From the NCBI GenBank assembly GCA_017554105.1, contig JAFZIY010000014.1:1-64000 (forward strand): DNA of 64,000 bases. The letters are read 5' to 3'. Positions 1 through 64,000 of this stretch are shown piece by piece. Positions within the stretch are counted from its first letter, which is position 1, and each line of letters opens with the position of its first letter. Under the pieces are notes generated by a model that saw only the letters and a program-made list of their open reading frames with translations, searched no databases and had not been told where the DNA came from. Both the position numbers and the translations under genes were made by a program. The stretch is from Prevotella sp. Lineage in GTDB: Bacteria > Bacteroidota > Bacteroidia > Bacteroidales > Bacteroidaceae.

Positions 1-136
1 CAGCCATGTGCTGCACGAACCCGTCGAAGTCCATTTCGCGGTCCTGTACGGCGCGTGCGTACCACATTCCTTTGTGTGTAGAGGTGTCTCTGTTGTCCTG
101 ATACAATCTGTACTTCAATGTTCCAATTTTTGCCAT
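1..136 (-). CDS. HU-like DNA-binding protein, N-terminal part (cut by window edge)
   Basis: Only the first 45 codons lie in the window; the gene starts at the ATG complementary to 134-136 and runs off the left edge. The visible N-terminus (MAKIGTLKYRLYQDNRD, then HKGMWYARAV) matches the start of the HU-related family of Bacteroidetes and resembles the complete gene at 11852-12295, which shares the 'QDNR...STH.GMWY.RA' pattern. Such proteins are thought to bind DNA like HU/IHF and usually sit beside VirE/DUF3987 genes in accessory cassettes. Nothing can be said of the C-terminus. Confidence 0.8.
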   Translation of the reverse strand, partial: MAKIGTLKYRLYQDNRDTSTHKGMWYARAVQDREMDFDGFVQHMA

Positions 137-215
137 TTTTTTAGTCGTTTAGTGGGTTAGTAGATTAGTGGTTAGTTATTTAGCAGACTAGTCGTTTTTG
201 TCGTTTTGGCGTTCT

Positions 216-255
216 AACTCTCCTCCCTTCGGGAGGGGATGGGGGTGGGTTTTTC
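216..255. repeat. GC-rich palindromic interspersed repeat, copy 1
   Basis: A CTCCTCCC-TTC-GGGAGGGG hairpin is followed by a G-rich stretch and a T run. The reverse complement of 44086-44123 is nearly identical over about 38 bases, and 42823-42860 is a looser copy. The stretch 137-215 before it holds only short TTAG/GTCG-rich simple repeats, and I see no gene in it. Confidence 0.75.
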
Positions 256-424
256 TACTTGCAAAATTAATATGATTTGTTTTAACCTCCAAATTTCGAC
301 CCCCGTAGCCCGTGAAAATCTGTTAAGAAACAGCCCTCTAACCGTTAAAAATTGTAAAGGCTATGTTTATGCCCTGAAAACGTAATGTTTACGCACCGTA
401 AAAGATATTGTCCCCATTCGATTC

Positions 425-617
425 TGTAACATTGTAACATGTAACATTGTAACATTAAGGACTAGCGATATAGTGGGGTGCTATGTCTATATTAATATAT
501 TATTATAATAATATATTAATATAGTATATATATACTTACAATCTATAACCTATTTCAGAACAAGACACATATATGAAATTGCTTAATGTTACATTGTTAC
601 AAAGTTACATTGTTGCA
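425..617. repeat. 193-bp inverted-repeat element with perfect 38-bp palindrome
   Basis: The left arm (425-459) is built of repeated TGTAACAT units and ends in TTAAG. The right arm (582-617) is its imperfect reverse complement (CTTAATGTTACATTG...), with a few mismatches and one indel. The AT-rich spacer contains a perfect 38-bp palindrome at 487-524, whose half is ctatattaatatattatta. The element lies between the HU-like gene and a truncated DUF5675 gene. A second element of the same design and nearly the same length is at 41944-42134. Possible roles are a MITE-like element, a replication-initiation or protein-binding site, or a cruciform; the sequence does not decide. Confidence 0.8.
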
Positions 618-650
618 TTTCCTATTTCATGCTCTTCCTGATTCCAAAAT

Positions 651-821
651 ATGATTCACGCGGGCAACACCGCGAAGGACACGGCAGGGTGCATCCTCGT
701 GGGCGAGAACCTGAAGAAGGGTATGGTGCTGAACTCACGCCTGTGGGTGAAGCGCGTGAAGGACTTGATTGTAGAGGCGAAGAATAGGGGAGAAGGGGTG
801 TGGTTGAGGGTTGAAGGATGA
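651..821 (+). pseudogene. Truncated DUF5675 family gene (C-terminal third only)
   Basis: A 56-codon reading frame starts with MIHAGNTAKDTAGCILVGEN and ends in GEGVWLRVEG-stop. It matches the last ~55 residues of the complete DUF5675 gene at 61925-62470 almost residue for residue (for example LKKGMVLNSRLWV). The DNA is also nearly identical, so the copies are recent relatives. The N-terminal two thirds are missing and the sequence just upstream (621-650) is unrelated. The ATG at 651 replaces the Arg codon of the intact gene, so it is probably a chance start. The orientation is opposite to the intact copy. I see this as a decayed remnant; a short expressed protein cannot be excluded. Confidence 0.85.
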
Positions 822-839
822 AGGTTGACGGTTCACGGT

Positions 840-1097
840 TCACATCCTCTCAATTATCAGTTCCGCTGAGTTGTCATTGAGGGAATTGTAGTCGTCGAGG
901 TGGATGTGGGTGCCTGCAGGGACATTGTCCTGTGCGAGGTTCAAGAGGTGGTTGGCAAGGGACTCCAGTCCAGCAGGGTTGCCACTGATGTGTACTTGTT
1001 TGCCATCGGTGTCAACCTTTATCTCAAAGTCTTGGGACCATTTGAGGATTATTCCTTTTCCGGGGTTGTATCCGGGGATTTCGATGATTCTCTTCAT
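840..1097 (-). CDS. Small Imm32-like (immunity protein family) protein
   Basis: This 85-residue protein has the pattern GNPAGLESLANHLLNLAQ...PAGTHIHLDDYNSL..NSAELIIE. That resembles the Imm32 family, small alpha/beta proteins first described as immunity proteins of polymorphic toxin systems but widespread as singletons. No toxin gene is visible nearby, so a real immunity role is doubtful. It lies 23 nt downstream of rlmH on the same strand and is probably its last co-transcribed gene (DUF4491-rlmH-this). Its TGA stop falls in a short GGTTCAC direct repeat (831-844) that abuts the DUF5675 remnant. The family call is from memory of the pattern; the gene itself is convincing. Confidence 0.6.
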   Translation of the reverse strand: MKRIIEIPGYNPGKGIILKWSQDFEIKVDTDGKQVHISGNPAGLESLANHLLNLAQDNVPAGTHIHLDDYNSLNDNSAELIIERM

Positions 1098-1120
1098 GCC
1101 TGTATGGTGTTTTTGTGCTA

Positions 1121-1591
1121 CTATTCGTGATGGTATGGCTCTCCCTTGATGATGGTGCAGGCACGGTAGATCTGCTCTGTGAATATCATGCGTACCATCT
1201 GGTGCGAGAAGGTGAGACGTGAGAGGGACAGTTGCTCGTTGGCTCTCTGGTATAGGGTGGGGGAGAAGCCGTAGGGGCCTCCTATGACAAACACCAGGCG
1301 GCGCACTGTCATCTGCTTCTTACGGAGCCATTCAGCCAGTTCTATGCTGCGTGGCTCCTTCCCATGCTCGTCGAGCAGCACTACATGGTCTGTGGGCTGC
1401 AGGAGCTTCATTATGGCCTTTCCCTCGGTCTCTTTCTGCTGTTCCTCGGTCAGGTTCTTGGTGTTCTTGACGTCTGGCAGGGTAGTGATCTCGAAGGGCA
1501 TATAGTGGCTAATGCGCTCAGCATAGTCGCTGATGCATGCTGCAATGTGCTTGTTGTCGGTCTTGCCGATGAGGAGAAGGGAGGTTTTCAA
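1121..1591 (-). CDS. rlmH: 23S rRNA pseudouridine1915-N3 methyltransferase RlmH
   Basis: At 156 residues it is the usual RlmH length. RlmH is a dimeric SPOUT methyltransferase that uses S-adenosylmethionine to methylate pseudouridine 1915 in helix 69 of 23S rRNA in assembled ribosomes. The deep-knot region is clear: VVLLDEHGKEPRSIELAEWL near residue 70, FVIGGPYGFSP near residue 103, and the C-terminal LSLSRLTFSHQMVRMIFTEQIYRA with the final EPYHH. It sits between a DUF4491 gene (57 nt upstream) and the Imm32-like gene. A GGAGTTA-type heptamer repeat occupies 1593-1626 just before its start. Confidence 0.97.
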   Translation of the reverse strand: MKTSLLLIGKTDNKHIAACISDYAERISHYMPFEITTLPDVKNTKNLTEEQQKETEGKAIMKLLQPTDHVVLLDEHGKEPRSIELAEWLRKKQMTVRRLVFVIGGPYGFSPTLYQRANEQLSLSRLTFSHQMVRMIFTEQIYRACTIIKGEPYHHE

Positions 1592-1648
1592 CGTAGTTAG
1601 GAGTTAGAAGTTAGGAATTAGGAGTTAATTTTTTAATTCTTTAATTTT

Positions 1649-1954
1649 CTAATTTTCCCTGTTGTACTCATGTTTCCGCTTGGGATTCATTGGGAACCAG
1701 CCTTTCTCTACACGTTTCTTCTGTGCGAAGAGTTCACCGATGCCCCAGAGGAGTGATGCTCCCGTGACTCCCAGTACGGATGAGATGATGACGTTCTCGA
1801 CGAAGAATGCCGGGATGATGAATGCCAGTCCGGCTACGAGGTAGGTCCACCACAGCTTTGTACCGCTGTAGTATTCTGTCTTTATGACGAGGGGGTGACA
1901 CAGTCCTATGATGAGAAAAGTGCTCACTGCTATGATTATTCCGGTGAAGTACAT
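1649..1954 (-). CDS. DUF4491 family membrane protein
   Basis: This 101-residue inner-membrane protein has about three hydrophobic segments (residues ~2-22, 33-52, 56-74) and a basic C-terminal tail. It matches the DUF4491 pattern: FLIIGLCHPLVIKTEYYSGTKLWW near the start and LLWGIGELFAQKKRVEKGWFPMNPKRKHEY at the end. The function is unknown. It is the first gene of a probable three-gene unit with rlmH. The heptamer and AATT-rich simple repeats begin directly after its TAG stop. Confidence 0.85.
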   Translation of the reverse strand: MYFTGIIIAVSTFLIIGLCHPLVIKTEYYSGTKLWWTYLVAGLAFIIPAFFVENVIISSVLGVTGASLLWGIGELFAQKKRVEKGWFPMNPKRKHEYNREN

Positions 1955-2060
1955 TGGTCGTTTGGGGGATTGGTCGTTTGGTCCTTTGGGGACTCAAAGT
2001 TTAAAGTTCAAAAATCAAAGTTCAATGTTCAAAGTTCAATGTTCAAAGTTTTATGCAAAG
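1955..2060. repeat. Simple tandem repeats (GGTCGTTTG and AAGTTCAATGTTC units)
   Basis: Upstream of the DUF4491 gene the sequence consists of (GGTCGTTTG)-like units (1953-1986) followed by tandem AAGTTCAAtGTTC units (about 2002-2050). Related units recur at 14300-14330 and 61790-61850. No coding sequence is seen. Confidence 0.6.
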
Positions 2061-2148
2061 GTAGCACTTTTAGTTCGTTTGGGCAACTTAGTGCTGTAAA
2101 TAATATATTAAAAAATGAAAAATCGCATCTACTTACGAAAAATATCAT

Positions 2149-2156
2149 TATCTTTG
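2149..2156 (+). promoter_or_regulatory. Promoter -7 box (TATCTTTG) for the phosphohexomutase gene
   Basis: TATCTTTG fits the Bacteroidetes TAnnTTTG -7 consensus 40 nt before the start codon. No good TTTG -33 element is seen at the usual distance. Confidence 0.55.
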
Positions 2157-2196
2157 CAATATTGTAGAAAACACTTAATCATAAAATTCAAATAGT

Positions 2197-3945
2197 ATGG
2201 AAAATAACAAAGAACTTATCGCTCAGTGTGAACAGGCCGCCAGGCAATGGCTTTCTCCTTCATTTGACGAGGACACACGCAAGGAGGTGCAGGCAATGCT
2301 TGACAATCCTGACAAGACTGATCTTATTGACAGTTTCTATCGCTCACTGGAATTCGGTACTGGTGGACTGCGTGGCATCATGGGTGCAGGCACCAACCGA
2401 ATGAACATCTATATCGTTGGTATGGCCACTCAGGGCTTCGCCAACTATATCCTCAGGGCTTTCCCCGGAAGGACCGACCTTTCTGTTGTCGTAGGCCATG
2501 ACTGCCGTAACAATGGACGTCTGTTTGCAGAGACCGTAGCCAATATCTTCTCGGCTAACGGTATCAAGGTTTATCTCTTCGAGAGTCTTAGACCGACACC
2601 TGAAATCTCATTCGCTATCAGGCAGTTAGGCGCTCAGGCTGGAGTAAATGTTACAGCATCTCACAACCCGAAGGAGTATAATGGATACAAGGCTTACTGG
2701 GATGATGGCGCACAGGTGCTGGCACCTCACGACGTGGGTATCATCAATGAAGTGGAGAAGGTGAAGATTGAGGACGTGAAGTTTGAGCCCAACAAGGAAC
2801 TCATCGAGATTATCGGTGGTGAGATGGACTGGGACTACCTGCAGGCCGTTAAGGAGGCAATGGTTGACCAGGATGTGATTCTTCGCAACAAGGACCTCAA
2901 CATCGTTTATTCTCCAATGCACGGTACAGGTCGTGTTATCATTCCTGAGGCTCTGCGCTCATGGGGATTCCAGAACATCCACGTGGTGCCCGAGCAGATG
3001 GTAATCGACGGTAATTTCCCGACGGTAGTGTCTCCAAATCCTGAGAATCCAGAGGCTATGACGCTGGGTATGAAACTGGGTACAAGGCTCAATGCTGACC
3101 TCGTGATTGCCAGTGACCCTGATGCTGACCGTCTTGCCATTGTATGCCGCAACGACAAGGGCGAATGGGAGATTCTGAACGGAAACCAGACATGTATGAT
3201 GTTCTGCTGGTATATCATCGCAAACAAGAAGAAACTGGGACAGTTGAAGGGCAATGAGTTCCTCGTAAAGACCATCGTTACCACTGAGGTAATCAGGAAG
3301 ATTGCCGACAAGAACGGTGTGGAACTGAAGGACTGCTACACAGGATTCAAGTGGATTGCCAATGAGATTCGCGTAGAAGAGGGCAAGAAGAAATACATCG
3401 GAGGTGGTGAGGAAAGCTTCGGATTCCTGCCATTCGACAAGGTACGCGACAAGGACTCACCAGCAAGTATCTGCCTTATCTGTGAGATTGCCGCATGGGC
3501 TAAGGACAACGGAATGACTCTCTACGACCTTCTGATGAACATCTATCAGGAGTACGGATTCTCAAGAGAGGTGACCATCAACGTGGTAAGGCCCGGTAAG
3601 AGCGGTGCTGACGAGATTAAGGCAATGATGGAGAACTTCCGTAACAATCCGCCAAAGGAACTCGGTGGCTCGAAGGTTGTGGTATGTAAGGACTTCAAGA
3701 CACTTGAGCAGAGGAATGCCGACGGTACTGTGACGAAACTCGACATGCCTGACACAAGCAACGTGCTGCAGTGGTTCTGTGAGGATGGTACGAAGGTAAG
3801 TGTGCGTCCTTCAGGAACAGAGCCAAAGATAAAATTCTATACAGAGGTAAAGGACGACTCAATGAAATGCGCAGGTTGCTATGAGCGTTGCACAAATGAT
3901 GCAAACGTGAAGATTGAAGCAATAAAGAAGGGACTTAATCTTTAA
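2197..3945 (+). CDS. Phospho-sugar mutase (phosphoglucomutase/phosphomannomutase family)
   Basis: This 582-residue protein belongs to the alpha-D-phosphohexomutase superfamily, which interconverts hexose 1- and 6-phosphates. All four signatures are present. The phosphoserine loop is TASHNPKEYNGYK with Ser at residue 155, the metal loop is DPDADR near residue 307, the sugar-binding loop is GGEESFG near 408, and the C-terminal phosphate loop is RPSGTEPKIKFY near 541. Length and layout fit the PgmB-like branch common in Bacteroidetes. It is monocistronic, with its own -7 box upstream and a strong terminator 50 nt downstream. Substrate preference (glucose or mannose) cannot be read from the sequence. 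Confidence 0.93.
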   Translation: MENNKELIAQCEQAARQWLSPSFDEDTRKEVQAMLDNPDKTDLIDSFYRSLEFGTGGLRGIMGAGTNRMNIYIVGMATQGFANYILRAFPGRTDLSVVVGHDCRNNGRLFAETVANIFSANGIKVYLFESLRPTPEISFAIRQLGAQAGVNVTASHNPKEYNGYKAYWDDGAQVLAPHDVGIINEVEKVKIEDVKFEPNKELIEIIGGEMDWDYLQAVKEAMVDQDVILRNKDLNIVYSPMHGTGRVIIPEALRSWGFQNIHVVPEQMVIDGNFPTVVSPNPENPEAMTLGMKLGTRLNADLVIASDPDADRLAIVCRNDKGEWEILNGNQTCMMFCWYIIANKKKLGQLKGNEFLVKTIVTTEVIRKIADKNGVELKDCYTGFKWIANEIRVEEGKKKYIGGGEESFGFLPFDKVRDKDSPASICLICEIAAWAKDNGMTLYDLLMNIYQEYGFSREVTINVVRPGKSGADEIKAMMENFRNNPPKELGGSKVVVCKDFKTLEQRNADGTVTKLDMPDTSNVLQWFCEDGTKVSVRPSGTEPKIKFYTEVKDDSMKCAGCYERCTNDANVKIEAIKKGLNL

Positions 3946-3994
3946 GATTTAATTCCTAATCTGTAAAACAATAGTTTTCATAGGTCAATTTTTC

Positions 3995-4029
3995 AGAATG
4001 CCTTGTTAGTGATAACAGGGCATTCTTTT
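3995..4029 (+). terminator. Rho-independent terminator after the phosphohexomutase gene
   Basis: A 14-bp stem (agaatgccttgtta / taacagggcattct, one G-U pair) with a 4-nt loop is followed by TTTTA. Confidence 0.85.
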
Positions 4030-4077
4030 ATTGTATTATCCGACATTTCTTTGACATTCCAATTTTGATAATCAAAC

Positions 4078-4163
4078 GGGCTAACACAGGGGTTCGCCCC
4101 TACATATATATATAACATTATTTCTACGTCATTTTTTGTAGGGGCGAACTCCCGTGTTAGCCC
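4078..4163. repeat. 86-bp inverted repeat with 27-bp arms
   Basis: The arms 4078-4104 and 4137-4163 match as reverse complements at 25 of 27 positions (GGGCTAACAC...TTCGCCCCTACA). A 32-nt AT-rich loop separates them. It looks like an interspersed palindromic or MITE-like repeat in the 400-nt gap between convergent genes; I see no gene in 4164-4350. Confidence 0.8.
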
Positions 4164-4350
4164 TCAAAGAACAGCAGATAATAAGAGTAATATGTATATT
4201 TAACATGATTCGGCATTATGATAAATAGAGCAAATGAAGAGTCAAATTATTAAGCCCCTACTATTAAATTAAAAAGAAAATGGAGATAAAAGAATAAATT
4301 CCCTTATCTCCATCTGAATAAATAATAATTGCGATATTTGAAAAAAATGT

Positions 4351-5868
4351 TTATTGGTGTTGTTCTCTTAACAAATCGTTTACAGTCTTTACAGGATTGA
4401 ACGTACCAAGCGGAACTTCTACGAATACTGTGTTCCAGTCGCTCATGGCACCATTCCAAAGTCCAGGAAGTTCAAGCGCCTTGAGTTCCTTGCCGTTCTT
4501 GCTCTTGCTGCTGATGAATCCCGTAGTCTTGTCAACATAGTCAGGAAGATTGAAAGGATTGTTCTTATAGTCCTTTATAGCGCACACGAGATCAACCGGA
4601 TTGAAATGGGTTCCTTCCTTGAACATCTTCATGTATTCCTCGTTGCTCTTGTCAATCTGACTGCTCTCAAGAATCTGGAGACTCACAGTGCCGTCCTGGT
4701 TGTATGTGAGGAACGGGCCACCACCGGGCTCGCCCACATTCTTTACTACTCCACATACGCGGATTGGACGGTTGAGTTTGTTCTTCAGGTAGATAACGAG
4801 GTCAGCATCCTCAAGTTCCTTGATGTCGCTCTTCTTGCAGCACAGGTCACGTTTTACGAAACGTATGATTTCCTCAAGTGTCTCATGTGAGTAGGCTCCG
4901 CTCTCAAGGATGTTGAGATAATTGAATACCTTCTTCTGCAATGACACCAGAATACCGGCTATAACCTGCTTGTAGGTCACTGTCTCAGGCTTCAGGCGAT
5001 CAGGCACTACATTGTCAATATTCTTGATAAATACCACGTCTGCGGCAATCTCATTGAGATTCTCTATCAAAGCACCGTGTCCTCCTGGACGGAACAGCAA
5101 TGAGCCATCCTCATTCCTGAACGGTGTGTTGTCTGGATTGGCTGCCACCGTGTCTGTGCTTGGCTTCTGCTCAGAGAAACTGATATTGTACTTAATATCA
5201 TATTTATCGGCGTAAACACCCTGTTTGTCAGCCACTTTCTGCTCGAACAACTGCAGGTGCTCATGACTGACGGTGAAATGCACGTTAGCCTCTCCCCCAC
5301 TTTCAGCATACAAAGCGCCCTCTACAAGATGCTCCTCCATTGGAGTACGGGCTCCCTCGGCATAGTTGTGGAAAAGCAGCAAGCCCTTGGGAAGTTGACC
5401 GTAGTTGAGTCCCGACTTGTCGAGCATATTCCTTACGACAGCCTTATAGTTGCCCTCAGCGATGAGTTGCTTGATGGTCTTTCCCTCGTTCTTCTGACAC
5501 ACCTCGTCAAGAGCAGCATAGAAAGCGAACTTCTCGATGTTGTCAAAATACTCCTTCTCAAAGGCTGTGGTAGGTACATCATAGTCGGCATCGGCAAAGG
5601 CAAACATATCCTTGAACATACGGCTTGCAGCACCGCTTGCAGGGACAAACTTCACTATCTTCTTTCCCTGTGCCTTATAGTCGTTCCACGCCTTCACAAA
5701 GCCCTCACACTCGGCCTCTGTGGGAGCAACAATGCCGTTGCCTATTGCAGCGGCACCCTCCAGTTTGAGGAATGGGAATCCTGTTTCAAACTCTTTGAGC
5801 TGATTCTCTATCTGCTCCGGCGTAATACCCTTCTGGGCGATTTGTCTTAAATCTGATTCTAATAGCAT
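4351..5868 (-). CDS. DUF4301 family protein
   Basis: This 505-residue soluble protein matches the DUF4301 family, which spans almost the whole length. Recognisable stretches are IVKFVPASGAASRMFKDMF near residue 75, GLLLFHNYAEGARTPMEEHLVEG near 163, LFRPGGHGALIENLNE near 262 and CGVVKNVGEPGGGPF near 377. The glycine-rich PASGAASRM loop and the RPGGHGAL stretch suggest a sugar-nucleotidyltransferase-like fold, but that is inference; no function is established. It is single, convergent to the mutase and divergent from relA. A TATATTTG -7 box (5907-5914) lies upstream on its strand. Confidence 0.85.
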   Translation of the reverse strand: MLLESDLRQIAQKGITPEQIENQLKEFETGFPFLKLEGAAAIGNGIVAPTEAECEGFVKAWNDYKAQGKKIVKFVPASGAASRMFKDMFAFADADYDVPTTAFEKEYFDNIEKFAFYAALDEVCQKNEGKTIKQLIAEGNYKAVVRNMLDKSGLNYGQLPKGLLLFHNYAEGARTPMEEHLVEGALYAESGGEANVHFTVSHEHLQLFEQKVADKQGVYADKYDIKYNISFSEQKPSTDTVAANPDNTPFRNEDGSLLFRPGGHGALIENLNEIAADVVFIKNIDNVVPDRLKPETVTYKQVIAGILVSLQKKVFNYLNILESGAYSHETLEEIIRFVKRDLCCKKSDIKELEDADLVIYLKNKLNRPIRVCGVVKNVGEPGGGPFLTYNQDGTVSLQILESSQIDKSNEEYMKMFKEGTHFNPVDLVCAIKDYKNNPFNLPDYVDKTTGFISSKSKNGKELKALELPGLWNGAMSDWNTVFVEVPLGTFNPVKTVNDLLREQHQ

Positions 5869-5906
5869 AATTATGGTATTTTTAGTAGTTTATTCCAATT
5901 CACTCG

Positions 5907-5965
5907 CAAATATAGTTACTTTTTTTTGAAATAAGAAAGAAATAAGGGAAATTTTAATACCTTTG
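5907..5965. promoter_or_regulatory. Divergent promoter region (DUF4301 gene / relA)
   Basis: The minus strand carries TATATTTG at 5914-5907 for the DUF4301 gene, and the plus strand carries TACCTTTG at 5958-5965 for relA. Both fit TAnnTTTG; the spacer is A/T-rich. Confidence 0.55.
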
Positions 5966-5984
5966 CATTAAATTTACTCGCTAT

Positions 5985-8219
5985 ATGGAAAGAAGTTTCA
6001 GTTTCACCGTAGATGAGCGCCATGAGGCATACGCCATTGTACGAAGGCTGTCTAAGTCAATGGCCGTCTCGCTCAGCAAGTCTGAGAAGAGGCTCATCAT
6101 AAAGCGTCTTAACGAGGCATACGAGAATGATATGCTTCAGAGAGACGCCTTTGGACTTAATCCTATAGTGAAGAGCCTACAGACAGCACTTATAGCAACA
6201 GAGCAGATAGGAGTGGGCAAAGATGCCATCATAGCCACACTACTCTACTGCACATACGGTAAGGACAACTTCAACCGTGAAGAGACGGCAGCACTCTTTG
6301 GCGAGGGTGTGGCGAATATAATATATGGCCTTGTAAGGATTGAGAAACTCTACAGGAAGAACCCTGTGATAGAGAGCGAGAACTTCAGGAACCTGCTCCT
6401 CTCGTTTGCTGAGGACATGAGGGTTATCCTCATTATGATTGCAGAGCGTGTGAACCTTATGAGGCAGATACGCGATGCAGAGAATGTGGAGGCAAAGAGA
6501 CGTGTCTCTGAGGAGGCAAGTTATCTCTATGCGCCTCTGGCCCATAAACTTGGACTCTATCAGTTGAAGAGTGAACTGGAGGACCTCTCGCTGAAATACC
6601 TTGAGCATGATGCCTATTACATGATCAAGGACAACCTCAATGCCACCAAGAAAAGCCGAGACGCATACATAGAGAGGTTCATCAGTCCTATTGCCGAGAA
6701 ACTTGATGCTGCCGGGTTCAGGTATCACATGAAGGGAAGAACCAAGAGCATACACAGCATCTGGCAGAAGATGAAGAAGCAGCAGTGCGGCTTCAACGGA
6801 ATATACGACCTCTTTGCCATTCGTATCATACTTGAGGTGACCGAGCTTGACGACGAGAAGAAGTTCCATGCCCTGGAGAAGACTCAGTGCTGGCAGGTGT
6901 TCTCTATCATAACAGACATGTACCAGCCCAACCCCAAGCGACTCAGGGACTGGCTGTCGGTGCCAAAGACAAATGGCTATGAGAGTCTTCACATCACCGT
7001 GCTCGGACCTGAAAACAAATGGGTGGAGGTGCAGATAAGGACTGAGCGAATGGATGAGGTGGCAGAGAAAGGTGTTGCTGCCCACTGGCGCTATAAGGGT
7101 GTGAAGGGTGAGAGTGGCCTTGACGACTGGCTCAAGAACATTCGTGTTGCCATAGAGAACAGCGACGACCTGCAGGTGATGGACGAGTTCAAGATGAATC
7201 TCTATGAGGATGAGGTATATGTGTTCTCACCGAAGGGCGACCTCTTCAAGTTGCCAAAGGGAGCCACGGTGCTCGACTTCGCCTATATGATTCACACCAA
7301 TGTGGGAAACAGGTGTACAGGTGCGAAGATAAACAACAAGATTGTGAACTTCCGCCATGTGTTGCAGAGCGGAGACCAGATAGAGATAATCACCTCGAAC
7401 AACCAGAAGCCAAAGCGTGACTGGATTACATACGTGAAGACAAGTCACGCAAAGAGCAAGATACGCTTTGCACTCAAGGAGACTCAGGTGAAGGAAAGCC
7501 TGATGGCAAAGGAGATGCTGGAGCGTAGGCTGAAGAACAGGAAACTGGAGATGGACGAGGCCGTGATGAATCACCTAATAAAGAAACTGGGATTCAAGCA
7601 GACAACCGACTTCTATCATCAGATTGCTGACGGTACTCTTGACATCAACATCATCATCGACAAGTACAATGAACTGAAGAATCCTGAACAGGTGGCGCCT
7701 ACTGCTATGCAGGCACGAAGTGCAGAGGAGTTCAGTTATGACAATCCCAATGACCTGGGTGAGCATATCAATGATGATGTCCTTGTGATTGACAAGAATC
7801 TCAAGGGAATTGACTATCAGTTGGCTCGTTGCTGCCACCCTATCTATGGTGACTCTGTGTTCGGCTTCGTGGGAGTAAACGGAGGCATCAAGATTCATCG
7901 TGTTGACTGTCCTAATGCCCCTGAGATGCGCCGAAGGTTTGGCTATAGGATTGTGAGGGCTAAATGGAGCGGCAAGGGTGGCTCACAGTATAGCATATCA
8001 CTCCGCATCATTGGCAATGATGACATCGGTATTGTGAACAACATCACCAGCATCATCTCCAAAGAGGAGAACATCATGATAAGAAGCATCAATATTGACA
8101 GTAACGACGGACTGTTCAGGGGTACTGTGTCAGTCAATGTTGAAGACACTAACCGCCTTGAGACACTTATCAAGAAACTCCGTACCGTCAAGGGTGTAAA
8201 GCAGATAAGCCGTATTTAA
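5985..8219 (+). CDS. RelA/SpoT family (p)ppGpp synthetase with degenerate hydrolase domain
   Basis: This 744-residue long RSH protein makes the alarmone (p)ppGpp. The order is: N-terminal HD-type domain (~25-200), synthetase (~235-370, with GFNGIYDLFAIRI, KTNGYESLHITVLGP and WVEVQIRTERMDEVAEKGVAAHW), TGS (~400-465, VYVFSPKGDLFKLPKGATVLDFAY), helical/CC region (ARCCHPIYGD near 614) and ACT (~665-744). The HD domain lacks its catalytic residues: where active proteins read LLHDvvEDT this one reads LLYCTYGKDNF, and LADRLHNMRT is replaced by IAERVNLMRQI. I infer a synthetase-only enzyme, with hydrolysis supplied by a second RSH protein elsewhere. TGS and ACT suggest ribosome-linked regulation. Confidence 0.9.
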   Translation: MERSFSFTVDERHEAYAIVRRLSKSMAVSLSKSEKRLIIKRLNEAYENDMLQRDAFGLNPIVKSLQTALIATEQIGVGKDAIIATLLYCTYGKDNFNREETAALFGEGVANIIYGLVRIEKLYRKNPVIESENFRNLLLSFAEDMRVILIMIAERVNLMRQIRDAENVEAKRRVSEEASYLYAPLAHKLGLYQLKSELEDLSLKYLEHDAYYMIKDNLNATKKSRDAYIERFISPIAEKLDAAGFRYHMKGRTKSIHSIWQKMKKQQCGFNGIYDLFAIRIILEVTELDDEKKFHALEKTQCWQVFSIITDMYQPNPKRLRDWLSVPKTNGYESLHITVLGPENKWVEVQIRTERMDEVAEKGVAAHWRYKGVKGESGLDDWLKNIRVAIENSDDLQVMDEFKMNLYEDEVYVFSPKGDLFKLPKGATVLDFAYMIHTNVGNRCTGAKINNKIVNFRHVLQSGDQIEIITSNNQKPKRDWITYVKTSHAKSKIRFALKETQVKESLMAKEMLERRLKNRKLEMDEAVMNHLIKKLGFKQTTDFYHQIADGTLDINIIIDKYNELKNPEQVAPTAMQARSAEEFSYDNPNDLGEHINDDVLVIDKNLKGIDYQLARCCHPIYGDSVFGFVGVNGGIKIHRVDCPNAPEMRRRFGYRIVRAKWSGKGGSQYSISLRIIGNDDIGIVNNITSIISKEENIMIRSINIDSNDGLFRGTVSVNVEDTNRLETLIKKLRTVKGVKQISRI

Positions 8220-8224
8220 TATTA

Positions 8225-8258
8225 AATCCCCATGAGCAGATGGTTGCACATGGGGATT
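8225..8258 (+). terminator. Probable terminator after relA
   Basis: A 10-bp perfect stem (aatccccatg / catggggatt) with a 14-nt loop lies 5 nt after the stop codon. The following T run is weak (gttgttc). Confidence 0.6.
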
Positions 8259-8283
8259 GTTGTTCTATGTGAGTAAACTACTT

Positions 8284-9318
8284 TTATCTCATCATCACTT
8301 TAACAGCTTTATCGCCAATCTTCACTATTACAGTGTTGCCTTTACTGATGTTTGTGGTGACATTTGCACTGCCATTATATGCCCTTGCCGTTGCAACTTG
8401 CTTTCCATCAACCTGATATATTGCAATTTGCTGACCATCAGCAAGGCCAGAAACACTGATTATACCACCATGTGCCTGAATGCCCTTTTGGTTATATAAA
8501 TTATGTGAAATGCCTGTTGAGGCGTCTTCAATAATGGTTAAATTACGAAAAATTGATAGTTCGTATTTAGCTTTTGTCCCCATGGGAACATAAATTGTTC
8601 CAGCTCTAAAAATGTTTGCATAATTGCCATATTGACCAGTGTTATTTGTATCTTCTATAGATTCTGGGGTGGTTGATGAACAATGAATAACAGTTTCTAC
8701 GTCTATACAATAAGGACTTGCAGTTATCTTTTTTAGGGTTGATGGTAAGAACAATTCTATATTATTTAGATTTGCATATGGATGAAATAAATAACCTAGA
8801 CTCAGATCAGTAATACCTTCGGGGAAATATATACATCGAGTTTTCCAAAATATATTATTATACGAACTACCTATACTTAATTGTTCCATTGTTCCGTTAA
8901 TAACCAATGTGTCTACATATGTATTAGTGAACTCAAAGCCATTACTAAAGCCTATTGTACTATTGGGTAATACAACCTTTTGTATACTGTCTAAATAGGC
9001 AAACATATATGCTGTAATTTGATTATCTACTGTAACACAATCTGAATAATAAGAATCTCCCCCTGATACGATATTTGCATCTTCTAAATCAATAATTCCA
9101 TGCAAACTTAAATTCGTATTTAACTCACGAATAAACCTAATATCAGTTCCATTAATATATCCAGTCACCTTTAAGTTCTGAAGAGTTTTTTGGTCACTAT
9201 AGGCAATTTTGCTTGACAACCATCCTGGATTTTGGCAATCTACTTCTAATGATGTTGTTTGTGCAAAAGCAACAATACTTACCACAAAAAGGGTAAACAA
9301 TAATAATATTTTTTTCAT
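8284..9318 (-). CDS. Secreted BspA-type leucine-rich repeat protein with C-terminal sorting-like domain
   Basis: This 344-residue protein starts with a clear signal peptide (MKKILLLFTLFVVSIVAFAQ). The middle has degenerate LRR_5/BspA-like units, such as CIYFPEGITDLSLGYLF and IELFLPSTLKKITASPYCIDV, ending in TIYVPMGTKAKYELSIF. The last ~65 residues (VSGLADGQQIAIYQVDGKQV...NVIVKIGD-type strands ending KVMMR) resemble the short beta-sandwich found at the end of secreted Prevotella proteins, possibly a type IX secretion signal. Base composition is more A/T-rich than its neighbours, hinting at a different history. A ~285-nt leader separates it from a TATCTTTG box at 9606-9613 and holds the structured element at 9374-9516. 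Confidence 0.7.
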   Translation of the reverse strand: MKKILLLFTLFVVSIVAFAQTTSLEVDCQNPGWLSSKIAYSDQKTLQNLKVTGYINGTDIRFIRELNTNLSLHGIIDLEDANIVSGGDSYYSDCVTVDNQITAYMFAYLDSIQKVVLPNSTIGFSNGFEFTNTYVDTLVINGTMEQLSIGSSYNNIFWKTRCIYFPEGITDLSLGYLFHPYANLNNIELFLPSTLKKITASPYCIDVETVIHCSSTTPESIEDTNNTGQYGNYANIFRAGTIYVPMGTKAKYELSIFRNLTIIEDASTGISHNLYNQKGIQAHGGIISVSGLADGQQIAIYQVDGKQVATARAYNGSANVTTNISKGNTVIVKIGDKAVKVMMR

Positions 9319-9373
9319 AATGAATATTTTTAAAGGTTATTGTGTAAATGTTATTTCAAAAAGGCATATAAAA

Positions 9374-9516
9374 AACGTGGACTTCTTACTTCGTCTACGT
9401 TCACCTGGTATCGCCAAACACCATACAACTCTAAACGAGCAAAAGCCCACGCCATCGGCGTGAGCATCCTTACTTTTACTCTGAGTTGTTCTTTTAAATT
9501 TGGCGAATTTGGTGAA
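9374..9516 (-). ncRNA. Structured leader RNA candidate (possible riboswitch/attenuator)
   Basis: Read on the minus strand, an outer helix TTCACC/GGTGAA (9511-9516 with 9400-9405) is followed by a 4/5-nt internal loop. A second helix TCGCCAA/TTGGCGA (9500-9506 with 9411-9417) comes next. Enclosed are AACTC/GAGTT (9483-9487 with 9427-9431) and a 9-bp hairpin with a 3-nt loop (9445-9465). Next to the outer helix, and sharing two bases with it, is a terminator-like hairpin AACGTAGAC/GTCCACGTT plus TTTTT (9401-9374). Position between a promoter-like box (9606-9613) and the secreted-protein gene supports a cis-acting leader. I do not recognise a known class. A translated 60-codon frame here looks non-coding. 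Confidence 0.55.
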
Positions 9517-9605
9517 CAAGATTCAAGCGGACGCTTCTTCCTTATGTATTTATTTTGTTATATCATAGGCATACGGTTTTAAAAGTTAATACAGTTTTAC
9601 GATTG

Positions 9606-9613
9606 CAAAGATA
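9606..9613 (-). promoter_or_regulatory. Promoter -7 box (TATCTTTG) for the secreted LRR protein leader
   Basis: The minus strand reads TATCTTTG, fitting TAnnTTTG. It lies about 90 nt upstream of the structured leader element. Confidence 0.5.
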
Positions 9614-9728
9614 AACAAAATATTTAACAAGTTGTCATTTTAGGTGAAGTTTTTTTTATGGGAAATTAAAATGCAGCCCAACAGAATATATGAAGACTGT
9701 TGGACTGCTTTCAGTAAGAAAAGTGTTT

Positions 9729-10856
9729 TTACTCTTCTTTTTTCTCTTTTACCACCCATTTTCCAATACCGTGGCATTTCTTTCTTGAGAAACCTTTAGA
9801 ACTCAGCACTTTTCCGATTTTCTCCACTGACAGCCTTATGCCAGAGGTCTTAGACAACAATTTACTCAGAATCTGATGAGCCTGAAGCAGCTGCGCATCT
9901 TTGTCATTGAGCTCACATGGTTCGAAATAGGTTGTTATCAGTTCATCTTCAATGCTCACTGCCCTGAATTTTGCATTATGTGCCTCTACAATAGTCTGCT
10001 CTTTTCTATCGAACCAAAACTGGAATCCAGTTCTGAAAAGTTGGTATGCCTGTGCATACACCTGTGGAAGATTCACATTAGAGAAGTCCAAATCTATGTC
10101 TTTAACATTCATGCAAAGAAATCGTCTGTTTCCTGTGATGTCGTGAAGAATCTGTACCCCATTGGCAGTACCACAAAAACTGCATCTACGGATGTAGCAT
10201 TTAGACAGTCTTGTATATGCCCTGCGGGTGTACATCAAATGCTCTGTCAGAATTTCTTTCGTGCTTTCAACATTTTGTACAGACATGTTCTCCACTTCAT
10301 CCATGCAAAAGAGAACAAGTTCGGACAGTTGGATTTTGGTCTCCTTGTCATGGGGTCTCAGGAATCCCATGCCGTAATACTCTTTAAGTTCGTTGGGCAA
10401 GATGTTTCTGAACCAAGAGGATTTGCCAATGCCTTGCGGTCCGCAGAAAATGATGGCGGTTTGGTTCACCACATCATCTTCTGCAAGACTTCCTGTTAAG
10501 GCCACAAGCCACTTTTTAAGGCACCAGTAAAAGTAGTTGTTGTCATCTGTTTTTACAGTGTCTGCAAGCTGTTTGATGTGGTCCTTACCATCCCACATGG
10601 GAAGGCTCCCGAGCCACTCAGTGTATGGGTTGTAGCTTGGCCACTGTCCAGAGCAAATGATTGTCAGAAGAGTTTCGCGAGAACATTGAATGTTCTGCAG
10701 TGCTACTTCCACCTTAACACTGTTAAGGTCATCGTCAGTCAGTTCACGGAAATCATTATCTGTTATCTTCCTGAACTCTGTTCTTTGATTTCCCAGATTT
10801 TTACGGAAATCATAATGTAATTTCAGGTAGTCAAGTACCTTCTTGGTATTATTCAT
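9729..10856 (-). CDS. VirE family P-loop ATPase (virulence-associated protein E domain)
   Basis: This 375-residue protein carries the VirE/VapE domain, a superfamily-3-helicase-like ATPase found in phages, satellites and Bacteroidetes cassettes. The Walker A motif is FCGPQGIGKSSWF near residue 137 and Walker B is LVLFCMDEVE near 183. Conserved basic and sensor motifs follow: RRAYTRLSKCYIRRCSFCGTANG and ILHDITGNRRF near 250. The N-terminus (YNPYTEWLGSLPMWDGKDHI) is typical; no primase domain is fused, so it is the short form. It overlaps the upstream 189-residue gene by 8 nt, and both belong to a cassette ending with the HU-like gene at 11852. A replication or DNA-handling role is likely but unproven. 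Confidence 0.87.
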   Translation of the reverse strand: MNNTKKVLDYLKLHYDFRKNLGNQRTEFRKITDNDFRELTDDDLNSVKVEVALQNIQCSRETLLTIICSGQWPSYNPYTEWLGSLPMWDGKDHIKQLADTVKTDDNNYFYWCLKKWLVALTGSLAEDDVVNQTAIIFCGPQGIGKSSWFRNILPNELKEYYGMGFLRPHDKETKIQLSELVLFCMDEVENMSVQNVESTKEILTEHLMYTRRAYTRLSKCYIRRCSFCGTANGVQILHDITGNRRFLCMNVKDIDLDFSNVNLPQVYAQAYQLFRTGFQFWFDRKEQTIVEAHNAKFRAVSIEDELITTYFEPCELNDKDAQLLQAHQILSKLLSKTSGIRLSVEKIGKVLSSKGFSRKKCHGIGKWVVKEKKEE

Positions 10857-11418
10857 AAGCCCAATTATTTATTTCATTATCATTATCGAGAGGAAATTTC
10901 CACCTCAACATTTCCTTTATCTTTGTTTTTCCTTCTTCGTCAATGTCGAACATGTCAACATATTTCTCAGTTGGATAATCTTGATTGTGCGAAGCACATT
11001 CTTTACGCCATTCCATTTCTTTCAAAAAACAATCTAACATGTTTATTTCATATCCCATTTGTTCAATCATTTTACAAATAAAACGTATTTCATCTTTTAT
11101 TCTCCATTTCTGAAGATTCTCTGGGTCTGAATCGTATTCACGATAGAGATAATCTAAACGTGAATCCAGTATTGGGTCTCCCGTATACTGTTTTGCAGAC
11201 TCTCCTGCAAAATGATGATAAGTGTAGTTTGTGAAACAATCCCAGAATCGATACTGAACTTCCGGCCTGTCTTTCAACAATAATAGTTCAGGAAGGAACT
11301 TAGCCTGAAATTCTATTGAATACTGATCACAATAAATGTGATAATCACGCCTGAGATCTTCAGGCAGCTGGCTGATAAGAACCTGGTTCTCTCGAGCCAA
11401 ATTTTTTAACTTTTTCAT
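10849..11418 (-). CDS. Hypothetical protein of the VirE cassette
   Basis: I do not recognise this 189-residue protein. It is soluble, mixed-charge and probably mostly helical (long runs rich in E, K, L, W, Y), with no signal peptide, cysteine motif or P-loop. The stop overlaps the VirE start by 8 nt, so the two are almost certainly translated together. A TATCTTTG box lies upstream at 11444-11451. By position it could be the partner or loader of the VirE ATPase, comparable to small proteins that precede primase/helicase genes in phage satellites; this is inference only. Confidence 0.75.
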   Translation of the reverse strand: MKKLKNLARENQVLISQLPEDLRRDYHIYCDQYSIEFQAKFLPELLLLKDRPEVQYRFWDCFTNYTYHHFAGESAKQYTGDPILDSRLDYLYREYDSDPENLQKWRIKDEIRFICKMIEQMGYEINMLDCFLKEMEWRKECASHNQDYPTEKYVDMFDIDEEGKTKIKEMLRWKFPLDNDNEINNWAYE

Positions 11419-11443
11419 TTTTTATATAATTATTATATCGCTG

Positions 11444-11451
11444 CAAAGATA
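11444..11451 (-). promoter_or_regulatory. Promoter -7 box (TATCTTTG) for the 189-residue/VirE pair
   Basis: The minus strand reads TATCTTTG 26 nt before the start codon, fitting the TAnnTTTG consensus. Confidence 0.55.
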
Positions 11452-11671
11452 TAATATGTGAAATGTTCTACAAAAAGTATAAATTTTTCGCTAACGGGAC
11501 CTAAAAGATTTACTAAAATTACTGTGGGGTTGGTGGGGTAAGCAAATCCGAATTATCCAAATCGAAATCTCAATGACATAATACAATAATCATCCTGAAA
11601 ATCAATCTGTTATGAATATCTGTCTTTTAAGATATTACCCCTTTCACTTCCCGTTTCATCTACCCCCACAT

Positions 11672-11769
11672 GCCCCAGACAGGTTTCATCTTTTTACAAA
11701 GACTTTAGTTTTTTGGGGGGTACACTTGTAAAAAAATGCCCCGCAAGCTTTTTTCCTAACCTGTGGGGC
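11672..11769. repeat. Nested inverted repeat between HU-like gene and VirE pair
   Basis: The outer arms are GCCCCAGACAGGTT (11672-11685) and AACCTGTGGGGC (11758-11769). The inner arms are TTTTTACAA (11691-11699) and TTGTAAAAA (11726-11734), a perfect 9-bp match. A G6 run lies in the centre. It sits in the 433-nt non-coding gap of the cassette, where short direct repeats (AACTAACGAA at ~11794-11813) also occur. It could be a replication-origin-like or protein-binding site. Confidence 0.55.
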
Positions 11770-11851
11770 CGCACGAACTAATACAGACGATAAACTAACG
11801 AACAACTAACGAATAACTGTCGAATCATGCGCTAAACCCATATATGGGAAA

Positions 11852-12295
11852 TTACGGAGTTACTTCCTCTTCCTCCGTACCCACAGCATTTTTAGGAAGT
11901 TCACGGGCTGAGGCTCCTGTAGTGAGCTGATTAACTCGGTTGCCATTCTTGTCCACCTTCACAATGGGTTGGAAATTGACACGCATGCCCTTGACATTCT
12001 GGGCTGCTGAGAACTCCTTTGCGGAAGGGGCTGGAGAGGTCCTAAGACCCATCTTGAAAGTACCAAGCCCATCAATTCTCACACTGTAGGACTTTTGGAG
12101 GAAATCTTTCACTACCTCAACCATCTCTGTGAGCACTGCCATTGCATCAGCCTTTTTTGCTGTGGTGTTATCCTGAATACGCTGGGCTATCTCATCAAGC
12201 CCGATGACATCAAGCATCTTAGCACGTCCATACCACATTCCTCTGTGAGTTGAATTAACTCTGTTGTCCTGAATCAATTTATAAAATACAGCCAT
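11852..12295 (-). CDS. HU-like DNA-binding protein
   Basis: This 147-residue protein belongs to the HU-related family of Bacteroidetes. The N-terminus MAVFYKLIQDNR..STHRGMWYGRA is followed by an HU/IHF-like core: ADAMAVLTEMVEVVKDFLQKSYSVRIDGLGTFKMGLRTSPAPS, residues ~50-90. The DNA-binding arm and C-terminal tail follow (VNFQPIVKVDK, then a Glu-rich end). It probably wraps or bends DNA for the cassette's VirE ATPase. It has an excellent promoter (TTTG-N20-TATCTTTG, 12393-12362) and is separated from the 189-residue gene by a 433-nt gap with nested inverted repeats, so it may be regulated separately. Confidence 0.88.
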   Translation of the reverse strand: MAVFYKLIQDNRVNSTHRGMWYGRAKMLDVIGLDEIAQRIQDNTTAKKADAMAVLTEMVEVVKDFLQKSYSVRIDGLGTFKMGLRTSPAPSAKEFSAAQNVKGMRVNFQPIVKVDKNGNRVNQLTTGASARELPKNAVGTEEEEVTP

Positions 12296-12361
12296 ATAAA
12301 ACTAAAATTTAAAGTTAAACATTATAATATCCTGAAAACGATCACCTTATCATTTCCGTTA

Positions 12362-12393
12362 CAAAGATACTTTAATTATTTGACATAACCAAA
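12362..12393 (-). promoter_or_regulatory. Promoter of the HU-like gene (TTTG-N20-TATCTTTG)
   Basis: On the minus strand TTTG (12393-12390) is followed after 20 nt by TATCTTTG (12369-12362). This is a full match to the Bacteroidetes sigma-ABfr-type promoter. Confidence 0.75.
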
Positions 12394-12461
12394 TGTTTTT
12401 CAGGAATTTATAGTTAAAGTATATTAAAATACAAAATTGGTTTGGACACTTATTTTTCCCC

Positions 12462-12592
12462 TCCTCTCGGAAGCCTTACAGGAGTCCTGAAAGATGGTTA
12501 ATTACCATCAGAAAACATATCTCTTGGAGTGTGATTCATATACAAACCACACCCTGATTGATATACAAATGGCTCCCCGAAACATATACTTT
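12462..12592. repeat. Degenerate 22-24-nt periodic array A
   Basis: The gap from the HU promoter to the stop codon of the EamA gene can be cut into about six units of 22-24 nt. They share a loose pattern YCagAAnATATct...gRnY, for example the units at 12505-12528, 12529-12550 and 12551-12572. The same pattern recurs at 16186-16277, 33122-33224 and 42156-42275. Confidence 0.45.
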
Positions 12593-13507
12593 TCAATGAC
12601 TTCCTATATATAGGCAAATCATTCCAAGCAATACAAGGGCAAGGTCAACAGCCTTGCTCTTTAAGTTTCTCTCGTGGAATATATATGCTCCGAACAGGAA
12701 AGAAACCACAACACTTCCACGACGTATCATTGAGACAACACTAATCAAAGCACCGGGAAGACTGAGGGCATAGAAATACATGAAGTCGGCAGCACAAAGG
12801 AAGATACTGATAAATGGTATTGCCCAGTGCCAGCGGAACACCATAGTCTTGCGACGGGGATACCACAGCAACATAAGCATGATGAACATCAGGAACAACT
12901 GATAGATATTATACCACGACTGTACTGTCATTCGTGGCAGCCCTACCCCACCGTCTTCTGCCGAAGCCATGAGGTATTTGTCGTAAAGTCCACTGATAGC
13001 ACCGAGGATGGCCGCTATCACAATGAAGAATATCCATCGGTTGTGAGAGAAATTGATGCCTTCTTTCTTCCCGCTTCTTGACAATAGGAAGAACGAAAGT
13101 ATTGCAAGTGTAACACCAGCCCATTGCCAACCATTGAGTCTTTCACCAAAGACAAGGAGTGCACCGATGAGTACCATCACAGGACGGGTGGCATTTATTG
13201 GTCCCACTATGGTAAGAGGCAGGTGTTTCATGCCGAAGTATCCGAACACCCATGAAGACAATACAATGAGCGACTTGATGACAATATAATAGTGCACTTC
13301 CCACCCACAGACCGGAGTGTAGAAGATTGAGCCGTCAAGAACATGCGATGTTGCCGACAGCACAATGAAAGGCAAGAATATAATCGATGAGAAAAGGGTG
13401 TTTAGAAGCAAGACAGGTATTACCGCATTACCGCCAAGTGCCTCTTTCTTGAACGAGTCATAGCAGCCAAGCAAGGCGGCACTCATGAATGCTAATATAA
13501 GCCACAT
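12593..13507 (-). CDS. EamA/DMT family transporter
   Basis: This 304-residue inner-membrane protein has about ten hydrophobic segments in two homologous halves, as in drug/metabolite (EamA) transporters. The first half ends with GPINATRPVMVLIGALLVFGERLNGWQWAGVTLAILSFFLLSR, and the second with LPGALISVVSMIRRGSVVVSFLFGAYIFHERNL. Both show the family's proline/arginine and 'GE/HE' patterns. The substrate is unknown. It is the last gene of the long leu-truA run; a GGAGTTA repeat occupies the 49-nt gap from truA. Its place in a branched-chain amino acid operon makes an amino-acid or keto-acid exporter conceivable, but the linkage may be accidental. Confidence 0.87.
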   Translation of the reverse strand: MWLILAFMSAALLGCYDSFKKEALGGNAVIPVLLLNTLFSSIIFLPFIVLSATSHVLDGSIFYTPVCGWEVHYYIVIKSLIVLSSWVFGYFGMKHLPLTIVGPINATRPVMVLIGALLVFGERLNGWQWAGVTLAILSFFLLSRSGKKEGINFSHNRWIFFIVIAAILGAISGLYDKYLMASAEDGGVGLPRMTVQSWYNIYQLFLMFIMLMLLWYPRRKTMVFRWHWAIPFISIFLCAADFMYFYALSLPGALISVVSMIRRGSVVVSFLFGAYIFHERNLKSKAVDLALVLLGMICLYIGSH

Positions 13508-13509
13508 TT

Positions 13510-13577
13510 GAGTTAGGAGTTAGGAGTTAGGAGTTAGGAGTTAAGGAGTTATGGAGTTAAGGAGTTATGGAGTTAGG
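13510..13577. repeat. GGAGTTA heptamer tandem repeat
   Basis: About nine units of GGAGTTA, with some 8-nt GGAGTTAA/GGAGTTAT variants, fill the truA-EamA gap. They supply the last codons and the TAA stop of truA. Similar units occur at 1593-1626, 45503-45526 and 61903-61929. Confidence 0.85.
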
Positions 13578-14315
13578 GTATTTAATATCTTCAAGGAACA
13601 GGGCTTTGGCAGGCATGCTCTCTCCTGCATTGGTACGACTGCCACTCCTTATCACTTCAGCAAACTCAGCAGATGTCATCCTGCCTCGTCCCACCTCAAT
13701 GAGAGTGCCAACGACAGCCCTTACCATGTTGCGCAGGAACCTGTTGGCTGTTATCTCGAAATACCATCTGTCATCACCGATTTCTACCCAACGTGCAACA
13801 GTAACATTGCAGATGGTGGTCTTCACATCGCTGCCACTCTTGCAGAATGCAGCAAAGTCGGTTGTTGTCAGCAATGCCTCTGCCGCCTCATTCATTTTAT
13901 TGAAGTCGAGAGGATAGCCTGTCTCCCAACTATATGCCTTCTCAAATGGATTCTTCGTCGTGTGGACATAGTAATGATATGTCCTTGAGGTGGCACTGAA
14001 ACGTGCATGAAGGTCATTATCCACGCTCTCAATCTTCTTGATGGCAATATCGTGTGGAAGAAAACGGTTGAGTTTGTAGCACAACTGCTGGCAATCGAAC
14101 AATACTTCAGTGTCAAAGTGAGCCACCATCAGTCGTGCATGGACACCTGCATCAGTCCTTCCGGCTCCCACAATCTCAGTCTTCTGGCGAAGTAGGATGC
14201 TCAGGGCATGCTCTATCTCCTCCTGGACTGTGATCCCGTTGGGCTGTATCTGCCACCCATGATAGCGGGTTCCATCGTAACTGAGGTAAATGAAATACCT
14301 TTGAACTTTGGACAT
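13557..14315 (-). CDS. truA: tRNA pseudouridine synthase A
   Basis: This 252-residue TruA isomerises uridines 38-40 in the tRNA anticodon arm to pseudouridine. The catalytic Asp lies in VGAGRTDAGVHA near residue 54. Other family blocks are YDGTRYHGWQ at the start, ARFSATSRTYHYYV near 105 and FLRNMVRAVVGTLIEVGRGR near 193. The last residues (NSITP) and the stop codon are encoded by the GGAGTTA repeat at 13510-13577, so the natural C-terminus has probably been altered. It lies 59 nt after the TPR gene in the leu run. Confidence 0.96.
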   Translation of the reverse strand: MSKVQRYFIYLSYDGTRYHGWQIQPNGITVQEEIEHALSILLRQKTEIVGAGRTDAGVHARLMVAHFDTEVLFDCQQLCYKLNRFLPHDIAIKKIESVDNDLHARFSATSRTYHYYVHTTKNPFEKAYSWETGYPLDFNKMNEAAEALLTTTDFAAFCKSGSDVKTTICNVTVARWVEIGDDRWYFEITANRFLRNMVRAVVGTLIEVGRGRMTSAEFAEVIRSGSRTNAGESMPAKALFLEDIKYPNSITP

Positions 14316-14374
14316 TGAACTTTAAACTTTCTTTTAGTCGGTTGCGCCTTTGTAAAAGCGGCATAGCCGAGCGA

Positions 14375-15046
14375 TTATTTCTTGCACCTCTTGTATAAAT
14401 CCTGAAGGGAAGCCCGAGGTGTGCCTGTCTTCACCAAATCATTAAGACAACGCTCAGCCTCTTCCTTTCTGCCGGCCAATATCAATGCGTCAATCTTGTT
14501 AATCTTGTAGTCGCGGTTGTCAGGGTCAATGGCAATGGCCTTGTCGAGGTCATAGACAGCAAGGTCGTACATGCGTCTTTCCTTCTCAATCCCTGCCCTT
14601 GCAGCGTATGCAACAGCACTGTCAGGATATGATTCCACAAGGATGTTGATGCCGTCCATAGCTTCCGTGAAGTGACGGTCTTTCTGGTTGAGCAATGCCA
14701 GGCCCAGTTGTGCCTCGAAGTTGCCAGGCACTACCGTAAGCAGGTTATTGTAGTCGAGCCTTGCAAAGCCAAACCTTCCCATTTTCTCGTTGACATAAGC
14801 ACGGTAGTACAATGCCGCAATGTTGTATGGCTCACGGTTCAGGATATAGTCATACTCATTCTTTGCAAACTCCCACTGCTCGAGCAATATGTTATATGAA
14901 GCCTTCTTGAGTCGCAGGTCAATGCTGTCCGGAGCCATAGAAGACTGCTGGGATATGATTTTAAGGCTGTCACGCAGTTCCTTTTGGGTTTGCGCGACAG
15001 CAATGGTTGTGACTCCTAACAGAAGGACTAAGAGTATCTTACGCAT
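14375..15046 (-). CDS. Exported tetratricopeptide-repeat protein
   Basis: This 223-residue protein has a signal peptide ([19 protein letters not shown]) and about four TPR units (residues ~45-210). Recognisable parts are [29 protein letters not shown] and [34 protein letters not shown]. It is predicted periplasmic and a protein-interaction scaffold; the partner is unknown. It overlaps the leuB stop region by 8 nt, so it is translationally coupled to the leucine operon although no functional tie is evident. Confidence 0.88.
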
Positions 15047-16100
15047 TCTTAATATAATCTACTATCCACTGCCCTACTTCCTTAGTGCCGTATTTCGCAC
15101 CACCTTCAACCTGAATCTCTGGTGTGCGGACATTTGCATCGAGAGAAGCATCAACAGCCTTCCTGATGATTGAGCCTTCTTCCTTAAGGTCGAAATACTC
15201 GAAAAGCATAGCAACAGAAAGAATCTGAGCCAGAGGGTTGGCGATATTCTGTCCCTTTGCCTGAGGCCATGAACCATGAACGGGCTCAAAGACAGGAGTG
15301 CTCTCACCTGTAGAGGCTGATGGCAGCAATCCCATAGAGCCACTGATGCAGGAACCTTCGTCGGTAAGGATGTCGCCAAAGGTGTTCTCAGTTACCATAA
15401 CATCAAAGAACGTAGGCTCTGCAATCATCCTCATTGAGGCGTTGTCAACAAACATATAGTCGGTCTTCACATCAGGATACTGTGGCTCCATCTCCTTTGC
15501 TATCTGTCTCCAGAGCCTGCTGCTTGCCAGCACATTGGCCTTGTCAACCACTGTGAGGTGATGATTACGCTTGCGGGCATACTCAAATCCCACCTTCAGT
15601 ATTCTCTCTATCTCAGGACGAGTGTAATAGTTGGTGTCGTATGCCTTGTCGTTGTCCTGGTATTTCTCTCCGAAATACATGCCACCAGTCAACTCACGGA
15701 TACAGATGAAGTCTGCTCCCTCAACGAGTTCTGCACGAAGAGGTGACTTATGAAGCAAACACTTGAATGTCTGTACAGGACGTATGTTGGCAAAGAGTCC
15801 GAGTTTCTTTCTCATTGCAAGCAGTCCCTGCTCAGGACGAACCTTTGCTGTAGGGTCATTGTCGAACTTCAGGTCACCTACAGCAGCAAAGAGAACGGCA
15901 TCAGCCTCCTTGCAAGTGTTGAACGTCTCTTCAGGGAATGGGTCGCCAACCTTGTCTATGGCATCTGCTCCGCATATTGCCTTCTTATAGCTGACCTCAT
16001 GTCCAAACTTCTCGCAGACGGCATTCATTACTGCCACACCCTGCTCCATAATCTCTGGTCCTATGCCATCACCTGGCAACACCGCAATCTTTAGTTTCAT
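15039..16100 (-). CDS. leuB: 3-isopropylmalate dehydrogenase
   Basis: This 353-residue NAD-dependent beta-decarboxylating dehydrogenase oxidises 3-isopropylmalate, and in this operon probably also 3-methylmalate from the citramalate route. Features are [15 protein letters not shown] at the N-terminus, the [10 protein letters not shown] loop near residue 135, [12 protein letters not shown] near 187 and the metal/substrate block [23 protein letters not shown] near 240. [19 protein letters not shown] near 270 marks the NAD-binding region. The start lies 177 nt after cimA; array B occupies half of that gap. It overlaps the TPR gene by 8 nt. Confidence 0.97.
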
Positions 16101-16185
16101 AATTACTTTATTTCGTTTGTTTATTTTGTTATCGTTTATATCGCGTTTTTACTCCACAGAGTATTCACTTCTATATCTTTTATAA

Positions 16186-16277
16186 CGCAAGAAGTGTCTT
16201 TTTAGCATGTCAGAAGCCATCTTTTAGAGTGTCAGATGTATATCTCTGAGACCATAAAAGGTATACTTCTGAGAGGC
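16186..16277. repeat. Degenerate 22-24-nt periodic array B, inside the leu operon
   Basis: Units such as 16209-16230, 16231-16252 and 16253-16275 follow the loose YCAGAAGnATATCTnTgaGac pattern. They run right up to the cimA stop codon at 16278. The 13-mer TCAGATGTATATC (16232-16244) occurs identically in array C (33186-33198). The remainder of the gap, 16101-16185, is T-rich with no visible gene. Confidence 0.55.
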
Positions 16278-17867
16278 TCATACCACACCTTTCTGTGCAT
16301 TCTCACTCTCCTCGAAGATGTTAAGCATCTTGAAGGTTGCTTTTATAGCGGCCTCTATCTGGTCAGCATCAAGTCCTCTGGTACGTATCATCTTCTCTCC
16401 GTTTCTCCAAGTGATTACAGTCTGTACCAATGCATCGGTCCTTCCGCCTGGTGGGATGGTAACAGAATAGTTCGTAAGTATGGGGAATGTGCGTCCCAGA
16501 TTCTCCTTGTATATCTTGCGCAGGGCCTTCACAAAGGCATCATATTGTCCGTCACCTGTTGAGTTTGCCTCAAACTGCTTGCCGTTGATGTCAACCTTCA
16601 CATTGGCAAGTGGCTTAAGTCCGTATGCTATTGAGGTCATATAGCTCACCAGTTTCACTTTGTCCTCAGGTGCATCGTGCTTTAGTACATCACTGACAAT
16701 GAAAGGAAGGTCGTCCTGAGTCACTATCTCCTTTCGGTCTCCAAGTTCTGTTATTCTCTTAGTAACGCGCTTTGTCTGTTCAGGAGTCAGTTCAAGACCA
16801 AGTTCCTCAAGGTTTTTGGCTATGTTGGCCCTGCCGCTATTCTTTCCAAGAGCATACTCTCTCTTCCTTCCGAAACGCTCTGGAATCAAGGCATTGACAT
16901 AAAGGTTTCCCTTATTGTCACCGTCTGCATGTACTCCGGCAACCTGAGTGAAGACATTCTCACCAATGACGGGCTGGTTAGGAGCAATGGGAATGCCACT
17001 ATAACCCTCAACAAGCTTGGAGATATCGTTAAGTTTATCCTCGTTGATGTTTGTCTTTGCAAGGAACTGGTCCTTGAGAATCACCTGCACACTGCTAAGG
17101 GGAGCATTTCCACAACGTTCACCAAGACCATTCACAGTTACGTGTACTCCCTTGCATCCGCTCAAAACAGCAGCCAGGGTGTTGCTCACCGCCAGGTCAT
17201 AGTCATTGTGTGCATGGAAGTCGAAGTGCACCTCAGGATGTCTTTTCAGCATCTTGCGCATGTACTCTATGACATACAACGGGTTCAGGATGCCCAATGT
17301 GTCTGGCAGCATGAAACGCCTGATGCCTGAATCGACAAGCGAGTCAAGCATCTTATAGACATATTCGGGAGATTCTTTCATTCCATTGCTCCAGTCCTCG
17401 AGATAAAGATTGACCTCCATATCCTTGGACCTGGCATAGTCAACGGTGTTCCTGATGTCTTCGATATGCTCTTCCACAGTCTTGTGAAGTTGTGCGTGGC
17501 AATGCTTCTCACTTCCCTTTGCGAGAAGGTTTATCACTTTTCCGCCACATTCATTTATCCAATCGACTGACAGATTGCCATCAACAAATCCCAGCACCTC
17601 AACCTTCTCAAGAGCATCCATCTGCCTTGCATAGCGGCAAATCATCTTGACAGCGTCTTTCTCACCTTCGGATACTCTGGCAGAGGCAACCTCTATGCGG
17701 TCAACATTGACATCACGGAGTAGCATTCTCGCTATCATGAGTTTCTCATGAGGCAAGAACGACACTCCACTGGTCTGCTCTCCATCACGAAGAGTGCAGT
17801 CCATTATCTCCACAAAGGGATGGATGCGCTTGTAACTTGTGGTGCTTATTTGTTCTCCTTTTCCCAC
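16278..17867 (-). CDS. cimA: (R)-citramalate synthase, Leptospira type
   Basis: This 529-residue HMGL-like enzyme condenses pyruvate and acetyl-CoA to citramalate, the first step of threonine-independent isoleucine synthesis. It resembles the Leptospira CimA type rather than LeuA. Matching blocks are [19 protein letters not shown] near residue 20, [15 protein letters not shown] near 54, [20 protein letters not shown] near 152, [20 protein letters not shown] near 215 and [13 protein letters not shown] near 315. The C-terminal regulatory domain ([17 protein letters not shown]) is present, so isoleucine feedback is likely. The start overlaps the leuD end by 22 nt. LeuCD and LeuB can carry citramalate on to 2-ketobutyrate. 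Confidence 0.88.
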
Positions 17868-18442
17868 GTTTCTATTTTATCCTTATTCTCCAAAAGATAG
17901 TCTATGTCGTCAAGACCATTCATCAGGCAATGTTTCTTGTAGCCATTTATGTCAAAATGCTCCGACTTTCCTGTCGCCTTGTTGGTTACTGTCTGGTTTG
18001 GCAGGTCAACCTCGACCTCCGTCTTGGGGTCGTTCTCAATGCTCTTGAACAGTTCAGATAGGAACTCATCGCTCACAACAACAGGAAGAACAAAGTTGTT
18101 CAGTTCGTTGTTCTTGTGGATATCGGCAAAGAAACTACTGATAACAACGCGGAAACCATATCCTGCAATAGCCCATGCGGCATGTTCTCTACTTGAACCG
18201 TTACCAAAATTCTTGCCTGCTACGAGTATGCAACCAGAATACTTGGGGTCGTTAAGAACAAACTTCTCATTGAGACTTCCATCAGGATTGTATCTCCAGT
18301 CACGGAAAAGATTGTCACCAAAGAACTTCTCCTCACGTGTGGTTGACTTGAGGAAGCGAGCTGGAATTATCTGGTCTGTGTCCACATTCTCAAGAGGGAG
18401 AGGAACACAAGTGCTCTTTATAATGTCAAATTTCTGTTTCAT
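17846..18442 (-). CDS. leuD: 3-isopropylmalate dehydratase small subunit
   Basis: This 198-residue aconitase swivel-domain protein pairs with LeuC to isomerise 2- to 3-isopropylmalate (and citramalate to 3-methylmalate). It shows [20 protein letters not shown] near residue 14, [21 protein letters not shown] near 72 and [17 protein letters not shown] near 98. The gap from leuC is 22 nt, and the 3' end overlaps cimA by 22 nt, which suggests translational coupling. Confidence 0.97.
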
Positions 18443-18464
18443 CTTTTCTTTAAATTCTTCTTTC

Positions 18465-19856
18465 TTAAACGGTTCTTGGGTCTGTTATCTTTCCGGTGAT
18501 GGCAGATGCTGCTGCAACAAGTGGTGATGCAAGAATGGTGCGGGCACCAGGACCTTGTCTTCCCTCGAAGTTGCGGTTGCTTGTAGATACACAATACTTT
18601 CCTGAAGGCACTTTGTCATCATTCATAGCCAGACATGCTGAGCATCCTGGTTGGCGTATCTCAAAGCCTGCTTCTTTTAGAATAGCATCAATACCCTCAT
18701 CTTCTATTTGCTTCATTACAGCCCAACTGCCTGGTACAAGCCATGCAATGACATCTTCATTCTTTTTCTTGCCTTTTACTATTGAGGCAAAAGCACGGAA
18801 ATCCTCAATGCGTCCATTAGTGCAGGCACCAAGGAAAACATAGTCTATTGGATGTCCTTCAAGCTTCTCACCAGGAGCAAATCCCATATAGTTAAGTGAC
18901 TTAAGGAACCCTGCCTTTCCTGCTTCAGGGATAGTATCAAGTGAAGGAACACTCTCGTTTATGCCTATTCCCATTCCTGGATTTGTACCGTATGTGATAC
19001 GAGGCTCAATATCCTTTGCGTCAAAGACAAGTTCCTTGTCGAATACAGCATCTTCTCCGCTATACAGGGTCTTCCAATAGGCAACGGCTTTGTCCCACTC
19101 TTCACCCTTAGGAGCATATTCCTTACCCTTTATATACTCAAATGTTGTCTCGTCAGGTGCAACAAAACCACCACGAGCACCCATCTCTATAGACAGGTTG
19201 CAGAGCGTCAGGCGGCCTTCCATAGACATGTCCTTGACCACATCTCCAGCATATTCCACGAAGTATCCTGTTGCTCCGCTGGTTGTAAGTTTTGACATCA
19301 GATACAGTGCAACATCCTTTGCTACGACTCCCTTGCCCAATTTGCCATTGATGCTGATGCGCATTGACTTTGGCTTCTGTTGAAGAATACACTGTGAGGC
19401 CATAACCATTTCCACCTCACTTGTACCAATTCCAAATGCCACAGAACCAACAGCACCATGTGTACTAGTGTGTGAGTCACCGCAAACAATGGTCATTCCA
19501 GGAAGAGACAGACCTTTCTCTGGTCCCACCACGTGAATTATACCATTGCTTTTGTCGAGCATTCCATAATGAGTAAGACCAAATTCTTTTGTATTCTTTG
19601 CGAGTGCGTCAACCTGTTTCTTGCTGACGGGGTCTTCAATAGGCTTGTCCTGGTCGTGTGTGGGAGTGTTGTGATCAGGCATACAGAATATCTGGTCAGG
19701 ACGGAAACACTTCAATCCCCTTGCGCGCAAGCCGTCAAAAGCCTGAGGACTTGTCACCTCATGACAGTAAAGACGGTCAATATACAACTGAGTGGGACCA
19801 TCTTCAACTATCTGAACTACGTGTTTATCCCATATCTTATCAAAAAGAGTATTCAT
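18465..19856 (-). CDS. leuC: 3-isopropylmalate dehydratase large subunit
   Basis: This 463-residue catalytic subunit binds a [4Fe-4S] cluster. The cluster cysteines are visible in [14 protein letters not shown] near residue 344 and [12 protein letters not shown] near 405. The substrate and NTR motifs include [31 protein letters not shown] near 120. The length is usual for the bacterial LeuC type. It lies 36 nt after leuA and 22 nt before leuD. With LeuD it serves both the leucine and the citramalate routes. Confidence 0.97.
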
Positions 19857-19892
19857 TGTTGTTCGTTTTATATTAATGAATTAAAAGTTTTT

Positions 19893-21395
19893 TTAGTTCC
19901 TGAACTTGTTAATACAATCGATATATGCCTCTACGGATGCTGTCACTATGTCAGTATTGGCACCGAATCCATAATAGAGACTACCGTTGTATTCCACTTG
20001 CATGTGAACCTTACCCATATCGTCTGAACCTTTGGAGATGGCCTGAATGGTAAACTCCTTAAGTGTCATCTGCTTCATAATGATCTTCTTCAGAGCCTTT
20101 ATTGCTGCATCAACAGGACCATTACCCGTTGCTGCTGCCTCAAACTTCTGACCGGAGATGTCAAGACCAATGCTGGCAACACTCTTGACGCCCATTCCAG
20201 TAGTAACCTGTAAGAAGTCGAGTTTGACACCGTGGTTCTCACTTGAATCGGCACCGGCCAATGTTAGGATATCGTCATCATTTACTTCCTTCTTGCGGTC
20301 TGCAAGGGCAAGGAACTTCTGATACAAAGTATCGAGTTTCTTCTCATTGTCGATATCAACGCCAAGTACCTCAAGACGATACTTCAGTGCTGCCCTACCC
20401 GAGCGTGCAGTCAATACAATAGAGTTGTCATCAAGTCCGACATCCTTTGGATTCATTATCTCGTATGTCTGAACGTTCTTGAGGACTCCGTCCTGATGAA
20501 TACCACTTGAATGTGCGAATGCGTTTCTTCCCACAATTGCCTTGTTAGGTTGTACAGGCATGTTCATCAGAGAACTAACCATTCGGCTTGTAGGATAAAT
20601 CTTTGTGGTGTTGATATTCGTGTCGATACCTATTGTCTTATGACACTTCAGAATCATTGAAATCTCTTCAAGGGATGTGTTACCAGCACGCTCACCAATA
20701 CCGTTGATAGTAACCTCTGCCTGGCGTGCACCATTGAGTATTCCACTCATTGTATTAGCAGTAGCCATTCCAAGGTCGTTATGGCAATGGGTAGAAAGAA
20801 TAGCCTTGCCTGAGGAGAGTCCGTCAACATGTTCCATGAGATACTTTATCTTCTCTCCATATTCCTGTGGCAGGCAATATCCTGTTGTGTCTGGAATATT
20901 GCATACAGTTGCACCGGCCTTCACTACAGCCTCAATGACACGTGCAAGATATTCATTGTCTGTCCTACCGGCATCCTCTGCATAGAACTCAACATCTTCA
21001 ACAAACTTCTTTGCATACTTCACTGCAGCCACAGCACGTTCGATGATTTCCTCACGGTTGGAGTTGAACTTGTACTTGATGTGTGAGTCGCTTGTTCCAA
21101 TACCGGTGTGGATTCTCTTGCGCTTAGCATATTCCAATGACTCTACAGCAACGTCAATATCCTTCTGCACGGCTCTGGTTAGCGCACAGATTGTAGGCCA
21201 TGTAACAGCCTTTGATATTTCTATAACCGAATTGAAGTCACCAGGACTTGAAATAGGGAATCCTGCCTCAATAACATCGACTCCAAGTTGTTCCAGTTGT
21301 TTAGCCACCTGTATTTTCTCCACGGTGTTCAACTGGCATCCTGGTACTTGTTCGCCATCTCTCAGTGTAGTGTCAAAGATAAATAATCTGTCCAT
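19893..21395 (-). CDS. leuA: 2-isopropylmalate synthase
   Basis: This 500-residue protein catalyses the first committed step of leucine synthesis (2-ketoisovalerate + acetyl-CoA). Features are [16 protein letters not shown] at the N-terminus with the metal/catalytic Arg-Asp, [44 protein letters not shown] near 200 (seen in parts) and [13 protein letters not shown] near 290. A C-terminal LeuA dimer/regulatory domain occupies ~370-500 and is the expected leucine feedback site. It is the first structural gene of the operon. The 200-nt leader upstream holds a promoter, a Leu/Ile-rich leader peptide and an attenuator. Confidence 0.97.
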
Positions 21396-21420
21396 TTTCT
21401 TTTATTCATTACTGTTTATT

Positions 21421-21460
21421 AAAAAAGACCTTCACACCAAGGAAGTGGAAAGGTCTTTTC
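21421..21460 (-). terminator. Attenuator terminator of the leu operon
   Basis: On the minus strand a 10-bp stem AAAAGACCTT/AAGGTCTTTT (21459-21450 with 21432-21423), extended by CAC/GTG, is followed by TTTTTT. It ends 26 nt before leuA. Its 5' arm and loop can instead pair with the end of the leader-peptide gene: GGAAGTG with CACTTCC, then AAGGT with ACCTT, forming an antiterminator. Confidence 0.88.
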
Positions 21461-21504
21461 TTAAATATACTCTATATTATTTATGTATTTGCTTTGTACA
21501 TACC

Positions 21505-21573
21505 TTAACACTTCCGACTACAGCCCTGAAGTCGAAGAATATTAATAAGGTATAGGTTTGTAATAACTGACAT
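21505..21573 (-). CDS. Leu/Ile-rich leader peptide of the leu operon
   Basis: A 22-codon frame lies between the leu promoter and the attenuator. It begins M-S-V-I-T-N-L-Y-L-I-N-I-L-R-L; four Leu codons (one CTA, three CTT), three Ile and one Val fall among codons 3-15. The stop codon TAA (21507-21505) lies inside the antiterminator 5' strand. A ribosome finishing the peptide would mask that strand and favour termination; stalling at Leu or Ile codons would free it. This is the classical transcription-attenuation layout. It fits an operon carrying both LeuA and CimA. Confidence 0.85.
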   Translation of the reverse strand: MSVITNLYLINILRLQGCSRKC

Positions 21574-21597
21574 ATTGATTATTTTCTAAATCGCGTG

Positions 21598-21629
21598 CAA
21601 AGTTATACATAATAATTTAATTGTGCAAA
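21598..21629 (-). promoter_or_regulatory. Promoter of the leu/cim operon (TTTG-N20-TAACTTTG)
   Basis: On the minus strand TTTG (21629-21626) and TAACTTTG (21605-21598) are 20 nt apart. The predicted start point lies ~15-20 nt before the leader peptide ATG. Confidence 0.8.
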
Positions 21630-21691
21630 TAAATTGATACTTTTTCTCACTTTATTCTTACATTTTCGTTAGAAACAAGGCCAAAACTGTT

Positions 21692-22366
21692 TCATTTTCT
21701 TATTTTTTGCAACACTTGTTCTGATATTTGCGACATTCCCTTGATGGATGGGTGACCATTCTTCTTGTCTATATTGACGAGTGAGATATAATCTATTCCA
21801 TAGTGGTCACAAATGGTTTTAGTGCTTGATGTAATCTCTTCGCTAAGTCCATCGTTAATAATGAAATATATCTTTACATTTGGATAGCGTTTCTTCATCT
21901 GTGAAAGAAGAAATGCAAGTGCTGGACGATAACTGAAGAAGTCGTCTTGGCGCAGTCTGTCATATTTGAATTCACCTATAGGAGCACCTGCCCAACTGTC
22001 GTTAGTGCCACCAAAGACAAAAATGATGTCAGGATTGCCAAGGTTGTTCATACGTTTAATGAATGAACGTTCACTGTAATCGTTACCTGAATAACCGTAA
22101 TATCCTATCGTGGAACCACTCCATGAGTTATTCTGACATAATTTATAGCCTCCTTCGTTTATCACCTTCCACCACCACGTCTGTGTGACATCATCCACAT
22201 CGGTCTGGTCGCGAGTCTCCTCATAGTACCACATCTCGTTAGTGCTTGGGGTTACAAAACCCTCAAATGTCGAATAGGAGTCACCAAGAATGGATACTGA
22301 CTCTTTGGTTTGTGCACATAACAGTGTCGTAAACATTACTGCTATGGCAAGAAACGTTTTTCTCAT
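21692..22366 (-). CDS. Secreted SGNH/GDSL-type hydrolase
   Basis: This 224-residue protein has a signal peptide (MRKTFLAIAVMFTTLLCAQ) and the SGNH blocks. SILGDSYSTFEG carries the nucleophile Ser near residue 30, NNSWSGSTIG holds the Gly, FVFGGTNDSWAG is block III near 117, and the C-terminal NGHPSIKGM carries the His. It is predicted to be an exported esterase, for example for acetyl groups on polysaccharides; the substrate is unknown. It stands alone between the leu promoter and dnaB, 29 nt after the dnaB stop, and may be read from dnaB. Confidence 0.87.
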   Translation of the reverse strand: MRKTFLAIAVMFTTLLCAQTKESVSILGDSYSTFEGFVTPSTNEMWYYEETRDQTDVDDVTQTWWWKVINEGGYKLCQNNSWSGSTIGYYGYSGNDYSERSFIKRMNNLGNPDIIFVFGGTNDSWAGAPIGEFKYDRLRQDDFFSYRPALAFLLSQMKKRYPNVKIYFIINDGLSEEITSSTKTICDHYGIDYISLVNIDKKNGHPSIKGMSQISEQVLQKIRK

Positions 22367-22395
22367 GAAATAATATTCTAATTAATAATGTTATA

Positions 22396-23895
22396 TTAAA
22401 AGGCTGGTCCTTCTGGGAAAGGAGAGAAAGGAGCACCGTAGTCTTCAGGAGGAATATCTGCGCCATTGATTCTGGAAGACCTCACCTCACCATCCATATT
22501 TGATATGCTACGGTTGTCATCAGGATTCTCAAAGCGCGTAAACTCTCCACGGAAATTAAGAAGCACATCACCTGTAGCACCCTTACGATGCTTTGCTATG
22601 ATTATCTGTGCTTTGCCACGTAAGTCATTACCATGATCGTCTTGGTAGATATGATAGTATTCCGGTCTGTGCACGAAAAGAACCATATCGGCATCCTGTT
22701 CTATAGCACCTGACTCACGCAAGTCACTAAGCTGTGGACGTTTACCTTCGTTACCATCACGGTTTTCAACTGAACGATTTAACTGAGACAATGCCAATAC
22801 CGGTATGTTTAGTTCCTTTGCAAGTCCTTTAAGGCTTCGGCTTATGGTAGACACCTCTTCCTGCCTGCTTCCAAAGCGTGCTCCATTGGCATTCATCAGT
22901 TGCAGGTAGTCAATCATCAGTATCTTAACACTTTTCTCTCTTACAAGTCTTCGAGCCTTAGTGCGCAATTCAAAGATACTCATGCCTGGAGTGTCGTCAA
23001 TATAAAGTGGTGCTGTCTGCATCTTCCTTACATTTTTATCGATGCGTTTCCACTCCTCGTCATCAAGCTGGCCATTCATTATTTTCTTTCCAGATATCTC
23101 ACAAACATTCGATATCAATCGGTCAGCGAGCTGAACATTACTCATTTCAAGAGAGAAGAAAGCAGCAGGTATCTGGTAATCCATCACTATGTTTTTTGCT
23201 AGAGACAAAGCGAATGATGTTTTTCCCATCGCGGGTCGTCCTGCTATAATAACAAGGTCACTGGGTTGCCATCCCGAAGTGATATCGTCCAACTTTATAT
23301 ATCCGGTAGGAATTCCAGTCAATCCTCCTTCGTTTGTCGCAGCCTGTTTTAACTTTTCAATTGCATCCTTGACAACAGGTTCTAATGAAGTGTAGTCTTG
23401 CTTGAGATTCTTCTGCGACAATTCAAAAAGGGAACTCTCAGCATCTTGCATCAGTTCATCAATATCTTGTGACTCGTCAAAGGCCATTGTCTCTATCTTA
23501 CTGGCAAAGCTAATAAGTTGACGGGCCATGTATTTCTGTACAAGAATACGTGAGTGATAAACTATATTGGCTGAAGAAGCAACCTTTGAACTCAGTTCAA
23601 GAATATATGCAGGTCCGCCAACGTCCTCAAGTGTTCCTTCTTTTGCCAGTTCGTCTGTGACTGTTATTATGTCAACAGGTTTCTCGTCCATACTTAGTGT
23701 TTGTATGGCTTTGTATACCTTCTGGTTTCGAGGTTCATAAAAGGTCTCTGGGTGTAATACGTCACTTACAACGGTAAATGCGTCTTTGTCAATCATTAGT
23801 GCACCAAGCACCACTCGCTCTGCATCAAGCGCTTGGGGTTGCAGATGACCATAGGTGGTGTCTATAGGTTTAGGATTTCTCTTGTTATCTGGCAT
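22396..23895 (-). CDS. dnaB: Replicative DNA helicase DnaB
   Basis: This 499-residue hexameric helicase unwinds DNA at the replication fork. The N-terminal domain (~20-120: PQALDAERVVLGALMID) is followed by the RecA-like core. Walker A is VIIAGRPAMGKTSFAL near residue 217, Walker B is ILMIDYLQLM near 325, and SQLNRSVENR, SDLRESGAIEQDAD and HRPEYY follow. I take the ATG at 23893-23895 as start. The upstream in-frame TTG lies inside the promoter box (TACCTTTG, 23921-23914). It is divergent from ispE. Confidence 0.96.
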   Translation of the reverse strand: MPDNKRNPKPIDTTYGHLQPQALDAERVVLGALMIDKDAFTVVSDVLHPETFYEPRNQKVYKAIQTLSMDEKPVDIITVTDELAKEGTLEDVGGPAYILELSSKVASSANIVYHSRILVQKYMARQLISFASKIETMAFDESQDIDELMQDAESSLFELSQKNLKQDYTSLEPVVKDAIEKLKQAATNEGGLTGIPTGYIKLDDITSGWQPSDLVIIAGRPAMGKTSFALSLAKNIVMDYQIPAAFFSLEMSNVQLADRLISNVCEISGKKIMNGQLDDEEWKRIDKNVRKMQTAPLYIDDTPGMSIFELRTKARRLVREKSVKILMIDYLQLMNANGARFGSRQEEVSTISRSLKGLAKELNIPVLALSQLNRSVENRDGNEGKRPQLSDLRESGAIEQDADMVLFVHRPEYYHIYQDDHGNDLRGKAQIIIAKHRKGATGDVLLNFRGEFTRFENPDDNRSISNMDGEVRSSRINGADIPPEDYGAPFSPFPEGPAF

Positions 23896-23913
23896 CGGAA
23901 TGTTATTTTTCTG

Positions 23914-23992
23914 CAAAGGTAGTTATTATTTTTAATATCTCCAAAAATGATTACTCAGCATTTTGCAATTTAATAAAATCAACGTATCTTTG
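23914..23992. promoter_or_regulatory. Divergent promoters dnaB / ispE
   Basis: The minus strand carries TACCTTTG (23921-23914) for dnaB. The plus strand carries TTTG (23962-23965), N19, TATCTTTG (23985-23992) for ispE, a full consensus match. It fixes the ispE start downstream of 23992. Confidence 0.75.
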
Positions 23993-24010
23993 CACAAAGA
24001 AATAAATATT

Positions 24011-24808
24011 ATGACTATATATCCATGCGCCAAGATAAACTTGGGACTTAATGTTGTAAGGAAACGGCCAGACGGCTATCATGACCTTGAAACCGTCTTC
24101 TATCCGGTTCCTTTGTGTGATGTTCTCCAGATCACGCCATCCGATGAAAAGACTTCATTGACTCTGAAAGGAGCACCTTTAGAAGGTGATCCCGAACAGA
24201 ATCTCGTTATAAAAGCATATAGAGCAGTAAGAGAATGCCATCCTATACCAGAGGTTAATATTACTCTTGAAAAACGTATCCCTTCACAAGCAGGAATGGG
24301 TGGAGGTTCAAGTGACTGTGCCTTTACAATAAGGGCTCTTAATGATTTGTTCAATATTGGCATGAGTATTGACGAGATGCGTGGAATTGCCGCAAAACTT
24401 GGAGCCGACTGTCCTTTCTTTATTGACCCGAGACCTTCTTTTGCACAAGGTATTGGAGAACGTTTGGAACAAATACCGGTATCACTTGAGGGATATTGGA
24501 TAGCAATTCTAAAGCCTAACATATCCGTTAGCACTCGTGAGGCATTCTCACGCATTGTTCCCAAACGCCCCTCTGAACGATGTGACATAATAGTAAAAGG
24601 CAGCATAAAAGAGTGGAAAGACCGACTTCTTAATGATTTCGAGGAAAGTGTCTTCGCAATATACCCCGAATTGTCAGTCATAAAGCAACGATTCTACGAT
24701 ATGGGTGCGGTTTATTCCTGTATGAGTGGTAGTGGTTCCGCTATGGTTGCTCTGTTTGAAAACGAGCCACCTATCATTGACGGGGAGTATTACAAGTTAA
24801 AACTATAA
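24011..24808 (+). CDS. ispE: 4-diphosphocytidyl-2-C-methyl-D-erythritol kinase
   Basis: This 265-residue GHMP kinase phosphorylates CDP-methylerythritol in the MEP isoprenoid pathway. It shows the N-terminal CAKINLGLNVVRKRPDGYHDLETVFYP, the GHMP ATP loop IPSQAGMGGGSSDCAF near residue 88 and the C-terminal SCMSGSGSAMVALF. The start at 24011 (MTIYPCAK) was chosen because upstream in-frame codons lie within the promoter. A Nudix gene follows after 7 nt, so the two are probably co-transcribed. Confidence 0.95.
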   Translation: MTIYPCAKINLGLNVVRKRPDGYHDLETVFYPVPLCDVLQITPSDEKTSLTLKGAPLEGDPEQNLVIKAYRAVRECHPIPEVNITLEKRIPSQAGMGGGSSDCAFTIRALNDLFNIGMSIDEMRGIAAKLGADCPFFIDPRPSFAQGIGERLEQIPVSLEGYWIAILKPNISVSTREAFSRIVPKRPSERCDIIVKGSIKEWKDRLLNDFEESVFAIYPELSVIKQRFYDMGAVYSCMSGSGSAMVALFENEPPIIDGEYYKLKL

Positions 24809-24815
24809 TACAATA

Positions 24816-25325
24816 ATGGATAATCAGGAAGAATTGTTTCCTATTGTTGATGAAAGTGGAAACACAATAGGAAAGATTAAGCGTGGTCAGGCACATGATG
24901 GTTCAAAGATTCTACATCCAGTAATTCACCTTCATGTTTTCAATTCGAAAGGAGAACTTTATCTTCAGCATCGCCCTGTATGGAAAGACATCCAGCCAGA
25001 CAAATGGGATACTGCCTGCGGTGGTCATATTGCTTATGGAGAGAGTGTTGAGGATGCTTTAAAGCGAGAGGTGAAAGAAGAACTCGGGATAACCGACTAC
25101 TCCCCCACTTTCATATCCAAGTATATCTTTGAAGGATTACGCGAAAAGGAACTGGTATATGTTTTCAAGACCATATATGACGGAGCGATATTCCCTTCAG
25201 AGGAAGAACTTCTGGGTGGACGTTTCTTTTCTTCAGAAGAGATAAATACTCGTATTGGCACCGACTTCTTCACTCCCAACTTCGAGGAAGAATACAGACG
25301 TGTTTTTGGAAAAGGTAATTCTTAA
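24816..25325 (+). CDS. Nudix hydrolase (Idi/YfcD-like)
   Basis: This 169-residue protein has a perfect Nudix box, GHIAYGESVEDALKREVKEELG, near residues 68-90. It hydrolyses nucleoside-diphosphate-linked compounds in general; this subgroup (with FPIVDESGNTIGKI at the N-terminus and LYLQHRPVWKDIQPDKWD before the box) resembles isopentenyl-diphosphate isomerase/YfcD. That is suggestive next to ispE, but the catalytic Cys of type I isomerase is not evident. The gap to ispE is 7 nt. It is convergent with the lipoprotein gene 3 nt downstream. Confidence 0.88.
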   Translation: MDNQEELFPIVDESGNTIGKIKRGQAHDGSKILHPVIHLHVFNSKGELYLQHRPVWKDIQPDKWDTACGGHIAYGESVEDALKREVKEELGITDYSPTFISKYIFEGLREKELVYVFKTIYDGAIFPSEEELLGGRFFSSEEINTRIGTDFFTPNFEEEYRRVFGKGNS

Positions 25326-25328
25326 GAA

Positions 25329-26138
25329 CTACTCGTCAATCTTTGTAATAGTGTATTTGTTATCGTCTGTTACGATAATTTCAGCAGCATAAGAACTGGA
25401 AGAGTCGGGAATTCCCACTTGGGCATAAAAATGGAAGCCCTCTTCATCATGACAGTCAAATATGATGTCGTTTAGGATTGATTGTCCAATTATCTCTGAA
25501 GGAACACTATTGGCAAACTCCTTCTTATAGAAATCATGAATGAATGTCTTGACACTATTCTTTACAATACATATACTGACTGTGTTATCGTAATAGATGT
25601 TGTCAACGCGTACGCCTTCACTATTATAACTACTCTTTAATACTTTGTATGTAGTAGGATTAACCTGGATGTAGATGTGATTTCTTACATTTCCGAGCAT
25701 CACAACTGTATCGTTCTTTATTACTCTACGTTGGTTTATAGCAACGGTTTCCTTGTTTTCAATAGTCTCCTCCTCTATATCGTCATCTTTGTCCTCGTCT
25801 TTTGTAAGTTTCACTTCATCACCATTCTGGTTCTTGAATACGAATAGATGTTCCGTGAGTTTTTGTATAGGATACTTTGTAGTAACACCACCTATCAGGC
25901 ATAATGAATCGTTGACAACACGGAAATATACAGGTTTGCTTGTTGAATCTGGATAGAAAACGGTATCTCCCTTCACGCTGAATACAATGTTATCCTCCAG
26001 CTCGTCGTACCAGATGCCTTGCAATAACTGTTTGGCATTCAAGTCTTCTTGGACGACTAAAGGAGATTGCTTCGGTTCTGAGCAAGATGCAATCATCAAA
26101 ACCAAAGCAACGAAAGGAAAGATATATTTTCTATACAT
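25329..26138 (-). CDS. Putative lipoprotein of unknown function
   Basis: This 269-residue protein starts MYRKYIFPFVALVLMIASCSE, a type II signal peptide with lipobox IASC (Cys near residue 19). The remainder has alternating short beta strands (FSVKGDTVFYPDSTSKPVYFRVVNDSLCLIGG) and an acidic stretch (DEDKDDDIEEE) near residue 120. It may belong to the DUF4738 group of Prevotella lipoproteins, but I am not certain. I chose the ATG at 26138 because an upstream extension would overlap rfbC and bury the signal peptide. It follows rfbC by 16 nt and is probably co-transcribed. Confidence 0.8.
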   Translation of the reverse strand: MYRKYIFPFVALVLMIASCSEPKQSPLVVQEDLNAKQLLQGIWYDELEDNIVFSVKGDTVFYPDSTSKPVYFRVVNDSLCLIGGVTTKYPIQKLTEHLFVFKNQNGDEVKLTKDEDKDDDIEEETIENKETVAINQRRVIKNDTVVMLGNVRNHIYIQVNPTTYKVLKSSYNSEGVRVDNIYYDNTVSICIVKNSVKTFIHDFYKKEFANSVPSEIIGQSILNDIIFDCHDEEGFHFYAQVGIPDSSSSYAAEIIVTDDNKYTITKIDE

Positions 26139-26154
26139 ATTTTGTCTTGTATCT

Positions 26155-26703
26155 CTAATCAAAGAGTTCGGCCTCAGAGAGACTCTTACCAGCCAGGTCT
26201 TTAGGACTAAGGAGCATCTCCTCAGGCGCGATAGGCCAATCAATGCCTATTTCCGGGTCGTTGAAACGAATTGAAGCCTCTGATTGTGGTGCATAGATGT
26301 TGTCAACCTTATATGTAAATATGGCCTCTTCGCTTAATACGAGAAAACCATGAGCAAATTCGCGTGGAATAAATAACTGACGTTTGTTTTCCTCACTCAG
26401 TTCCACCATTACATATTTGCCAAAGGTAGGAGAACTCTTCCTTATGTCAATTGCCACATCTACTACAGTTCCTTTTATTACCCGCACCAGTTTTGCCTGT
26501 GAGTACTCTCCTTTTTGATAGTGAAGACCACGGAGAACACCCCTTGAAGACTTCGATTCGTTATCCTGTACGAAGTTCACTTTTCCTACATTCTTCTCAA
26601 ATTCATCTTGTTTGAATGCCTCGAAAAAATAACCGCGAGAGTCGTTGAATACTTTTGGTTCAATGATATATACTCCCTCAATGTCTGTCTTTAAATAGTT
26701 CAT
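26155..26703 (-). CDS. rfbC: dTDP-4-dehydrorhamnose 3,5-epimerase
   Basis: This 182-residue cupin enzyme epimerises dTDP-4-keto-6-deoxyglucose at C3 and C5 in dTDP-L-rhamnose synthesis for surface polysaccharide. Matching blocks are IIEPKVFNDSRGYFFEAFKQ at the N-terminus, VQDNESKSSRGVLRGLHYQ near residue 46 (catalytic His), VVDVAIDIRKSSPTFGKYV near 80 and FIPREFAHGFLVLSEEAIFTYKVDNIY near 107. The start is at 26703: an in-frame codon at 26736 lies on the TATTTTTG promoter box (26741-26734). No other rfb genes are adjacent. Confidence 0.94.
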   Translation of the reverse strand: MNYLKTDIEGVYIIEPKVFNDSRGYFFEAFKQDEFEKNVGKVNFVQDNESKSSRGVLRGLHYQKGEYSQAKLVRVIKGTVVDVAIDIRKSSPTFGKYVMVELSEENKRQLFIPREFAHGFLVLSEEAIFTYKVDNIYAPQSEASIRFNDPEIGIDWPIAPEEMLLSPKDLAGKSLSEAELFD

Positions 26704-26825
26704 TGCTGTTAATGTCCTTTTCTTTTTATGATGCAAAAATAAGAATAATATTCCATTCGACGAAAGTATTTCGAGATTTTTTTATTTTTAATACTTTTTT
26801 TCTTTGAGATATCATGATAAATGAT

Positions 26826-26833
26826 TAATTTTG
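26826..26833 (+). promoter_or_regulatory. -7 box (TAATTTTG) 5 nt before the GTG start of the HU-CCDC81/SPOR gene
   Basis: TAATTTTG fits TAnnTTTG and lies inside any coding sequence begun at the ATG of 26821. This argues for the GTG at 26839 and a nearly leaderless message. Confidence 0.4.
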
Positions 26834-26838
26834 CAAAC

Positions 26839-27939
26839 GTGAATCAACTGGAAAGACATATCGAGATATTGCTTTTGAGCAACGATTGCGTCATGGTACC
26901 TGGATTAGGTGGCTTCATGACGCATTATGTGTGTTCAAACTATAGCGAGAAAGATCACCAGATGTATCCCCCATTGCGTACTCTTGGTTTCAACCCTAAA
27001 CTTAAGGCCAACGACAACCTGCTTGCTCAGTCTTATGTTGAAGCATTCGACATCAGTTATCCCGAGGCCATGCAAAGAATAGAAGACGAGGTCGGAGAAT
27101 TGAGCGAGAGGCTATACAATGACGGGAGTTTCACACTTAACGACATAGGCACGTTAACGATTAATGAAGAGGGGAACATTGAGTTTGTTCCCGTGAAGGC
27201 CGGGTTATTGACACCTGAACTCTATGCCCTTGACTCTGTTGAAGTGAAGATGCTTTCGGAGTTGTCACAGTCAAAACCTGCGGAAGTCAGCAACGACGAC
27301 AACAATAAAGAAAAGGCTCAGGTTGTCGACATTAATACTACGAGCGACAATGAATCGGTTCCGGTAATAGATGACGATGGGGACTCAATAAAGATAAAAC
27401 TCAGTCATATAAGGAATGTTGCAGCCGTCGCTATTGCCATTATCGGTTTCTTCCTATTCACATCTCCACTTGCCAATGGTAATTATAAGATGAATATGAG
27501 CAACATCAATACAGATATGCTCTATCAGATAATGCCCAAGACAATGGTGACTGAAGGTGCAAAGGACGCGGAGCCCGTGATGGCTGATAATAGTGCCGTA
27601 GTCACGAATAAGGCTGATGACCAGAGCGTTACAGTTGCCCAGGAAGTAAAAGAGCAGACCAAGACCGCACCAGAGGCAAAGAATGAGACAAAGGCTTCTG
27701 TTGAAAAGAAAATATATTGCCTTGTAATGGCAAGTCACATATCTAAGACTAACGGCGAGACATTCCTTCAGGCTATACATAAGGAAGGATTTGCCAATGC
27801 AAGGATGACAGAGAATAAAGGAAACCTTAAGATCATATATGGTGAGTATGACTCTGAGACAAAGGCATACGAAGAATTAAGGAACCTTCACTCCAACAAG
27901 TATTTCAAACAGGCTTGGGTAATGGAAATAAAGGGTTAG
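26839..27939 (+). CDS. HU-CCDC81 and SPOR domain protein
   Basis: This 366-residue protein has two CCDC81-like HU domains at the N-terminus (LERHIEILLLSNDCVMVPGLGGFMTHY, residues ~3-30, then NPKLKANDNLLAQSY...FTLNDIGTLTI to ~115). A variable linker, one membrane segment (VAAVAIAIIGFFLFTSPLA near residue 195) and a Lys/Glu/Ala-rich stretch follow. The C-terminal SPOR domain (IYCLVMASHISKTNGETFLQ...) probably binds denuded peptidoglycan glycans at the division site. The N-terminal domains would be cytoplasmic. Family members start just before LERHIE, so I prefer the GTG at 26839 over the ATG at 26821. cdd follows after 3 nt. Confidence 0.85.
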   Translation: MNQLERHIEILLLSNDCVMVPGLGGFMTHYVCSNYSEKDHQMYPPLRTLGFNPKLKANDNLLAQSYVEAFDISYPEAMQRIEDEVGELSERLYNDGSFTLNDIGTLTINEEGNIEFVPVKAGLLTPELYALDSVEVKMLSELSQSKPAEVSNDDNNKEKAQVVDINTTSDNESVPVIDDDGDSIKIKLSHIRNVAAVAIAIIGFFLFTSPLANGNYKMNMSNINTDMLYQIMPKTMVTEGAKDAEPVMADNSAVVTNKADDQSVTVAQEVKEQTKTAPEAKNETKASVEKKIYCLVMASHISKTNGETFLQAIHKEGFANARMTENKGNLKIIYGEYDSETKAYEELRNLHSNKYFKQAWVMEIKG

Positions 27940-27942
27940 GAA

Positions 27943-28422
27943 ATGAAAGAGAAAACAATATCTGCTAAAATAAAGGTTTGCCATATAGATGATCTTTCAA
28001 ATGAAGAACAAAGACTCATAGAACTGGCAAAGAAGGCTACGGACAATTCTTATTCCCCATACTCACATTTCCGTGTGGGTGCTGCGATAAGACTTGATGA
28101 TGGCACGGAGATAATTGGTGCCAACCAGGAGAATGCCGCATTTCCAGTTACCTTGTGTGCCGAGCGTACCGCATTATTTGCCGCACAGGCACAACATCCT
28201 GAGCGTTCTGTTGTACAACTTGCAATTGCTGCTCGTAACGAAGAGGGATTCACTTCTTCTCCTATTGCCCCATGTGGCTCATGTCGTCAGGTGATTCTTG
28301 AGATTGAGAATCGTTATAGTCAACCAATCCGCATTTACCTGTATGGAACGGAAGGTGTATATGTAATTGACAGCATAAAAGACATCCTTCCACTTAACTT
28401 TGATAGCGAAAGCATGCTATAA
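27943..28422 (+). CDS. cdd: Cytidine deaminase
   Basis: This 159-residue zinc enzyme deaminates cytidine/deoxycytidine in pyrimidine salvage. The catalytic blocks are TLCAERTALFAA near residue 70 (zinc Cys and catalytic Glu) and APCGSCRQVILE near 108 (two zinc Cys). YSPYSHFRVGAAI near 38 and the N-Q-E-N-A-A-F loop near 60 form the nucleoside pocket. Length fits the homotetrameric short type with a small N-terminal extension. It follows the SPOR gene by 3 nt and ends at a strong bidirectional terminator. Confidence 0.96.
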   Translation: MKEKTISAKIKVCHIDDLSNEEQRLIELAKKATDNSYSPYSHFRVGAAIRLDDGTEIIGANQENAAFPVTLCAERTALFAAQAQHPERSVVQLAIAARNEEGFTSSPIAPCGSCRQVILEIENRYSQPIRIYLYGTEGVYVIDSIKDILPLNFDSESML

Positions 28423-28450
28423 TCTGTTGCATGTTTAACTGATATAATAA

Positions 28451-28480
28451 AGAATCATAGTTTTCATTAGCTATGATTCT
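28451..28480. terminator. Bidirectional terminator between cdd and the FHA gene
   Basis: A perfect 10-bp stem AGAATCATAG/CTATGATTCT with a 10-nt loop is followed by TTTTCC on the plus strand. The FHA stop codon (28471-28473) lies in the stem. Confidence 0.85.
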
Positions 28481-28998
28481 TTTCCTTTTCTCAATAGTAT
28501 ACTTGTTGCTCCTATCGTGAATATCGTACCGTCTTCTATTATTCTTCGTTCCCTGTCACCAAGTATCTCGTTGTCAACAAATGTTCCCGTGTTGCTTGGA
28601 CCATCGCGTAGGACATATTTAAACTTTCCATTTTTGTCCCGACTGACATTAATAACGCAATGTGTGTTGTCAACACTTGGGTCAACAGTCTCTATCGGAG
28701 TATTGATGGGATTACCCTTTTGATAACGTCCTATTACGTTGTCGCCCATCTTCAATGGTATTATCTGCTTGAAATGGAAGACGTTCTCTATTACGACAAT
28801 AGCCCCCATGTCATCATTCTCAACAAGGTCCTCCGGGTTCTCCTCCTTTTGCCTGTCACGTAGTTTGCTCTTACCTATCCTTATTCCGAACTGTTTGTTA
28901 CACTCAGGACAAACAAAGACAAGTGACTGGCCTTCGGTATATCTTGTTTCATCAAATGTAATGAAGTTGTCACATTTTGGACATCTTACTCGTTTCAT
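28471..28998 (-). CDS. FHA domain protein with N-terminal zinc ribbon
   Basis: This 175-residue protein begins with a zinc-ribbon motif (RCPKCDNFITF ... FVCPECNKQFG, two CxxC pairs at ~5-8 and ~31-34). A charged linker follows, then a forkhead-associated domain (~75-170: NVIGRYQKGNP, VDPSVDNTHCVINV and GPSNTGTFVDNEIL). FHA domains bind phosphothreonine peptides, so a role with a Ser/Thr kinase or secretion apparatus is possible; no kinase is nearby. Its last codons and stop are inside the shared terminator stem. The lipoprotein gene at 29031 is 32 nt upstream on the same strand. Confidence 0.88.
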   Translation of the reverse strand: MKRVRCPKCDNFITFDETRYTEGQSLVFVCPECNKQFGIRIGKSKLRDRQKEENPEDLVENDDMGAIVVIENVFHFKQIIPLKMGDNVIGRYQKGNPINTPIETVDPSVDNTHCVINVSRDKNGKFKYVLRDGPSNTGTFVDNEILGDRERRIIEDGTIFTIGATSILLRKGKES

Positions 28999-29030
28999 CC
29001 TCTATAAGTCTTATATTAGAACAACTAAGA

Positions 29031-30482
29031 TTATGAATCTTCCCTAAACTCATAACATCCCATATCCGGTTTCTCGTCACGCGGGAATCCATCACGATCG
29101 GTAGATGTGGAGTAAGCCTCAGATGCGGCTCCAATGGCCTTTGACTTCTCACTTAGGTGGAAGTCATAGTGCTGAGTGTTTATATTAACAAGTTTGAAGT
29201 TCTTCTCCCCGCCATATATCGTATCTTCCGGCTCTTCCCATATAACACCCTCGAAATACTTGGCCGACTCCTCGTCTTTCACTTCTGGAGTTCTCAAAAT
29301 ACAGTTGGCAAAGGTATAACTGAACGTGGTCTCTTCCTCGCTCTTCTCGCCCATTATGACATCTTCCGCGTATCCTGTTACGATACTATTGACGCATTGC
29401 ATGTTGTATAGCGGGAATGTCTTAGATTCATAGAAATTAGTAAAGCGCAAGGCAACCCCTCGGTTTGAGTCGAATGGGTAGAACTGTGCCAATGTCGAGT
29501 TGCCGATATACGCATTGCCTCCGAAGAAGGCCACACAATCATTGAGCGTATTTGTTACCTGGCAGTTCTCTATCTTTATACTGCTATGTATGGCTTTTAT
29601 TCCATAGCCCTGACAGTTGTGGATTATAGAATTCTCTATGTCAAGTTTTAGTTTTGAGATGTCACTCGAATCGCATACGATAGCATCCATCGTTGCGTGA
29701 ATATCAGCATATTCTATTATGTTGTCATAGGAAGACTCAGCGATATGAATACCTCGCCATTGTCCGCTGATGAGGTCATAAGGCAGGTAGTCGAACATGT
29801 TATCGAGACGTGAACCTCTCAACGTTACATTATTATCAGCCGTTCCTTCTATCTTCAACGTGCCATTCACCTCGATGCCGGCATTACTGTTGAAATAGAG
29901 TGTCTGACCAGCAGGTATCGTGAGCGTGGCATTCTTCTCAACGGTTATCATTCCGTTTATCAGAAGTGGCGACTCGCTCTCAAGAGTCATGTCGCTCGAT
30001 ACAACAAGATTGTTAATCTCTTCCGCATCCCATGAGAAAGCATCGAGTATCAACTCTTGCGTAACACCACTCTCAAGTGTGAAGAGCAACTTGTCAACAA
30101 GTTCCTTTGCAACCGTGTTTCCGTTCCTTGGAGATGTTACCTCGACAAAAACACGAATACTGTCTTTGTTTCTTATCTCCACATCCTGCAACTGATAACC
30201 GGCGGCAGGACTAAGATATACGCCGTCAACATTGACACGGAACCCCGTCTGGTTACCATTAAGCAAGCGCACGTTGGTACATCTGAGGTCTTTGCCCGAC
30301 CTGTTATATACCCACATGGTACGTGTGCTTGACGGAACCTTCGAAAATATCGTGTCAAACTTGACTGAGTCAGTAGAAAAGGTCAAACTTAAAGCAGGCG
30401 ATGAAGAAAAATCCTCATCGTTACATGCGGTAATTCCTATCAGGACCATTACCAACAAGACGATATACTTGCATGATTTCAT
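29031..30482 (-). CDS. Right-handed beta-helix lipoprotein
   Basis: This 483-residue protein starts MKSCKYIVLLVMVLIGITACND with a lipobox (ITAC, Cys near residue 20). The N-terminal part (30-150) looks like an Ig/ASPM-type beta domain (FDTIFSKVPSSTRTMWVYNRSG). From ~165 on, repeated short strands (LLINGMITVEKNATLTIPAGQTLYF, GIEVNGTLKIEGT, WRGIHIAESSYDNIIEYADI) form a parallel beta-helix, as in pectate-lyase-like surface proteins. The end (DRDGFPRDEKPDMGCYEF) is typical for Bacteroidetes choice-of-anchor or cell-surface proteins. No catalytic motif is visible. It is probably outer-membrane anchored and co-transcribed with the FHA gene. Confidence 0.82.
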   Translation of the reverse strand: MKSCKYIVLLVMVLIGITACNDEDFSSSPALSLTFSTDSVKFDTIFSKVPSSTRTMWVYNRSGKDLRCTNVRLLNGNQTGFRVNVDGVYLSPAAGYQLQDVEIRNKDSIRVFVEVTSPRNGNTVAKELVDKLLFTLESGVTQELILDAFSWDAEEINNLVVSSDMTLESESPLLINGMITVEKNATLTIPAGQTLYFNSNAGIEVNGTLKIEGTADNNVTLRGSRLDNMFDYLPYDLISGQWRGIHIAESSYDNIIEYADIHATMDAIVCDSSDISKLKLDIENSIIHNCQGYGIKAIHSSIKIENCQVTNTLNDCVAFFGGNAYIGNSTLAQFYPFDSNRGVALRFTNFYESKTFPLYNMQCVNSIVTGYAEDVIMGEKSEEETTFSYTFANCILRTPEVKDEESAKYFEGVIWEEPEDTIYGGEKNFKLVNINTQHYDFHLSEKSKAIGAASEAYSTSTDRDGFPRDEKPDMGCYEFREDS

Positions 30483-30546
30483 TAATTATATAACGATACG
30501 AGCACCTAATTATTATATAATGGTACGATTTTCTCTATATGCGGAA

Positions 30547-31221
30547 TCATGCCGACCTCATTTGTCTAAGCAGTTCTTTCTGCTTTTCATTGAGGTTCTG
30601 AGGCAACGTCACATTGTATGTTATGATAAGGTCTCCATGCCTGCCGTTTATCATTTGCTGACCTTTTCCACGAAGACGTACCTTCGTTCCTGGCTGGGTT
30701 CCCGGCTTTACCTTTATGTTATATGCCGTACCATTACTTAGTCTCACGCTTATCTCACCTCCAAGTATTGCGGTGTACATGTCAATATTGACAGAGGCAT
30801 TAGTGTCAGCACTCTGCTGGAAGCCGTCAAAACCACCAGAGAATCCGCCACCTCCACCAGAGAAACCACCCCTGGAACCTGCTCCACGGAACAGTTCCTC
30901 GAAGAAACTACTGAAACCTCCACCTGAGAACATGTTCGGGTCGAAGCCATCGGGACCTCCTCCCCCACCGCTGAAACCTCCGAAACCCTTGTCAGCTTCT
31001 TTCCAGTTCTCACCAAATTGGTCATATTTCTTGCGCTTCTCGGGGTCGTTCAGCACCTCGTATGCTTCATTCAGGGCCTGAAACTTTGCTTTCGCCTTCG
31101 GGTCGTCTGGATGAAGATCAGGATGAAACTGCTTTGCTCTTTTGATATAAGCCTTCTTGACATCCTTTTGCGGGATGTCCTTGCTTACACCTAGAATCTT
31201 GTAATAATCTACAAATGCCAT
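30547..31221 (-). CDS. Short DnaJ-type co-chaperone (J domain, G/F region, one C-terminal domain)
   Basis: This 224-residue protein carries a J domain (1-68: [20 protein letters not shown], catalytic HPD in [30 protein letters not shown]). A long Gly/Phe/Ser-rich linker (75-145) follows, then a single substrate-binding C-terminal domain ([27 protein letters not shown]). Compared with CbpA (~300 residues) the first C-terminal beta-sandwich and any zinc finger are missing. It should stimulate DnaK ATPase. It has an unusual AAAGGAG Shine-Dalgarno-like sequence (31231-31238) 9 nt before the ATG. The lipoprotein gene lies 64 nt downstream. Confidence 0.9.
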
Positions 31222-31230
31222 ATTATATCT

Positions 31231-31238
31231 CTCCTTTC
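31231..31238 (-). promoter_or_regulatory. Shine-Dalgarno-like site before the DnaJ-type gene
   Basis: The minus strand reads GAAAGGAG, 9 nt before the ATG. Such sites are rare elsewhere in this window, where genes have A/T-rich leaders. Confidence 0.5.
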
Positions 31239-31338
31239 AAATTTAAGTTTATTCATTACTACAAATCGAATAGCAAAAACCGTGCCTAATTATATTATGT
31301 CATATCGTCTTTTATAGTCAAAAAAAAGAATGATTTCC

Positions 31339-31369
31339 TTTGTTTTGCACGTGACTTTTCGTAACTTTG
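31339..31369 (+). promoter_or_regulatory. Promoter of the 5'-nucleotidase gene (TTTG-N19-TAACTTTG)
   Basis: TTTG (31339-31342) and TAACTTTG (31362-31369) are separated by 19 nt, a full consensus match. It excludes the in-frame codon at 31367 as the start. Confidence 0.75.
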
Positions 31370-31387
31370 CACTTTAAACGTATTGCA

Positions 31388-33121
31388 ATGAAATATATCA
31401 TCTGTCTAATCATGACAGCATTATGCATGAATTCTTATGTTATGGCTCAGGTAAAGACCGTTGAACTTAGGATTTTGGAGACAAGTGACGTGCATGGCTG
31501 CTTCTTCCCATACGACTTCATCAACAGATGTCCGATGAAAGGTTCATTGGCAAGAGTAAGCACCTATGTCAAGCAATTAAGGGAGAAATATGGCGACAAT
31601 CTGATTCTGCTTGATAATGGTGACATACTTCAAGGGCAGCCCACATGTTACTATTGCAACTATATCAAGCCAGAGATGGAGAACGTTGCCGCGAGTGTTG
31701 TCAATTATCTGAGATATGATGCTCAGACAATCGGTAACCACGACGTCGAGACGGGACATGACGTCTATGACAAATGGATAAATGAGGTGAAATGTCCAAT
31801 GCTCGGAGCAAACGTTATTGACACTAAGACAGGCAACCCTTACTTGAAGCCCTACACGATTATTGAGCGCGAAGGAGTGAGGATTGCCGTTATAGGTATG
31901 CTCACTCCAGCGATACCCAACTGGCTAAACGAGAGTCTTTGGAAAGGATTGAGGTTTGAGAGTATTGTGAAGAGCGCCAGGAAATGGGTGAAACAAGTCC
32001 GTGAGAAAGAGAATCCTGATGTTATCATAGGTTTGTTCCATAGTGGCAGGGAAGGCGGAATCAAGACCGACGAATATGAGGAGGACGAGACGTTAATCAC
32101 CGCAAAGGAGGTTCCCGGCTTTGACGTCATACTCAACGGGCACGACCACACCATGCATAAGGATATCGTAAAGAACGTTGAGGGCAAGCGCGTCCTGTGT
32201 CTTAATCCGTCAAGCAATGCCTTGATGATTAGCGATGTGAAACTGACCGTCACACTTGACAAAGGGAAGGTTGTTGACAAGAAAGCGGAAGGCGAGGTCG
32301 TCAAGATATCAAACATAGACATCGACCAGGAGTTTGTTGGCTATTTCCAACCTCAGATAGACAGTGTCAAGGCTTATGTCGATAGAGTTATAGGCAAGTC
32401 AGACACCACTATCAGGGTGCGTGACTCCTATTTCGGTAGTGCTCCGTTCTCTGATTTCATCCATAACCTGCAACTTAAGATCACAGGTGCTGACATTTCC
32501 TTTAACGCGCCCCTGACCTACGATAGTGAGATTAAGGAAGGAGACGTAAGGGTTAGCGACATGTTCAACCTCTATAAATATGAGAATCAGATATATGTGT
32601 TGAGGATGACAGGTGAGGAAGTGAGGAAGCATCTTGAGATGAGTTATGACCAATGGGTGACCACCATGACTTCGCCTGACGACCACATAATGCTTATGAA
32701 CGAATATGCCAAGAACGACAAGCAGCGTTTCGGCTTCAGGAACCTCGCATTCAACTTCGACAGTGCTGCCGGAATCATCTATGAGGTTGATGTTACCAAA
32801 CCCGATGGCGAGAAGGTGAGAATCATCAGCATGGCGAACGGAGAGCCCTTCGATGAGGAGAAGTGGTATAATGTGGTGATGAACAGTTATCGTGGCAATG
32901 GCGGAGGTGAACTTCTCACACATGGAGCGGGCATTCCGCATGAGGAACTTGCGAAAAGAAGAATATTCGAGAGCGAGAAAGACCAAAGGTATTACCTCAC
33001 TAAGGAAATAGAAAAGATGGGTGTTATTTCGCCAAAGGCAAACAACAACTGGCGCTTTGTTCCCGAGGAATGGACGGCTCCTGCAATAGAAAGAGACATG
33101 AAACTCATATATGGTGAATGA
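31388..33121 (+). CDS. Exported bifunctional metallophosphatase/5'-nucleotidase
   Basis: This 577-residue protein has a signal peptide (MKYIICLIMTALCMNSYVMAQ), a calcineurin-like phosphatase domain and a C-terminal 5'-nucleotidase domain. The phosphatase motifs are ETSDVHGCFFPYD near residue 31, LLDNGDILQGQPTCYY near 75, TIGNHDVETG near 117, LFHSGREGG near 218 and LNGHDHTMH near 255. The nucleotidase domain (~340-560) contains FSDFIHNLQLKITGADIS and MNSYRGNGGGELLTHG. It likely releases phosphate and nucleosides from extracellular nucleotides in the periplasm. The start is set after the promoter at 31339-31369. The gap to nudC is filled by array C. Confidence 0.92.
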   Translation: MKYIICLIMTALCMNSYVMAQVKTVELRILETSDVHGCFFPYDFINRCPMKGSLARVSTYVKQLREKYGDNLILLDNGDILQGQPTCYYCNYIKPEMENVAASVVNYLRYDAQTIGNHDVETGHDVYDKWINEVKCPMLGANVIDTKTGNPYLKPYTIIEREGVRIAVIGMLTPAIPNWLNESLWKGLRFESIVKSARKWVKQVREKENPDVIIGLFHSGREGGIKTDEYEEDETLITAKEVPGFDVILNGHDHTMHKDIVKNVEGKRVLCLNPSSNALMISDVKLTVTLDKGKVVDKKAEGEVVKISNIDIDQEFVGYFQPQIDSVKAYVDRVIGKSDTTIRVRDSYFGSAPFSDFIHNLQLKITGADISFNAPLTYDSEIKEGDVRVSDMFNLYKYENQIYVLRMTGEEVRKHLEMSYDQWVTTMTSPDDHIMLMNEYAKNDKQRFGFRNLAFNFDSAAGIIYEVDVTKPDGEKVRIISMANGEPFDEEKWYNVVMNSYRGNGGGELLTHGAGIPHEELAKRRIFESEKDQRYYLTKEIEKMGVISPKANNNWRFVPEEWTAPAIERDMKLIYGE

Positions 33122-33224
33122 ATAGCATATCTTTCGTCCTCTAAAAGGTGTCCTTTTGCATCCTAAGAGATGCCTTTTTAGGACCTCAGATGTATATCAT
33201 TAGCACCTCAAAAGCATATCTATT
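33122..33224. repeat. Degenerate 22-24-nt periodic array C (fills the whole intergenic gap)
   Basis: All 103 nt between the 5'-nucleotidase stop and the nudC start can be split into units at about 33138-33161, 33162-33184, 33185-33206 and 33207-33224. They begin CCTC/CTC and contain AAAAGnATATC-like cores. It shares the 13-mer TCAGATGTATATC with array B. Confidence 0.6.
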
Positions 33225-34001
33225 ATGAACAAGAATCTATGGTTTGTATTTTGCAAGTCGGATGTGTTGCTTCAAAAAACGAGTGAAGGAACATACGACA
33301 TCCCATATAGTGAGCAACCGCCAACGGAGATTAAGCCCTGGACGACGGTTCACAACATCACGCCATTGGGTGACATCCCCGTGAAGACATACCGCATTGA
33401 CGCACCCGTTACCGACGACTCCAACTATGAGATGTGCGGACTTAGGGCCTCATATTCCAAAATCTCACATGACCTGTACCTGAAGGCGGGCAAATGTGCG
33501 GAAATACTCTATTGGGACATGAACACCCAGTTCTGTGGCGTTTGTGGCTCTCCGATGGAGAAGAACACGGATATCTCCAAGCGATGCACTAATTGCGGCA
33601 AGGAGGTATGGCCACAACTTGCCACCGCGGTAATTGTCCTGATACACAAGGGCGACGAGATACTCCTGGTACATGCTAACAACTTCAAGAGAGACTTCTT
33701 TGGTCTTGTTGCCGGATTCGTTGAGACTGGTGAGACACTTGAGGAAGCCGTAAGGCGTGAGGTTATGGAGGAGACGGGATTGAAGATAAAGAATCTGCGT
33801 TACTTTGCCTCCCAGCCTTGGCCCTACCCCTCCGGTCTGATGGTCGGTTTCAATGCCGACTATGACGAGGGCGACATTCATCTGCAACGCTCTGAACTGT
33901 CTTCTGGCGGTTGGTACAAGAAAGACAACCTCCCACATATCCCCGAGAAACTCTCGATAGCGAGAAAACTGATAGATAACTGGCTCGAAACGTCTGAATA
34001 A
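33225..34001 (+). CDS. nudC: NAD(H) pyrophosphatase / NAD-capped RNA hydrolase
   Basis: This 258-residue Nudix enzyme cleaves NADH to NMNH and AMP and, in E. coli, de-caps NAD-RNA. It has a four-Cys zinc ribbon (FCGVCGSPME ... RCTNCGKEVWPQ, near residues 104-128), the Nudix box GFVETGETLEEAVRREVMEETG near 165-187 and the NudC signature SQPWPYPSGLMVGF near 198. The length is the family's usual one. The start codon directly follows array C. uvrA begins 13 nt after the stop, so the two probably share a transcript. Confidence 0.94.
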   Translation: MNKNLWFVFCKSDVLLQKTSEGTYDIPYSEQPPTEIKPWTTVHNITPLGDIPVKTYRIDAPVTDDSNYEMCGLRASYSKISHDLYLKAGKCAEILYWDMNTQFCGVCGSPMEKNTDISKRCTNCGKEVWPQLATAVIVLIHKGDEILLVHANNFKRDFFGLVAGFVETGETLEEAVRREVMEETGLKIKNLRYFASQPWPYPSGLMVGFNADYDEGDIHLQRSELSSGGWYKKDNLPHIPEKLSIARKLIDNWLETSE

Positions 34002-34014
34002 CGGTCATAGCATA

Positions 34015-36840
34015 ATGGACAACTATATTGAAATAAAGAACGCAAGGGTTAACAACCTCAAGAACATATCCCTGAAGATACCACGCAACAAGTTCATCGT
34101 TGTGGCGGGAGTCAGTGGCTCGGGCAAGTCGTCTCTTGCCTTTGACACCCTCTATGCCGAAGGTCAGAGGAGATATGTCGAGAGTCTGTCGTCATACGCG
34201 AGACAGTTCCTTGGTCGTATGAGCAAGCCCGAATGCGACTATATCAAGGGATTGCCACCGGCAATAGCCATCGAGCAGAAGGTGATAGCCAGGAATCCAC
34301 GTTCCACGGTCGGCACGTCCACCGAGATATACGAGTATCTCAGACTTCTTTTCTCACGCATCGGACACACATTCTCTCCGATATCAGGACAGGAAGTGAA
34401 GAAACACACGTCCGAGGACATCATCTCTTGCGTGAGACAATATAGCGAAGGCACACGTTTCGTGGTGCTCTCACCCATCCACATGCACGAGGGACGCACT
34501 CTTGAGAAGCAACTAAGGATGTATGTCCAGGAAGGTTTCGTTCGCCTTTGGATAGACAATGACTTCGTCAGGATTGAGGATTTCCTTGAGGACGAGAAGA
34601 ATCTCGAGCGTAAGGAAGATGAGATGATGCTTCTCATCGACCGTCTTTCTGTCGATAACTCAAAAGATGCAATATCACGACTCATCGATTCCGTTGAGAC
34701 CGCCTTCTATGAGGGTAATGGTGAATGCCGCCTTATGTTCCTTCCGTCAAACATCTTTTACGATTTCTCAATGAGTTTTGAGGCCGACGGAATGAAGTTC
34801 GAGGAACCCAACGACAATATGTTCTCGTTCAATTCTCCTATCGGTGCCTGCCCAACATGTGAGGGCTTCGGCAAGATAATAGGCATAGACGAGAAACTGG
34901 TGATACCGAATACGACACTTAGTGTCTACGACGGGTGTGTGCAGTGCTGGCACGGTGAGAAACTAAAGATGTGGCAGGACGAGTTCTGCAGACGTGCCGT
35001 GGCCGACAGCTTCCCTATCTTCGAACCCTACTACAATCTTTCCCAGAAGCATAAGGACATGCTCTGGCACGGACTTCCAAGCGACAAGAACCGTGATGAG
35101 CATGAGCGCGTGTCGATAGACGACTTCTTCAACATGGTGAAAGAGAACCAGTATAAAATTCAATACCGTGTATTGTTGAGCCGTTATCGTGGAAAGACGA
35201 CCTGTCCTGATTGTCACGGCACACGTTTGAAGCGTGAGTCGAACTATGTAAAGATAAACGGTATGAGCATTACCGACCTTGTCGAGATGCCTATCACCAA
35301 CCTCTACCAGTGGTTCCTTGGTCTTCAACTGAGCGAGCAGGAGGAGATGATTGCCAAAAGACTATTGACTGAGATACGTAGCCGTTTGGAATTCATTGTC
35401 AATGTGGGACTTGGATACCTCACGTTAAACAGACAGTCGAGCACTCTCTCGGGTGGAGAAAGTCAGAGAATCAACCTCACGACATCGTTGGGAAGCAGTC
35501 TTGTGGGCTCGCTTTATATCCTTGACGAGCCGAGCATCGGACTCCATAGTCGTGACACCTATCGACTCATCAAGGTGTTGAAAGACCTTAAGGACATAGG
35601 TAATACCGTTGTGGTGGTTGAGCATGATGAGGAGATACTTCGTTCCGCCGACTATCTCATCGACATCGGACCTGATGCCGGGCGCCTTGGCGGAAAGATT
35701 GTTTTCCAGGGTGATACCAAAGAGATTGAGAAACTCACGAAAGACCACCCTGAGGACTATCAGAAGTCGAACAGTTACACCGTGAGATACCTGACGGGAC
35801 AGGACAACATACCTCTTCCAGGCGGAAGAAGGAGATGGAACATGAGTATTCTCCTGAAAGGAGCGCGTATGAACAACCTGAAGGGCATCGACGTCAAGTT
35901 CCCTCTTAACGTGATGACCGTGGTATCGGGTGTCAGCGGTTCCGGCAAGTCCTCGCTTGTCAAGGGAATCCTCTACCCTGCCCTGAAGCGCCATCTCAGT
36001 GAGGTTGCCGAGCAGCCGGGCGAGTATATCGCCCTCGAAGGTGATTGGGAACAGATTAAACATGTTGAGATGGTCGACCAGAACCCCATCGGAAAGAGCA
36101 CGCGTTCCAATCCCGCGACATACGTTAAGGCCTACGATGCCATCAGACAGTTGTATGCCGATCAGCCTCTTTCGAAGCAAATGGGCTTCACACCCCAGTA
36201 TTTCTCGTTTAATACCGACGGCGGCAGGTGTGACGAGTGTAAGGGAGCGGGTGTGATTACCGTCGAGATGCAGTTCATGGCCGACATCGCCCTGGAGTGT
36301 GAGGCATGTCACGGAAAGCGTTTCAAGAAAGATATTCTCGACGTTAACTTCCACGACAAGGATATCAATGACGTGCTTGACATGACCGTTTCAGAGGCAA
36401 TAGAGTTCTTCGACAAGTACAATGAGAAGACCATCTCCGACCGTCTCCGTCCTCTCGAGGCCGTGGGATTAGGCTATATCAAACTCGGTCAGAGTTCATC
36501 AACGCTCTCCGGTGGTGAGAACCAGCGTGTCAAACTGGCCTATTACATCGGTCAGGAGCGTCAGGAACCCACCCTTTTCATCTTCGACGAGCCCACCACG
36601 GGCCTTCACTTCCATGATATTCGTCGTCTGTTGTCTGCCTTCGACGCATTGATAGAAAGAGGTCACACGATACTCGTCATCGAGCATAACATGGACATCA
36701 TAAAGTGTGCCGACCACGTCATCGACTTAGGACCTGAAGGTGGTTCCGCCGGTGGTTTCATAGTATGCGAGGGAACACCAGAGGAGATAGTGGGTTGCGA
36801 GAAAAGTATAACTGGGAGATTCCTGAAAGAAAAACTATGA
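34015..36840 (+). CDS. uvrA: Excinuclease ABC subunit A
   Basis: This 941-residue dimeric ABC-type DNA-damage sensor works in nucleotide excision repair with UvrB. It has two Walker A motifs ([22 protein letters not shown] near residue 32, [17 protein letters not shown] near 641), two ABC signatures ([11 protein letters not shown] and [11 protein letters not shown]) and Walker [13 protein letters not shown] near 862. Zinc-binding CxxC pairs are at [25 protein letters not shown] and [29 protein letters not shown] lies near 71. The length matches Bacteroidetes UvrA. No LexA-type box is seen upstream; it likely depends on the nudC promoter. Confidence 0.97.
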
Positions 36841-36854
36841 GGCTTCCATAGCAG

Positions 36855-36927
36855 AGCGGTAAACGGGACTCGAACCCGCGACCCTCGGCTTGGGAAGCCA
36901 ATGCTCTACCAACTGAGCTATTACCGC
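36855..36927 (-). tRNA. tRNA-Gly (anticodon CCC)
   Basis: Read on the minus strand, the acceptor GCGGTAA pairs with TTACCGC. The D arm is AGCTCAGTTGGTAGAGC, the anticodon loop TTCCCAA gives anticodon CCC, the T arm contains GGGTTCGAGTCCC, and the discriminator is T. CCA is not encoded. It lies 34 nt after tRNA-Thr. Confidence 0.95.
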
Positions 36928-36961
36928 TTAAACAATTTCATTTGAGACTTTCGAACTTTGG

Positions 36962-37034
<73 letters not shown>

Positions 37035-37086
37035 ATTCCATAATTCATTAACATGTAAAAAAGAAGCATTTTCGCCAAATGCGGTG

Positions 37087-37094
37087 CAAAGGTA
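37087..37094 (-). promoter_or_regulatory. -7 box (TACCTTTG) of the tRNA-Thr/tRNA-Gly unit
   Basis: The minus strand reads TACCTTTG 52 nt before the mature 5' end of tRNA-Thr. Confidence 0.55.
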
Positions 37095-37171
37095 GTTAAT
37101 TTATATCACTTTCAACTATTATCTCTTCTTTAATTCTTGCTATTTAACTTTTTTAAACAAGTTAAATCCCC

Positions 37172-38266
37172 TTAATTCGTTATTGTCGCCACGACATACT
37201 CCGAACGCGTTCCTATTCGGAACTTCCCCCCCCATATTCCGATGCCCGAACTGACGTAATAATAGGTGTTTCCACGCTTCCACGGACCAAAGGCACACTC
37301 ATATACCGACTCCGTAATCAGGGATATCGGCCACACCTGACCGTGATGCGTATGTCCACTGAACTGGAAGTCAATGCCACATTTCTCCGACTCCTCCAGG
37401 TTATACGGCTGATGGTCGAGCAATATGGTGAACTTGTTCTTGTCGGCCTTCTCCATCAGTTGTGCCGTCTTCAGTCGTCTCATGTTCATCCTGTCGTCGC
37501 GACCTATAATCTGAATGGAGTCCATCACTACGGAACTATCCCTCAATAGCGTTATTCCCGACTCCTTGTAGAATTCAAGGGCATTGTCAACGCCCGAGAA
37601 GAACTCATGGTTTCCTATGCATGCTATAACAGGAGCATTGATTTTCCTTAGTTCCTCCGCCATCTTCTCCTCCTTCAGGGGTCGCATCGAGCGGTCTATT
37701 ATATCCCCCGCAATAAGCACCACGTCAGGCTTCTCATCATTGATAATACCCACCCAGCGGCTCAGTTCACCCTTCCTGTTATGATATCCGAGATGCAGGT
37801 CGCTGAGCAATACCGCCTTTATTGGTTTCGCCAATGGCTTGTCGGTCTTTATGGTAATGGTCTCACGATACTTATTATTATAATGTATGTACCCATAGAC
37901 CAGCAATCCACCTACCACGACCAGGAGAGTCACACTTCCCCAGACGCTGTTCTTGAGGAAGGAGGCAGGCACCAGACGAACCAGCCTGCCGATGTCGAGA
38001 ACCAGGAAGGCCATCACCATATACAGCAATACCACCAGCCACCCTGTCCCAATCTGATATACCGATACCGAGATAGGCATGGGGAGTCTGTCAAGCATCG
38101 GCGACAAGGTAACGAAAAGACACGCCACCGACAACACTGCCAATGCCGTCGACAGCCATTTCACCCATATCGCGAACGGGAGAATACGCCATATATGCCA
38201 TATGACATACACGTTGGCCGACAGCATCAGCGCCAGGAATATGATGAAAAACAACCTCATTGTCAA
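37172..38266 (-). CDS. Membrane-anchored metallophosphoesterase
   Basis: This 364-residue protein has an N-terminal membrane part of about four helices (residues ~4-130) followed by a calcineurin-like phosphoesterase domain. The five metal motifs are visible: LLSDLHLGYHN near residue 154, VVLIAGDIIDRS near 182, VIACIGNHEFF near 217, ILLDHQP near 285 and QFSGHTHHGQVWPISL near 305. It resembles the YaeI/YkuE group, which in B. subtilis and E. coli has been linked to lipid or peptidoglycan-lipid phosphoesters. It is monocistronic with TACTTTTG at 38288-38281 on its strand. Confidence 0.9.
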   Translation of the reverse strand: MTMRLFFIIFLALMLSANVYVIWHIWRILPFAIWVKWLSTALAVLSVACLFVTLSPMLDRLPMPISVSVYQIGTGWLVVLLYMVMAFLVLDIGRLVRLVPASFLKNSVWGSVTLLVVVGGLLVYGYIHYNNKYRETITIKTDKPLAKPIKAVLLSDLHLGYHNRKGELSRWVGIINDEKPDVVLIAGDIIDRSMRPLKEEKMAEELRKINAPVIACIGNHEFFSGVDNALEFYKESGITLLRDSSVVMDSIQIIGRDDRMNMRRLKTAQLMEKADKNKFTILLDHQPYNLEESEKCGIDFQFSGHTHHGQVWPISLITESVYECAFGPWKRGNTYYYVSSGIGIWGGKFRIGTRSEYVVATITN

Positions 38267-38409
38267 ATAAAACTATGGTGCAAAAGTACAATTAAATACT
38301 TAAACTCCTCCCTAATGCTATCTCAAAAATAGTGTTAAATGATTAATAAAAGTGAAGAAATGACTCGTTTTACATATATTTCAAATACCTTTGCACAAAA
38401 ATAAGCGAG

Positions 38410-38613
38410 ATGGATTGGCAAATAATCATCGTTTCCATTGTAATACTATGCGCTGTAGCGTATGTGATTGTCAGGATCAGGCGTACCGTCAGCAATTCCG
38501 GCGACCCCTGTGCCAATTGCGGATGCTGCCCGGCAAACAAACGTCAGATGTCATCCTGTGAGGGAAAATGCCCATGCGAGGAAAGAAATAGCGACAAAAA
38601 TTTGCAAGAATAA
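38410..38613 (+). CDS. FeoB-associated-type Cys-rich membrane protein
   Basis: This 67-residue protein has one N-terminal membrane helix (MDWQIIIVSIVILCAVAYVIV) and a Cys-rich tail (DPCANCGCCPANKRQMSSCEGKCPCEE, seen in parts, with eight cysteines). It matches the small FeoB-associated Cys-rich family, normally encoded next to the ferrous-iron transporter feoB, where it may bind metal. No feoA or feoB is nearby, so this copy is orphaned. TACCTTTG (38386-38393) lies upstream. tRNA-Cys follows 37 nt downstream with its own box. Confidence 0.78.
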   Translation: MDWQIIIVSIVILCAVAYVIVRIRRTVSNSGDPCANCGCCPANKRQMSSCEGKCPCEERNSDKNLQE

Positions 38614-38650
38614 AAATAAAACACTACCTTTGCACTCGCTTTGAAACAAT

Positions 38651-38721
38651 GGTACCTTGGCCGATCGGTTAGGTAACGGTCTGCAAAACCGTGTAGAGCA
38701 GTTCGACTCTGCTAGGTACCT
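38651..38721 (+). tRNA. tRNA-Cys (anticodon GCA)
   Basis: The acceptor GGTACCT pairs with AGGTACC and the discriminator is T, as usual for Cys tRNA. The anticodon loop CTGCAAA gives GCA, and the T arm contains CAGTTCGACTCTG. No CCA is encoded. A TACCTTTG box lies about 20 nt upstream. Confidence 0.93.
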
Positions 38722-38777
38722 CACCACCACTGCTGCTTCTCCTATTCATTACGGGGAAGCAGTTTTTGTTGTAAATG

Positions 38778-38809
38778 TTTGTGAGTTTTGTCTTCTTTTA
38801 GTAATTTTG
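38778..38809 (+). promoter_or_regulatory. Promoter of the EFR1 gene (TTTG-N20-TAATTTTG), start codon 4 nt downstream
   Basis: TTTG (38778-38781) and TAATTTTG (38802-38809) are 20 nt apart. The ATG at 38814 would be at or within a few bases of the transcription start, so the mRNA may be leaderless. Confidence 0.7.
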
Positions 38810-38813
38810 CACC

Positions 38814-39581
38814 ATGATTCTCTATTTCTCGGCAACAGGTAACACACGATGGGCAGCGGAATACATATCTGAGGCGATTGGCGAAAGACTCGTCAATATG
38901 GCCGATATCGACGTTTCAGAGCCATTGGAGTTATCTGACGGTGAGAGAGTGGGCTTCTGCTTTCCCGTACACGGATGGCGCCCCCCGATGCTCGTGAGAA
39001 GGTTTGTGGCCAGCATGAGGTTCACCAATTTCCACGACAACTATGTGTGGGCGCTGTGCTCGGCAGGCGACGACATCGGACAGACGATGGAGATATTCAC
39101 CAAGGACCTGTCAGCCAGAGGCATCGCACTTCATAGCCGTTTCTCGATAATAATGCCCGAGAGTTACGTTGGCCTGCCTTTCATGGACGTTGACAAGCCC
39201 GAGAAGGAATACGCCAAGAAGAAGACGGCCAAGATGATGCTCGAGGAATATGTGCGTGACATAGCGGAATGCGAACGGGGCATAACACGTACATACAAGG
39301 GTAAATGGCCCCGCACCAACAGTTATGTGCTCGGTGAGTTCTTCGTGGGCATGCTCATCACCGACAGTCCGTTCCGGGTGACCGAGGACAAATGCCTCAG
39401 ATGCGGCACATGCGCCTCAGTATGTCCGGTGAACGACATCGAGGGAGGAAAGGACATGATGCCCCGGTGGAAACATAACGGCCAGTGCCTGACATGCTTC
39501 AACTGCTATCACCACTGCCCCACCCACGCCATTGAATACGGCAGGAGGACCAAGAACAAAGGACAATACTATTATAAGTAA
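38814..39581 (+). CDS. EFR1-type flavodoxin-ferredoxin fusion
   Basis: This 255-residue protein fuses an N-terminal flavodoxin-like FMN domain (ILYFSATGNTRWAAEYI, first phosphate-binding loop) to two [4Fe-4S] ferredoxin motifs. These are KCLRCGTCASVCPV near residue 193 and QCLTCFNCYHHCPTHAI near 224. It matches the EFR1 family, thought to act as a soluble electron carrier, often in anaerobes. The partner is unknown. The M6 protease gene follows after 21 nt and may be transcribed with it. The promoter sits immediately before the start codon. Confidence 0.9.
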   Translation: MILYFSATGNTRWAAEYISEAIGERLVNMADIDVSEPLELSDGERVGFCFPVHGWRPPMLVRRFVASMRFTNFHDNYVWALCSAGDDIGQTMEIFTKDLSARGIALHSRFSIIMPESYVGLPFMDVDKPEKEYAKKKTAKMMLEEYVRDIAECERGITRTYKGKWPRTNSYVLGEFFVGMLITDSPFRVTEDKCLRCGTCASVCPVNDIEGGKDMMPRWKHNGQCLTCFNCYHHCPTHAIEYGRRTKNKGQYYYK

Positions 39582-39602
39582 ATTAGATAAAACAACAAGA
39601 AT

Positions 39603-41861
39603 ATGAATAAGTTATTTTTAATTGCGTTATCATTGATATTGAGCATTGCAGCCTGGGGCGTGAAGGTAAATCCCGGGCCGGTAGTGGTTACCCAGAGCGA
39701 CGGTACCAAGATTACCGTCTATGCCTATGGCGATGCTGAGAACCATTGGTACACCACCTCCGACGGTGTCCTGCTGTTCCATGAGGGATACGACTTCTTC
39801 ATCGCAAGTGTTGACTCCGAGGGTAACCTTACTCCCACGAAGCAACTCGCGCACGAGCCTTCAGCCAGGTCAGCCTCAGAGACACAACTCGTGAACAGCC
39901 AGAACCGCAAGTTGTTCTATGAGAAGTCAGGCGTGCGCAAGGCCCCGCGCAAGGAACCCGTGGAGGACAACAACCTGCTGTTCTTCCATACAGGAAGTCC
40001 AAAGGCACTGGTCATCCTGGCAGAGTTCACCGACAGCGTCTTCAAGGATGCCGACCCAAAGAGCGTCTTCGAGGAGTATCTCAATGCTGACGTCATAAAC
40101 AACAACGTGGGAAACAAGACCGTAGGACGTAACTACGGTAGTGTGAAGAAATACTTCTCCGACATGAGTTTCGGCACGTTCACACCACAGTTCGACATCT
40201 ATGGTCCCGTACAGTTGTCACATAACCTGAAGTACTACGGTGCAGGCAAAGACAACATGAGCAGACTGATTCCCGAGGTGTGCGAGTTGGCCGACGCTGA
40301 GGTTGACTTCACTCAATACGACGAGAACAACGACGGCTATGTTGACCTTGTATATATCATCTGTGCCGGCTACTCACAGTCATGGACACAGAACTCCACC
40401 GACTGCATCTGGCCGAAGTCAGGAGGTGCCTTCTACGGTACCTTCGACGGCAAGAACGTGTACCGCTTCGGCGTACATACCGAACTGAACGCATACCCCG
40501 GAGCCTTCAGCCAGCCATACCGTATCAACGGTATAGGACTCTTCTGTCATGAGTTCTCCCACTGCATGGGACTCCCCGACATCTATCCCACCACCGATGC
40601 AGCACAGAACGCGCTTAATCCCGCAATGGAGAACTGGGACCTGATGGACGGAGGCGAATACACCTACAACGGCTACTACCCCACCGAATACTCCGCATGG
40701 GAGCGTGAGGCACTGGGATGGTTCACCATCGACACACTCACCACCAACGACAAGGGAAGCGTGCAACTGAAGAACATCAACAACGGAGGCAAGGCATATA
40801 GGATACTCAACAATCAGGACAACAGCGGCAAGGAGTATGTCATCCTTCAGTACATCCAGAACACCGGATGGAACTCCAAGTTGCCCGGAACGATAAGGGT
40901 GAACGGCAGCAGCGTACAGTTGCCCGGTCACGGAATGCTTGTGACGCATGTCGACTACGATGCCGATGCCTTCTCGCTGAGGTACAACTCCGTAAACAAC
41001 ACCACGGGCCACTCACGATATACCGTAGTTCCCGCCGACGGCGAGTACATCAGTTCATACGACGCTAATAACAAAGACAACTATATGACGAGCATGGCGG
41101 GCGACCTCTTCCCAGGCACCCAGAACGTGACCGAACTGCTCTCCATACCGTTCTATACGGGCGACGACACCTCGAAGCCCATCCTCAACATCGTCGAGAC
41201 CACATCAGGAAGCAATGCCGGCGTGACCTTCGACTATATCGTACCCAACGACATCATAGTTGAGAAGGAAGGATGTGCCGTTGACAGCATCTTCGTCAAC
41301 AGCATAGGCACCGAGGATATCACACTCGAGAACGCTACCGTGACCACCTATTCCAACGGAGACAACCTCATCGAGGCAACCGACTTCAGCGATGCCAAGA
41401 TAGTATTCACGAACGGTGTTGACATCAGCGAACTCGACTCACTGCACCTCAATGTTTACTCATACGACGAGATAGACCTGCAGGTGGAACTCTTCTTCGG
41501 TGTAGGCAACTCCTCTAACGGGATAAAAGCACTGGAAGACGAGGCAGACGAGGCCTACGTTACAACAACGCTTGTTGCAAGGGAATGGAACAACATCGAC
41601 CTGGCAATAGAGAAAATCGCACCCGAAGGCGCCGACCTCACCAACCTCAAGGAAATCCGACTGTCAGGAGGTAACGGCAAGACTATCTTCCTGAACAACA
41701 TCTACTTCTACGGTGAGACGCCCGACGGCATAGACGCCATCACCCATCACCCAACGCCCAACACCCGATACTACACCATCGACGGCATCCTGCTCAATCA
41801 GGGACAAAGCCTGAAGAAAGGAATATATATCATCAACGGAAAGAAATACGTAGTGAAATAA
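39603..41861 (+). CDS. Secreted M6 family metalloprotease with C-terminal sorting-like domain
   Basis: This 752-residue protein has a signal peptide (MNKLFLIALSLILSIAAWGVKV). An N-terminal segment with the WYTTSDGVLLFHEGYDF block follows, then the M6 (immune inhibitor A-like) catalytic domain with zinc site FCHEFSHCMGLPD near residue 316 and NWDLMDGGEY near 346. From ~520 on there are beta-sandwich regions. The final residues (YTIDGILLNQGQSLKKGIYIINGKKYVVK) look like the C-terminal signal of type IX-secreted Prevotella proteins. It is probably a surface or secreted protease. GC content is higher than at neighbouring intergenic DNA. A terminator follows. Confidence 0.9.
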   Translation: MNKLFLIALSLILSIAAWGVKVNPGPVVVTQSDGTKITVYAYGDAENHWYTTSDGVLLFHEGYDFFIASVDSEGNLTPTKQLAHEPSARSASETQLVNSQNRKLFYEKSGVRKAPRKEPVEDNNLLFFHTGSPKALVILAEFTDSVFKDADPKSVFEEYLNADVINNNVGNKTVGRNYGSVKKYFSDMSFGTFTPQFDIYGPVQLSHNLKYYGAGKDNMSRLIPEVCELADAEVDFTQYDENNDGYVDLVYIICAGYSQSWTQNSTDCIWPKSGGAFYGTFDGKNVYRFGVHTELNAYPGAFSQPYRINGIGLFCHEFSHCMGLPDIYPTTDAAQNALNPAMENWDLMDGGEYTYNGYYPTEYSAWEREALGWFTIDTLTTNDKGSVQLKNINNGGKAYRILNNQDNSGKEYVILQYIQNTGWNSKLPGTIRVNGSSVQLPGHGMLVTHVDYDADAFSLRYNSVNNTTGHSRYTVVPADGEYISSYDANNKDNYMTSMAGDLFPGTQNVTELLSIPFYTGDDTSKPILNIVETTSGSNAGVTFDYIVPNDIIVEKEGCAVDSIFVNSIGTEDITLENATVTTYSNGDNLIEATDFSDAKIVFTNGVDISELDSLHLNVYSYDEIDLQVELFFGVGNSSNGIKALEDEADEAYVTTTLVAREWNNIDLAIEKIAPEGADLTNLKEIRLSGGNGKTIFLNNIYFYGETPDGIDAITHHPTPNTRYYTIDGILLNQGQSLKKGIYIINGKKYVVK

Positions 41862-41865
41862 CAAA

Positions 41866-41895
41866 AAAGGCTGGCTCAACGCCGGCCCTTTTTGT
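41866..41895 (+). terminator. Terminator after the M6 protease gene
   Basis: The stem AGGCTGGC / GCCGGCCCT, with one bulge and a 5-nt loop, is followed by TTTTTG. Confidence 0.7.
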
Positions 41896-41943
41896 TGGTT
41901 GTTGGTTGAAGGTTGAATGTTGATGTGTGCGCTTCGCCCCCTC

Positions 41944-42134
41944 GCTAGATTGCAAGATTGCATATTGCATTCGTTTTTTTTAGAGAGAAGAGAAATTATA
42001 GTTAATAAAGTATAATTATATTATGTAATATATTGATTATTAATTATTTATATAATATTTATTATACAAATACTTTAACTCTCTACTCCTCGCTTGAAAA
42101 AAAAATGTTTGCAATATGCAATATGCAATCTAAC
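41944..42134. repeat. 191-bp inverted-repeat element, second of the design seen at 425-617
   Basis: The left arm 41944-41969 (GCTAGATTGCAAGATTGC...) and right arm 42110-42134 (TGCAATATGCAATATGC...) are imperfect inverted copies built of TGCAATA heptamers. A 140-bp core is almost pure A/T, with AGAGAGAAGAG on the left mirrored by CTCTCTACTCCT on the right. Length and design match 425-617 (193 bp, TGTAACA heptamers). No gene is seen in 41896-42337 apart from these repeats. Confidence 0.7.
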
Positions 42135-42155
42135 TTGCTACATGCGTCACTTCCG

Positions 42156-42275
42156 CATGTAAGAAGTGGCTCCTGACCCTCTCACTTGTGGCTCCTGACC
42201 GCCTCAGGAGTATATGTTTTTCGTGAAATGTGTGCCGTTTTAGGTTGATTTTCATCTCAAGTGGCTAATAATCTC
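42156..42275. repeat. Degenerate ~22-nt periodic array D
   Basis: Between the inverted-repeat element and the lipoprotein promoter, ~22-nt units recur. AGTGGCTCCTGACC and TGTGGCTCCTGACC (42166-42201) are the clearest pair, followed by CTCAGGAGTATATG, which resembles arrays A-C. Confidence 0.45.
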
Positions 42276-42337
42276 AAGTTTTATTTCTATATTTGCATCA
42301 TAATTATGATAATCTATTCATGGATATAATACATAAT

Positions 42338-42811
42338 ATGAGAAGAAACATTATTATCTTGTTTTTAGCCTTTGCTGCTGTGATGTTGCAGGGGTGCAAG
42401 GAGAACTATTCCGTAGGAGAAAAAGTAGGAAATCTCATAGAATTCACGAAGAAAGGAGTAATTTGGGATTCATGGGAGGGCAGCCTGAACTTAACTCAGA
42501 CAGGTATGAACACTAGTGGCGCACCGTTCTATTTCTCATTTGACAATGACAGAACCGACCAGGACTCACTTGTCCAGTTGCTTTATCAGGCACAGGTGGA
42601 GGGCTGGAAGGTAAAACTGAAGTACCATGAGGTGTGGGGATTAAAGAATGTCTTCCAAAACCGTGGCGAGTCAGATTACTTCATTGATGGTGTTGAGGTG
42701 TTGGACCGTGATTTTGCCAATCCTCTAAAACATGCCGGACTGAAACAAGGTCATGTGGTTGATACCATATGGGTCGTTGTTGACAAGCAGGAATTACTGA
42801 ACCGCAAGTGA
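42338..42811 (+). CDS. Putative lipoprotein of unknown function
   Basis: With the ATG at 42338 this is a 157-residue protein with a lipoprotein signal (MRRNIIILFLAFAAVMLQGCK, lipobox LQGC). The mature part contains EKVGNLIEFTKKGVIWDSWEG, PFYFSFDNDR and VKLKYHEVWGLKNVFQNRGESDYFI. I recognise it as a conserved Bacteroidales protein that is sometimes mis-named as a dehydrogenase; no catalytic motif is seen. A TATATTTG box is at 42288-42295. Alternative in-frame ATG at 42320 would add six residues and weaken the signal peptide. Confidence 0.75.
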   Translation: MRRNIIILFLAFAAVMLQGCKENYSVGEKVGNLIEFTKKGVIWDSWEGSLNLTQTGMNTSGAPFYFSFDNDRTDQDSLVQLLYQAQVEGWKVKLKYHEVWGLKNVFQNRGESDYFIDGVEVLDRDFANPLKHAGLKQGHVVDTIWVVVDKQELLNRK

Positions 42812-42822
42812 AAATAAAACCA

Positions 42823-42860
42823 CTCTCCTCCCCCTGGGGAGGACGGGAGGGGCCGTGGGG
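42823..42860. repeat. GC-rich palindromic interspersed repeat, copy 2 (diverged)
   Basis: CTCTCCTCCCCCTGGGGAGGACGGGAGGGG-type sequence (given in part) fills the gap between convergent genes and ends at the yggS stop. It is related to 216-255 and 44086-44123. Confidence 0.6.
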
Positions 42861-42861
42861 C

Positions 42862-43536
42862 TTAATACACTCTTGGTCCGAATATCGTTGTTCCGATGCG
42901 GACCATAGTGGAGTGGCACTCGAGGGCGATGGGATAGTCGTGGCTCATGCCCCATGAACGCTCACAGAAGGTGTCGTCGTCGGCGAAGTACTTGGCTTTG
43001 ACCTCATCGAAGAAGTCGGATGCCAGGAGCATCTCACGGCGTATCACCTCGGTGTCCTCGACATAACTGGCCATCATCATCAGACCGCAGATGCGCACGT
43101 TCTTCAGTTCCCTCCACTCACCTTCGGCAAGCATCTGACGGCAGTTGTCGAGCGAGAAGCCGTACTTGGTCTCTTCCTCCGCGATGTGCAGTTCGAGGAG
43201 TACGTTGATGACGCGGTTGTTCTTTATTGCCTGTTTGTTTATCTCCCTGAGCAGTTTCAGGGAGTCGACGGCGTCAATCATCGAGATGTAGGGTGCGATG
43301 TACTTCACCTTGTTGGTCTGCAGGTGACCTATGAAATGCCACTCGATGTCCTTGGGCAGCACGTCGACCTTCTGTCTTATTTCCTGCTCGTGGCTCTCGC
43401 CAAAGATGCGATGCCCCTGCTCGTAGGCCTCCATGATATACTCTGCGGGGTGGTACTTGCTCACGGCGACGAGTCGCACTCCCTCGGGCAGGCTATCGAG
43501 AACCTTCTTGAGATTATCTTTGACGTTGTATTCCAT
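42862..43536 (-). CDS. yggS: YggS/PLPBP family pyridoxal-phosphate homeostasis protein
   Basis: This 224-residue TIM-barrel protein binds PLP through the Lys in RLVAVSKYHPAEYI near residue 27. Other blocks are FGESHEQEIRQK near 46, IEWHFIGHLQTNKVKYI near 66, GLMMMAS near 150 and the PLP phosphate site SWGMSHDYPIAL...STMVRIGTTIFGPR at the C-terminus. It is not a catalyst but buffers PLP and affects amino-acid pools. It starts 1 nt after the stop of the DUF4494 gene, so the two form a tight operon. Confidence 0.94.
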   Translation of the reverse strand: MEYNVKDNLKKVLDSLPEGVRLVAVSKYHPAEYIMEAYEQGHRIFGESHEQEIRQKVDVLPKDIEWHFIGHLQTNKVKYIAPYISMIDAVDSLKLLREINKQAIKNNRVINVLLELHIAEEETKYGFSLDNCRQMLAEGEWRELKNVRICGLMMMASYVEDTEVIRREMLLASDFFDEVKAKYFADDDTFCERSWGMSHDYPIALECHSTMVRIGTTIFGPRVY

Positions 43537-43537
43537 A

Positions 43538-44005
43538 TTAGTCGTTGTTTTCCTTTATTCCGGTGACGTACTCATAGACGTCCATTATCTTGGTCTCGGA
43601 GAGGCTGGCTACGACATAGTCCACCATCGTGGTGCCCATCGCGTCGTTCACGTTCTTCAGTGCCGACTGCAGTGTGGCTCCCTGCACGAGATAGGTCACC
43701 GTGGAGCGTTTCTCCTTTCCGCTTTTCTCGTCGATTGTGATGAACTGTAGTCTTGCCTTGAACCAGCAGTCGTCTGCCGGAGCGTCGCTGAAGAACACTT
43801 CCTTGTAGGCTGCTGGCTTGATATCGGTGACCTCGAACTCACCGCTGATGCAACTTGTCATCTCCTCGGTGATGCGTTTCTCGGTCTCTCCGAAACTCAG
43901 TGCATCGACTACATACTGTTCTGTAACTCTCTTCTGCTGACCATCTTCCATGATTTTCTCGTAGCGGATTTTGGTCTCAAACCATTTTGCTTGTCTGCTT
44001 CTCAT
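43538..44005 (-). CDS. DUF4494 family protein
   Basis: This 155-residue soluble protein matches DUF4494: RQAKWFETKIRYEKIMEDGQQKRVTEQYVVDALSFGEAE-like start, VTDIKPAAYKEVFFSD in the middle, and MVDYVVASLSETKIMDVYEY near the end. The function is unknown; it is usually paired with yggS in Bacteroidales, as here (1-nt gap). TACTTTTG at 44050-44043 on its strand is a likely -7 box. Confidence 0.85.
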   Translation of the reverse strand: MRSRQAKWFETKIRYEKIMEDGQQKRVTEQYVVDALSFGETEKRITEEMTSCISGEFEVTDIKPAAYKEVFFSDAPADDCWFKARLQFITIDEKSGKEKRSTVTYLVQGATLQSALKNVNDAMGTTMVDYVVASLSETKIMDVYEYVTGIKENND

Positions 44006-44085
44006 ATCCTATGATAAAATTTAATTGTTCGATTTCGGAGGGCAAAAGTAACTAAAATTTCATAGTAAACCAAGAAAAAAGAAGA

Positions 44086-44123
44086 AAAACCCACCCCCAT
44101 CCCCTCCCCAAGGGAGGAGAGTT
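44086..44123. repeat. GC-rich palindromic interspersed repeat, copy 3
   Basis: It is an inverted copy of 216-255: the reverse complement matches over ~38 bases with one change in the loop (TTGG for TTCG). To its right, 44128-44220 holds tandem ACGAATTAC-like and AACTTGTC-like units and no gene. Confidence 0.8.
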
Positions 44124-44236
44124 TAATCACATAACAACTACGAATTACACAAATTACACGAATTAAGAAATACATGCGACTCAGTAACAAGCAACTTGTC
44201 AACTTGTTTACTTGTCAACTAAAAAACTAAATAAAA

Positions 44237-44268
44237 TTTGGTGTTTCAGGCAATTAATCGTAATTTTG
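44237..44268 (+). promoter_or_regulatory. Promoter of the aminotransferase gene (TTTG-N20-TAATTTTG)
   Basis: TTTG (44237-44240) and TAATTTTG (44261-44268) are 20 nt apart. The start codon must lie downstream, at 44307. Confidence 0.75.
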
Positions 44269-44306
44269 CACGCGGAAAGAGAAAATTATACAATTATCAC
44301 TTAAGT

Positions 44307-45509
44307 ATGCCACAAATATCAGTGCGAGGAATAGAGATGCCTGAATCGCCTATCAGGAAATTGGCACCTCTGGCAGCAGCAGCGAAGAAAAGGGGAACGA
44401 AAGTTTACCATCTGAATATCGGTCAGCCCGACTTACCTACTCCGAAGGTGGCTCTCGACGCAATAAAGAATGTTGACAGGACGATTCTCGAATACTCTCC
44501 TTCCCAGGGATATCTTAGTTATAGAGAGAAACTCGTAAGCTACTACGCCAAGTATAACATCAACGTCACTCCCGAGGATATCATCATCACTTGTGGAGGC
44601 TCCGAGGCTGTGCTCTTCGCATTCATGTCGTGTCTCAACCCGGGCGACGAGATCATCGTACCCGAGCCTGCCTATGCCAACTACATGGCGTTTGCCATCT
44701 CGGCAGGGGCGAAGATTAGGACCATCGCAACAACTATAGAGGAGGGTTTCTCGCTTCCCAAGGTGGAGAAGTTCGAGGAACTTATCAACGAGCGCACACG
44801 CGCCATCCTTATATGTAATCCGAACAACCCCACGGGGTATCTCTATACCCGTCGCGAGATGAACCAGATAAGGGACCTCGTGAAGAAATACGACCTGTAC
44901 CTGTTCTCCGACGAGGTGTACCGCGAGTATATCTACACGGGTTCGCCGTATATCTCTGCCTGTCATCTTGAGGGCATAGAGCAGAACGTGGTGCTCATCG
45001 ACTCGGTATCGAAGAGATACTCTGAGTGCGGTATAAGAATAGGTGCCCTGATAACAAAGAACAAGGAGATTAGGAAGGCCGTGATGAAGTTCTGTCAGGC
45101 AAGGCTCTCTCCCCCACTCATCGGTCAGATAGTGGCAGAGGCGTCGCTCGACACTCCTGAGGAGTATATGCGTGACGTGTATGATGAGTATGTGGAGCGC
45201 AGGAAGTGTCTCATCGACGGACTGAACAGGATTCCGGGCGTTTATTCGCCCATCCCGATGGGTGCCTTCTACACCGTGGCCAAACTGCCCGTTGACGACT
45301 CTGAGGAGTTCTGCCGCTGGTGTCTCGCGGAGTTCGAGTACGAGGGCGAGACGGTAATGATGGCTCCCGCAAGTGGTTTCTACACCACTCCAGGCGCTGG
45401 CATCAACCAGGTGCGTATAGCATACGTCTTGAAGAAGAAGGACCTTGAGCGCGCGCTTTTCATTCTTCAAAAGGCACTGGAGGCGTACCCCGGTAGAGTT
45501 ATGAGTTAG
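44307..45509 (+). CDS. Class I/II pyridoxal-phosphate aminotransferase (aspartate-aminotransferase-like)
   Basis: This 400-residue fold-type I aminotransferase shows VYHLNIGQPDLPTPKVALDA near residue 33, LEYSPSQGYLSYREKLVSYY near 61, CGGSEAVLFAFMSCLNPGDE near 95, AILICNPNNPTGYLYTRREM near 168 and LFSDEVYREYIY near 200. The PLP lysine lies in VLIDSVSKRYSECGIRIGALI near 236. It likely transfers amino groups between aspartate or aromatic/branched acids and 2-oxoglutarate; specificity cannot be read. The stop codon (TAG) is formed by the first GGAGTTA-type unit of the repeat at 45503-45526. The permease gene follows 18 nt later. Confidence 0.9.
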   Translation: MPQISVRGIEMPESPIRKLAPLAAAAKKRGTKVYHLNIGQPDLPTPKVALDAIKNVDRTILEYSPSQGYLSYREKLVSYYAKYNINVTPEDIIITCGGSEAVLFAFMSCLNPGDEIIVPEPAYANYMAFAISAGAKIRTIATTIEEGFSLPKVEKFEELINERTRAILICNPNNPTGYLYTRREMNQIRDLVKKYDLYLFSDEVYREYIYTGSPYISACHLEGIEQNVVLIDSVSKRYSECGIRIGALITKNKEIRKAVMKFCQARLSPPLIGQIVAEASLDTPEEYMRDVYDEYVERRKCLIDGLNRIPGVYSPIPMGAFYTVAKLPVDDSEEFCRWCLAEFEYEGETVMMAPASGFYTTPGAGINQVRIAYVLKKKDLERALFILQKALEAYPGRVMS

Positions 45510-45526
45510 GAATTAGGAGTTAGGAG
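45503..45526. repeat. GGAGTTA-type heptamer repeat at the aminotransferase/permease junction
   Basis: GAGTTAGGAATTAGGAGTTA units supply the TAG stop of the aminotransferase gene and end just before the TTG start of the permease gene. Confidence 0.75.
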
Positions 45527-45527
45527 T

Positions 45528-46775
45528 TTGAATTTCCCATTATTCATAGCACGCAGGATTTATAATGACAAGGGAGACAAACGACAGGTGAGTCGCCCTG
45601 CCATACGTATTGCCATCATCGGGGTGGCGATAGGTCTTGCCGTTATGATAATAAGCGTCAGCGTGGTGCTGGGATTCAAGCACACCATCAGGGACAAGGT
45701 GATTGGATTCGGCAGTCACGTCACTGTGGCCAACTTCATGGCCCTCCAGGAGGAGCGCCCCAACCCTATATGCATCGACGACAGTATGATGAACGTGCTG
45801 AAAGGCATTGAGGGTGTGGCTCATGTGCAGCGCTATGCTATGAAACAGGGCATCCTCAAGACCGACGAGGACTTCATGGGCGTTATGTTCAAGGGTGTCT
45901 CGGAGGAGTTTGACACTACCTTCATCCACGAGAACATGGTTGAGGGCGTCATACCGAAGTTCTCCTCGACGGCAAGCAGCAACAAGATACTGATATCGAA
46001 GATGACCGCCGACAAGTTGAGACTGAAACTGGGCGACAAGGTATTCACATACTTCATAGACAACAACGACGTGAGGGCAAGGAAGTTCGACATCGTGGGT
46101 ATCTATCAGACCAACCTCACGAAGTTCGACAAACTCATATGCTTCTGCGACCTATATACCTCGGTGAAACTCAACGGATGGGCTGAGGACCAGGTGAGTG
46201 GCGCCGAACTGAGCGTGAATGACTTCGAGCAGTTGGACAACGTCGAGAGCAACGTGGTGAGAAAGGTGAACCGCACACTCGACAAGTACGGCGAGACATT
46301 CTCTTCGGCCACCGTTGAGCAGATGAACCCTCAGATATTCACATGGCTCGACCTTCTCGACCTTAACGTATGGATTATTCTCGCGCTTATGGTATGCGTG
46401 GCGGGAATAACGATGATTTCAGGACTCCTTATTATTATATTAGAGCGCACTAACATGATTGGCGTGATGAAGGCTCTCGGGGCGCGCAACCGTACCATAA
46501 GGCACACGTTCCTGTGGTTTGCCGTCTTCATCATCGGCTGGGGAATGTTCTGGGGCAATGTTGTGGGCCTCGGGTTCCTCGCACTACAGTACTATACCGG
46601 CATCGTGTCGCTCGACCCCACCACGTATTACGTGAAGACCGTACCCGTGGAGTTCAATTTCCTTATTATATTAGCAATCAATGTGGTGACATTCATCGTC
46701 AGCGTCCTCGCCCTGATTGCCCCCAGTTATCTCATATCATTTATTCATCCGGCAAAGTCGATGAGGTATGAGTAA
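45528..46775 (+). CDS. LolC/LolE-like FtsX family ABC transporter permease
   Basis: This 415-residue inner-membrane protein has one N-terminal helix (IAIIGVAIGLAVMIISVSVVLGFK), a ~230-residue periplasmic MacB-PCD-like domain and three C-terminal helices. The FtsX core is WIILALMVCVAGITMISGLLIIILERTNMIGVMKALGARN. It resembles lipoprotein-releasing permeases. No ATPase gene is adjacent. The start is an unusual TTG at 45528 (family proteins begin M-N-F/L-P-L/F-F-I-A): the only upstream in-frame ATG is followed at once by a stop. The GGAGTTA repeat lies directly before it. Confidence 0.88.
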   Translation: MNFPLFIARRIYNDKGDKRQVSRPAIRIAIIGVAIGLAVMIISVSVVLGFKHTIRDKVIGFGSHVTVANFMALQEERPNPICIDDSMMNVLKGIEGVAHVQRYAMKQGILKTDEDFMGVMFKGVSEEFDTTFIHENMVEGVIPKFSSTASSNKILISKMTADKLRLKLGDKVFTYFIDNNDVRARKFDIVGIYQTNLTKFDKLICFCDLYTSVKLNGWAEDQVSGAELSVNDFEQLDNVESNVVRKVNRTLDKYGETFSSATVEQMNPQIFTWLDLLDLNVWIILALMVCVAGITMISGLLIIILERTNMIGVMKALGARNRTIRHTFLWFAVFIIGWGMFWGNVVGLGFLALQYYTGIVSLDPTTYYVKTVPVEFNFLIILAINVVTFIVSVLALIAPSYLISFIHPAKSMRYE

Positions 46776-46863
46776 ACCCCATTCTCCTATATTTCCTATT
46801 TTTTGTTCTTTCCGCTGTTTTTTTCAACCTTATGTATTAAATATGTGGTTTGGAGAAAAAAAA

Positions 46864-46931
46864 TTGCACAAAATATTTTGAAATGTGCAAATAACATTTT
46901 ACCTTTGCACAAAATTAAGAAAATTGTGCAA
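46864..46931 (+). promoter_or_regulatory. Promoter and two operator-like inverted repeats before the acyl-CoA ligase pair
   Basis: The promoter is TTTG (46877-46880)-N19-TACCTTTG (46900-46907). It is covered by two inverted repeats of the same half-site: TTGCACA...TGTGCAA (46864-46890) and TTGCACAA...TTGTGCAA (46905-46931). Both are 27 bp with similar spacers and start 41 bp apart. The second spans the -7 box and touches the start codon. This looks like a repressor operator pair. Confidence 0.65.
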
Positions 46932-48589
46932 TGGCATCAATACCAAGTTTCAATTCATACATTGAGAAATCCATAAAAGAAAACTGGGACAAGGACGCTC
47001 TGACGGACTATAAAGGCGCCACCCTTCAATTCAAGGACGTGGCGCGGAAGATAGAGAAGATTCACATATTGTTCGAAAGCAGTGGCGTAGAGAAAGGCGA
47101 CAAGATAGCCATCTGCGGCAGAAACAGTTCGCACTGGGCTGTGACATTCCTGGCGACTCTCACTTATGGAGCGGTGGCGGTGCCTGTTTTGCATGAGTTC
47201 AACTCGGAACAAATACATAATATAGTAAACCATTCAGGATCAAAGTTGCTCTTCGTGGGTGATGTGGTGGCCACACATATCGAACCGGCACAGATGCCCG
47301 ACCTTGAGGGAATAGTTTATCTGCCCGATTTCTCGCTCATCACTTCAAGATCCGAGAGGCTCGACTATGCCCGCGAACACCTGAACGAGATGTACGGACA
47401 CAAGTTCCCGAAGTATTTCAGGAAAGAGCACGTGAACTATTATGTTGACTCGGCGGACGAACTGGCGCTCATCAACTACACCAGCGGTACCACGGGATTC
47501 TCGAAGGGTGTGATGCTACCTTACCGCGCAATATGGGGAAACCTCGACTTCTGTTTGGACAAGTTGGCTCCTAAGTTGAAGAAAAACGGTAACATGCTGA
47601 GCATACTGCCAATGGCTCACATGTATGGAATGTCGATAGAGTTTATCTTCGGATTCTGCGGAGGCTTCCATCTCTTCTTCCTTACGCGTCTGCCCTCGCC
47701 TGCCATCATAGCACAGGCATTCGCCGACGTAAATCCTACGGTTGTTGTCTCTGTCCCATTGGTGGTTGAGAAGATAGTAAGAAAGGGTGTGTTCCCGAAG
47801 GTTCAGAGAAACATCGTGAAGTTGTTGCTGAACATGCCGGTGGTAAGCAAGAAGATAAAGGAGCAGATACGCACCGAGGTCACTAAGGTGTTCGGAGGAG
47901 AGGCCTACGAGGTGATTGTGGGAGGCGCCGCACTGAGTCAGGAGGTGGAGTTGTTCCTGAAGAACATCGACTTCCCCATCACGGTGGGATACGGAACCAC
48001 AGAGTGCGCACCACTCATCTCATACAGCGACTATACGGACTTCGTGCCAGGCAGTTGCGGTACTCCGGTGAAGCACATGGAGGTGAGGATTGACAAGAAG
48101 AGCCCTTCAGACCCGCTTGGCGAGATAGTGACGAGAGGCGTGAACGTAATGCTCGGATACTATAAGAACGAGGAGGCAACGCGTCAGGTGCTCGACAAGG
48201 ACGGCTGGTATCATACCGGCGACCTGGGAGAGATGAGCGAGGACGGACATATCTTCATCAAGGGACGTATAAAGAACATGCTGCTCGGCTCGAACGGACA
48301 GAATGTGTATCCCGAGGAGATAGAGGACAAACTGAGTTCGATGATGATGGTCAACGAGTGCATCGTAGTGCAAAGAGACAACAAACTGGTGGGCCTCGTA
48401 TATCCCGACATGGACGAGGTGGGCAACATGGGACTCACGGATCAGGAGGTGCAGGCGCTGATGGACCAGAACCTCAAGGACCTCAACAGTGCGCTCCCCG
48501 CATATTGCAGACTCTCGGAGATTCAGGTACGTAACGAGGAATTCGCGAAGACTCCGAAAAAGAGCATAAAACGATACTTGTACAACTGA
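46931..48589 (+). CDS. AMP-binding long-chain fatty acid-CoA ligase, copy 1
   Basis: This 552-residue ANL-superfamily enzyme activates fatty (or other carboxylic) acids as acyl-AMP and then CoA thioesters. It has the P-loop INYTSGTTGFSKGVMLPY near residue 178, VGYGTTECAPLISY near 355, YHTGDLGEMSEDGHIFIKGRIKNM near 422 and the C-terminal catalytic Lys in FAKTPKKSIKRYLYN. It starts at the edge of an operator-like inverted repeat. The next gene is a close paralogue 22 nt downstream. Substrate is unproven; a role in fatty-acid incorporation or menaquinone-type activation is possible. Confidence 0.92.
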   Translation: MASIPSFNSYIEKSIKENWDKDALTDYKGATLQFKDVARKIEKIHILFESSGVEKGDKIAICGRNSSHWAVTFLATLTYGAVAVPVLHEFNSEQIHNIVNHSGSKLLFVGDVVATHIEPAQMPDLEGIVYLPDFSLITSRSERLDYAREHLNEMYGHKFPKYFRKEHVNYYVDSADELALINYTSGTTGFSKGVMLPYRAIWGNLDFCLDKLAPKLKKNGNMLSILPMAHMYGMSIEFIFGFCGGFHLFFLTRLPSPAIIAQAFADVNPTVVVSVPLVVEKIVRKGVFPKVQRNIVKLLLNMPVVSKKIKEQIRTEVTKVFGGEAYEVIVGGAALSQEVELFLKNIDFPITVGYGTTECAPLISYSDYTDFVPGSCGTPVKHMEVRIDKKSPSDPLGEIVTRGVNVMLGYYKNEEATRQVLDKDGWYHTGDLGEMSEDGHIFIKGRIKNMLLGSNGQNVYPEEIEDKLSSMMMVNECIVVQRDNKLVGLVYPDMDEVGNMGLTDQEVQALMDQNLKDLNSALPAYCRLSEIQVRNEEFAKTPKKSIKRYLYN

Positions 48590-48611
48590 TAAGACGAAAA
48601 TATTTCACACT

Positions 48612-50279
48612 ATGGAAATACCTAACTTTAATTCTCTACTTGAAAAGAGTATCATAGACCATTGGGATTGCGATGCTCTGACAGACTACAAAGGCGTAAC
48701 ACTACAATACAAGGACGTGGCGCGCAAGATTGAGAAACTTCACATAATGTTCGAGAACAGTGGAGTGCAGAAAGGTGACAAGATAGCCTTGTGTGGGCGT
48801 AACAGTGCCAACTGGGCCGTGGCCTTCGTGGCAACGCTTACATACGGAGCCATAGCCGTACCAATATTGCACGAGTTCATGCCCGACCAGGTGCATAACA
48901 TCGTGAACCACTCCGAGGCAAAACTGCTCTTCGTGGGTGACGTGGTGGCCACAACCATAGACGCGACAAAGATGCCGGGACTCGAGGGCATCATATATAT
49001 ACCCGACTATTCGCTGGTAGTCTCCCGTACGGACAAGTTGACCTATGCCCGCGAGCATCTGAACGAGATGTACGGACGTAAGTTCCCGAAGTATTTCCGT
49101 CAGGAGCATGTGAAATACTATCATGAGGAGTCTCCGGACGAACTGGCTCTTATCAACTACACCAGCGGTACTACGGGATTCTCGAAGGGTGTGATGATAC
49201 CTTACCGCGCCTTGTGGAGCAATATAGACTTCGCCATGCAGGCAATAGGAAAGAAGCACCTCAGCAAGAACGCAAATACCCTTAGCATACTGCCTATGGC
49301 ACACATGTATGGTATGGCTTTCGAGTTCCTCTTCGAGTTCATACATGGCTGTCATATCTTCTACCTTACAAGAGTGCCCTCCCCTGCTATCATAGCACAG
49401 GCATTTGCCGATGTCAAGCCGGAGGTCGTCATATCCGTTCCGCTCGTGATAGAGAAGATTATCAAGAAGAAGGTATTCCCGAAGATTCAGAACAACCGCA
49501 TGAAGTTGTTGCTTAACATGCCTGTAATCAACAAGAAGGTGAGGTCGAAGATATGCGAGCAGGTGGTTAACGCATTCGGAGGCAATTTCTATGAGGTGAT
49601 TGTAGGCGGTGCGGCATTCAACCAGGATGTGGAGAAGTTCCTGCATGACATAGAGTTCCCATATACCGTAGGATACGGTGCCACCGAGTGTGCCCCGATT
49701 ATCTGCTACCGTGACTGGCAGAACTTCGTTCCCGGCAGTTGTGGACGTGCTGCCCTTCACATGGAGGTTAAGATAAACAGCAGTGCCCCGTCAATTGTTC
49801 CGGGTGAGATACTCACACGCGGACTCAACGTGATGCTCGGCTACTACAAGAACGAGGAGGCAACACGCGAGGCACTTGACAAGGACGGCTGGTATCATAC
49901 CGGTGACCTCGGAACAATAGACGCTAACGGTAACGTGTTCATCAAGGGACGTTGCAAGAACATGCTTCTGGGTGCCAACGGTCAGAACATCTACCCGGAG
50001 GAGATTGAGGACAAACTGAACTCCCTGCCACTGGTTATCGAGAGTATCGTGATACAGAAAGAGGACAAACTCGTGGGACTTGTTCATCCCGACTATGACG
50101 AGATGAAAAACCTCGGTCTTTCAAAGGACGACCTCGTGAATATTATGGAGCAGAACCGTCTTGAACTGAACTCCTCGATGCCTGCCTATAGTAAGATAGC
50201 GGCTATAAAACTACATGAGGAAGAGTTTGAGAAAACACCCAAGAAGAGCATCAAGCGTTTCTTGTACCAAAATGCATAA
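48612..50279 (+). CDS. AMP-binding long-chain fatty acid-CoA ligase, copy 2
   Basis: This 555-residue paralogue of the preceding gene aligns over its whole length (shared stretches such as DALTDYKG, LQ.KDVARKIEK, INYTSGTTGFSKGVM and TPKKSIKR). The catalytic motifs are intact: INYTSGTTGFSKGVMIPY near 180, VGYGATECAPIICY near 356, YHTGDLGTIDANGNVFIKGRCKNM near 425. The middle regions that line the acyl pocket differ more (for example FLFEFIHGCHIFY against FIFGFCGGFHLFF), suggesting different substrates. It is co-transcribed with copy 1 (22-nt gap) and ends at a terminator shared with the convergent helicase gene. Confidence 0.92.
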   Translation: MEIPNFNSLLEKSIIDHWDCDALTDYKGVTLQYKDVARKIEKLHIMFENSGVQKGDKIALCGRNSANWAVAFVATLTYGAIAVPILHEFMPDQVHNIVNHSEAKLLFVGDVVATTIDATKMPGLEGIIYIPDYSLVVSRTDKLTYAREHLNEMYGRKFPKYFRQEHVKYYHEESPDELALINYTSGTTGFSKGVMIPYRALWSNIDFAMQAIGKKHLSKNANTLSILPMAHMYGMAFEFLFEFIHGCHIFYLTRVPSPAIIAQAFADVKPEVVISVPLVIEKIIKKKVFPKIQNNRMKLLLNMPVINKKVRSKICEQVVNAFGGNFYEVIVGGAAFNQDVEKFLHDIEFPYTVGYGATECAPIICYRDWQNFVPGSCGRAALHMEVKINSSAPSIVPGEILTRGLNVMLGYYKNEEATREALDKDGWYHTGDLGTIDANGNVFIKGRCKNMLLGANGQNIYPEEIEDKLNSLPLVIESIVIQKEDKLVGLVHPDYDEMKNLGLSKDDLVNIMEQNRLELNSSMPAYSKIAAIKLHEEEFEKTPKKSIKRFLYQNA

Positions 50280-50300
50280 GTAATTGCAAACCAAACAGAA

Positions 50301-50327
50301 AGAGTCCTTATAAAAGGACTCTTTTTT
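50301..50327. terminator. Bidirectional terminator between acyl-CoA ligase and helicase genes
   Basis: A 9-bp stem AGAGTCCTT/AAGGACTCT with a 4-nt loop is followed by TTTTT on the plus strand. A shorter A run precedes it for the other strand. Confidence 0.8.
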
Positions 50328-52725
50328 AACCTATTATCTTAAATCTCGCGAACTTCAGGAGGAGTTGTTTGGTTCCCACATTTCGGAACTTCACAGTTGC
50401 CTTGACGTTCTCTCCACTGCCCTCGACATTTATCACATCGCCTATTCCGAAGCGCTCATGCTCGATGACATTGCCTATCTTCAACTTCGAGTCAGAGGGC
50501 GCGGGATGGTTGGGAGTCCTCACGTTAGGACTTGACGAGGTAATCGAACTGATGCGCCTCAGGTTGCCTCCCGCTGCCGCAAGGGTACGCTTGAAACTGG
50601 GTGACAAGGGGTCGGTACCCCTCTCCTCCCGATGTTGTACCTCACGTCGCTTGGGGTCGGCCCTGAACTGAGTGCCAACGGGATTGGAGTTCTGGAAGCG
50701 GTCGCCATAAGAGCCGAACCTATGTGTCTCTTGCGTGAACATCGAACCACCCGACTCCTTGTCAATCTCCATCAAGGCAGGATTGATATCAGCAAGGAAA
50801 CGACTCGGGTTGCTGAACTCTATCATTCCATAGCGGAAACGGTTTTGGGCACAAGTGAGTATGCAATACTTCTCGGCCCTCGTGATGGCGACATAGAGAA
50901 GACGGCGCTCCTCTTCAAGTTCGCGCTTGGAAATGCCGGACTTGTTACTCGGTATACTAGGTAAGATGTTCTCCTCGAGGCCAACGACAAATACCGTGGG
51001 GAACTCCAGACCCTTGGCAGAGTGTATGGTCATCATCGTTACTCGTGACGACTCCTCGCCGTTGTCGCTATCAAGGTCGCTAAGCAAAGACACCTCTTGC
51101 AGGTAATCGACCAAGAAGAGATGCTCGTCACCTTCCTCGCGACGCCCCTTGACGAATTGCAACAAGGCGCTCAGGAACTCCCCAAGATTCTCCCGTCTCG
51201 AAACAAACTCGGGCGTGAACTCGCTATACAGATCGTCCTTTATGCCCGAGGCTTCGATTATCTCACGTCCCAGTTCATAGGCATCGACGGTGTCTTTCTT
51301 GCTTGCGAACTGCTCTATAAGTTCCTTGAAGGCGGTAATATATCCTAACGTCCTACTGTTGACGTCCAACTGATACTCCAAAGGATTGCATATCACTTCC
51401 CACATGCTCGTGCCTGCCTCGTACGACCTGGAATAGATTTTCGATACGGTAGTGTTTCCTATTCCTCTTGTGGGATAGTTGATGATTCGCCTGAATGCCT
51501 CCTCGTCGGCCGGGTTGACAACCAAACGGAAATAGGCTATGATATCCTTGATTTCCTTGCGCTGGTAGAAACTCAGGCCGCCATAGACACGATACGGGAT
51601 GTTCTCCTTTCGCATGGCCTCCTCGAAAGCACGGCTCTGGGCATTGGTACGATAAAGTATTGCAAAGTCGTCCCAGTCGTAATTCTCTTTCTTACGCAAT
51701 CTCTTAATGTCCTTGCATACTATGATGGCCTCTTCTTTATCACTTTTAGCCTGCTTGAACACTATCTTCTCGCCCTCGCCGTTCTTGCTATACACGTCTT
51801 TCTGTATCTGGCGCTCGTTATGTCGGATAAGGCTGTTTGCGGCTTCCACGATGTGCTGGGTACTTCTGTAGTTGCGCTCCAACTTAAACAGTTTTGCACC
51901 TTCGTACATCTCGCGGAAGTCAAGTATGTTATCGATGTTCGCTCCCCTGAAACTATAGATGCTCTGGGCGTCGTCGCCCACGACACATACATTCTGATGT
52001 TCCTTGGTGAGTTGATACACAATGCGTTGCTGAACGGTATTGGTGTCCTGATACTCGTCGACAAGGACATATTTGAACCGCTCGGCATACTTCATGCGGA
52101 TGTCCTCGTTATCCCTGAACAAGGTATATGTCATCAGGAGTAGGTCGTCGAAGTCGAGGGCATTGGCCTCTCTGCATCTCTCGGCATAGGCAAGGTACAC
52201 CTTATGGATAATCTTGTCGCGCTCAAGATCACTCTGGTCGTTGGAATAGTCGTATGCGGTAATCATGTGATTCTTCGCCATACTGATGCGATTGTGGACG
52301 GTTGCCGGCTTATAGGTCTTGTCGTCAAGTCCCATCTCCTTCATGATGCTCTTCACAAGCGAGCGTGAGTCGGTCTCATCATAAATCGTATAGTTGGGAG
52401 TGAATCCTATGTGCTCCGCCTCTACCCTGAGTATCTTCGAGAAGATAGAGTGGAATGTTCCCATAACGAGCCGAGACGCCACATCGGCACCTACAAGACT
52501 ACCTATTCTCTGCTTCATCTCGCGTGCGGCCTTATTCGTGAATGTCAGCGCAAGTACGTTCCAGGGCTTGACACCCTGTTGCAACAAATAGGCAATCTTA
52601 TAAGTCAGCACTCGCGTCTTGCCCGAGCCCGCACCCGCGATTACGAGTGAAGGACCCTCGGTGCTCATTACCGCCTCACGCTGGCTGTCATTCAACTGGG
52701 ATAGTATGTTGTCTGTATCAATCAT
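50326..52725 (-). CDS. UvrD/PcrA-type superfamily 1 DNA helicase
   Basis: This 799-residue 3'-5' helicase has all SF1A motifs: Q motif LNDSQREAV, Walker A IAGAGSGKTRVLTYKIAYLL near residue 32, motif Ia LTFTNKAAREMKQRI, motif II VDEYQDTN near 227, motif III VGDDAQSIYSFRGA near 250, motif IV LERNYRST near 286, motif V TIHSAKGLEFPTVFVVGLEE near 572 and motif VI RRLLYVAITRAEKYCIL near 613. The C-terminal tail (KIGNVIEHERFGIGDVINVEG) is the Tudor-like module that binds RNA polymerase in PcrA. It acts in repair, replication restart and transcription-coupled repair. Its ATG overlaps the mtgA stop by 1 nt. Confidence 0.94.
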   Translation of the reverse strand: MIDTDNILSQLNDSQREAVMSTEGPSLVIAGAGSGKTRVLTYKIAYLLQQGVKPWNVLALTFTNKAAREMKQRIGSLVGADVASRLVMGTFHSIFSKILRVEAEHIGFTPNYTIYDETDSRSLVKSIMKEMGLDDKTYKPATVHNRISMAKNHMITAYDYSNDQSDLERDKIIHKVYLAYAERCREANALDFDDLLLMTYTLFRDNEDIRMKYAERFKYVLVDEYQDTNTVQQRIVYQLTKEHQNVCVVGDDAQSIYSFRGANIDNILDFREMYEGAKLFKLERNYRSTQHIVEAANSLIRHNERQIQKDVYSKNGEGEKIVFKQAKSDKEEAIIVCKDIKRLRKKENYDWDDFAILYRTNAQSRAFEEAMRKENIPYRVYGGLSFYQRKEIKDIIAYFRLVVNPADEEAFRRIINYPTRGIGNTTVSKIYSRSYEAGTSMWEVICNPLEYQLDVNSRTLGYITAFKELIEQFASKKDTVDAYELGREIIEASGIKDDLYSEFTPEFVSRRENLGEFLSALLQFVKGRREEGDEHLFLVDYLQEVSLLSDLDSDNGEESSRVTMMTIHSAKGLEFPTVFVVGLEENILPSIPSNKSGISKRELEEERRLLYVAITRAEKYCILTCAQNRFRYGMIEFSNPSRFLADINPALMEIDKESGGSMFTQETHRFGSYGDRFQNSNPVGTQFRADPKRREVQHREERGTDPLSPSFKRTLAAAGGNLRRISSITSSSPNVRTPNHPAPSDSKLKIGNVIEHERFGIGDVINVEGSGENVKATVKFRNVGTKQLLLKFARFKIIG

Positions 52726-53456
52726 TATTTCTTGTATACTCCTCCTTTAACGGTGCTTTTGTCTATATCCTCGTTCACGGCAGGGAACTTCGGGATATAT
52801 TTCATGTTTATCTCTATCTTACGTTGTCTGCCCTTAACATACTTGCTGGGCTTCAGGGAAGAATACAATCTCGGGTTAGGTAGTGTGGCGGCTATCAGCG
52901 CACACTCTGAACGCGTCAGTTCCTTTGCAGACTTACCGAAATGGAGTCTTGCCACAGCCTCCACACCATAGATTCCATCGCCTGTCTCTATAGAGTTGAG
53001 ATATACCTCCATGATACGTTGCTTGCTCCATAGTAGTTCGATGAGTACGGTGAAATATGCCTCAAAGCCCTTCCTGACCCATGTCCTGCCTGGCCATAAG
53101 AATACGTTCTTTGCCGTCTGTTGTGTGATGGTGCTCGCACCTACCTTCTTCCCTCCTGCCGCATTCTGTTTTGCGGCATGCTCTATCTGCTTGAAGTCGA
53201 AACCATGATGAAGAAGGAACTTTGCATCCTCGCTTCCCATAACCGCCACAGGCATGCTCGGGGACATCTCCTCAAGACTTACCCACTTGTGTTCTACACG
53301 TGGCGCATGACCATCGGCAATCTGCTCTACACAACGAATGATCATGAGCGGCGTGACATAAACAGGCAGGAATCTATAGGCCACCACGGAAAGTATGGTA
53401 GAGACGAAGAACGTCACTATCACGATACGCAGGAGTTTCCTGATTTTCTTCCACAT
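52725..53456 (-). CDS. mtgA: Monofunctional peptidoglycan glycosyltransferase
   Basis: This 243-residue GT51 enzyme has one N-terminal membrane anchor (residues ~10-30) and polymerises lipid II into glycan strands. Motifs are VMGSEDAKFLLHHGFD near residue 73 (catalytic Glu), GASTITQQTAKNVFLWPGRTW near 107, IELLWSKQRIMEVYLNSIETGDGIYGVEAVARLHFGKSA near 138 (given as family block, second catalytic Glu) and TRSECALIAATLPNPRLYSSLKPS. No transpeptidase domain is present. The stop and the helicase start overlap (TAATG). A terminator separates it from the upstream OmpA gene. Confidence 0.93.
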   Translation of the reverse strand: MWKKIRKLLRIVIVTFFVSTILSVVAYRFLPVYVTPLMIIRCVEQIADGHAPRVEHKWVSLEEMSPSMPVAVMGSEDAKFLLHHGFDFKQIEHAAKQNAAGGKKVGASTITQQTAKNVFLWPGRTWVRKGFEAYFTVLIELLWSKQRIMEVYLNSIETGDGIYGVEAVARLHFGKSAKELTRSECALIAATLPNPRLYSSLKPSKYVKGRQRKIEINMKYIPKFPAVNEDIDKSTVKGGVYKK

Positions 53457-53471
53457 TCAGATTTGAAACGT

Positions 53472-53502
53472 AAAAAAGAGGGCGACCAACATAATCGCCC
53501 TC
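53472..53502 (-). terminator. Terminator after the OmpA-family gene
   Basis: An 8-bp stem GAGGGCGA/TCGCCCTC (53502-53495 with 53485-53478) with a 9-nt loop is followed by TTTTTT on the minus strand. Confidence 0.8.
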
Positions 53503-53526
53503 CTTATAATGGTTTATTTGATGTTA

Positions 53527-54234
53527 TTACTCGAGAGTACCCTCATTAGCAGCCTTGATCATTGCCTCGCTAGCATACATGTAAACCTCTACACGGCGGT
53601 TCTGAGCCTGTCCGGCTGCTGTGCTGTTGTCAGCAACTGGATTGTCCTCACCGTAGCCGTCGCAAGACTTAATCTGTCCGTAGCTAACACCCTGAGAAGT
53701 CAGATAGTTAGATACGCTCTGAGCACGCTTGAGAGAGAGGTCCTTGTTCTTCTGATAGCTCTGCTCAGCGGTTGAGCCACGCCATCCCTGATTGTCTGTA
53801 TAACCCTGAATAGCAATATCGGTATCGTTGTATGTCTTCAGCACTCCAGCGAAGTCACTAAGAGCGTGCTTTGCAGATGCCTGAAGATCAGCCTTACCAG
53901 TATTGAAGAGAATACCGCTATCGAAAGAAACCTTAACAGCCTTCAGACCGTTAGCATCGGTAACTTCCTCTACCTTAGCGTTCTCGATTTCAGCGGCAGC
54001 AGCTGCAGCCTTATCCATCTTCTTGCCAATCAGAGCACCGGCACCAGCACCAACAGCACCACCGATAGCGGCACCAATGGCTGTAGCCTTAGAGTCCTTA
54101 CCAATGATGTTACCAATAACACCACCCAGAATGGCACCACCGCCACCACCGATTAAAGCACCCTTACCAGTGTTGTTACAACTAACAATCACTGCAAGAC
54201 ACATAGCAAATGTCAAAAACTTAAATTTTTTCAT
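53527..54234 (-). CDS. OmpA-family lipoprotein with glycine-zipper segment
   Basis: This 235-residue protein has a lipoprotein signal (MKKFKFLTFAMCLAVIVSCN, lipobox VSC). A Gly/Ala-rich glycine-zipper region (~23-75: GALIGGGGGAILGGVIGNIIG) probably inserts into or packs on a membrane. A C-terminal OmpA-like peptidoglycan-binding domain (~100-225) contains FNTGKADLQASAKHALSDFA, IAIQGYTDNQGW, LSLKRAQSVSNYL and GYGEDNPVADN...QAQNRRVEVYM. It would tether the outer membrane to the wall. It has its own terminator and is divergent from proS. Confidence 0.92.
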   Translation of the reverse strand: MKKFKFLTFAMCLAVIVSCNNTGKGALIGGGGGAILGGVIGNIIGKDSKATAIGAAIGGAVGAGAGALIGKKMDKAAAAAAEIENAKVEEVTDANGLKAVKVSFDSGILFNTGKADLQASAKHALSDFAGVLKTYNDTDIAIQGYTDNQGWRGSTAEQSYQKNKDLSLKRAQSVSNYLTSQGVSYGQIKSCDGYGEDNPVADNSTAAGQAQNRRVEVYMYASEAMIKAANEGTLE

Positions 54235-54358
54235 GTTTCAATAGTTTTAATGTTAATATTAAGATGTCAACGTTCAGAATTAATTACTAAAGTCATATAA
54301 ACTGTTGCAAATATAATTCTTTTTCTTGAATAACACAATTTATACCAACTTTTTTTAG

Positions 54359-54366
54359 TATTTTTG
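54359..54366 (+). promoter_or_regulatory. -7 box (TATTTTTG) for proS
   Basis: TATTTTTG fits TAnnTTTG 31 nt before the proS ATG. A poly-T tract precedes it. Confidence 0.5.
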
Positions 54367-54397
54367 CACTCAAATTTTAAATAACATCGATTTTAAC

Positions 54398-55879
54398 ATG
54401 GCAAAAGAACTAAAAGAACTCACCAAACGCGCTGATAATTACAGTCAGTGGTATAATGATTTGGTGGTTAAGGCGGACCTCGCAGAACAGTCTGCCGTAC
54501 GTGGTTGTATGGTAATAAAACCATATGGATATGCTATATGGGAGAAAATGCAGCAGCAACTGGACTCAATGTTCAAGGAAACGGGTGCACAAAACGCATA
54601 CTTTCCTCTGCTGATACCTAAATCCTTTTTGTCGAAAGAGGCAGAGCACGTTGAGGGCTTTGCTAAGGAATGTGCTGTAGTAACACACTATCGTCTGCGT
54701 GCTAAGGAAGACAAGAGTGGCGTTGAGGTTGACCCGACGGCAAAACTCGAGGAGGAACTGATTGTCCGTCCTACTTCCGAGACGATTATATGGAATACAT
54801 ATAAGAACTGGATTCAGTCTTGGCGCGACCTGCCTTTGATGTGCAACCAATGGTGTAACGTCATGCGTTGGGAGATGCGCACACGTCCGTTCCTCCGTAC
54901 CAGTGAGTTCCTTTGGCAAGAGGGTCATACCGCTCATGCCACAAAGGAAGAGGCTGAAGAGGAAGCACGCAAGATGCTGGGTGTTTATGCCAAGTTCGCA
55001 GAAGAGTGGATGGCCGTTCCCGTTGTTCAGGGAGTGAAGAGCGAGACGGAACGTTTTGCCGGAGCACTTGATACATATACCATTGAGGCGATGATGCAGG
55101 ACGGAAAGGCTCTCCAGAGCGGAACAAGCCACTTCCTCGGCCAGAACTTCGCTAAGGCATTTGAGGTGACTTATCTGAACAAGGACAACAAGCCGGAGTA
55201 TGTATGGGCTACCTCATGGGGCGTTTCAACACGCCTTGTAGGAGCACTTATTATGACTCACTCAGATGACAACGGCCTTGTCCTCCCACCGCGTCTCGCA
55301 CCTCTGCAGGTGGTTATCATACCTATCGCCAACAAGCCGGAACAGTTGGCAGCAGTAACTGAGAAAGTAGACGTCATCGTAAGTGAGTTGCGTGCCAAGG
55401 GCATAAGTGTCAAGTATGATGATGCTGACAACAAGCGTCCTGGATTCAAGTTCGCCGACTATGAGCTCAAGGGCGTTCCCGTACGTCTGGTACTTGGTGC
55501 ACGCGACCTGGAGAACGGAACCATCGAGGTGATGCGCCGAGACACCCTCGAGAAGGAGACTCGCTCGATTGAAGGCATTAGCGACTATGTTGAACAACTG
55601 CTTGAGGACATACAGAAGAACATCTTCGCAAAGGCGAAGGCTTACCGCGATTCTCGCATATACGAGTGCGACAACTACGACGACTTCAAGGAGCGTGTCA
55701 AGGACGGAGGCTTCTTCTTGTGTCATTGGGATGGTACGGCTGAGACCGAGGCAAAGATTAAGGAAGAGACTCAGGCCACTATCCGTTGCGTTCCGTTTGA
55801 CGTAGAACAGACCGAGGGCATTGATATGGTAAGCGGAAAGCCTGCTAAGTATCGTGTAATCATAGCAAGAAGTTATTAA
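54398..55879 (+). CDS. proS: Prolyl-tRNA synthetase (archaeal/eukaryotic-like type)
   Basis: This 493-residue class II aminoacyl-tRNA synthetase lacks the INS editing domain, as in the short type found in Bacteroidetes. Class II motif 2 is [37 protein letters not shown] (family block, near residues 150-185). [19 protein letters not shown] lies near 232 and motif 3 [31 protein letters not shown] near 270. The anticodon-binding domain ([12 protein letters not shown] onward) and the C-terminal zinc-type domain with the final Tyr (VIIARSY) complete it. It is monocistronic. Confidence 0.96.
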
Positions 55880-55900
55880 TACTTGCTCTTGCAAGATATA

Positions 55901-55944
55901 AAGAGAGACTGCACTCATTATACAAATGGTGCAGCCTCTTTTAT
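55901..55944. terminator. Terminator after proS
   Basis: AAGAGAGACTGCAC pairs with GTGCAGCCTCTTTT (55901-55914 with 55928-55941, one bulge/mismatch). A T-rich tail follows; the mirror-image A run may serve the convergent gene. Confidence 0.75.
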
Positions 55945-55956
55945 TTCTATGGGAAT

Positions 55957-56175
55957 CTATTTCAGTTTCCTTCCTTTCCAATAGGCAGAAAGGCACTCCC
56001 CTTCCTTTCTTATCTCTATCCTTCCGCCCAGCCATTCGGTCATTGGTAACTCGTCGGTAAATGTGTAGTAGTTGACTACCCTGCCATCGAGTATCTCGAC
56101 AACGGCCATCTCAAGCACTTCGTTGCCGCACACATCCACCTCATGGGCTGCAACCCTTCTAATGTCTTCCATCAT
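55957..56175 (-). CDS. Small conserved protein downstream of the DUF4296 gene
   Basis: I do not recognise a named family for this 72-residue soluble protein (EDIRRVAAHEVDVCGNEVLEMAVVEILDGRVVNYYTF...EWLGGRIEI). It looks like one small beta-rich domain, with no signal peptide or motif. It overlaps the DUF4296 gene by 17 nt, and that gene overlaps lspA by 4 nt, so it ends a coupled run dksA-like/lspA/DUF4296/this. Its coding nature is supported by the overlap arrangement and clean amino-acid composition. Confidence 0.7.
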   Translation of the reverse strand: MMEDIRRVAAHEVDVCGNEVLEMAVVEILDGRVVNYYTFTDELPMTEWLGGRIEIRKEGECLSAYWKGRKLK

Positions 56176-57052
56176 CTTCCTTAGGAGAGGTTGCTACGGA
56201 GTCGTTGTCCAAAAGCGGGTTGTTCTTGTCAGGAGAATTGTTGTTGCCCTTCTCGGCATCTGGTTTATTGATGCGCTCATGGAAACGTATCAGTCTTATG
56301 TTGTATATTGAGATGATTCTCAAGGATGTTGTACTCTGAGCATTGTTATTCCTACTCATATAGAAGAATCCCTTCACTTCCTTTATTCCAAGATGCTTCG
56401 AGTCGTCAACCTCTATTACTTGATGCTGCGTGCCGGTGAAATGCATGTTCCTGGAAGCGATGCTGTCATTGCCGAACTTAACCGCAAGCATTGCAACGGC
56501 ATCACGAGAGCCGTCCTGGATAATGGAGTTGACATCGAAGTTCAGAATCATCCTGTCGCCCTTCCTATACGCACTATCAGCCTCTATAGAGAACGAATAG
56601 ACGTTGTATGGAGGACAAGACAAAAGAACCACAGAAGGCTCGCCAAGCCATACATTGGCGGTATCTCCATCGGCGGTAACCGACCCAAAGCGTTTCACGT
56701 CGTCGGCACTGGCACCAAGGGAAAGCGCTTTCTTGCTAAGCCTGTCAGCCACTCCCTTGTATATGTCGTGAAGTTTGTCGGAGTGACGTGAGTAATACAC
56801 CATCGACGAGTCGAACTCCGCCTGGGTTACATTATACTTTTTCAACACGCCAAGACGGTAGAGAGTACGGTTATAGGGGACATTGTTGGCGGCGGCGGGG
56901 TTGTTTTGGGCCATTCCGTCAGCCACATGGAAGTCAACGAGAATGTCTTCCATCTTACCTGGTTGAATGATGTCTCTCGGGACACCTGGCTTGCAAGCAA
57001 ACACTATATAACAAACCGAGGCAATAAACAAAAAATCCCTGAGCCTATTCAT
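56159..57052 (-). CDS. DUF4296 domain lipoprotein
   Basis: This 297-residue protein starts MNRLRDFLFIASVCYIVFACKP with lipobox VFAC. The DUF4296 part (~25-110) contains IIQPGKMEDILVDFHVADGMAQ and YNVTQAEFDSSMVYYSRHSDKLHDIYKGVADRL (in parts). A beta-rich C-terminal half (~135-265) and a low-complexity tail (NNNSPDKNNPLLDNDS) follow. The function is unknown. Direct linkage to lspA, which processes lipoproteins, is a common arrangement in Bacteroidales. Overlaps are 4 nt with lspA and 17 nt with the 72-residue gene. Confidence 0.87.
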   Translation of the reverse strand: MNRLRDFLFIASVCYIVFACKPGVPRDIIQPGKMEDILVDFHVADGMAQNNPAAANNVPYNRTLYRLGVLKKYNVTQAEFDSSMVYYSRHSDKLHDIYKGVADRLSKKALSLGASADDVKRFGSVTADGDTANVWLGEPSVVLLSCPPYNVYSFSIEADSAYRKGDRMILNFDVNSIIQDGSRDAVAMLAVKFGNDSIASRNMHFTGTQHQVIEVDDSKHLGIKEVKGFFYMSRNNNAQSTTSLRIISIYNIRLIRFHERINKPDAEKGNNNSPDKNNPLLDNDSVATSPKEDDGRH

Positions 57053-57684
57053 TTCTTTTTCTTGAAGGAGAAACTTATAGAGGCCAACTCTTTCCTGAAG
57101 AATAAAAGCAAAACAGCCACACCGACACTTATGCTTGCATCGGCGAAATTGAATACAGGACTGAAGAATATGAACTCATCACCACCCACAAAAGGAACCC
57201 ATGTAGGCCATGTGGTTTCTATTATTGGGAAATAGAACATGTCAACCACCTTACCCATCAGGAAGGACGAATAGCCCTCACCGAAAGGTACGAAATAACT
57301 GATATAGTTGACTGACGAGGCATTGAAAATCAGTCCGTAGAACATGCTGTCAATCATGTTACCCATGGCCCCCGCAAGAACCATAGATAAGCAGATGATG
57401 TAACCCAAACGCATTCCCTTCTTTATGACCCTTGCGAGATAGATTCCTATAACCGTTATCGCTATGATGCGGAACACGCTAAGCACCAACTTGTTGAAGA
57501 AGGTCATACCGTATGCCATACCGTTGTTCTCGACAAAGTTTATCTTGAACCAACTCGTAATGTCAATCATCTCATGGAGATGCATACTGGTCTTGACCTC
57601 AATCTTAATGATCTGGTCAATAACCAATATGGCAATCACCAAGAATACCGCTATGAGAGCGGAGCGTTTGCGATTTGTGTACAT
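57049..57684 (-). CDS. lspA: Lipoprotein signal peptidase (signal peptidase II)
   Basis: This 211-residue inner-membrane aspartyl protease has four membrane helices and removes signal peptides from diacylglyceryl prolipoproteins. The catalytic Asp pair is in LAGAMGNMIDSMFYGLI near residue 111 and GKVVDMFYFPIIE near 145, and NFVENNGMAYGM near 51 is conserved. It is somewhat longer than E. coli LspA (164) because of a loop before the last Asp. The start directly abuts the stop of the DksA-like gene (0-nt gap), and the stop overlaps the DUF4296 gene. Many lipoproteins in this window are its substrates. Confidence 0.95.
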   Translation of the reverse strand: MYTNRKRSALIAVFLVIAILVIDQIIKIEVKTSMHLHEMIDITSWFKINFVENNGMAYGMTFFNKLVLSVFRIIAITVIGIYLARVIKKGMRLGYIICLSMVLAGAMGNMIDSMFYGLIFNASSVNYISYFVPFGEGYSSFLMGKVVDMFYFPIIETTWPTWVPFVGGDEFIFFSPVFNFADASISVGVAVLLLFFRKELASISFSFKKKK

Positions 57685-58065
57685 TTACTTCTTTCTTGCT
57701 TCCTTCGACTGAACGCTCAATGTTGCATGAGGCACAATGCGCAGGCGCTCTTTTGGAATCAGTTCACCGGTAAGGCGGTCGATTCCATACGTCTTGTTCT
57801 CGATTCTTATAAGAGCGGCCTCGAGAGCCTGGATGAACTTCTGCAAACGACCAGCCTGCTGAATCAGTTCTTCCTTCGTCTGTGTGGCACTACCCTCTTC
57901 GAGCACCTTATACGTCGGTGAAGTGTCTTCAACTCCATTGCCATCGGCGTTCATCAGAGAACGCATCATCTCGTTGTAGTCATGACGCGTAGTCTTCAGT
58001 TTCTCATTAATTATCGCGCGGAACTCCTCGAGTTCTTCGTCGCTGTAACGTGTTTTGTCTGCCAT
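57685..58065 (-). CDS. TraR/DksA-family regulator lacking zinc cysteines
   Basis: This 126-residue protein is DksA-like: a coiled-coil N-terminus (YSDEELEEFRAIINEKLKTTRHDYNEMMRSL and LIQQAGRLQKFIQALEAALIRIENKTYG, in parts) and a C-terminal zinc-finger-like domain (GIDRLTGELIPKERLRIVPHATLSVQSKEARKK, in parts). All usual zinc-ligand cysteines are replaced (G-I-D-R for C-x-x-C). DksA proteins enter the RNA polymerase secondary channel and act with ppGpp. Cys-poor forms are typical of some Bacteroidetes paralogues, so it may still be functional without zinc. It is first in the lspA run, 38 nt after ileS. Confidence 0.85.
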   Translation of the reverse strand: MADKTRYSDEELEEFRAIINEKLKTTRHDYNEMMRSLMNADGNGVEDTSPTYKVLEEGSATQTKEELIQQAGRLQKFIQALEAALIRIENKTYGIDRLTGELIPKERLRIVPHATLSVQSKEARKK

Positions 58066-58103
58066 AGGTATTATAGTAATTTAATTTTGAAATATTTCGG
58101 GAA

Positions 58104-61100
58104 TTATACTTTCTCAACTTTGATATTAAGCAGGAAATTGTCGAAATCCACCTCCTGACCGTCATTGTCAGAGATGATAATCTTGTCTGCAAGAACCTGC
58201 GATGCGATATACTCACCGAAGCTCTCTACCGCCTTGTCCGTATTCTCATTTGGAGCAAGCGTTACGATTATACGGTCAGTAATCTCAAATCCGCTGTCCT
58301 TTCTGATGTTCTGAATGCGGTTGATAAGTTCACGGGCCATACCCTCCTGACGCAGTTCCTCGGTGAGTTCAACGTCAAGGGCCACGGTGAGATTGCCCTC
58401 GTTGCTAACGAGCCATCCCGGGATGTCCTCACTGACGATTTCAACGTCAGACAAGTCAACCACAACCTGCTCGCCCTCGATGTCAAGAGTGATTGAGCCT
58501 TCGTTCTCCAACTGTGAAATCTCGTCCTGGTCGAGTGCGGACATCTCAGCGGCAATAGCCTTCATCAACTTACCGAACTTCTTGCCCATTGTCCTAAAGT
58601 TACACTTTACCTTCTTAACGAGAATGCCCTGACCCTCAACGAATTGCAGTTCCTTTACGTTAACCTCACTAAGTATCAGGTCCTTGACTGCCTCGATGTG
58701 TTTCTGCTGTTCAGCATCAACTGCCGGAATCATAATCTGATGTAGCGGCTGCCTTACCTTGATATTCACTTTCCTACGCAATGCGAGGATGATAGAGGTA
58801 ATCTTCTGGGCAATACGCATACGCTCCTCAAGGTCGACATCAGTCTCTCCTATCGGCTCTGGGAACTTGGCAAGATGAACGCTATCGGCATTCTCACGCT
58901 TCGTTACGCTGATGAGGTCGGTATACAACTGATCTGAATAGAATGGAGAGAATGGCGCAAGCAGCTTGGCAACCGTCTCAAGACACAGATATAATGTCTG
59001 GTAGGCAGCAGTCTTATCCTGTGAGATGCCTGCTCCCCAGAAACGTTTACGGTTAAGACGTACATACCAATTGCTGAGGTCGTCGTTAACGAATTTCTCT
59101 ATCATTCTTCCGGCCTTTGTGGGCTCATAGTCACTCATAGCCTGGTCAACGCCGATAATAAGTGAGTTAAGCTCAGACAGTATCCAACGGTCAATTTCAG
59201 GTCGCTCGCTTACGGGAACTTCAGGCTGAGAATAGTCGAAGCCATCAACATTTGCGTAGCGGCAGAAGAAAGAATATGTATTGAAGAGTGTTCCGAAGAA
59301 CTTGCGGTTCACCTCTTCCACGCCCTTCGGGTCATACTTGAGGTTGTCCCAAGGCTGACTGTTTGTCATCATATAGAAGCGTACGGCATCAGCACCGTTC
59401 TTCTTAATCTCAGAGAACGGATTCACGACGTTTCCGATATGCTTTGACATCTTTATTCCCTTGGCATCAAGCACAAGACCAGTAGAGATGACGTTCTTGA
59501 ATGCCACGCTGTCGAATACCATCGTAGCGATGGCATGAAGCGTGAAGAACCATCCGCGTGTCTGGTCAACACCCTCGTTGATGAAGTCGGCAGGATAGGC
59601 AAGAGCCTCGTCTATAGCCTCCTTGTTCTCAAATGGGTAGTGCACCTGAGCATACGGCATTGAACCTGAGTCGAACCATACGTCAATGAGGTCTGCCTCA
59701 CGATGCAGTGGTTTTCCGGTCTCACTCACGAGCACGATATCGTCAACATAAGGACGGTGCACGTCTATCTTCTCATAGTTCTCCTTCGAGAAGTCACATG
59801 GCACGAAGCCTTTGTCTTTCAGCGGATTGCTTTGCATGATGCCAGCAGCCACACTCTTCTCAATCTCGTTGTAGAGTTCCTCAAGGCTACCGATGCATAT
59901 CTCCTCACGGGAGTCCTTGTTGCGCCATATAGGAAGCGGTGTTCCCCAGAAACGTGAACGTGAAAGGTTCCAGTCGTTGAGGTTCTCAAGCCAGTTGCCG
60001 AAGCGTCCCGTTCCTGTTGACTCAGGCTTCCAGTTGATAGTTTTGTTCAGTTCTACCATACGGTCCTTGCATGCAGTAGAACGGATGAACCAAGAGTCGA
60101 GAGGATAGTAAAGCACGGGCTTGTCTGTTCTCCAGCAATGAGGATAATTATGCACATGCTTCTCTATCTTGAATGCCTCGCCGGCCTGCTTCATCTCCAT
60201 GCAGATCCTGATGTTCAGGTCCTCAGCCTTTGAGGCTGCCTTCTCGTCATACTTACCATCAACGTTGAACTCGGGTGCATAGGCGTTCTTCACGAACTCA
60301 CCCTCATGAACGGCATATCTTGCCTTGTCGAGACACTTCTCAACGAACTCGTCTGCAAGTTCCTCATGCAGATAGTACTTGCCCTGAAGGTCAACCATAG
60401 GACGTGTCTCTCCGTCGCGAGAAATCATGAACAGCGAAGGCACTCCGGCAGCCTTGGCCACCTTCTGGTCGTCTGCACCGAAAGTAGGTGCTATATGAAC
60501 GATACCGGTACCGTCTTCCGTGGTCACATAGTCACCTGGAATCACTCTGAAGGCCTCGTTCTCCATCTCAACGAAATTATCGTTCCCGATGCTGAAGACG
60601 CTTTCCGGACGCTTCTCTGCAGCCTTCTTGACGAACTCAGGAGAGTTGTCATCGAGTTTCTCCGACGGCTTCACCCAAGGCATCAGCTGCTTGTATTTCA
60701 TGCCCACAAGGTCAGAGCCCTTGTAGTTGCCTACTATGCGATAAGGAACGATCTTGTCACCCTGCTTATACTCGTTAAGGTCAAGATACTCGCCGTCGGG
60801 ATTGAGGTATGCGTCAACGCGGGCAGCAGCCATGATAGCAGAGATTTTCTCACCGGTATATGGATTGTATGTCTGCACACATACATAGTCAATCTTAGGA
60901 CCAACGCAAAGTGCGGTATTAGAAGGCAATGTCCATGGCGTGGTGGTCCATGCGAGGAACACAGGCTTGCCCCACTCTCTCATCTCGGGACGAGGGTCAA
61001 CGATATCAAACTGAGCCGTCACCGTGGTGTCCTTGACGTCGCGATAGCAGCCGGGCTGATTCAGCTCGTGGCTCGAGAGTCCTGTTCCTGCTGCGGGGGA

Positions 61101-61682
61101 ATATGGCTGAATGGTGTAGCCCTTGTACAGGAGTCCCTTCTCATACAGTTGTTTCAGCAACCACCAGAGAGTCTCGATGTACTTGTTGTCATACGTAATA
61201 TACGGATTGTCAAGGTCAACCCAATAGCCCATCTTCTCCGTCAGTTCGCGCCACTCGGCGGTGAACTTCATCACGTTCTCACGACACTTGCTGTTATAAT
61301 CGGCAACAGAAATGTATTTGGGAGAATCAAGATTATCGATGTCGGCCTTCGTGATGCCCAGTTCCTTCTCTACTCCGAGTTCCACGGGCAGACCGTGGGT
61401 GTCCCATCCAGCCTTGCGGTGTACCTGGAAGCCCTTCATCGTCTTGTAGCGGTTGAAGGTGTCCTTTATGGCCCTTGCAAGCACATGATGGATACCGGGG
61501 TGTCCGTTTGCCGAAGGAGGTCCCTCGAAGAACACGAACTGAGGACATCCCTCACGCTCCTCTATGGAACGTCTGAACATGTCCGTGGCATTCCATTTTT
61601 CCAATATCTCTTCGTTCGTCTTCTGCAAGTCCAGTGTGGGATGCTCAACGAACTTCATTGTAGACTTATCATTATTTTCCAT
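58104..61682 (-). CDS. ileS: Isoleucyl-tRNA synthetase
   Basis: This ~1192-residue class I synthetase charges tRNA-Ile and edits Val. The HIGH-type motif is PPSANGHPGIHHVLARAIKD near residue 53, the KMSKS motif is DAKGIKMSKHIGNVVNP near 700, and the editing domain contains WTTTPWTLPSNTALCVG near 240 and TEDGTGIVHIAPTFGADD near 385. The long C-terminal domain is the eukaryote-like type (class 2 IleS, usually resistant to mupirocin). Start choice is open: in-frame ATGs at 61718, 61682 and 61658 all follow the TAACTTTG box (61737-61730). I prefer 61682 because it leaves a normal-length leader. Confidence 0.95.
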   Translation of the reverse strand: MENNDKSTMKFVEHPTLDLQKTNEEILEKWNATDMFRRSIEEREGCPQFVFFEGPPSANGHPGIHHVLARAIKDTFNRYKTMKGFQVHRKAGWDTHGLPVELGVEKELGITKADIDNLDSPKYISVADYNSKCRENVMKFTAEWRELTEKMGYWVDLDNPYITYDNKYIETLWWLLKQLYEKGLLYKGYTIQPYSPAAGTGLSSHELNQPGCYRDVKDTTVTAQFDIVDPRPEMREWGKPVFLAWTTTPWTLPSNTALCVGPKIDYVCVQTYNPYTGEKISAIMAAARVDAYLNPDGEYLDLNEYKQGDKIVPYRIVGNYKGSDLVGMKYKQLMPWVKPSEKLDDNSPEFVKKAAEKRPESVFSIGNDNFVEMENEAFRVIPGDYVTTEDGTGIVHIAPTFGADDQKVAKAAGVPSLFMISRDGETRPMVDLQGKYYLHEELADEFVEKCLDKARYAVHEGEFVKNAYAPEFNVDGKYDEKAASKAEDLNIRICMEMKQAGEAFKIEKHVHNYPHCWRTDKPVLYYPLDSWFIRSTACKDRMVELNKTINWKPESTGTGRFGNWLENLNDWNLSRSRFWGTPLPIWRNKDSREEICIGSLEELYNEIEKSVAAGIMQSNPLKDKGFVPCDFSKENYEKIDVHRPYVDDIVLVSETGKPLHREADLIDVWFDSGSMPYAQVHYPFENKEAIDEALAYPADFINEGVDQTRGWFFTLHAIATMVFDSVAFKNVISTGLVLDAKGIKMSKHIGNVVNPFSEIKKNGADAVRFYMMTNSQPWDNLKYDPKGVEEVNRKFFGTLFNTYSFFCRYANVDGFDYSQPEVPVSERPEIDRWILSELNSLIIGVDQAMSDYEPTKAGRMIEKFVNDDLSNWYVRLNRKRFWGAGISQDKTAAYQTLYLCLETVAKLLAPFSPFYSDQLYTDLISVTKRENADSVHLAKFPEPIGETDVDLEERMRIAQKITSIILALRRKVNIKVRQPLHQIMIPAVDAEQQKHIEAVKDLILSEVNVKELQFVEGQGILVKKVKCNFRTMGKKFGKLMKAIAAEMSALDQDEISQLENEGSITLDIEGEQVVVDLSDVEIVSEDIPGWLVSNEGNLTVALDVELTEELRQEGMARELINRIQNIRKDSGFEITDRIIVTLAPNENTDKAVESFGEYIASQVLADKIIISDNDGQEVDFDNFLLNIKVEKV

Positions 61683-61729
61683 ATACTGAATATCTTTGGG
61701 CGAAATTATAAGTTTCATTTTAAGACGTG

Positions 61730-61737
61730 CAAAGTTA
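61730..61737 (-). promoter_or_regulatory. -7 box (TAACTTTG) for ileS
   Basis: The minus strand reads TAACTTTG, fitting TAnnTTTG, ~50 nt upstream of the preferred ileS start. Confidence 0.55.
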
Positions 61738-61778
61738 CGAAAAAATATCGACACTGCCAAAACTTTTTGTTTTTATTA

Positions 61779-61924
61779 GGTTCATTTGGTTATTTGGTCG
61801 TTTGGGAGATTGGGAGATTGGTGGTTTGGGAGATTGGGAGATTGGTCGTTTAGAACTCCTCGCTCGACCCGAAGGGGCGCTTTCATAAAGCGGAGCGACT
61901 GAAAGAACTCCTAACTCCAAACTC
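61779..61924. repeat. Simple repeats: GGGAGATT units, hairpin and CTCCTAACT heptamers
   Basis: (GGGAGATT)n with TGGTCGTTT units (61785-61851) is followed by a hairpin (CGCTTTCATAAAGCG inside CGCTC...GAGCG, ~61861-61899) and CTCCTAACT heptamers (61903-61929). The last unit provides the TAG stop of the DUF5675 gene. No coding sequence is visible. Confidence 0.75.
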
Positions 61925-62470
61925 CTAACTCACACATATCCACACTCCCTCTCCCCTATTCTTCGCCTCCACGATTTTCTCCTTCAGTCGATTCACCCAC
62001 AGACGTGAGTTCAGCACCATACCCTTCTTCAGGTTCTCACCCACGAGGATGCACCCTGCCGTGTCCTTCGACGTGTTGCCCGCGTGAATCCTGATGCCTG
62101 AGAACATCGGCACTCCGAGCAGCAGGGGCAGCCATTGCTTCATCTTCGGCGACCAAGTTATCACCACCGCATACCTGCCCTCGGGAATGGCGAAGGGCTT
62201 CAGTGCCCTTGCCTTCTCCGGCGACCTCATCACCGCCTCCATTCCCACCGTAGTCTTCATCTCCAAGACAGGAGGTTCAAGGGTGTCACAGAAGGCCCCC
62301 TCCAAACCTCCCCCCGTAAGAGCCCCCTCCATACCTCCCCCCGTAGGGGAGGCTTTTTCTCCCCTCTCTACGGGAGAGGGGTCGGGGGTGAGGCTCTTCT
62401 CTGTGCGGATGTACATCCGACCTATAGTATATGTATTGCGCTTTGCAATCCTTTTCAATATCAGTTCCAT
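61925..62470 (-). CDS. DUF5675 family protein with in-frame repeat insertion
   Basis: This 181-residue protein matches the DUF5675 family: LILKRIAKRNTYTIGRMYI at the start, FCDTLEPPVLEMK, IPEGRYAVVITWSPKMKQWLPLLLGVPMFSGIRIHAGNTSKDTAGCILVGEN (in parts), and a C-terminal LNSRLWVNRLKEKI. The function is unknown; the H-x-G-N-T...GCI cluster loosely recalls L,D-transpeptidase-like sites. Residues 22-59 (38 codons, 62294-62407) are a low-complexity insertion between two strands. Without it the protein would have the usual ~143 residues. It lies 8 nt after the DUF3987 gene; its stop comes from a GGAGTTA unit. A truncated relative is at 651-821. Confidence 0.82.
   Translation of the reverse strand: MELILKRIAKRNTYTIGRMYIRTEKSLTPDPSPVERGEKASPTGGGMEGALTGGGLEGAFCDTLEPPVLEMKTTVGMEAVMRSPEKARALKPFAIPEGRYAVVITWSPKMKQWLPLLLGVPMFSGIRIHAGNTSKDTAGCILVGENLKKGMVLNSRLWVNRLKEKIVEAKNRGEGVWICVS
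62294..62407. repeat. Repeat-like insertion inside the DUF5675 gene (38 codons)
   Basis: It contains CCCCTCTCTACGGGAGAGGGG and tandem CCTCCCCCCGTA-like palindromic units, read in frame as TPDPSPVERGE followed by two TGGGxEGA units. Its length is a multiple of three (114 bp), which keeps the frame open. It is related in style to the GC-rich palindromes at 216, 42823 and 44086. Confidence 0.7.
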
Positions 62471-62478
62471 ATATAGTT

Positions 62479-64000
62479 TTATAATTTTTGAATTTTATAA
62501 TTTTTGAATTTACAAAAACTGTCATCTGTCATCTGTAAGACATATCCACGATGAACCCACTGCGAGAGCATATTGCGTGTTCCCCGAGTGTCCATGCCGT
62601 TGGCCTGTCGGATGAGGTCAGCATCATGCACGGTGAATTCGTTGGGCAACAACTGAAGCAGGTTGCGAGGACCGCGACGTCCTGTCTGCTCATCGACACT
62701 ACGGTTGGCATTTTCAATGGCCTCGCCGAAGAATTTCATTTTGCAGAACATGTCATACTGAAGACTCCAGCGGACAAATTCCTCTATCTCGCGACTCCAC
62801 TTGTAGTCATTGCAGATGTAGAGCACACAGGCCTTAAGATAAGCGATGACATTAGCACGGAACGACAGGTTCTCATACACCCTCGACTGTGACAGACGGG
62901 CAAACTCGGCGCACTCATCCTTCAGTTGTTTGGCAAGACGGAAAGCCTGTGGACAGTCTATCACTCCGGCAGCACGGCAAAGACGTTCTATGAATGGCCG
63001 TAGTTCCTCGTCGAAGGCAGCGTCATACGTACCATATACAGGCATTTCGGCTCCTATCTCCCTTTCAGGAATCGTGCAGAAGTTGATGCGCGAGATGGGT
63101 CCGTCGGTCAAGACCTTCGAGAAATAGCGTTGTCCCTTCTGAATGGTTGTGGCAGCATTCCAGTTGAATCTGATGCATACCTTCTCGGTCACGCTCTGAG
63201 TGCCTACACGCGTCTGTCCATAACGGTTGTCCGGGTCAAATGCCAGGCACATTATCTGAAACTGCTGCGAGCCATGTGCCGAACCACGAAGGGCATCAAA
63301 CTGGTCAATCTCGTTCATCTTCGTGTAGAGGAAATGCTCATTAGCCTCTGCCATACGCATCACGAAGGCTGGGTTGGTCATGTCGGGGTCAACCTCTTGT
63401 ATTACGAGACCTTCAGGACGTTGTCTCTTGTCTTTGTTTGCACCTTTTGAGTTTACTTCTTTCTTCCAGTCGGCTTCACGCTTCAGATTCTCAGCATCAC
63501 GGACGCGGATGTCTGCCATGATGCGGTTGATGGGTTGCGAGATGCAGTCCTTACCTGCTCCCGTTCCAGCCATCAGCACGTTCATAAAGGTCGCCTCATG
63601 CATCACGTTGTCAATATATGGAAAATATACCTTCCATAGATGTGCGCCCAGCGACGGGAAGACAGCATGAGCCACAGCCGGCTTATATACATCGGGAGTC
63701 TTTGATAAAAGCAACTGTATCACCTTCGGCAGTTTCTTCGGCATTTCGGGCGGCATGTTTTCTGTGCCCTCCGTCATTCCTGCGCTCTCGGTGGACAATG
63801 TCTTGACAATCTCCTGCATTAACTTGGGCATTGAGTAGAACCTTGACGAGCAAGCCGAATGTATAAGTCCGCGCATCTCTTCCTCCGACAATCCGTAACG
63901 GGGCATGATGGCCAGCAACTGTGCCTCGTCGTTGTCGGTGATATAGCGCAGATGGGCAGCCAGACGGTGCAGACGGTCATTGCGCTCACCCTTCTGTGGC
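62479..64000 (-). CDS. DUF3987-type primase/helicase-like protein, C-terminal part (cut by window edge)
   Basis: The frame is open to the right edge, so the N-terminus is missing; ~507 residues are visible. The first residues (PQKGERNDRLHRLAAHLRYITDN, in parts) resemble the linker of VirE/primase-type proteins. The body has a P-loop-like VLMAGTGAGKDCISQPINRIM, a LYTKMNEIDQFDALRG acidic motif and RISRINFCTIPE-like sensor region, and the C-terminus matches DUF3987 proteins of Bacteroidetes mobile cassettes. It probably handles cassette DNA, like the VirE protein at 9729. DUF5675 follows 8 nt downstream. Confidence 0.8.
   Translation of the reverse strand, partial: PQKGERNDRLHRLAAHLRYITDNDEAQLLAIMPRYGLSEEEMRGLIHSACSSRFYSMPKLMQEIVKTLSTESAGMTEGTENMPPEMPKKLPKVIQLLLSKTPDVYKPAVAHAVFPSLGAHLWKVYFPYIDNVMHEATFMNVLMAGTGAGKDCISQPINRIMADIRVRDAENLKREADWKKEVNSKGANKDKRQRPEGLVIQEVDPDMTNPAFVMRMAEANEHFLYTKMNEIDQFDALRGSAHGSQQFQIMCLAFDPDNRYGQTRVGTQSVTEKVCIRFNWNAATTIQKGQRYFSKVLTDGPISRINFCTIPEREIGAEMPVYGTYDAAFDEELRPFIERLCRAAGVIDCPQAFRLAKQLKDECAEFARLSQSRVYENLSFRANVIAYLKACVLYICNDYKWSREIEEFVRWSLQYDMFCKMKFFGEAIENANRSVDEQTGRRGPRNLLQLLPNEFTVHDADLIRQANGMDTRGTRNMLSQWVHRGYVLQMTDDSFCKFKNYKIQKL

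Follow-up and report, generated by a model that had tools for sequence, protein, structure and literature searches.

The leuL attenuator of Escherichia coli and Salmonella reportedly senses leucine only, through a leader peptide with rare CUA codons and alternative antiterminator and terminator structures before leuA; rare Leu codons are said to tune the Salmonella leader. The enterobacterial ilvGMEDA and ilvBN operons are likewise said to carry multivalent attenuators.

Other branched-chain leaders have been described. In Corynebacterium, a multivalent branched-chain leader acts on the ilvBNC operon (PMC11857589, PMC10272879). In Staphylococcus aureus (Firmicutes), a leucine-rich attenuator peptide is combined with control by isoleucine via CodY (PMC5794164). 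The actinobacterial LEU element combines a Leu-run leader before leuA with a pseudoknot and base-pairs with the Shine-Dalgarno box of leuA (PMC1262725). Among Bacteroidota, leader-peptide attenuation has been suspected before amino-acid operons of Flavobacterium psychrophilum (PMC9723704), and in Bacteroides thetaiotaomicron, sORFs lying within long 5′ UTRs have been compared to attenuators (PMC7366714); the parts of these two papers available to us name no leu leader, Leu/Ile codons or link to cimA.

Here we analyse the region upstream of leuA in a 64 000-nucleotide stretch of Prevotella sp. DNA (the whole stretch is called the window). The attenuation mechanism deduced for it is the classic trp/leu type. 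It resembles leuL in its Leu codon leader, its rare CUA codons and its alternative antiterminator and terminator before leuA, but differs from that reportedly leucine-only system in combining Leu with Ile codons, in its Bacteroidota promoter and in having cimA in the operon. Like the ilvGMEDA, ilvBN and ilvBNC attenuators, it appears to serve several branched-chain amino acids with a single leader, but Val is almost absent from it and the operon consists of leu genes plus cimA. It shares with the S. aureus peptide the placing of branched-chain genes under leader peptide control, but has both Leu and Ile codons where S. aureus has a leucine-rich peptide and isoleucine acts through CodY. With the LEU element it has in common a Leu-run leader before leuA, but it possesses an intrinsic terminator instead of a pseudoknot and Shine-Dalgarno pairing. 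Our search of the open literature found no published leu leader from Bacteroidota; Lopatovskaya et al. (2010) may contain predictions. Relative to the literature searched, the new elements are a leu attenuator widespread in Bacteroidales, its use of Leu and Ile but not of Val codons, and its link to the presence of cimA in the operon.

The operon

The leader is followed by five genes:

19893..21395, minus strand: leuA, 2-isopropylmalate synthase (NF002086, 728.6 bits, exceeding the cut-off of 532)
18465..19856, minus strand: leuC (TIGR00170, 639.7 bits, over the cut-off)
17846..18442, minus strand: leuD (TIGR00171, 184.3 bits, over the cut-off)
16278..17867, minus strand: cimA-like citramalate synthase gene, Leptospira type (NF042433, 614.6 bits, best match, below the cut-off of 950)
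15039..16100, minus strand: leuB (TIGR00169, 429.5 bits, over the cut-off)

By these matches, the operon makes the amino acids that the leader is proposed to sense, with leuA, leuC, leuD and leuB recognized over their cut-offs and the cimA-like gene by its best match. Compared with solved structures, the cimA-like product scored 384.8 bits with the Leptospira citramalate synthase (3ble) and 163.9 bits with the best 2-isopropylmalate synthase; by sequence, the identification of the fourth gene as cimA is well supported, though short of proof. In the own genome no IlvA (threonine ammonia-lyase) was found above the TIGR01127 cut-off, and CimA may therefore be its route to isoleucine. A gene for a TPR-repeat protein (14375-15046, minus strand) shares 8 bases with the end of leuB; in several relatives, leuB is likewise followed by a homologue.

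Architecture of the leader

The following parts were recognized upstream of leuA:

21598..21629, minus strand: leu operon promoter, Bacteroidota type, TTTG-N20-TAACTTTG (TTTG at 21629-21626, TAACTTTG at 21605-21598)
21505..21573, minus strand: leader peptide ORF, MSVITNLYLINILRLQGCSRKC, 22 codons plus the stop codon TAA (sequence read)
within 21505..21573, minus strand: sensor codons, Leu at 7, 9, 13 and 15, Ile at 4, 10 and 12, Val at 3 (sequence read)
21530..21536, minus strand: segment 1, UUCGACU, within leader codons 13-15 (RNA fold)
21513..21519, minus strand: 3′ side of hairpin 1:2, AGUCGGA (RNA fold)
21502..21515, minus strand: segment 2, the 5′ side of the antiterminator, GGAAGTGTTAAGGT, running across the leader stop codon (fold, alignment, motif search)
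21441..21454, minus strand: segment 3, ACCTTTCCACTTCC, common to antiterminator and terminator (fold, alignment, duplex energies)
21423..21459, minus strand: terminator hairpin 3:4 (fold; compensated pairs in relatives)
21421..21426, minus strand: T-run of the terminator, partly paired with an A-run at the hairpin foot (sequence read)

A complete leu/ile attenuator had been proposed here in the initial annotation. Its promoter (21629-21598) and its 22-codon leader (21573-21505), with four Leu, three Ile and one Val codons among codons 3-15, match the sequence exactly. The terminator that it placed at 21459-21423 is present with its six-T run (21426-21421) between the leader and the first gene; the computed fold of this 44-nt piece has −17.0 kcal/mol, and four of the six Ts are paired inside the hairpin. 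As to the antiterminator, the letters had been read correctly and segment 3 lies at 21454-21441, but segment 2 had been placed two bases off, at 21517-21504 instead of 21515-21502. Segments 2 and 3 pair at 12 of 14 positions (counted by eye in the window). The antiterminator and the terminator exclude each other, and the 5′ side of the former is within reach of a ribosome on the leader. Thermodynamic folding, which had been suggested as a check, gave −38.9 kcal/mol for the 176-nt leader (z = −3.13), a value equalled by 1 of 200 shuffles.

By itself, the composition of the leader is just moderately unusual within the window: among 435 ATG ORFs of 18-30 codons, the leader itself included, 19 are at least as rich in Leu+Ile as the leader, and 4 contain six Leu/Ile codons within a stretch of nine. 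It is the conservation in relatives, described below, that makes the attenuator secure.

Modelling of the switch

We consider it very probable, from the sequence and from modelling, that this leader is a ribosome-mediated attenuator of the leuA-leuC-leuD-cimA-leuB operon which would answer to a shortage of leucine or of isoleucine (OR logic). We infer where transcription starts, that the leader is translated, that transcription stops prematurely and that starvation relieves this stop, as follows. RNA polymerase would start a few bases past 21598, and a ribosome would translate the 22-codon leader behind it. When Leu and Ile are plentiful, the ribosome would reach about codon 17 or beyond and mask segment 2; segment 3 would then pair with segment 4 and transcription would end near 21421. 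With too little charged tRNA-Leu or tRNA-Ile, the ribosome would stall at a Leu or Ile codon ahead of segment 2, which could then pair with the emerging segment 3, so that the terminator would be held off and the operon read.

This scheme was examined with a masking model on nascent RNA, in which the ribosome footprint is assumed and which has no energy or speed terms. For 3′ ends at 21442-21430, the probability of the antiterminator pairing 2:3 was 0.84-1.00 with the A-site at codon 12 or 15 and 0.00 when the ribosome stood at codon 18 or on the stop codon. A scan along the codons gave 1.00 at codons 10-15, 0.59 at codon 16 and 0 from codon 17, and footprints between +10 and +16 put the switch point at codons 16-18. 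Stalling at codon 7 still allows 2:3 to form (0.81-0.98, 3′ end at 21442-21430); in the model, therefore, the Leu and Ile codons from position 7 onwards can be effective. Without a ribosome, hairpin 1:2 had a probability of 0.95-0.96 until 21442 and of 0.91 again at 21430, from where 1:2 and the terminator win; with the 3′ end at 21439-21433, however, 2:3 was partly favoured (0.66-0.89), which makes hairpin 1:2 a leaky guard in the model. Once the 3′ end is at 21424 or beyond and segment 4 is out, the RNA folds into the terminator at equilibrium, whichever of the modelled positions the ribosome takes. Antitermination would therefore need co-transcriptional kinetics; a kinetic decision is usual for trp/leu-type attenuators.

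Conservation upstream of leuA in Bacteroidales

We compared 241 upstream regions: those of 80 named leuA loci (the nearest being that of Prevotella sp. UBA4330, LeuA identity 96%), those of 60 + 40 + 40 + 20 further Bacteroidaceae/Bacteroidales loci, and that of the window. The strict calling rule (rule 2) ignores amino-acid content. It needs a terminator hairpin of at least 7 pairs with a T-run at most 200 nt from leuA, an ATG ORF of 14-40 codons, and a duplex of segments 2 and 3 no weaker than −9 kcal/mol. An attenuator was called in 142 of the 241 regions (51 of the 81 named-plus-window regions), and 141 of the 142 leader sequences called are distinct. The rule misses leaders that are visible by eye (L008, L010, L014, L146, L162, L186 and others) and makes a few probable false calls among loci with cimA in the operon (L147, L156, L181, L244). 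By eye, more of the named loci carry an attenuator than the rule calls, 15 of the 80 being without one. The comparison across relatives that the initial annotation had recommended came out in its favour in most close relatives: in many Bacteroidales, though not in all, leuA is preceded by such a leader with Leu/Ile codons and by the two alternative stems. Among 60 genomes searched within the genus, 8 contain an exact motif for segments 2 and 3, each time directly ahead of leuA, with a single occurrence in the own genome; the other 52 gave no match, which we count against the preferred explanation. In some near-complete genomes of this genus (3 of 11 in one set), leuA gave no match at the threshold applied; these genomes may belong to leucine auxotrophs.

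The pairings were analysed in the same relatives. Terminator pairs 6-9 (counted outward) show changes on both sides among the 59 pattern-fitting terminators of the 142 (pair 7, for example, is G-C in 41 and A-T in 13), in counts made without a shuffled control and with kinship not removed. A counterpart of hairpin 1:2 is present in 38 leaders with landmarks, with at least 7 pairs in each and a mean of −7.6 kcal/mol (range −10.6 to −4.7). In 136 representatives, the own segment 2:3 duplex has −13.0 kcal/mol versus −11.3 for swapped and −9.0 for shuffled partners, and it beats the median swap in 93 of the 136, a result favoured by the selection of leaders on their own duplex energy. An alignment of 30 rows, out of 49 picked beforehand, displays the layout; its rows were filtered for AAGTG and CACTT, and the invariance of GGAAGTG:CACTT in it is therefore uninformative on covariation.

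The recurrence of an intrinsic terminator with T-run and of a complementary antiterminator (the calling rule requires both) argues against control mainly by reinitiation or Rho-dependent polarity. Sequence as such is compatible with Rho, and at least one relative (L166) has a leader and a hairpin without a proper T-run; all the same, we give this alternative hardly any chance.

The promoter signal is also conserved. TTTG-N19-21-TAnnTTTG occurs 13 times in the window versus 0.63 expected, and these 13 promoter-like sites constitute a ready promoter map of the window. Among the 138 called leaders with sufficient upstream sequence, 125 have TAnnTTTG at most 70 nt before the leader ATG, as against 4 of 102 control pieces and 8% of shuffles; the −7 element of the leader promoter is thus conserved in relatives. 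In the own genome, no leader with terminator was called before hisG (L280) or ilvD (L281), and promoter-like TAnnTTTG stands near the start codons of both genes. A Leu/Val-containing ORF before ilvD was rejected as an attenuator leader, as it has no terminator and sits before a TAACTTTG-like promoter.

Translation of the leader and codon use

A short ORF rich in codons for the regulated amino acids is found in the window and in relatives. In 60 of 65 leaders, the distance from its ATG to a conserved CGA codon is divisible by three. By eye, alignment gaps upstream of the CGA codon come in threes, and a one-base difference downstream of it shifts the stop in the window, L001, L069 and L071. Through a single-base difference in the loop of hairpin 1:2, the leader stop of the window (21507-21505) and of L001 comes to lie inside segment 2; in 28 of the 44 leaders measured, the stop is 21 bases past the start of GGAAGTG.

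The rare Leu codon CTA accounts for 31% of leader Leu codons but for 3.2% in the operon genes (88 loci): 130 were seen versus 12.3 expected, an excess of about tenfold (the largest value in 2000 simulations was 24), and CTA is enriched in the leader in 72 of the 88 loci. Leader Ile codons are mostly ATT (73%), whereas the operon genes of these loci prefer ATC (45%). The kept frame, the CTA enrichment and the −7 element of the promoter support, at the level of sequence, a ribosome-mediated sensing mechanism.

These observations bear on another explanation, namely that the terminator is constitutive or under the control of a regulator, for example a protein or a small RNA, and that the ORF is untranslated. 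Such a leader would agree with the fact that the full-length leader folds into the terminator at equilibrium. The kept frame, the CTA enrichment and a Leu/Ile content that tracks gene content (see below) would nevertheless be hard to explain without translation. Moreover, no family of the Rfam 15 covariance models reached its gathering score in the leader, the best sub-threshold match being PyrR (27.9 of 54 bits); the covariance search places the leader neither with the T-boxes nor in any other curated RNA family. We regard this explanation as very improbable.

Isoleucine codons and the position of cimA

If the leader senses isoleucine on behalf of cimA, attenuators of operons that lack cimA are expected to have few or no Ile codons. 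The genes of each operon were identified with tblastn, the proteins encoded in the window serving as queries. Under rule 2, cimA was in the operon at 101 loci (68 with attenuator), out of it at 55 (20 with attenuator) and in an unknown position at 4; the 80 named loci, in which the state of cimA was not read, and L169, L193, L227 and L251, which lie at contig ends, were left out of these counts. L154 and L167 were classed as cimA-out by a 1200-nt gap rule though cimA is present farther down, and neither has a called attenuator.

At least three Ile codons were found in 62 of the 69 attenuators with cimA in the operon (window included) versus 0 of the 20 with cimA out (Fisher, P = 2e-14, kinship ignored); for at least two Ile codons the numbers were 67 of 69 versus 5 of 20. 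An earlier calling rule, rule 1, gave much the same picture for at least two Ile codons (72 of 72, window included, versus 6 of 20). It took in two doubtful leaders, L197 and L277; rule 2 drops L197 by its duplex energy and keeps L277 as one cimA-out row. At residues 2-18, Ile makes up 25.1% in cimA-in versus 4.1% in cimA-out leaders, Leu 23.3% versus 34.1% and Val 1.2% versus 0.9%. Leu and Ile codons are thus kept in the sensor part and Val codons are not.

One genus, g119, contributes 13 of the 20 cimA-out leaders. Its leader reads LLNLLGLRLT (cimA elsewhere) versus IIGIILSLRLS in the relative g123 (cimA in the operon). Family f22 offers a similar comparison, MNTTLLSLSLTSGLTLSK in L190 (cimA out) versus MTITMNSIILSLSIIGLTLSK in L287 (cimA in), and a further cimA-out leader, MQNLSLNTNLSLLSLLLGLLLER, in L284. 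On the LeuA tree there are 5 independent contrasts, of which on average 4.2 are as expected and 0 opposite (sign test, median P = 0.125); the doubtful leader L277 stands for one of the cimA-out lineages. The association between Ile codons and cimA, strong in count, is modest in independent events, and with about five contrasts it is suggestive only. The joint sensing of leucine and isoleucine put forward in the initial annotation is borne out to that extent, by comparison among relatives.

The alternative to be weighed here is a leucine-only attenuator, in which the Ile codons are hydrophobic or AT-rich filler. At least one Leu codon is present in all 88 called leaders of known operon state, the rare CTA signature is carried by Leu, and the E. 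coli leu leader is reportedly leucine-only. Filler of this kind, however, does not account for the difference in Ile between cimA-in and cimA-out leaders while Val stays near 1% in both, nor for the scarcity or lack of Ile in separate cimA-out lineages (L190, L284, genus g119, genus g129). We consider it unlikely, and sensing of both amino acids remains the preferred reading.

Several loci depart from the general layout. No attenuator was called in 33 of the 101 cimA-in operons; in some it is visible below the energy cut and in others there is none. Nor was one called before leuACDB without cimA in L218-L222 and L230 (g129), L170 and L171 (g122), and L285, L286, L288 and L291 (f22); kin of these loci in g129 and f22 keep a Leu-rich attenuator. 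The g119 loci L163-L165 and L200-L211 have leuA-leuC-leuD with no leuB match in the stretch examined, and their cimA is kilobases off, inverted, or not found in that stretch. At 7 loci examined, no leader with terminator was called for the separate cimA of this genus. L166, a cimA-out locus uncounted by either rule, has the leader-like ORF MTYTSYFRLCNVLSLRTLGTRE with four Leu and no Ile codons, and a strong hairpin without T-run upstream of leuA. The presence of IlvA was considered as a cause of cimA position in 28 genomes (14 cimA-out and 12 cimA-in genomes, besides the own genome and G213, the operon of which was left unread) and was rejected for want of a clean link: IlvA was over the cut-off in 3 of the 14 cimA-out and 5 of the 12 cimA-in genomes and does not track the position of cimA.

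DISCUSSION

We think it probable, though with distinctly more reserve than for the attenuator itself, that the Bacteroidales attenuator is a two-input OR gate for two pathways with LeuCD and LeuB in common, whose codon sensor would have been retuned by evolution along with operon content. Where cimA is out, Ile codons would have been lost or Leu taken on instead, while the RNA switch was kept, and the leader codons would then be a record of the pathways served.

If this is true, the presence or absence of cimA in the operon provides natural experiments, with sensor codons that differ in the way expected from theory, and dual-input attenuation is directly testable by codon swaps. The leader may also let one infer which amino acids an operon answers to, and a leucine/isoleucine-responsive part would be on offer for gut Bacteroidales. 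For the order as a whole, the gain would be a well-defined and widespread amino-acid attenuator.
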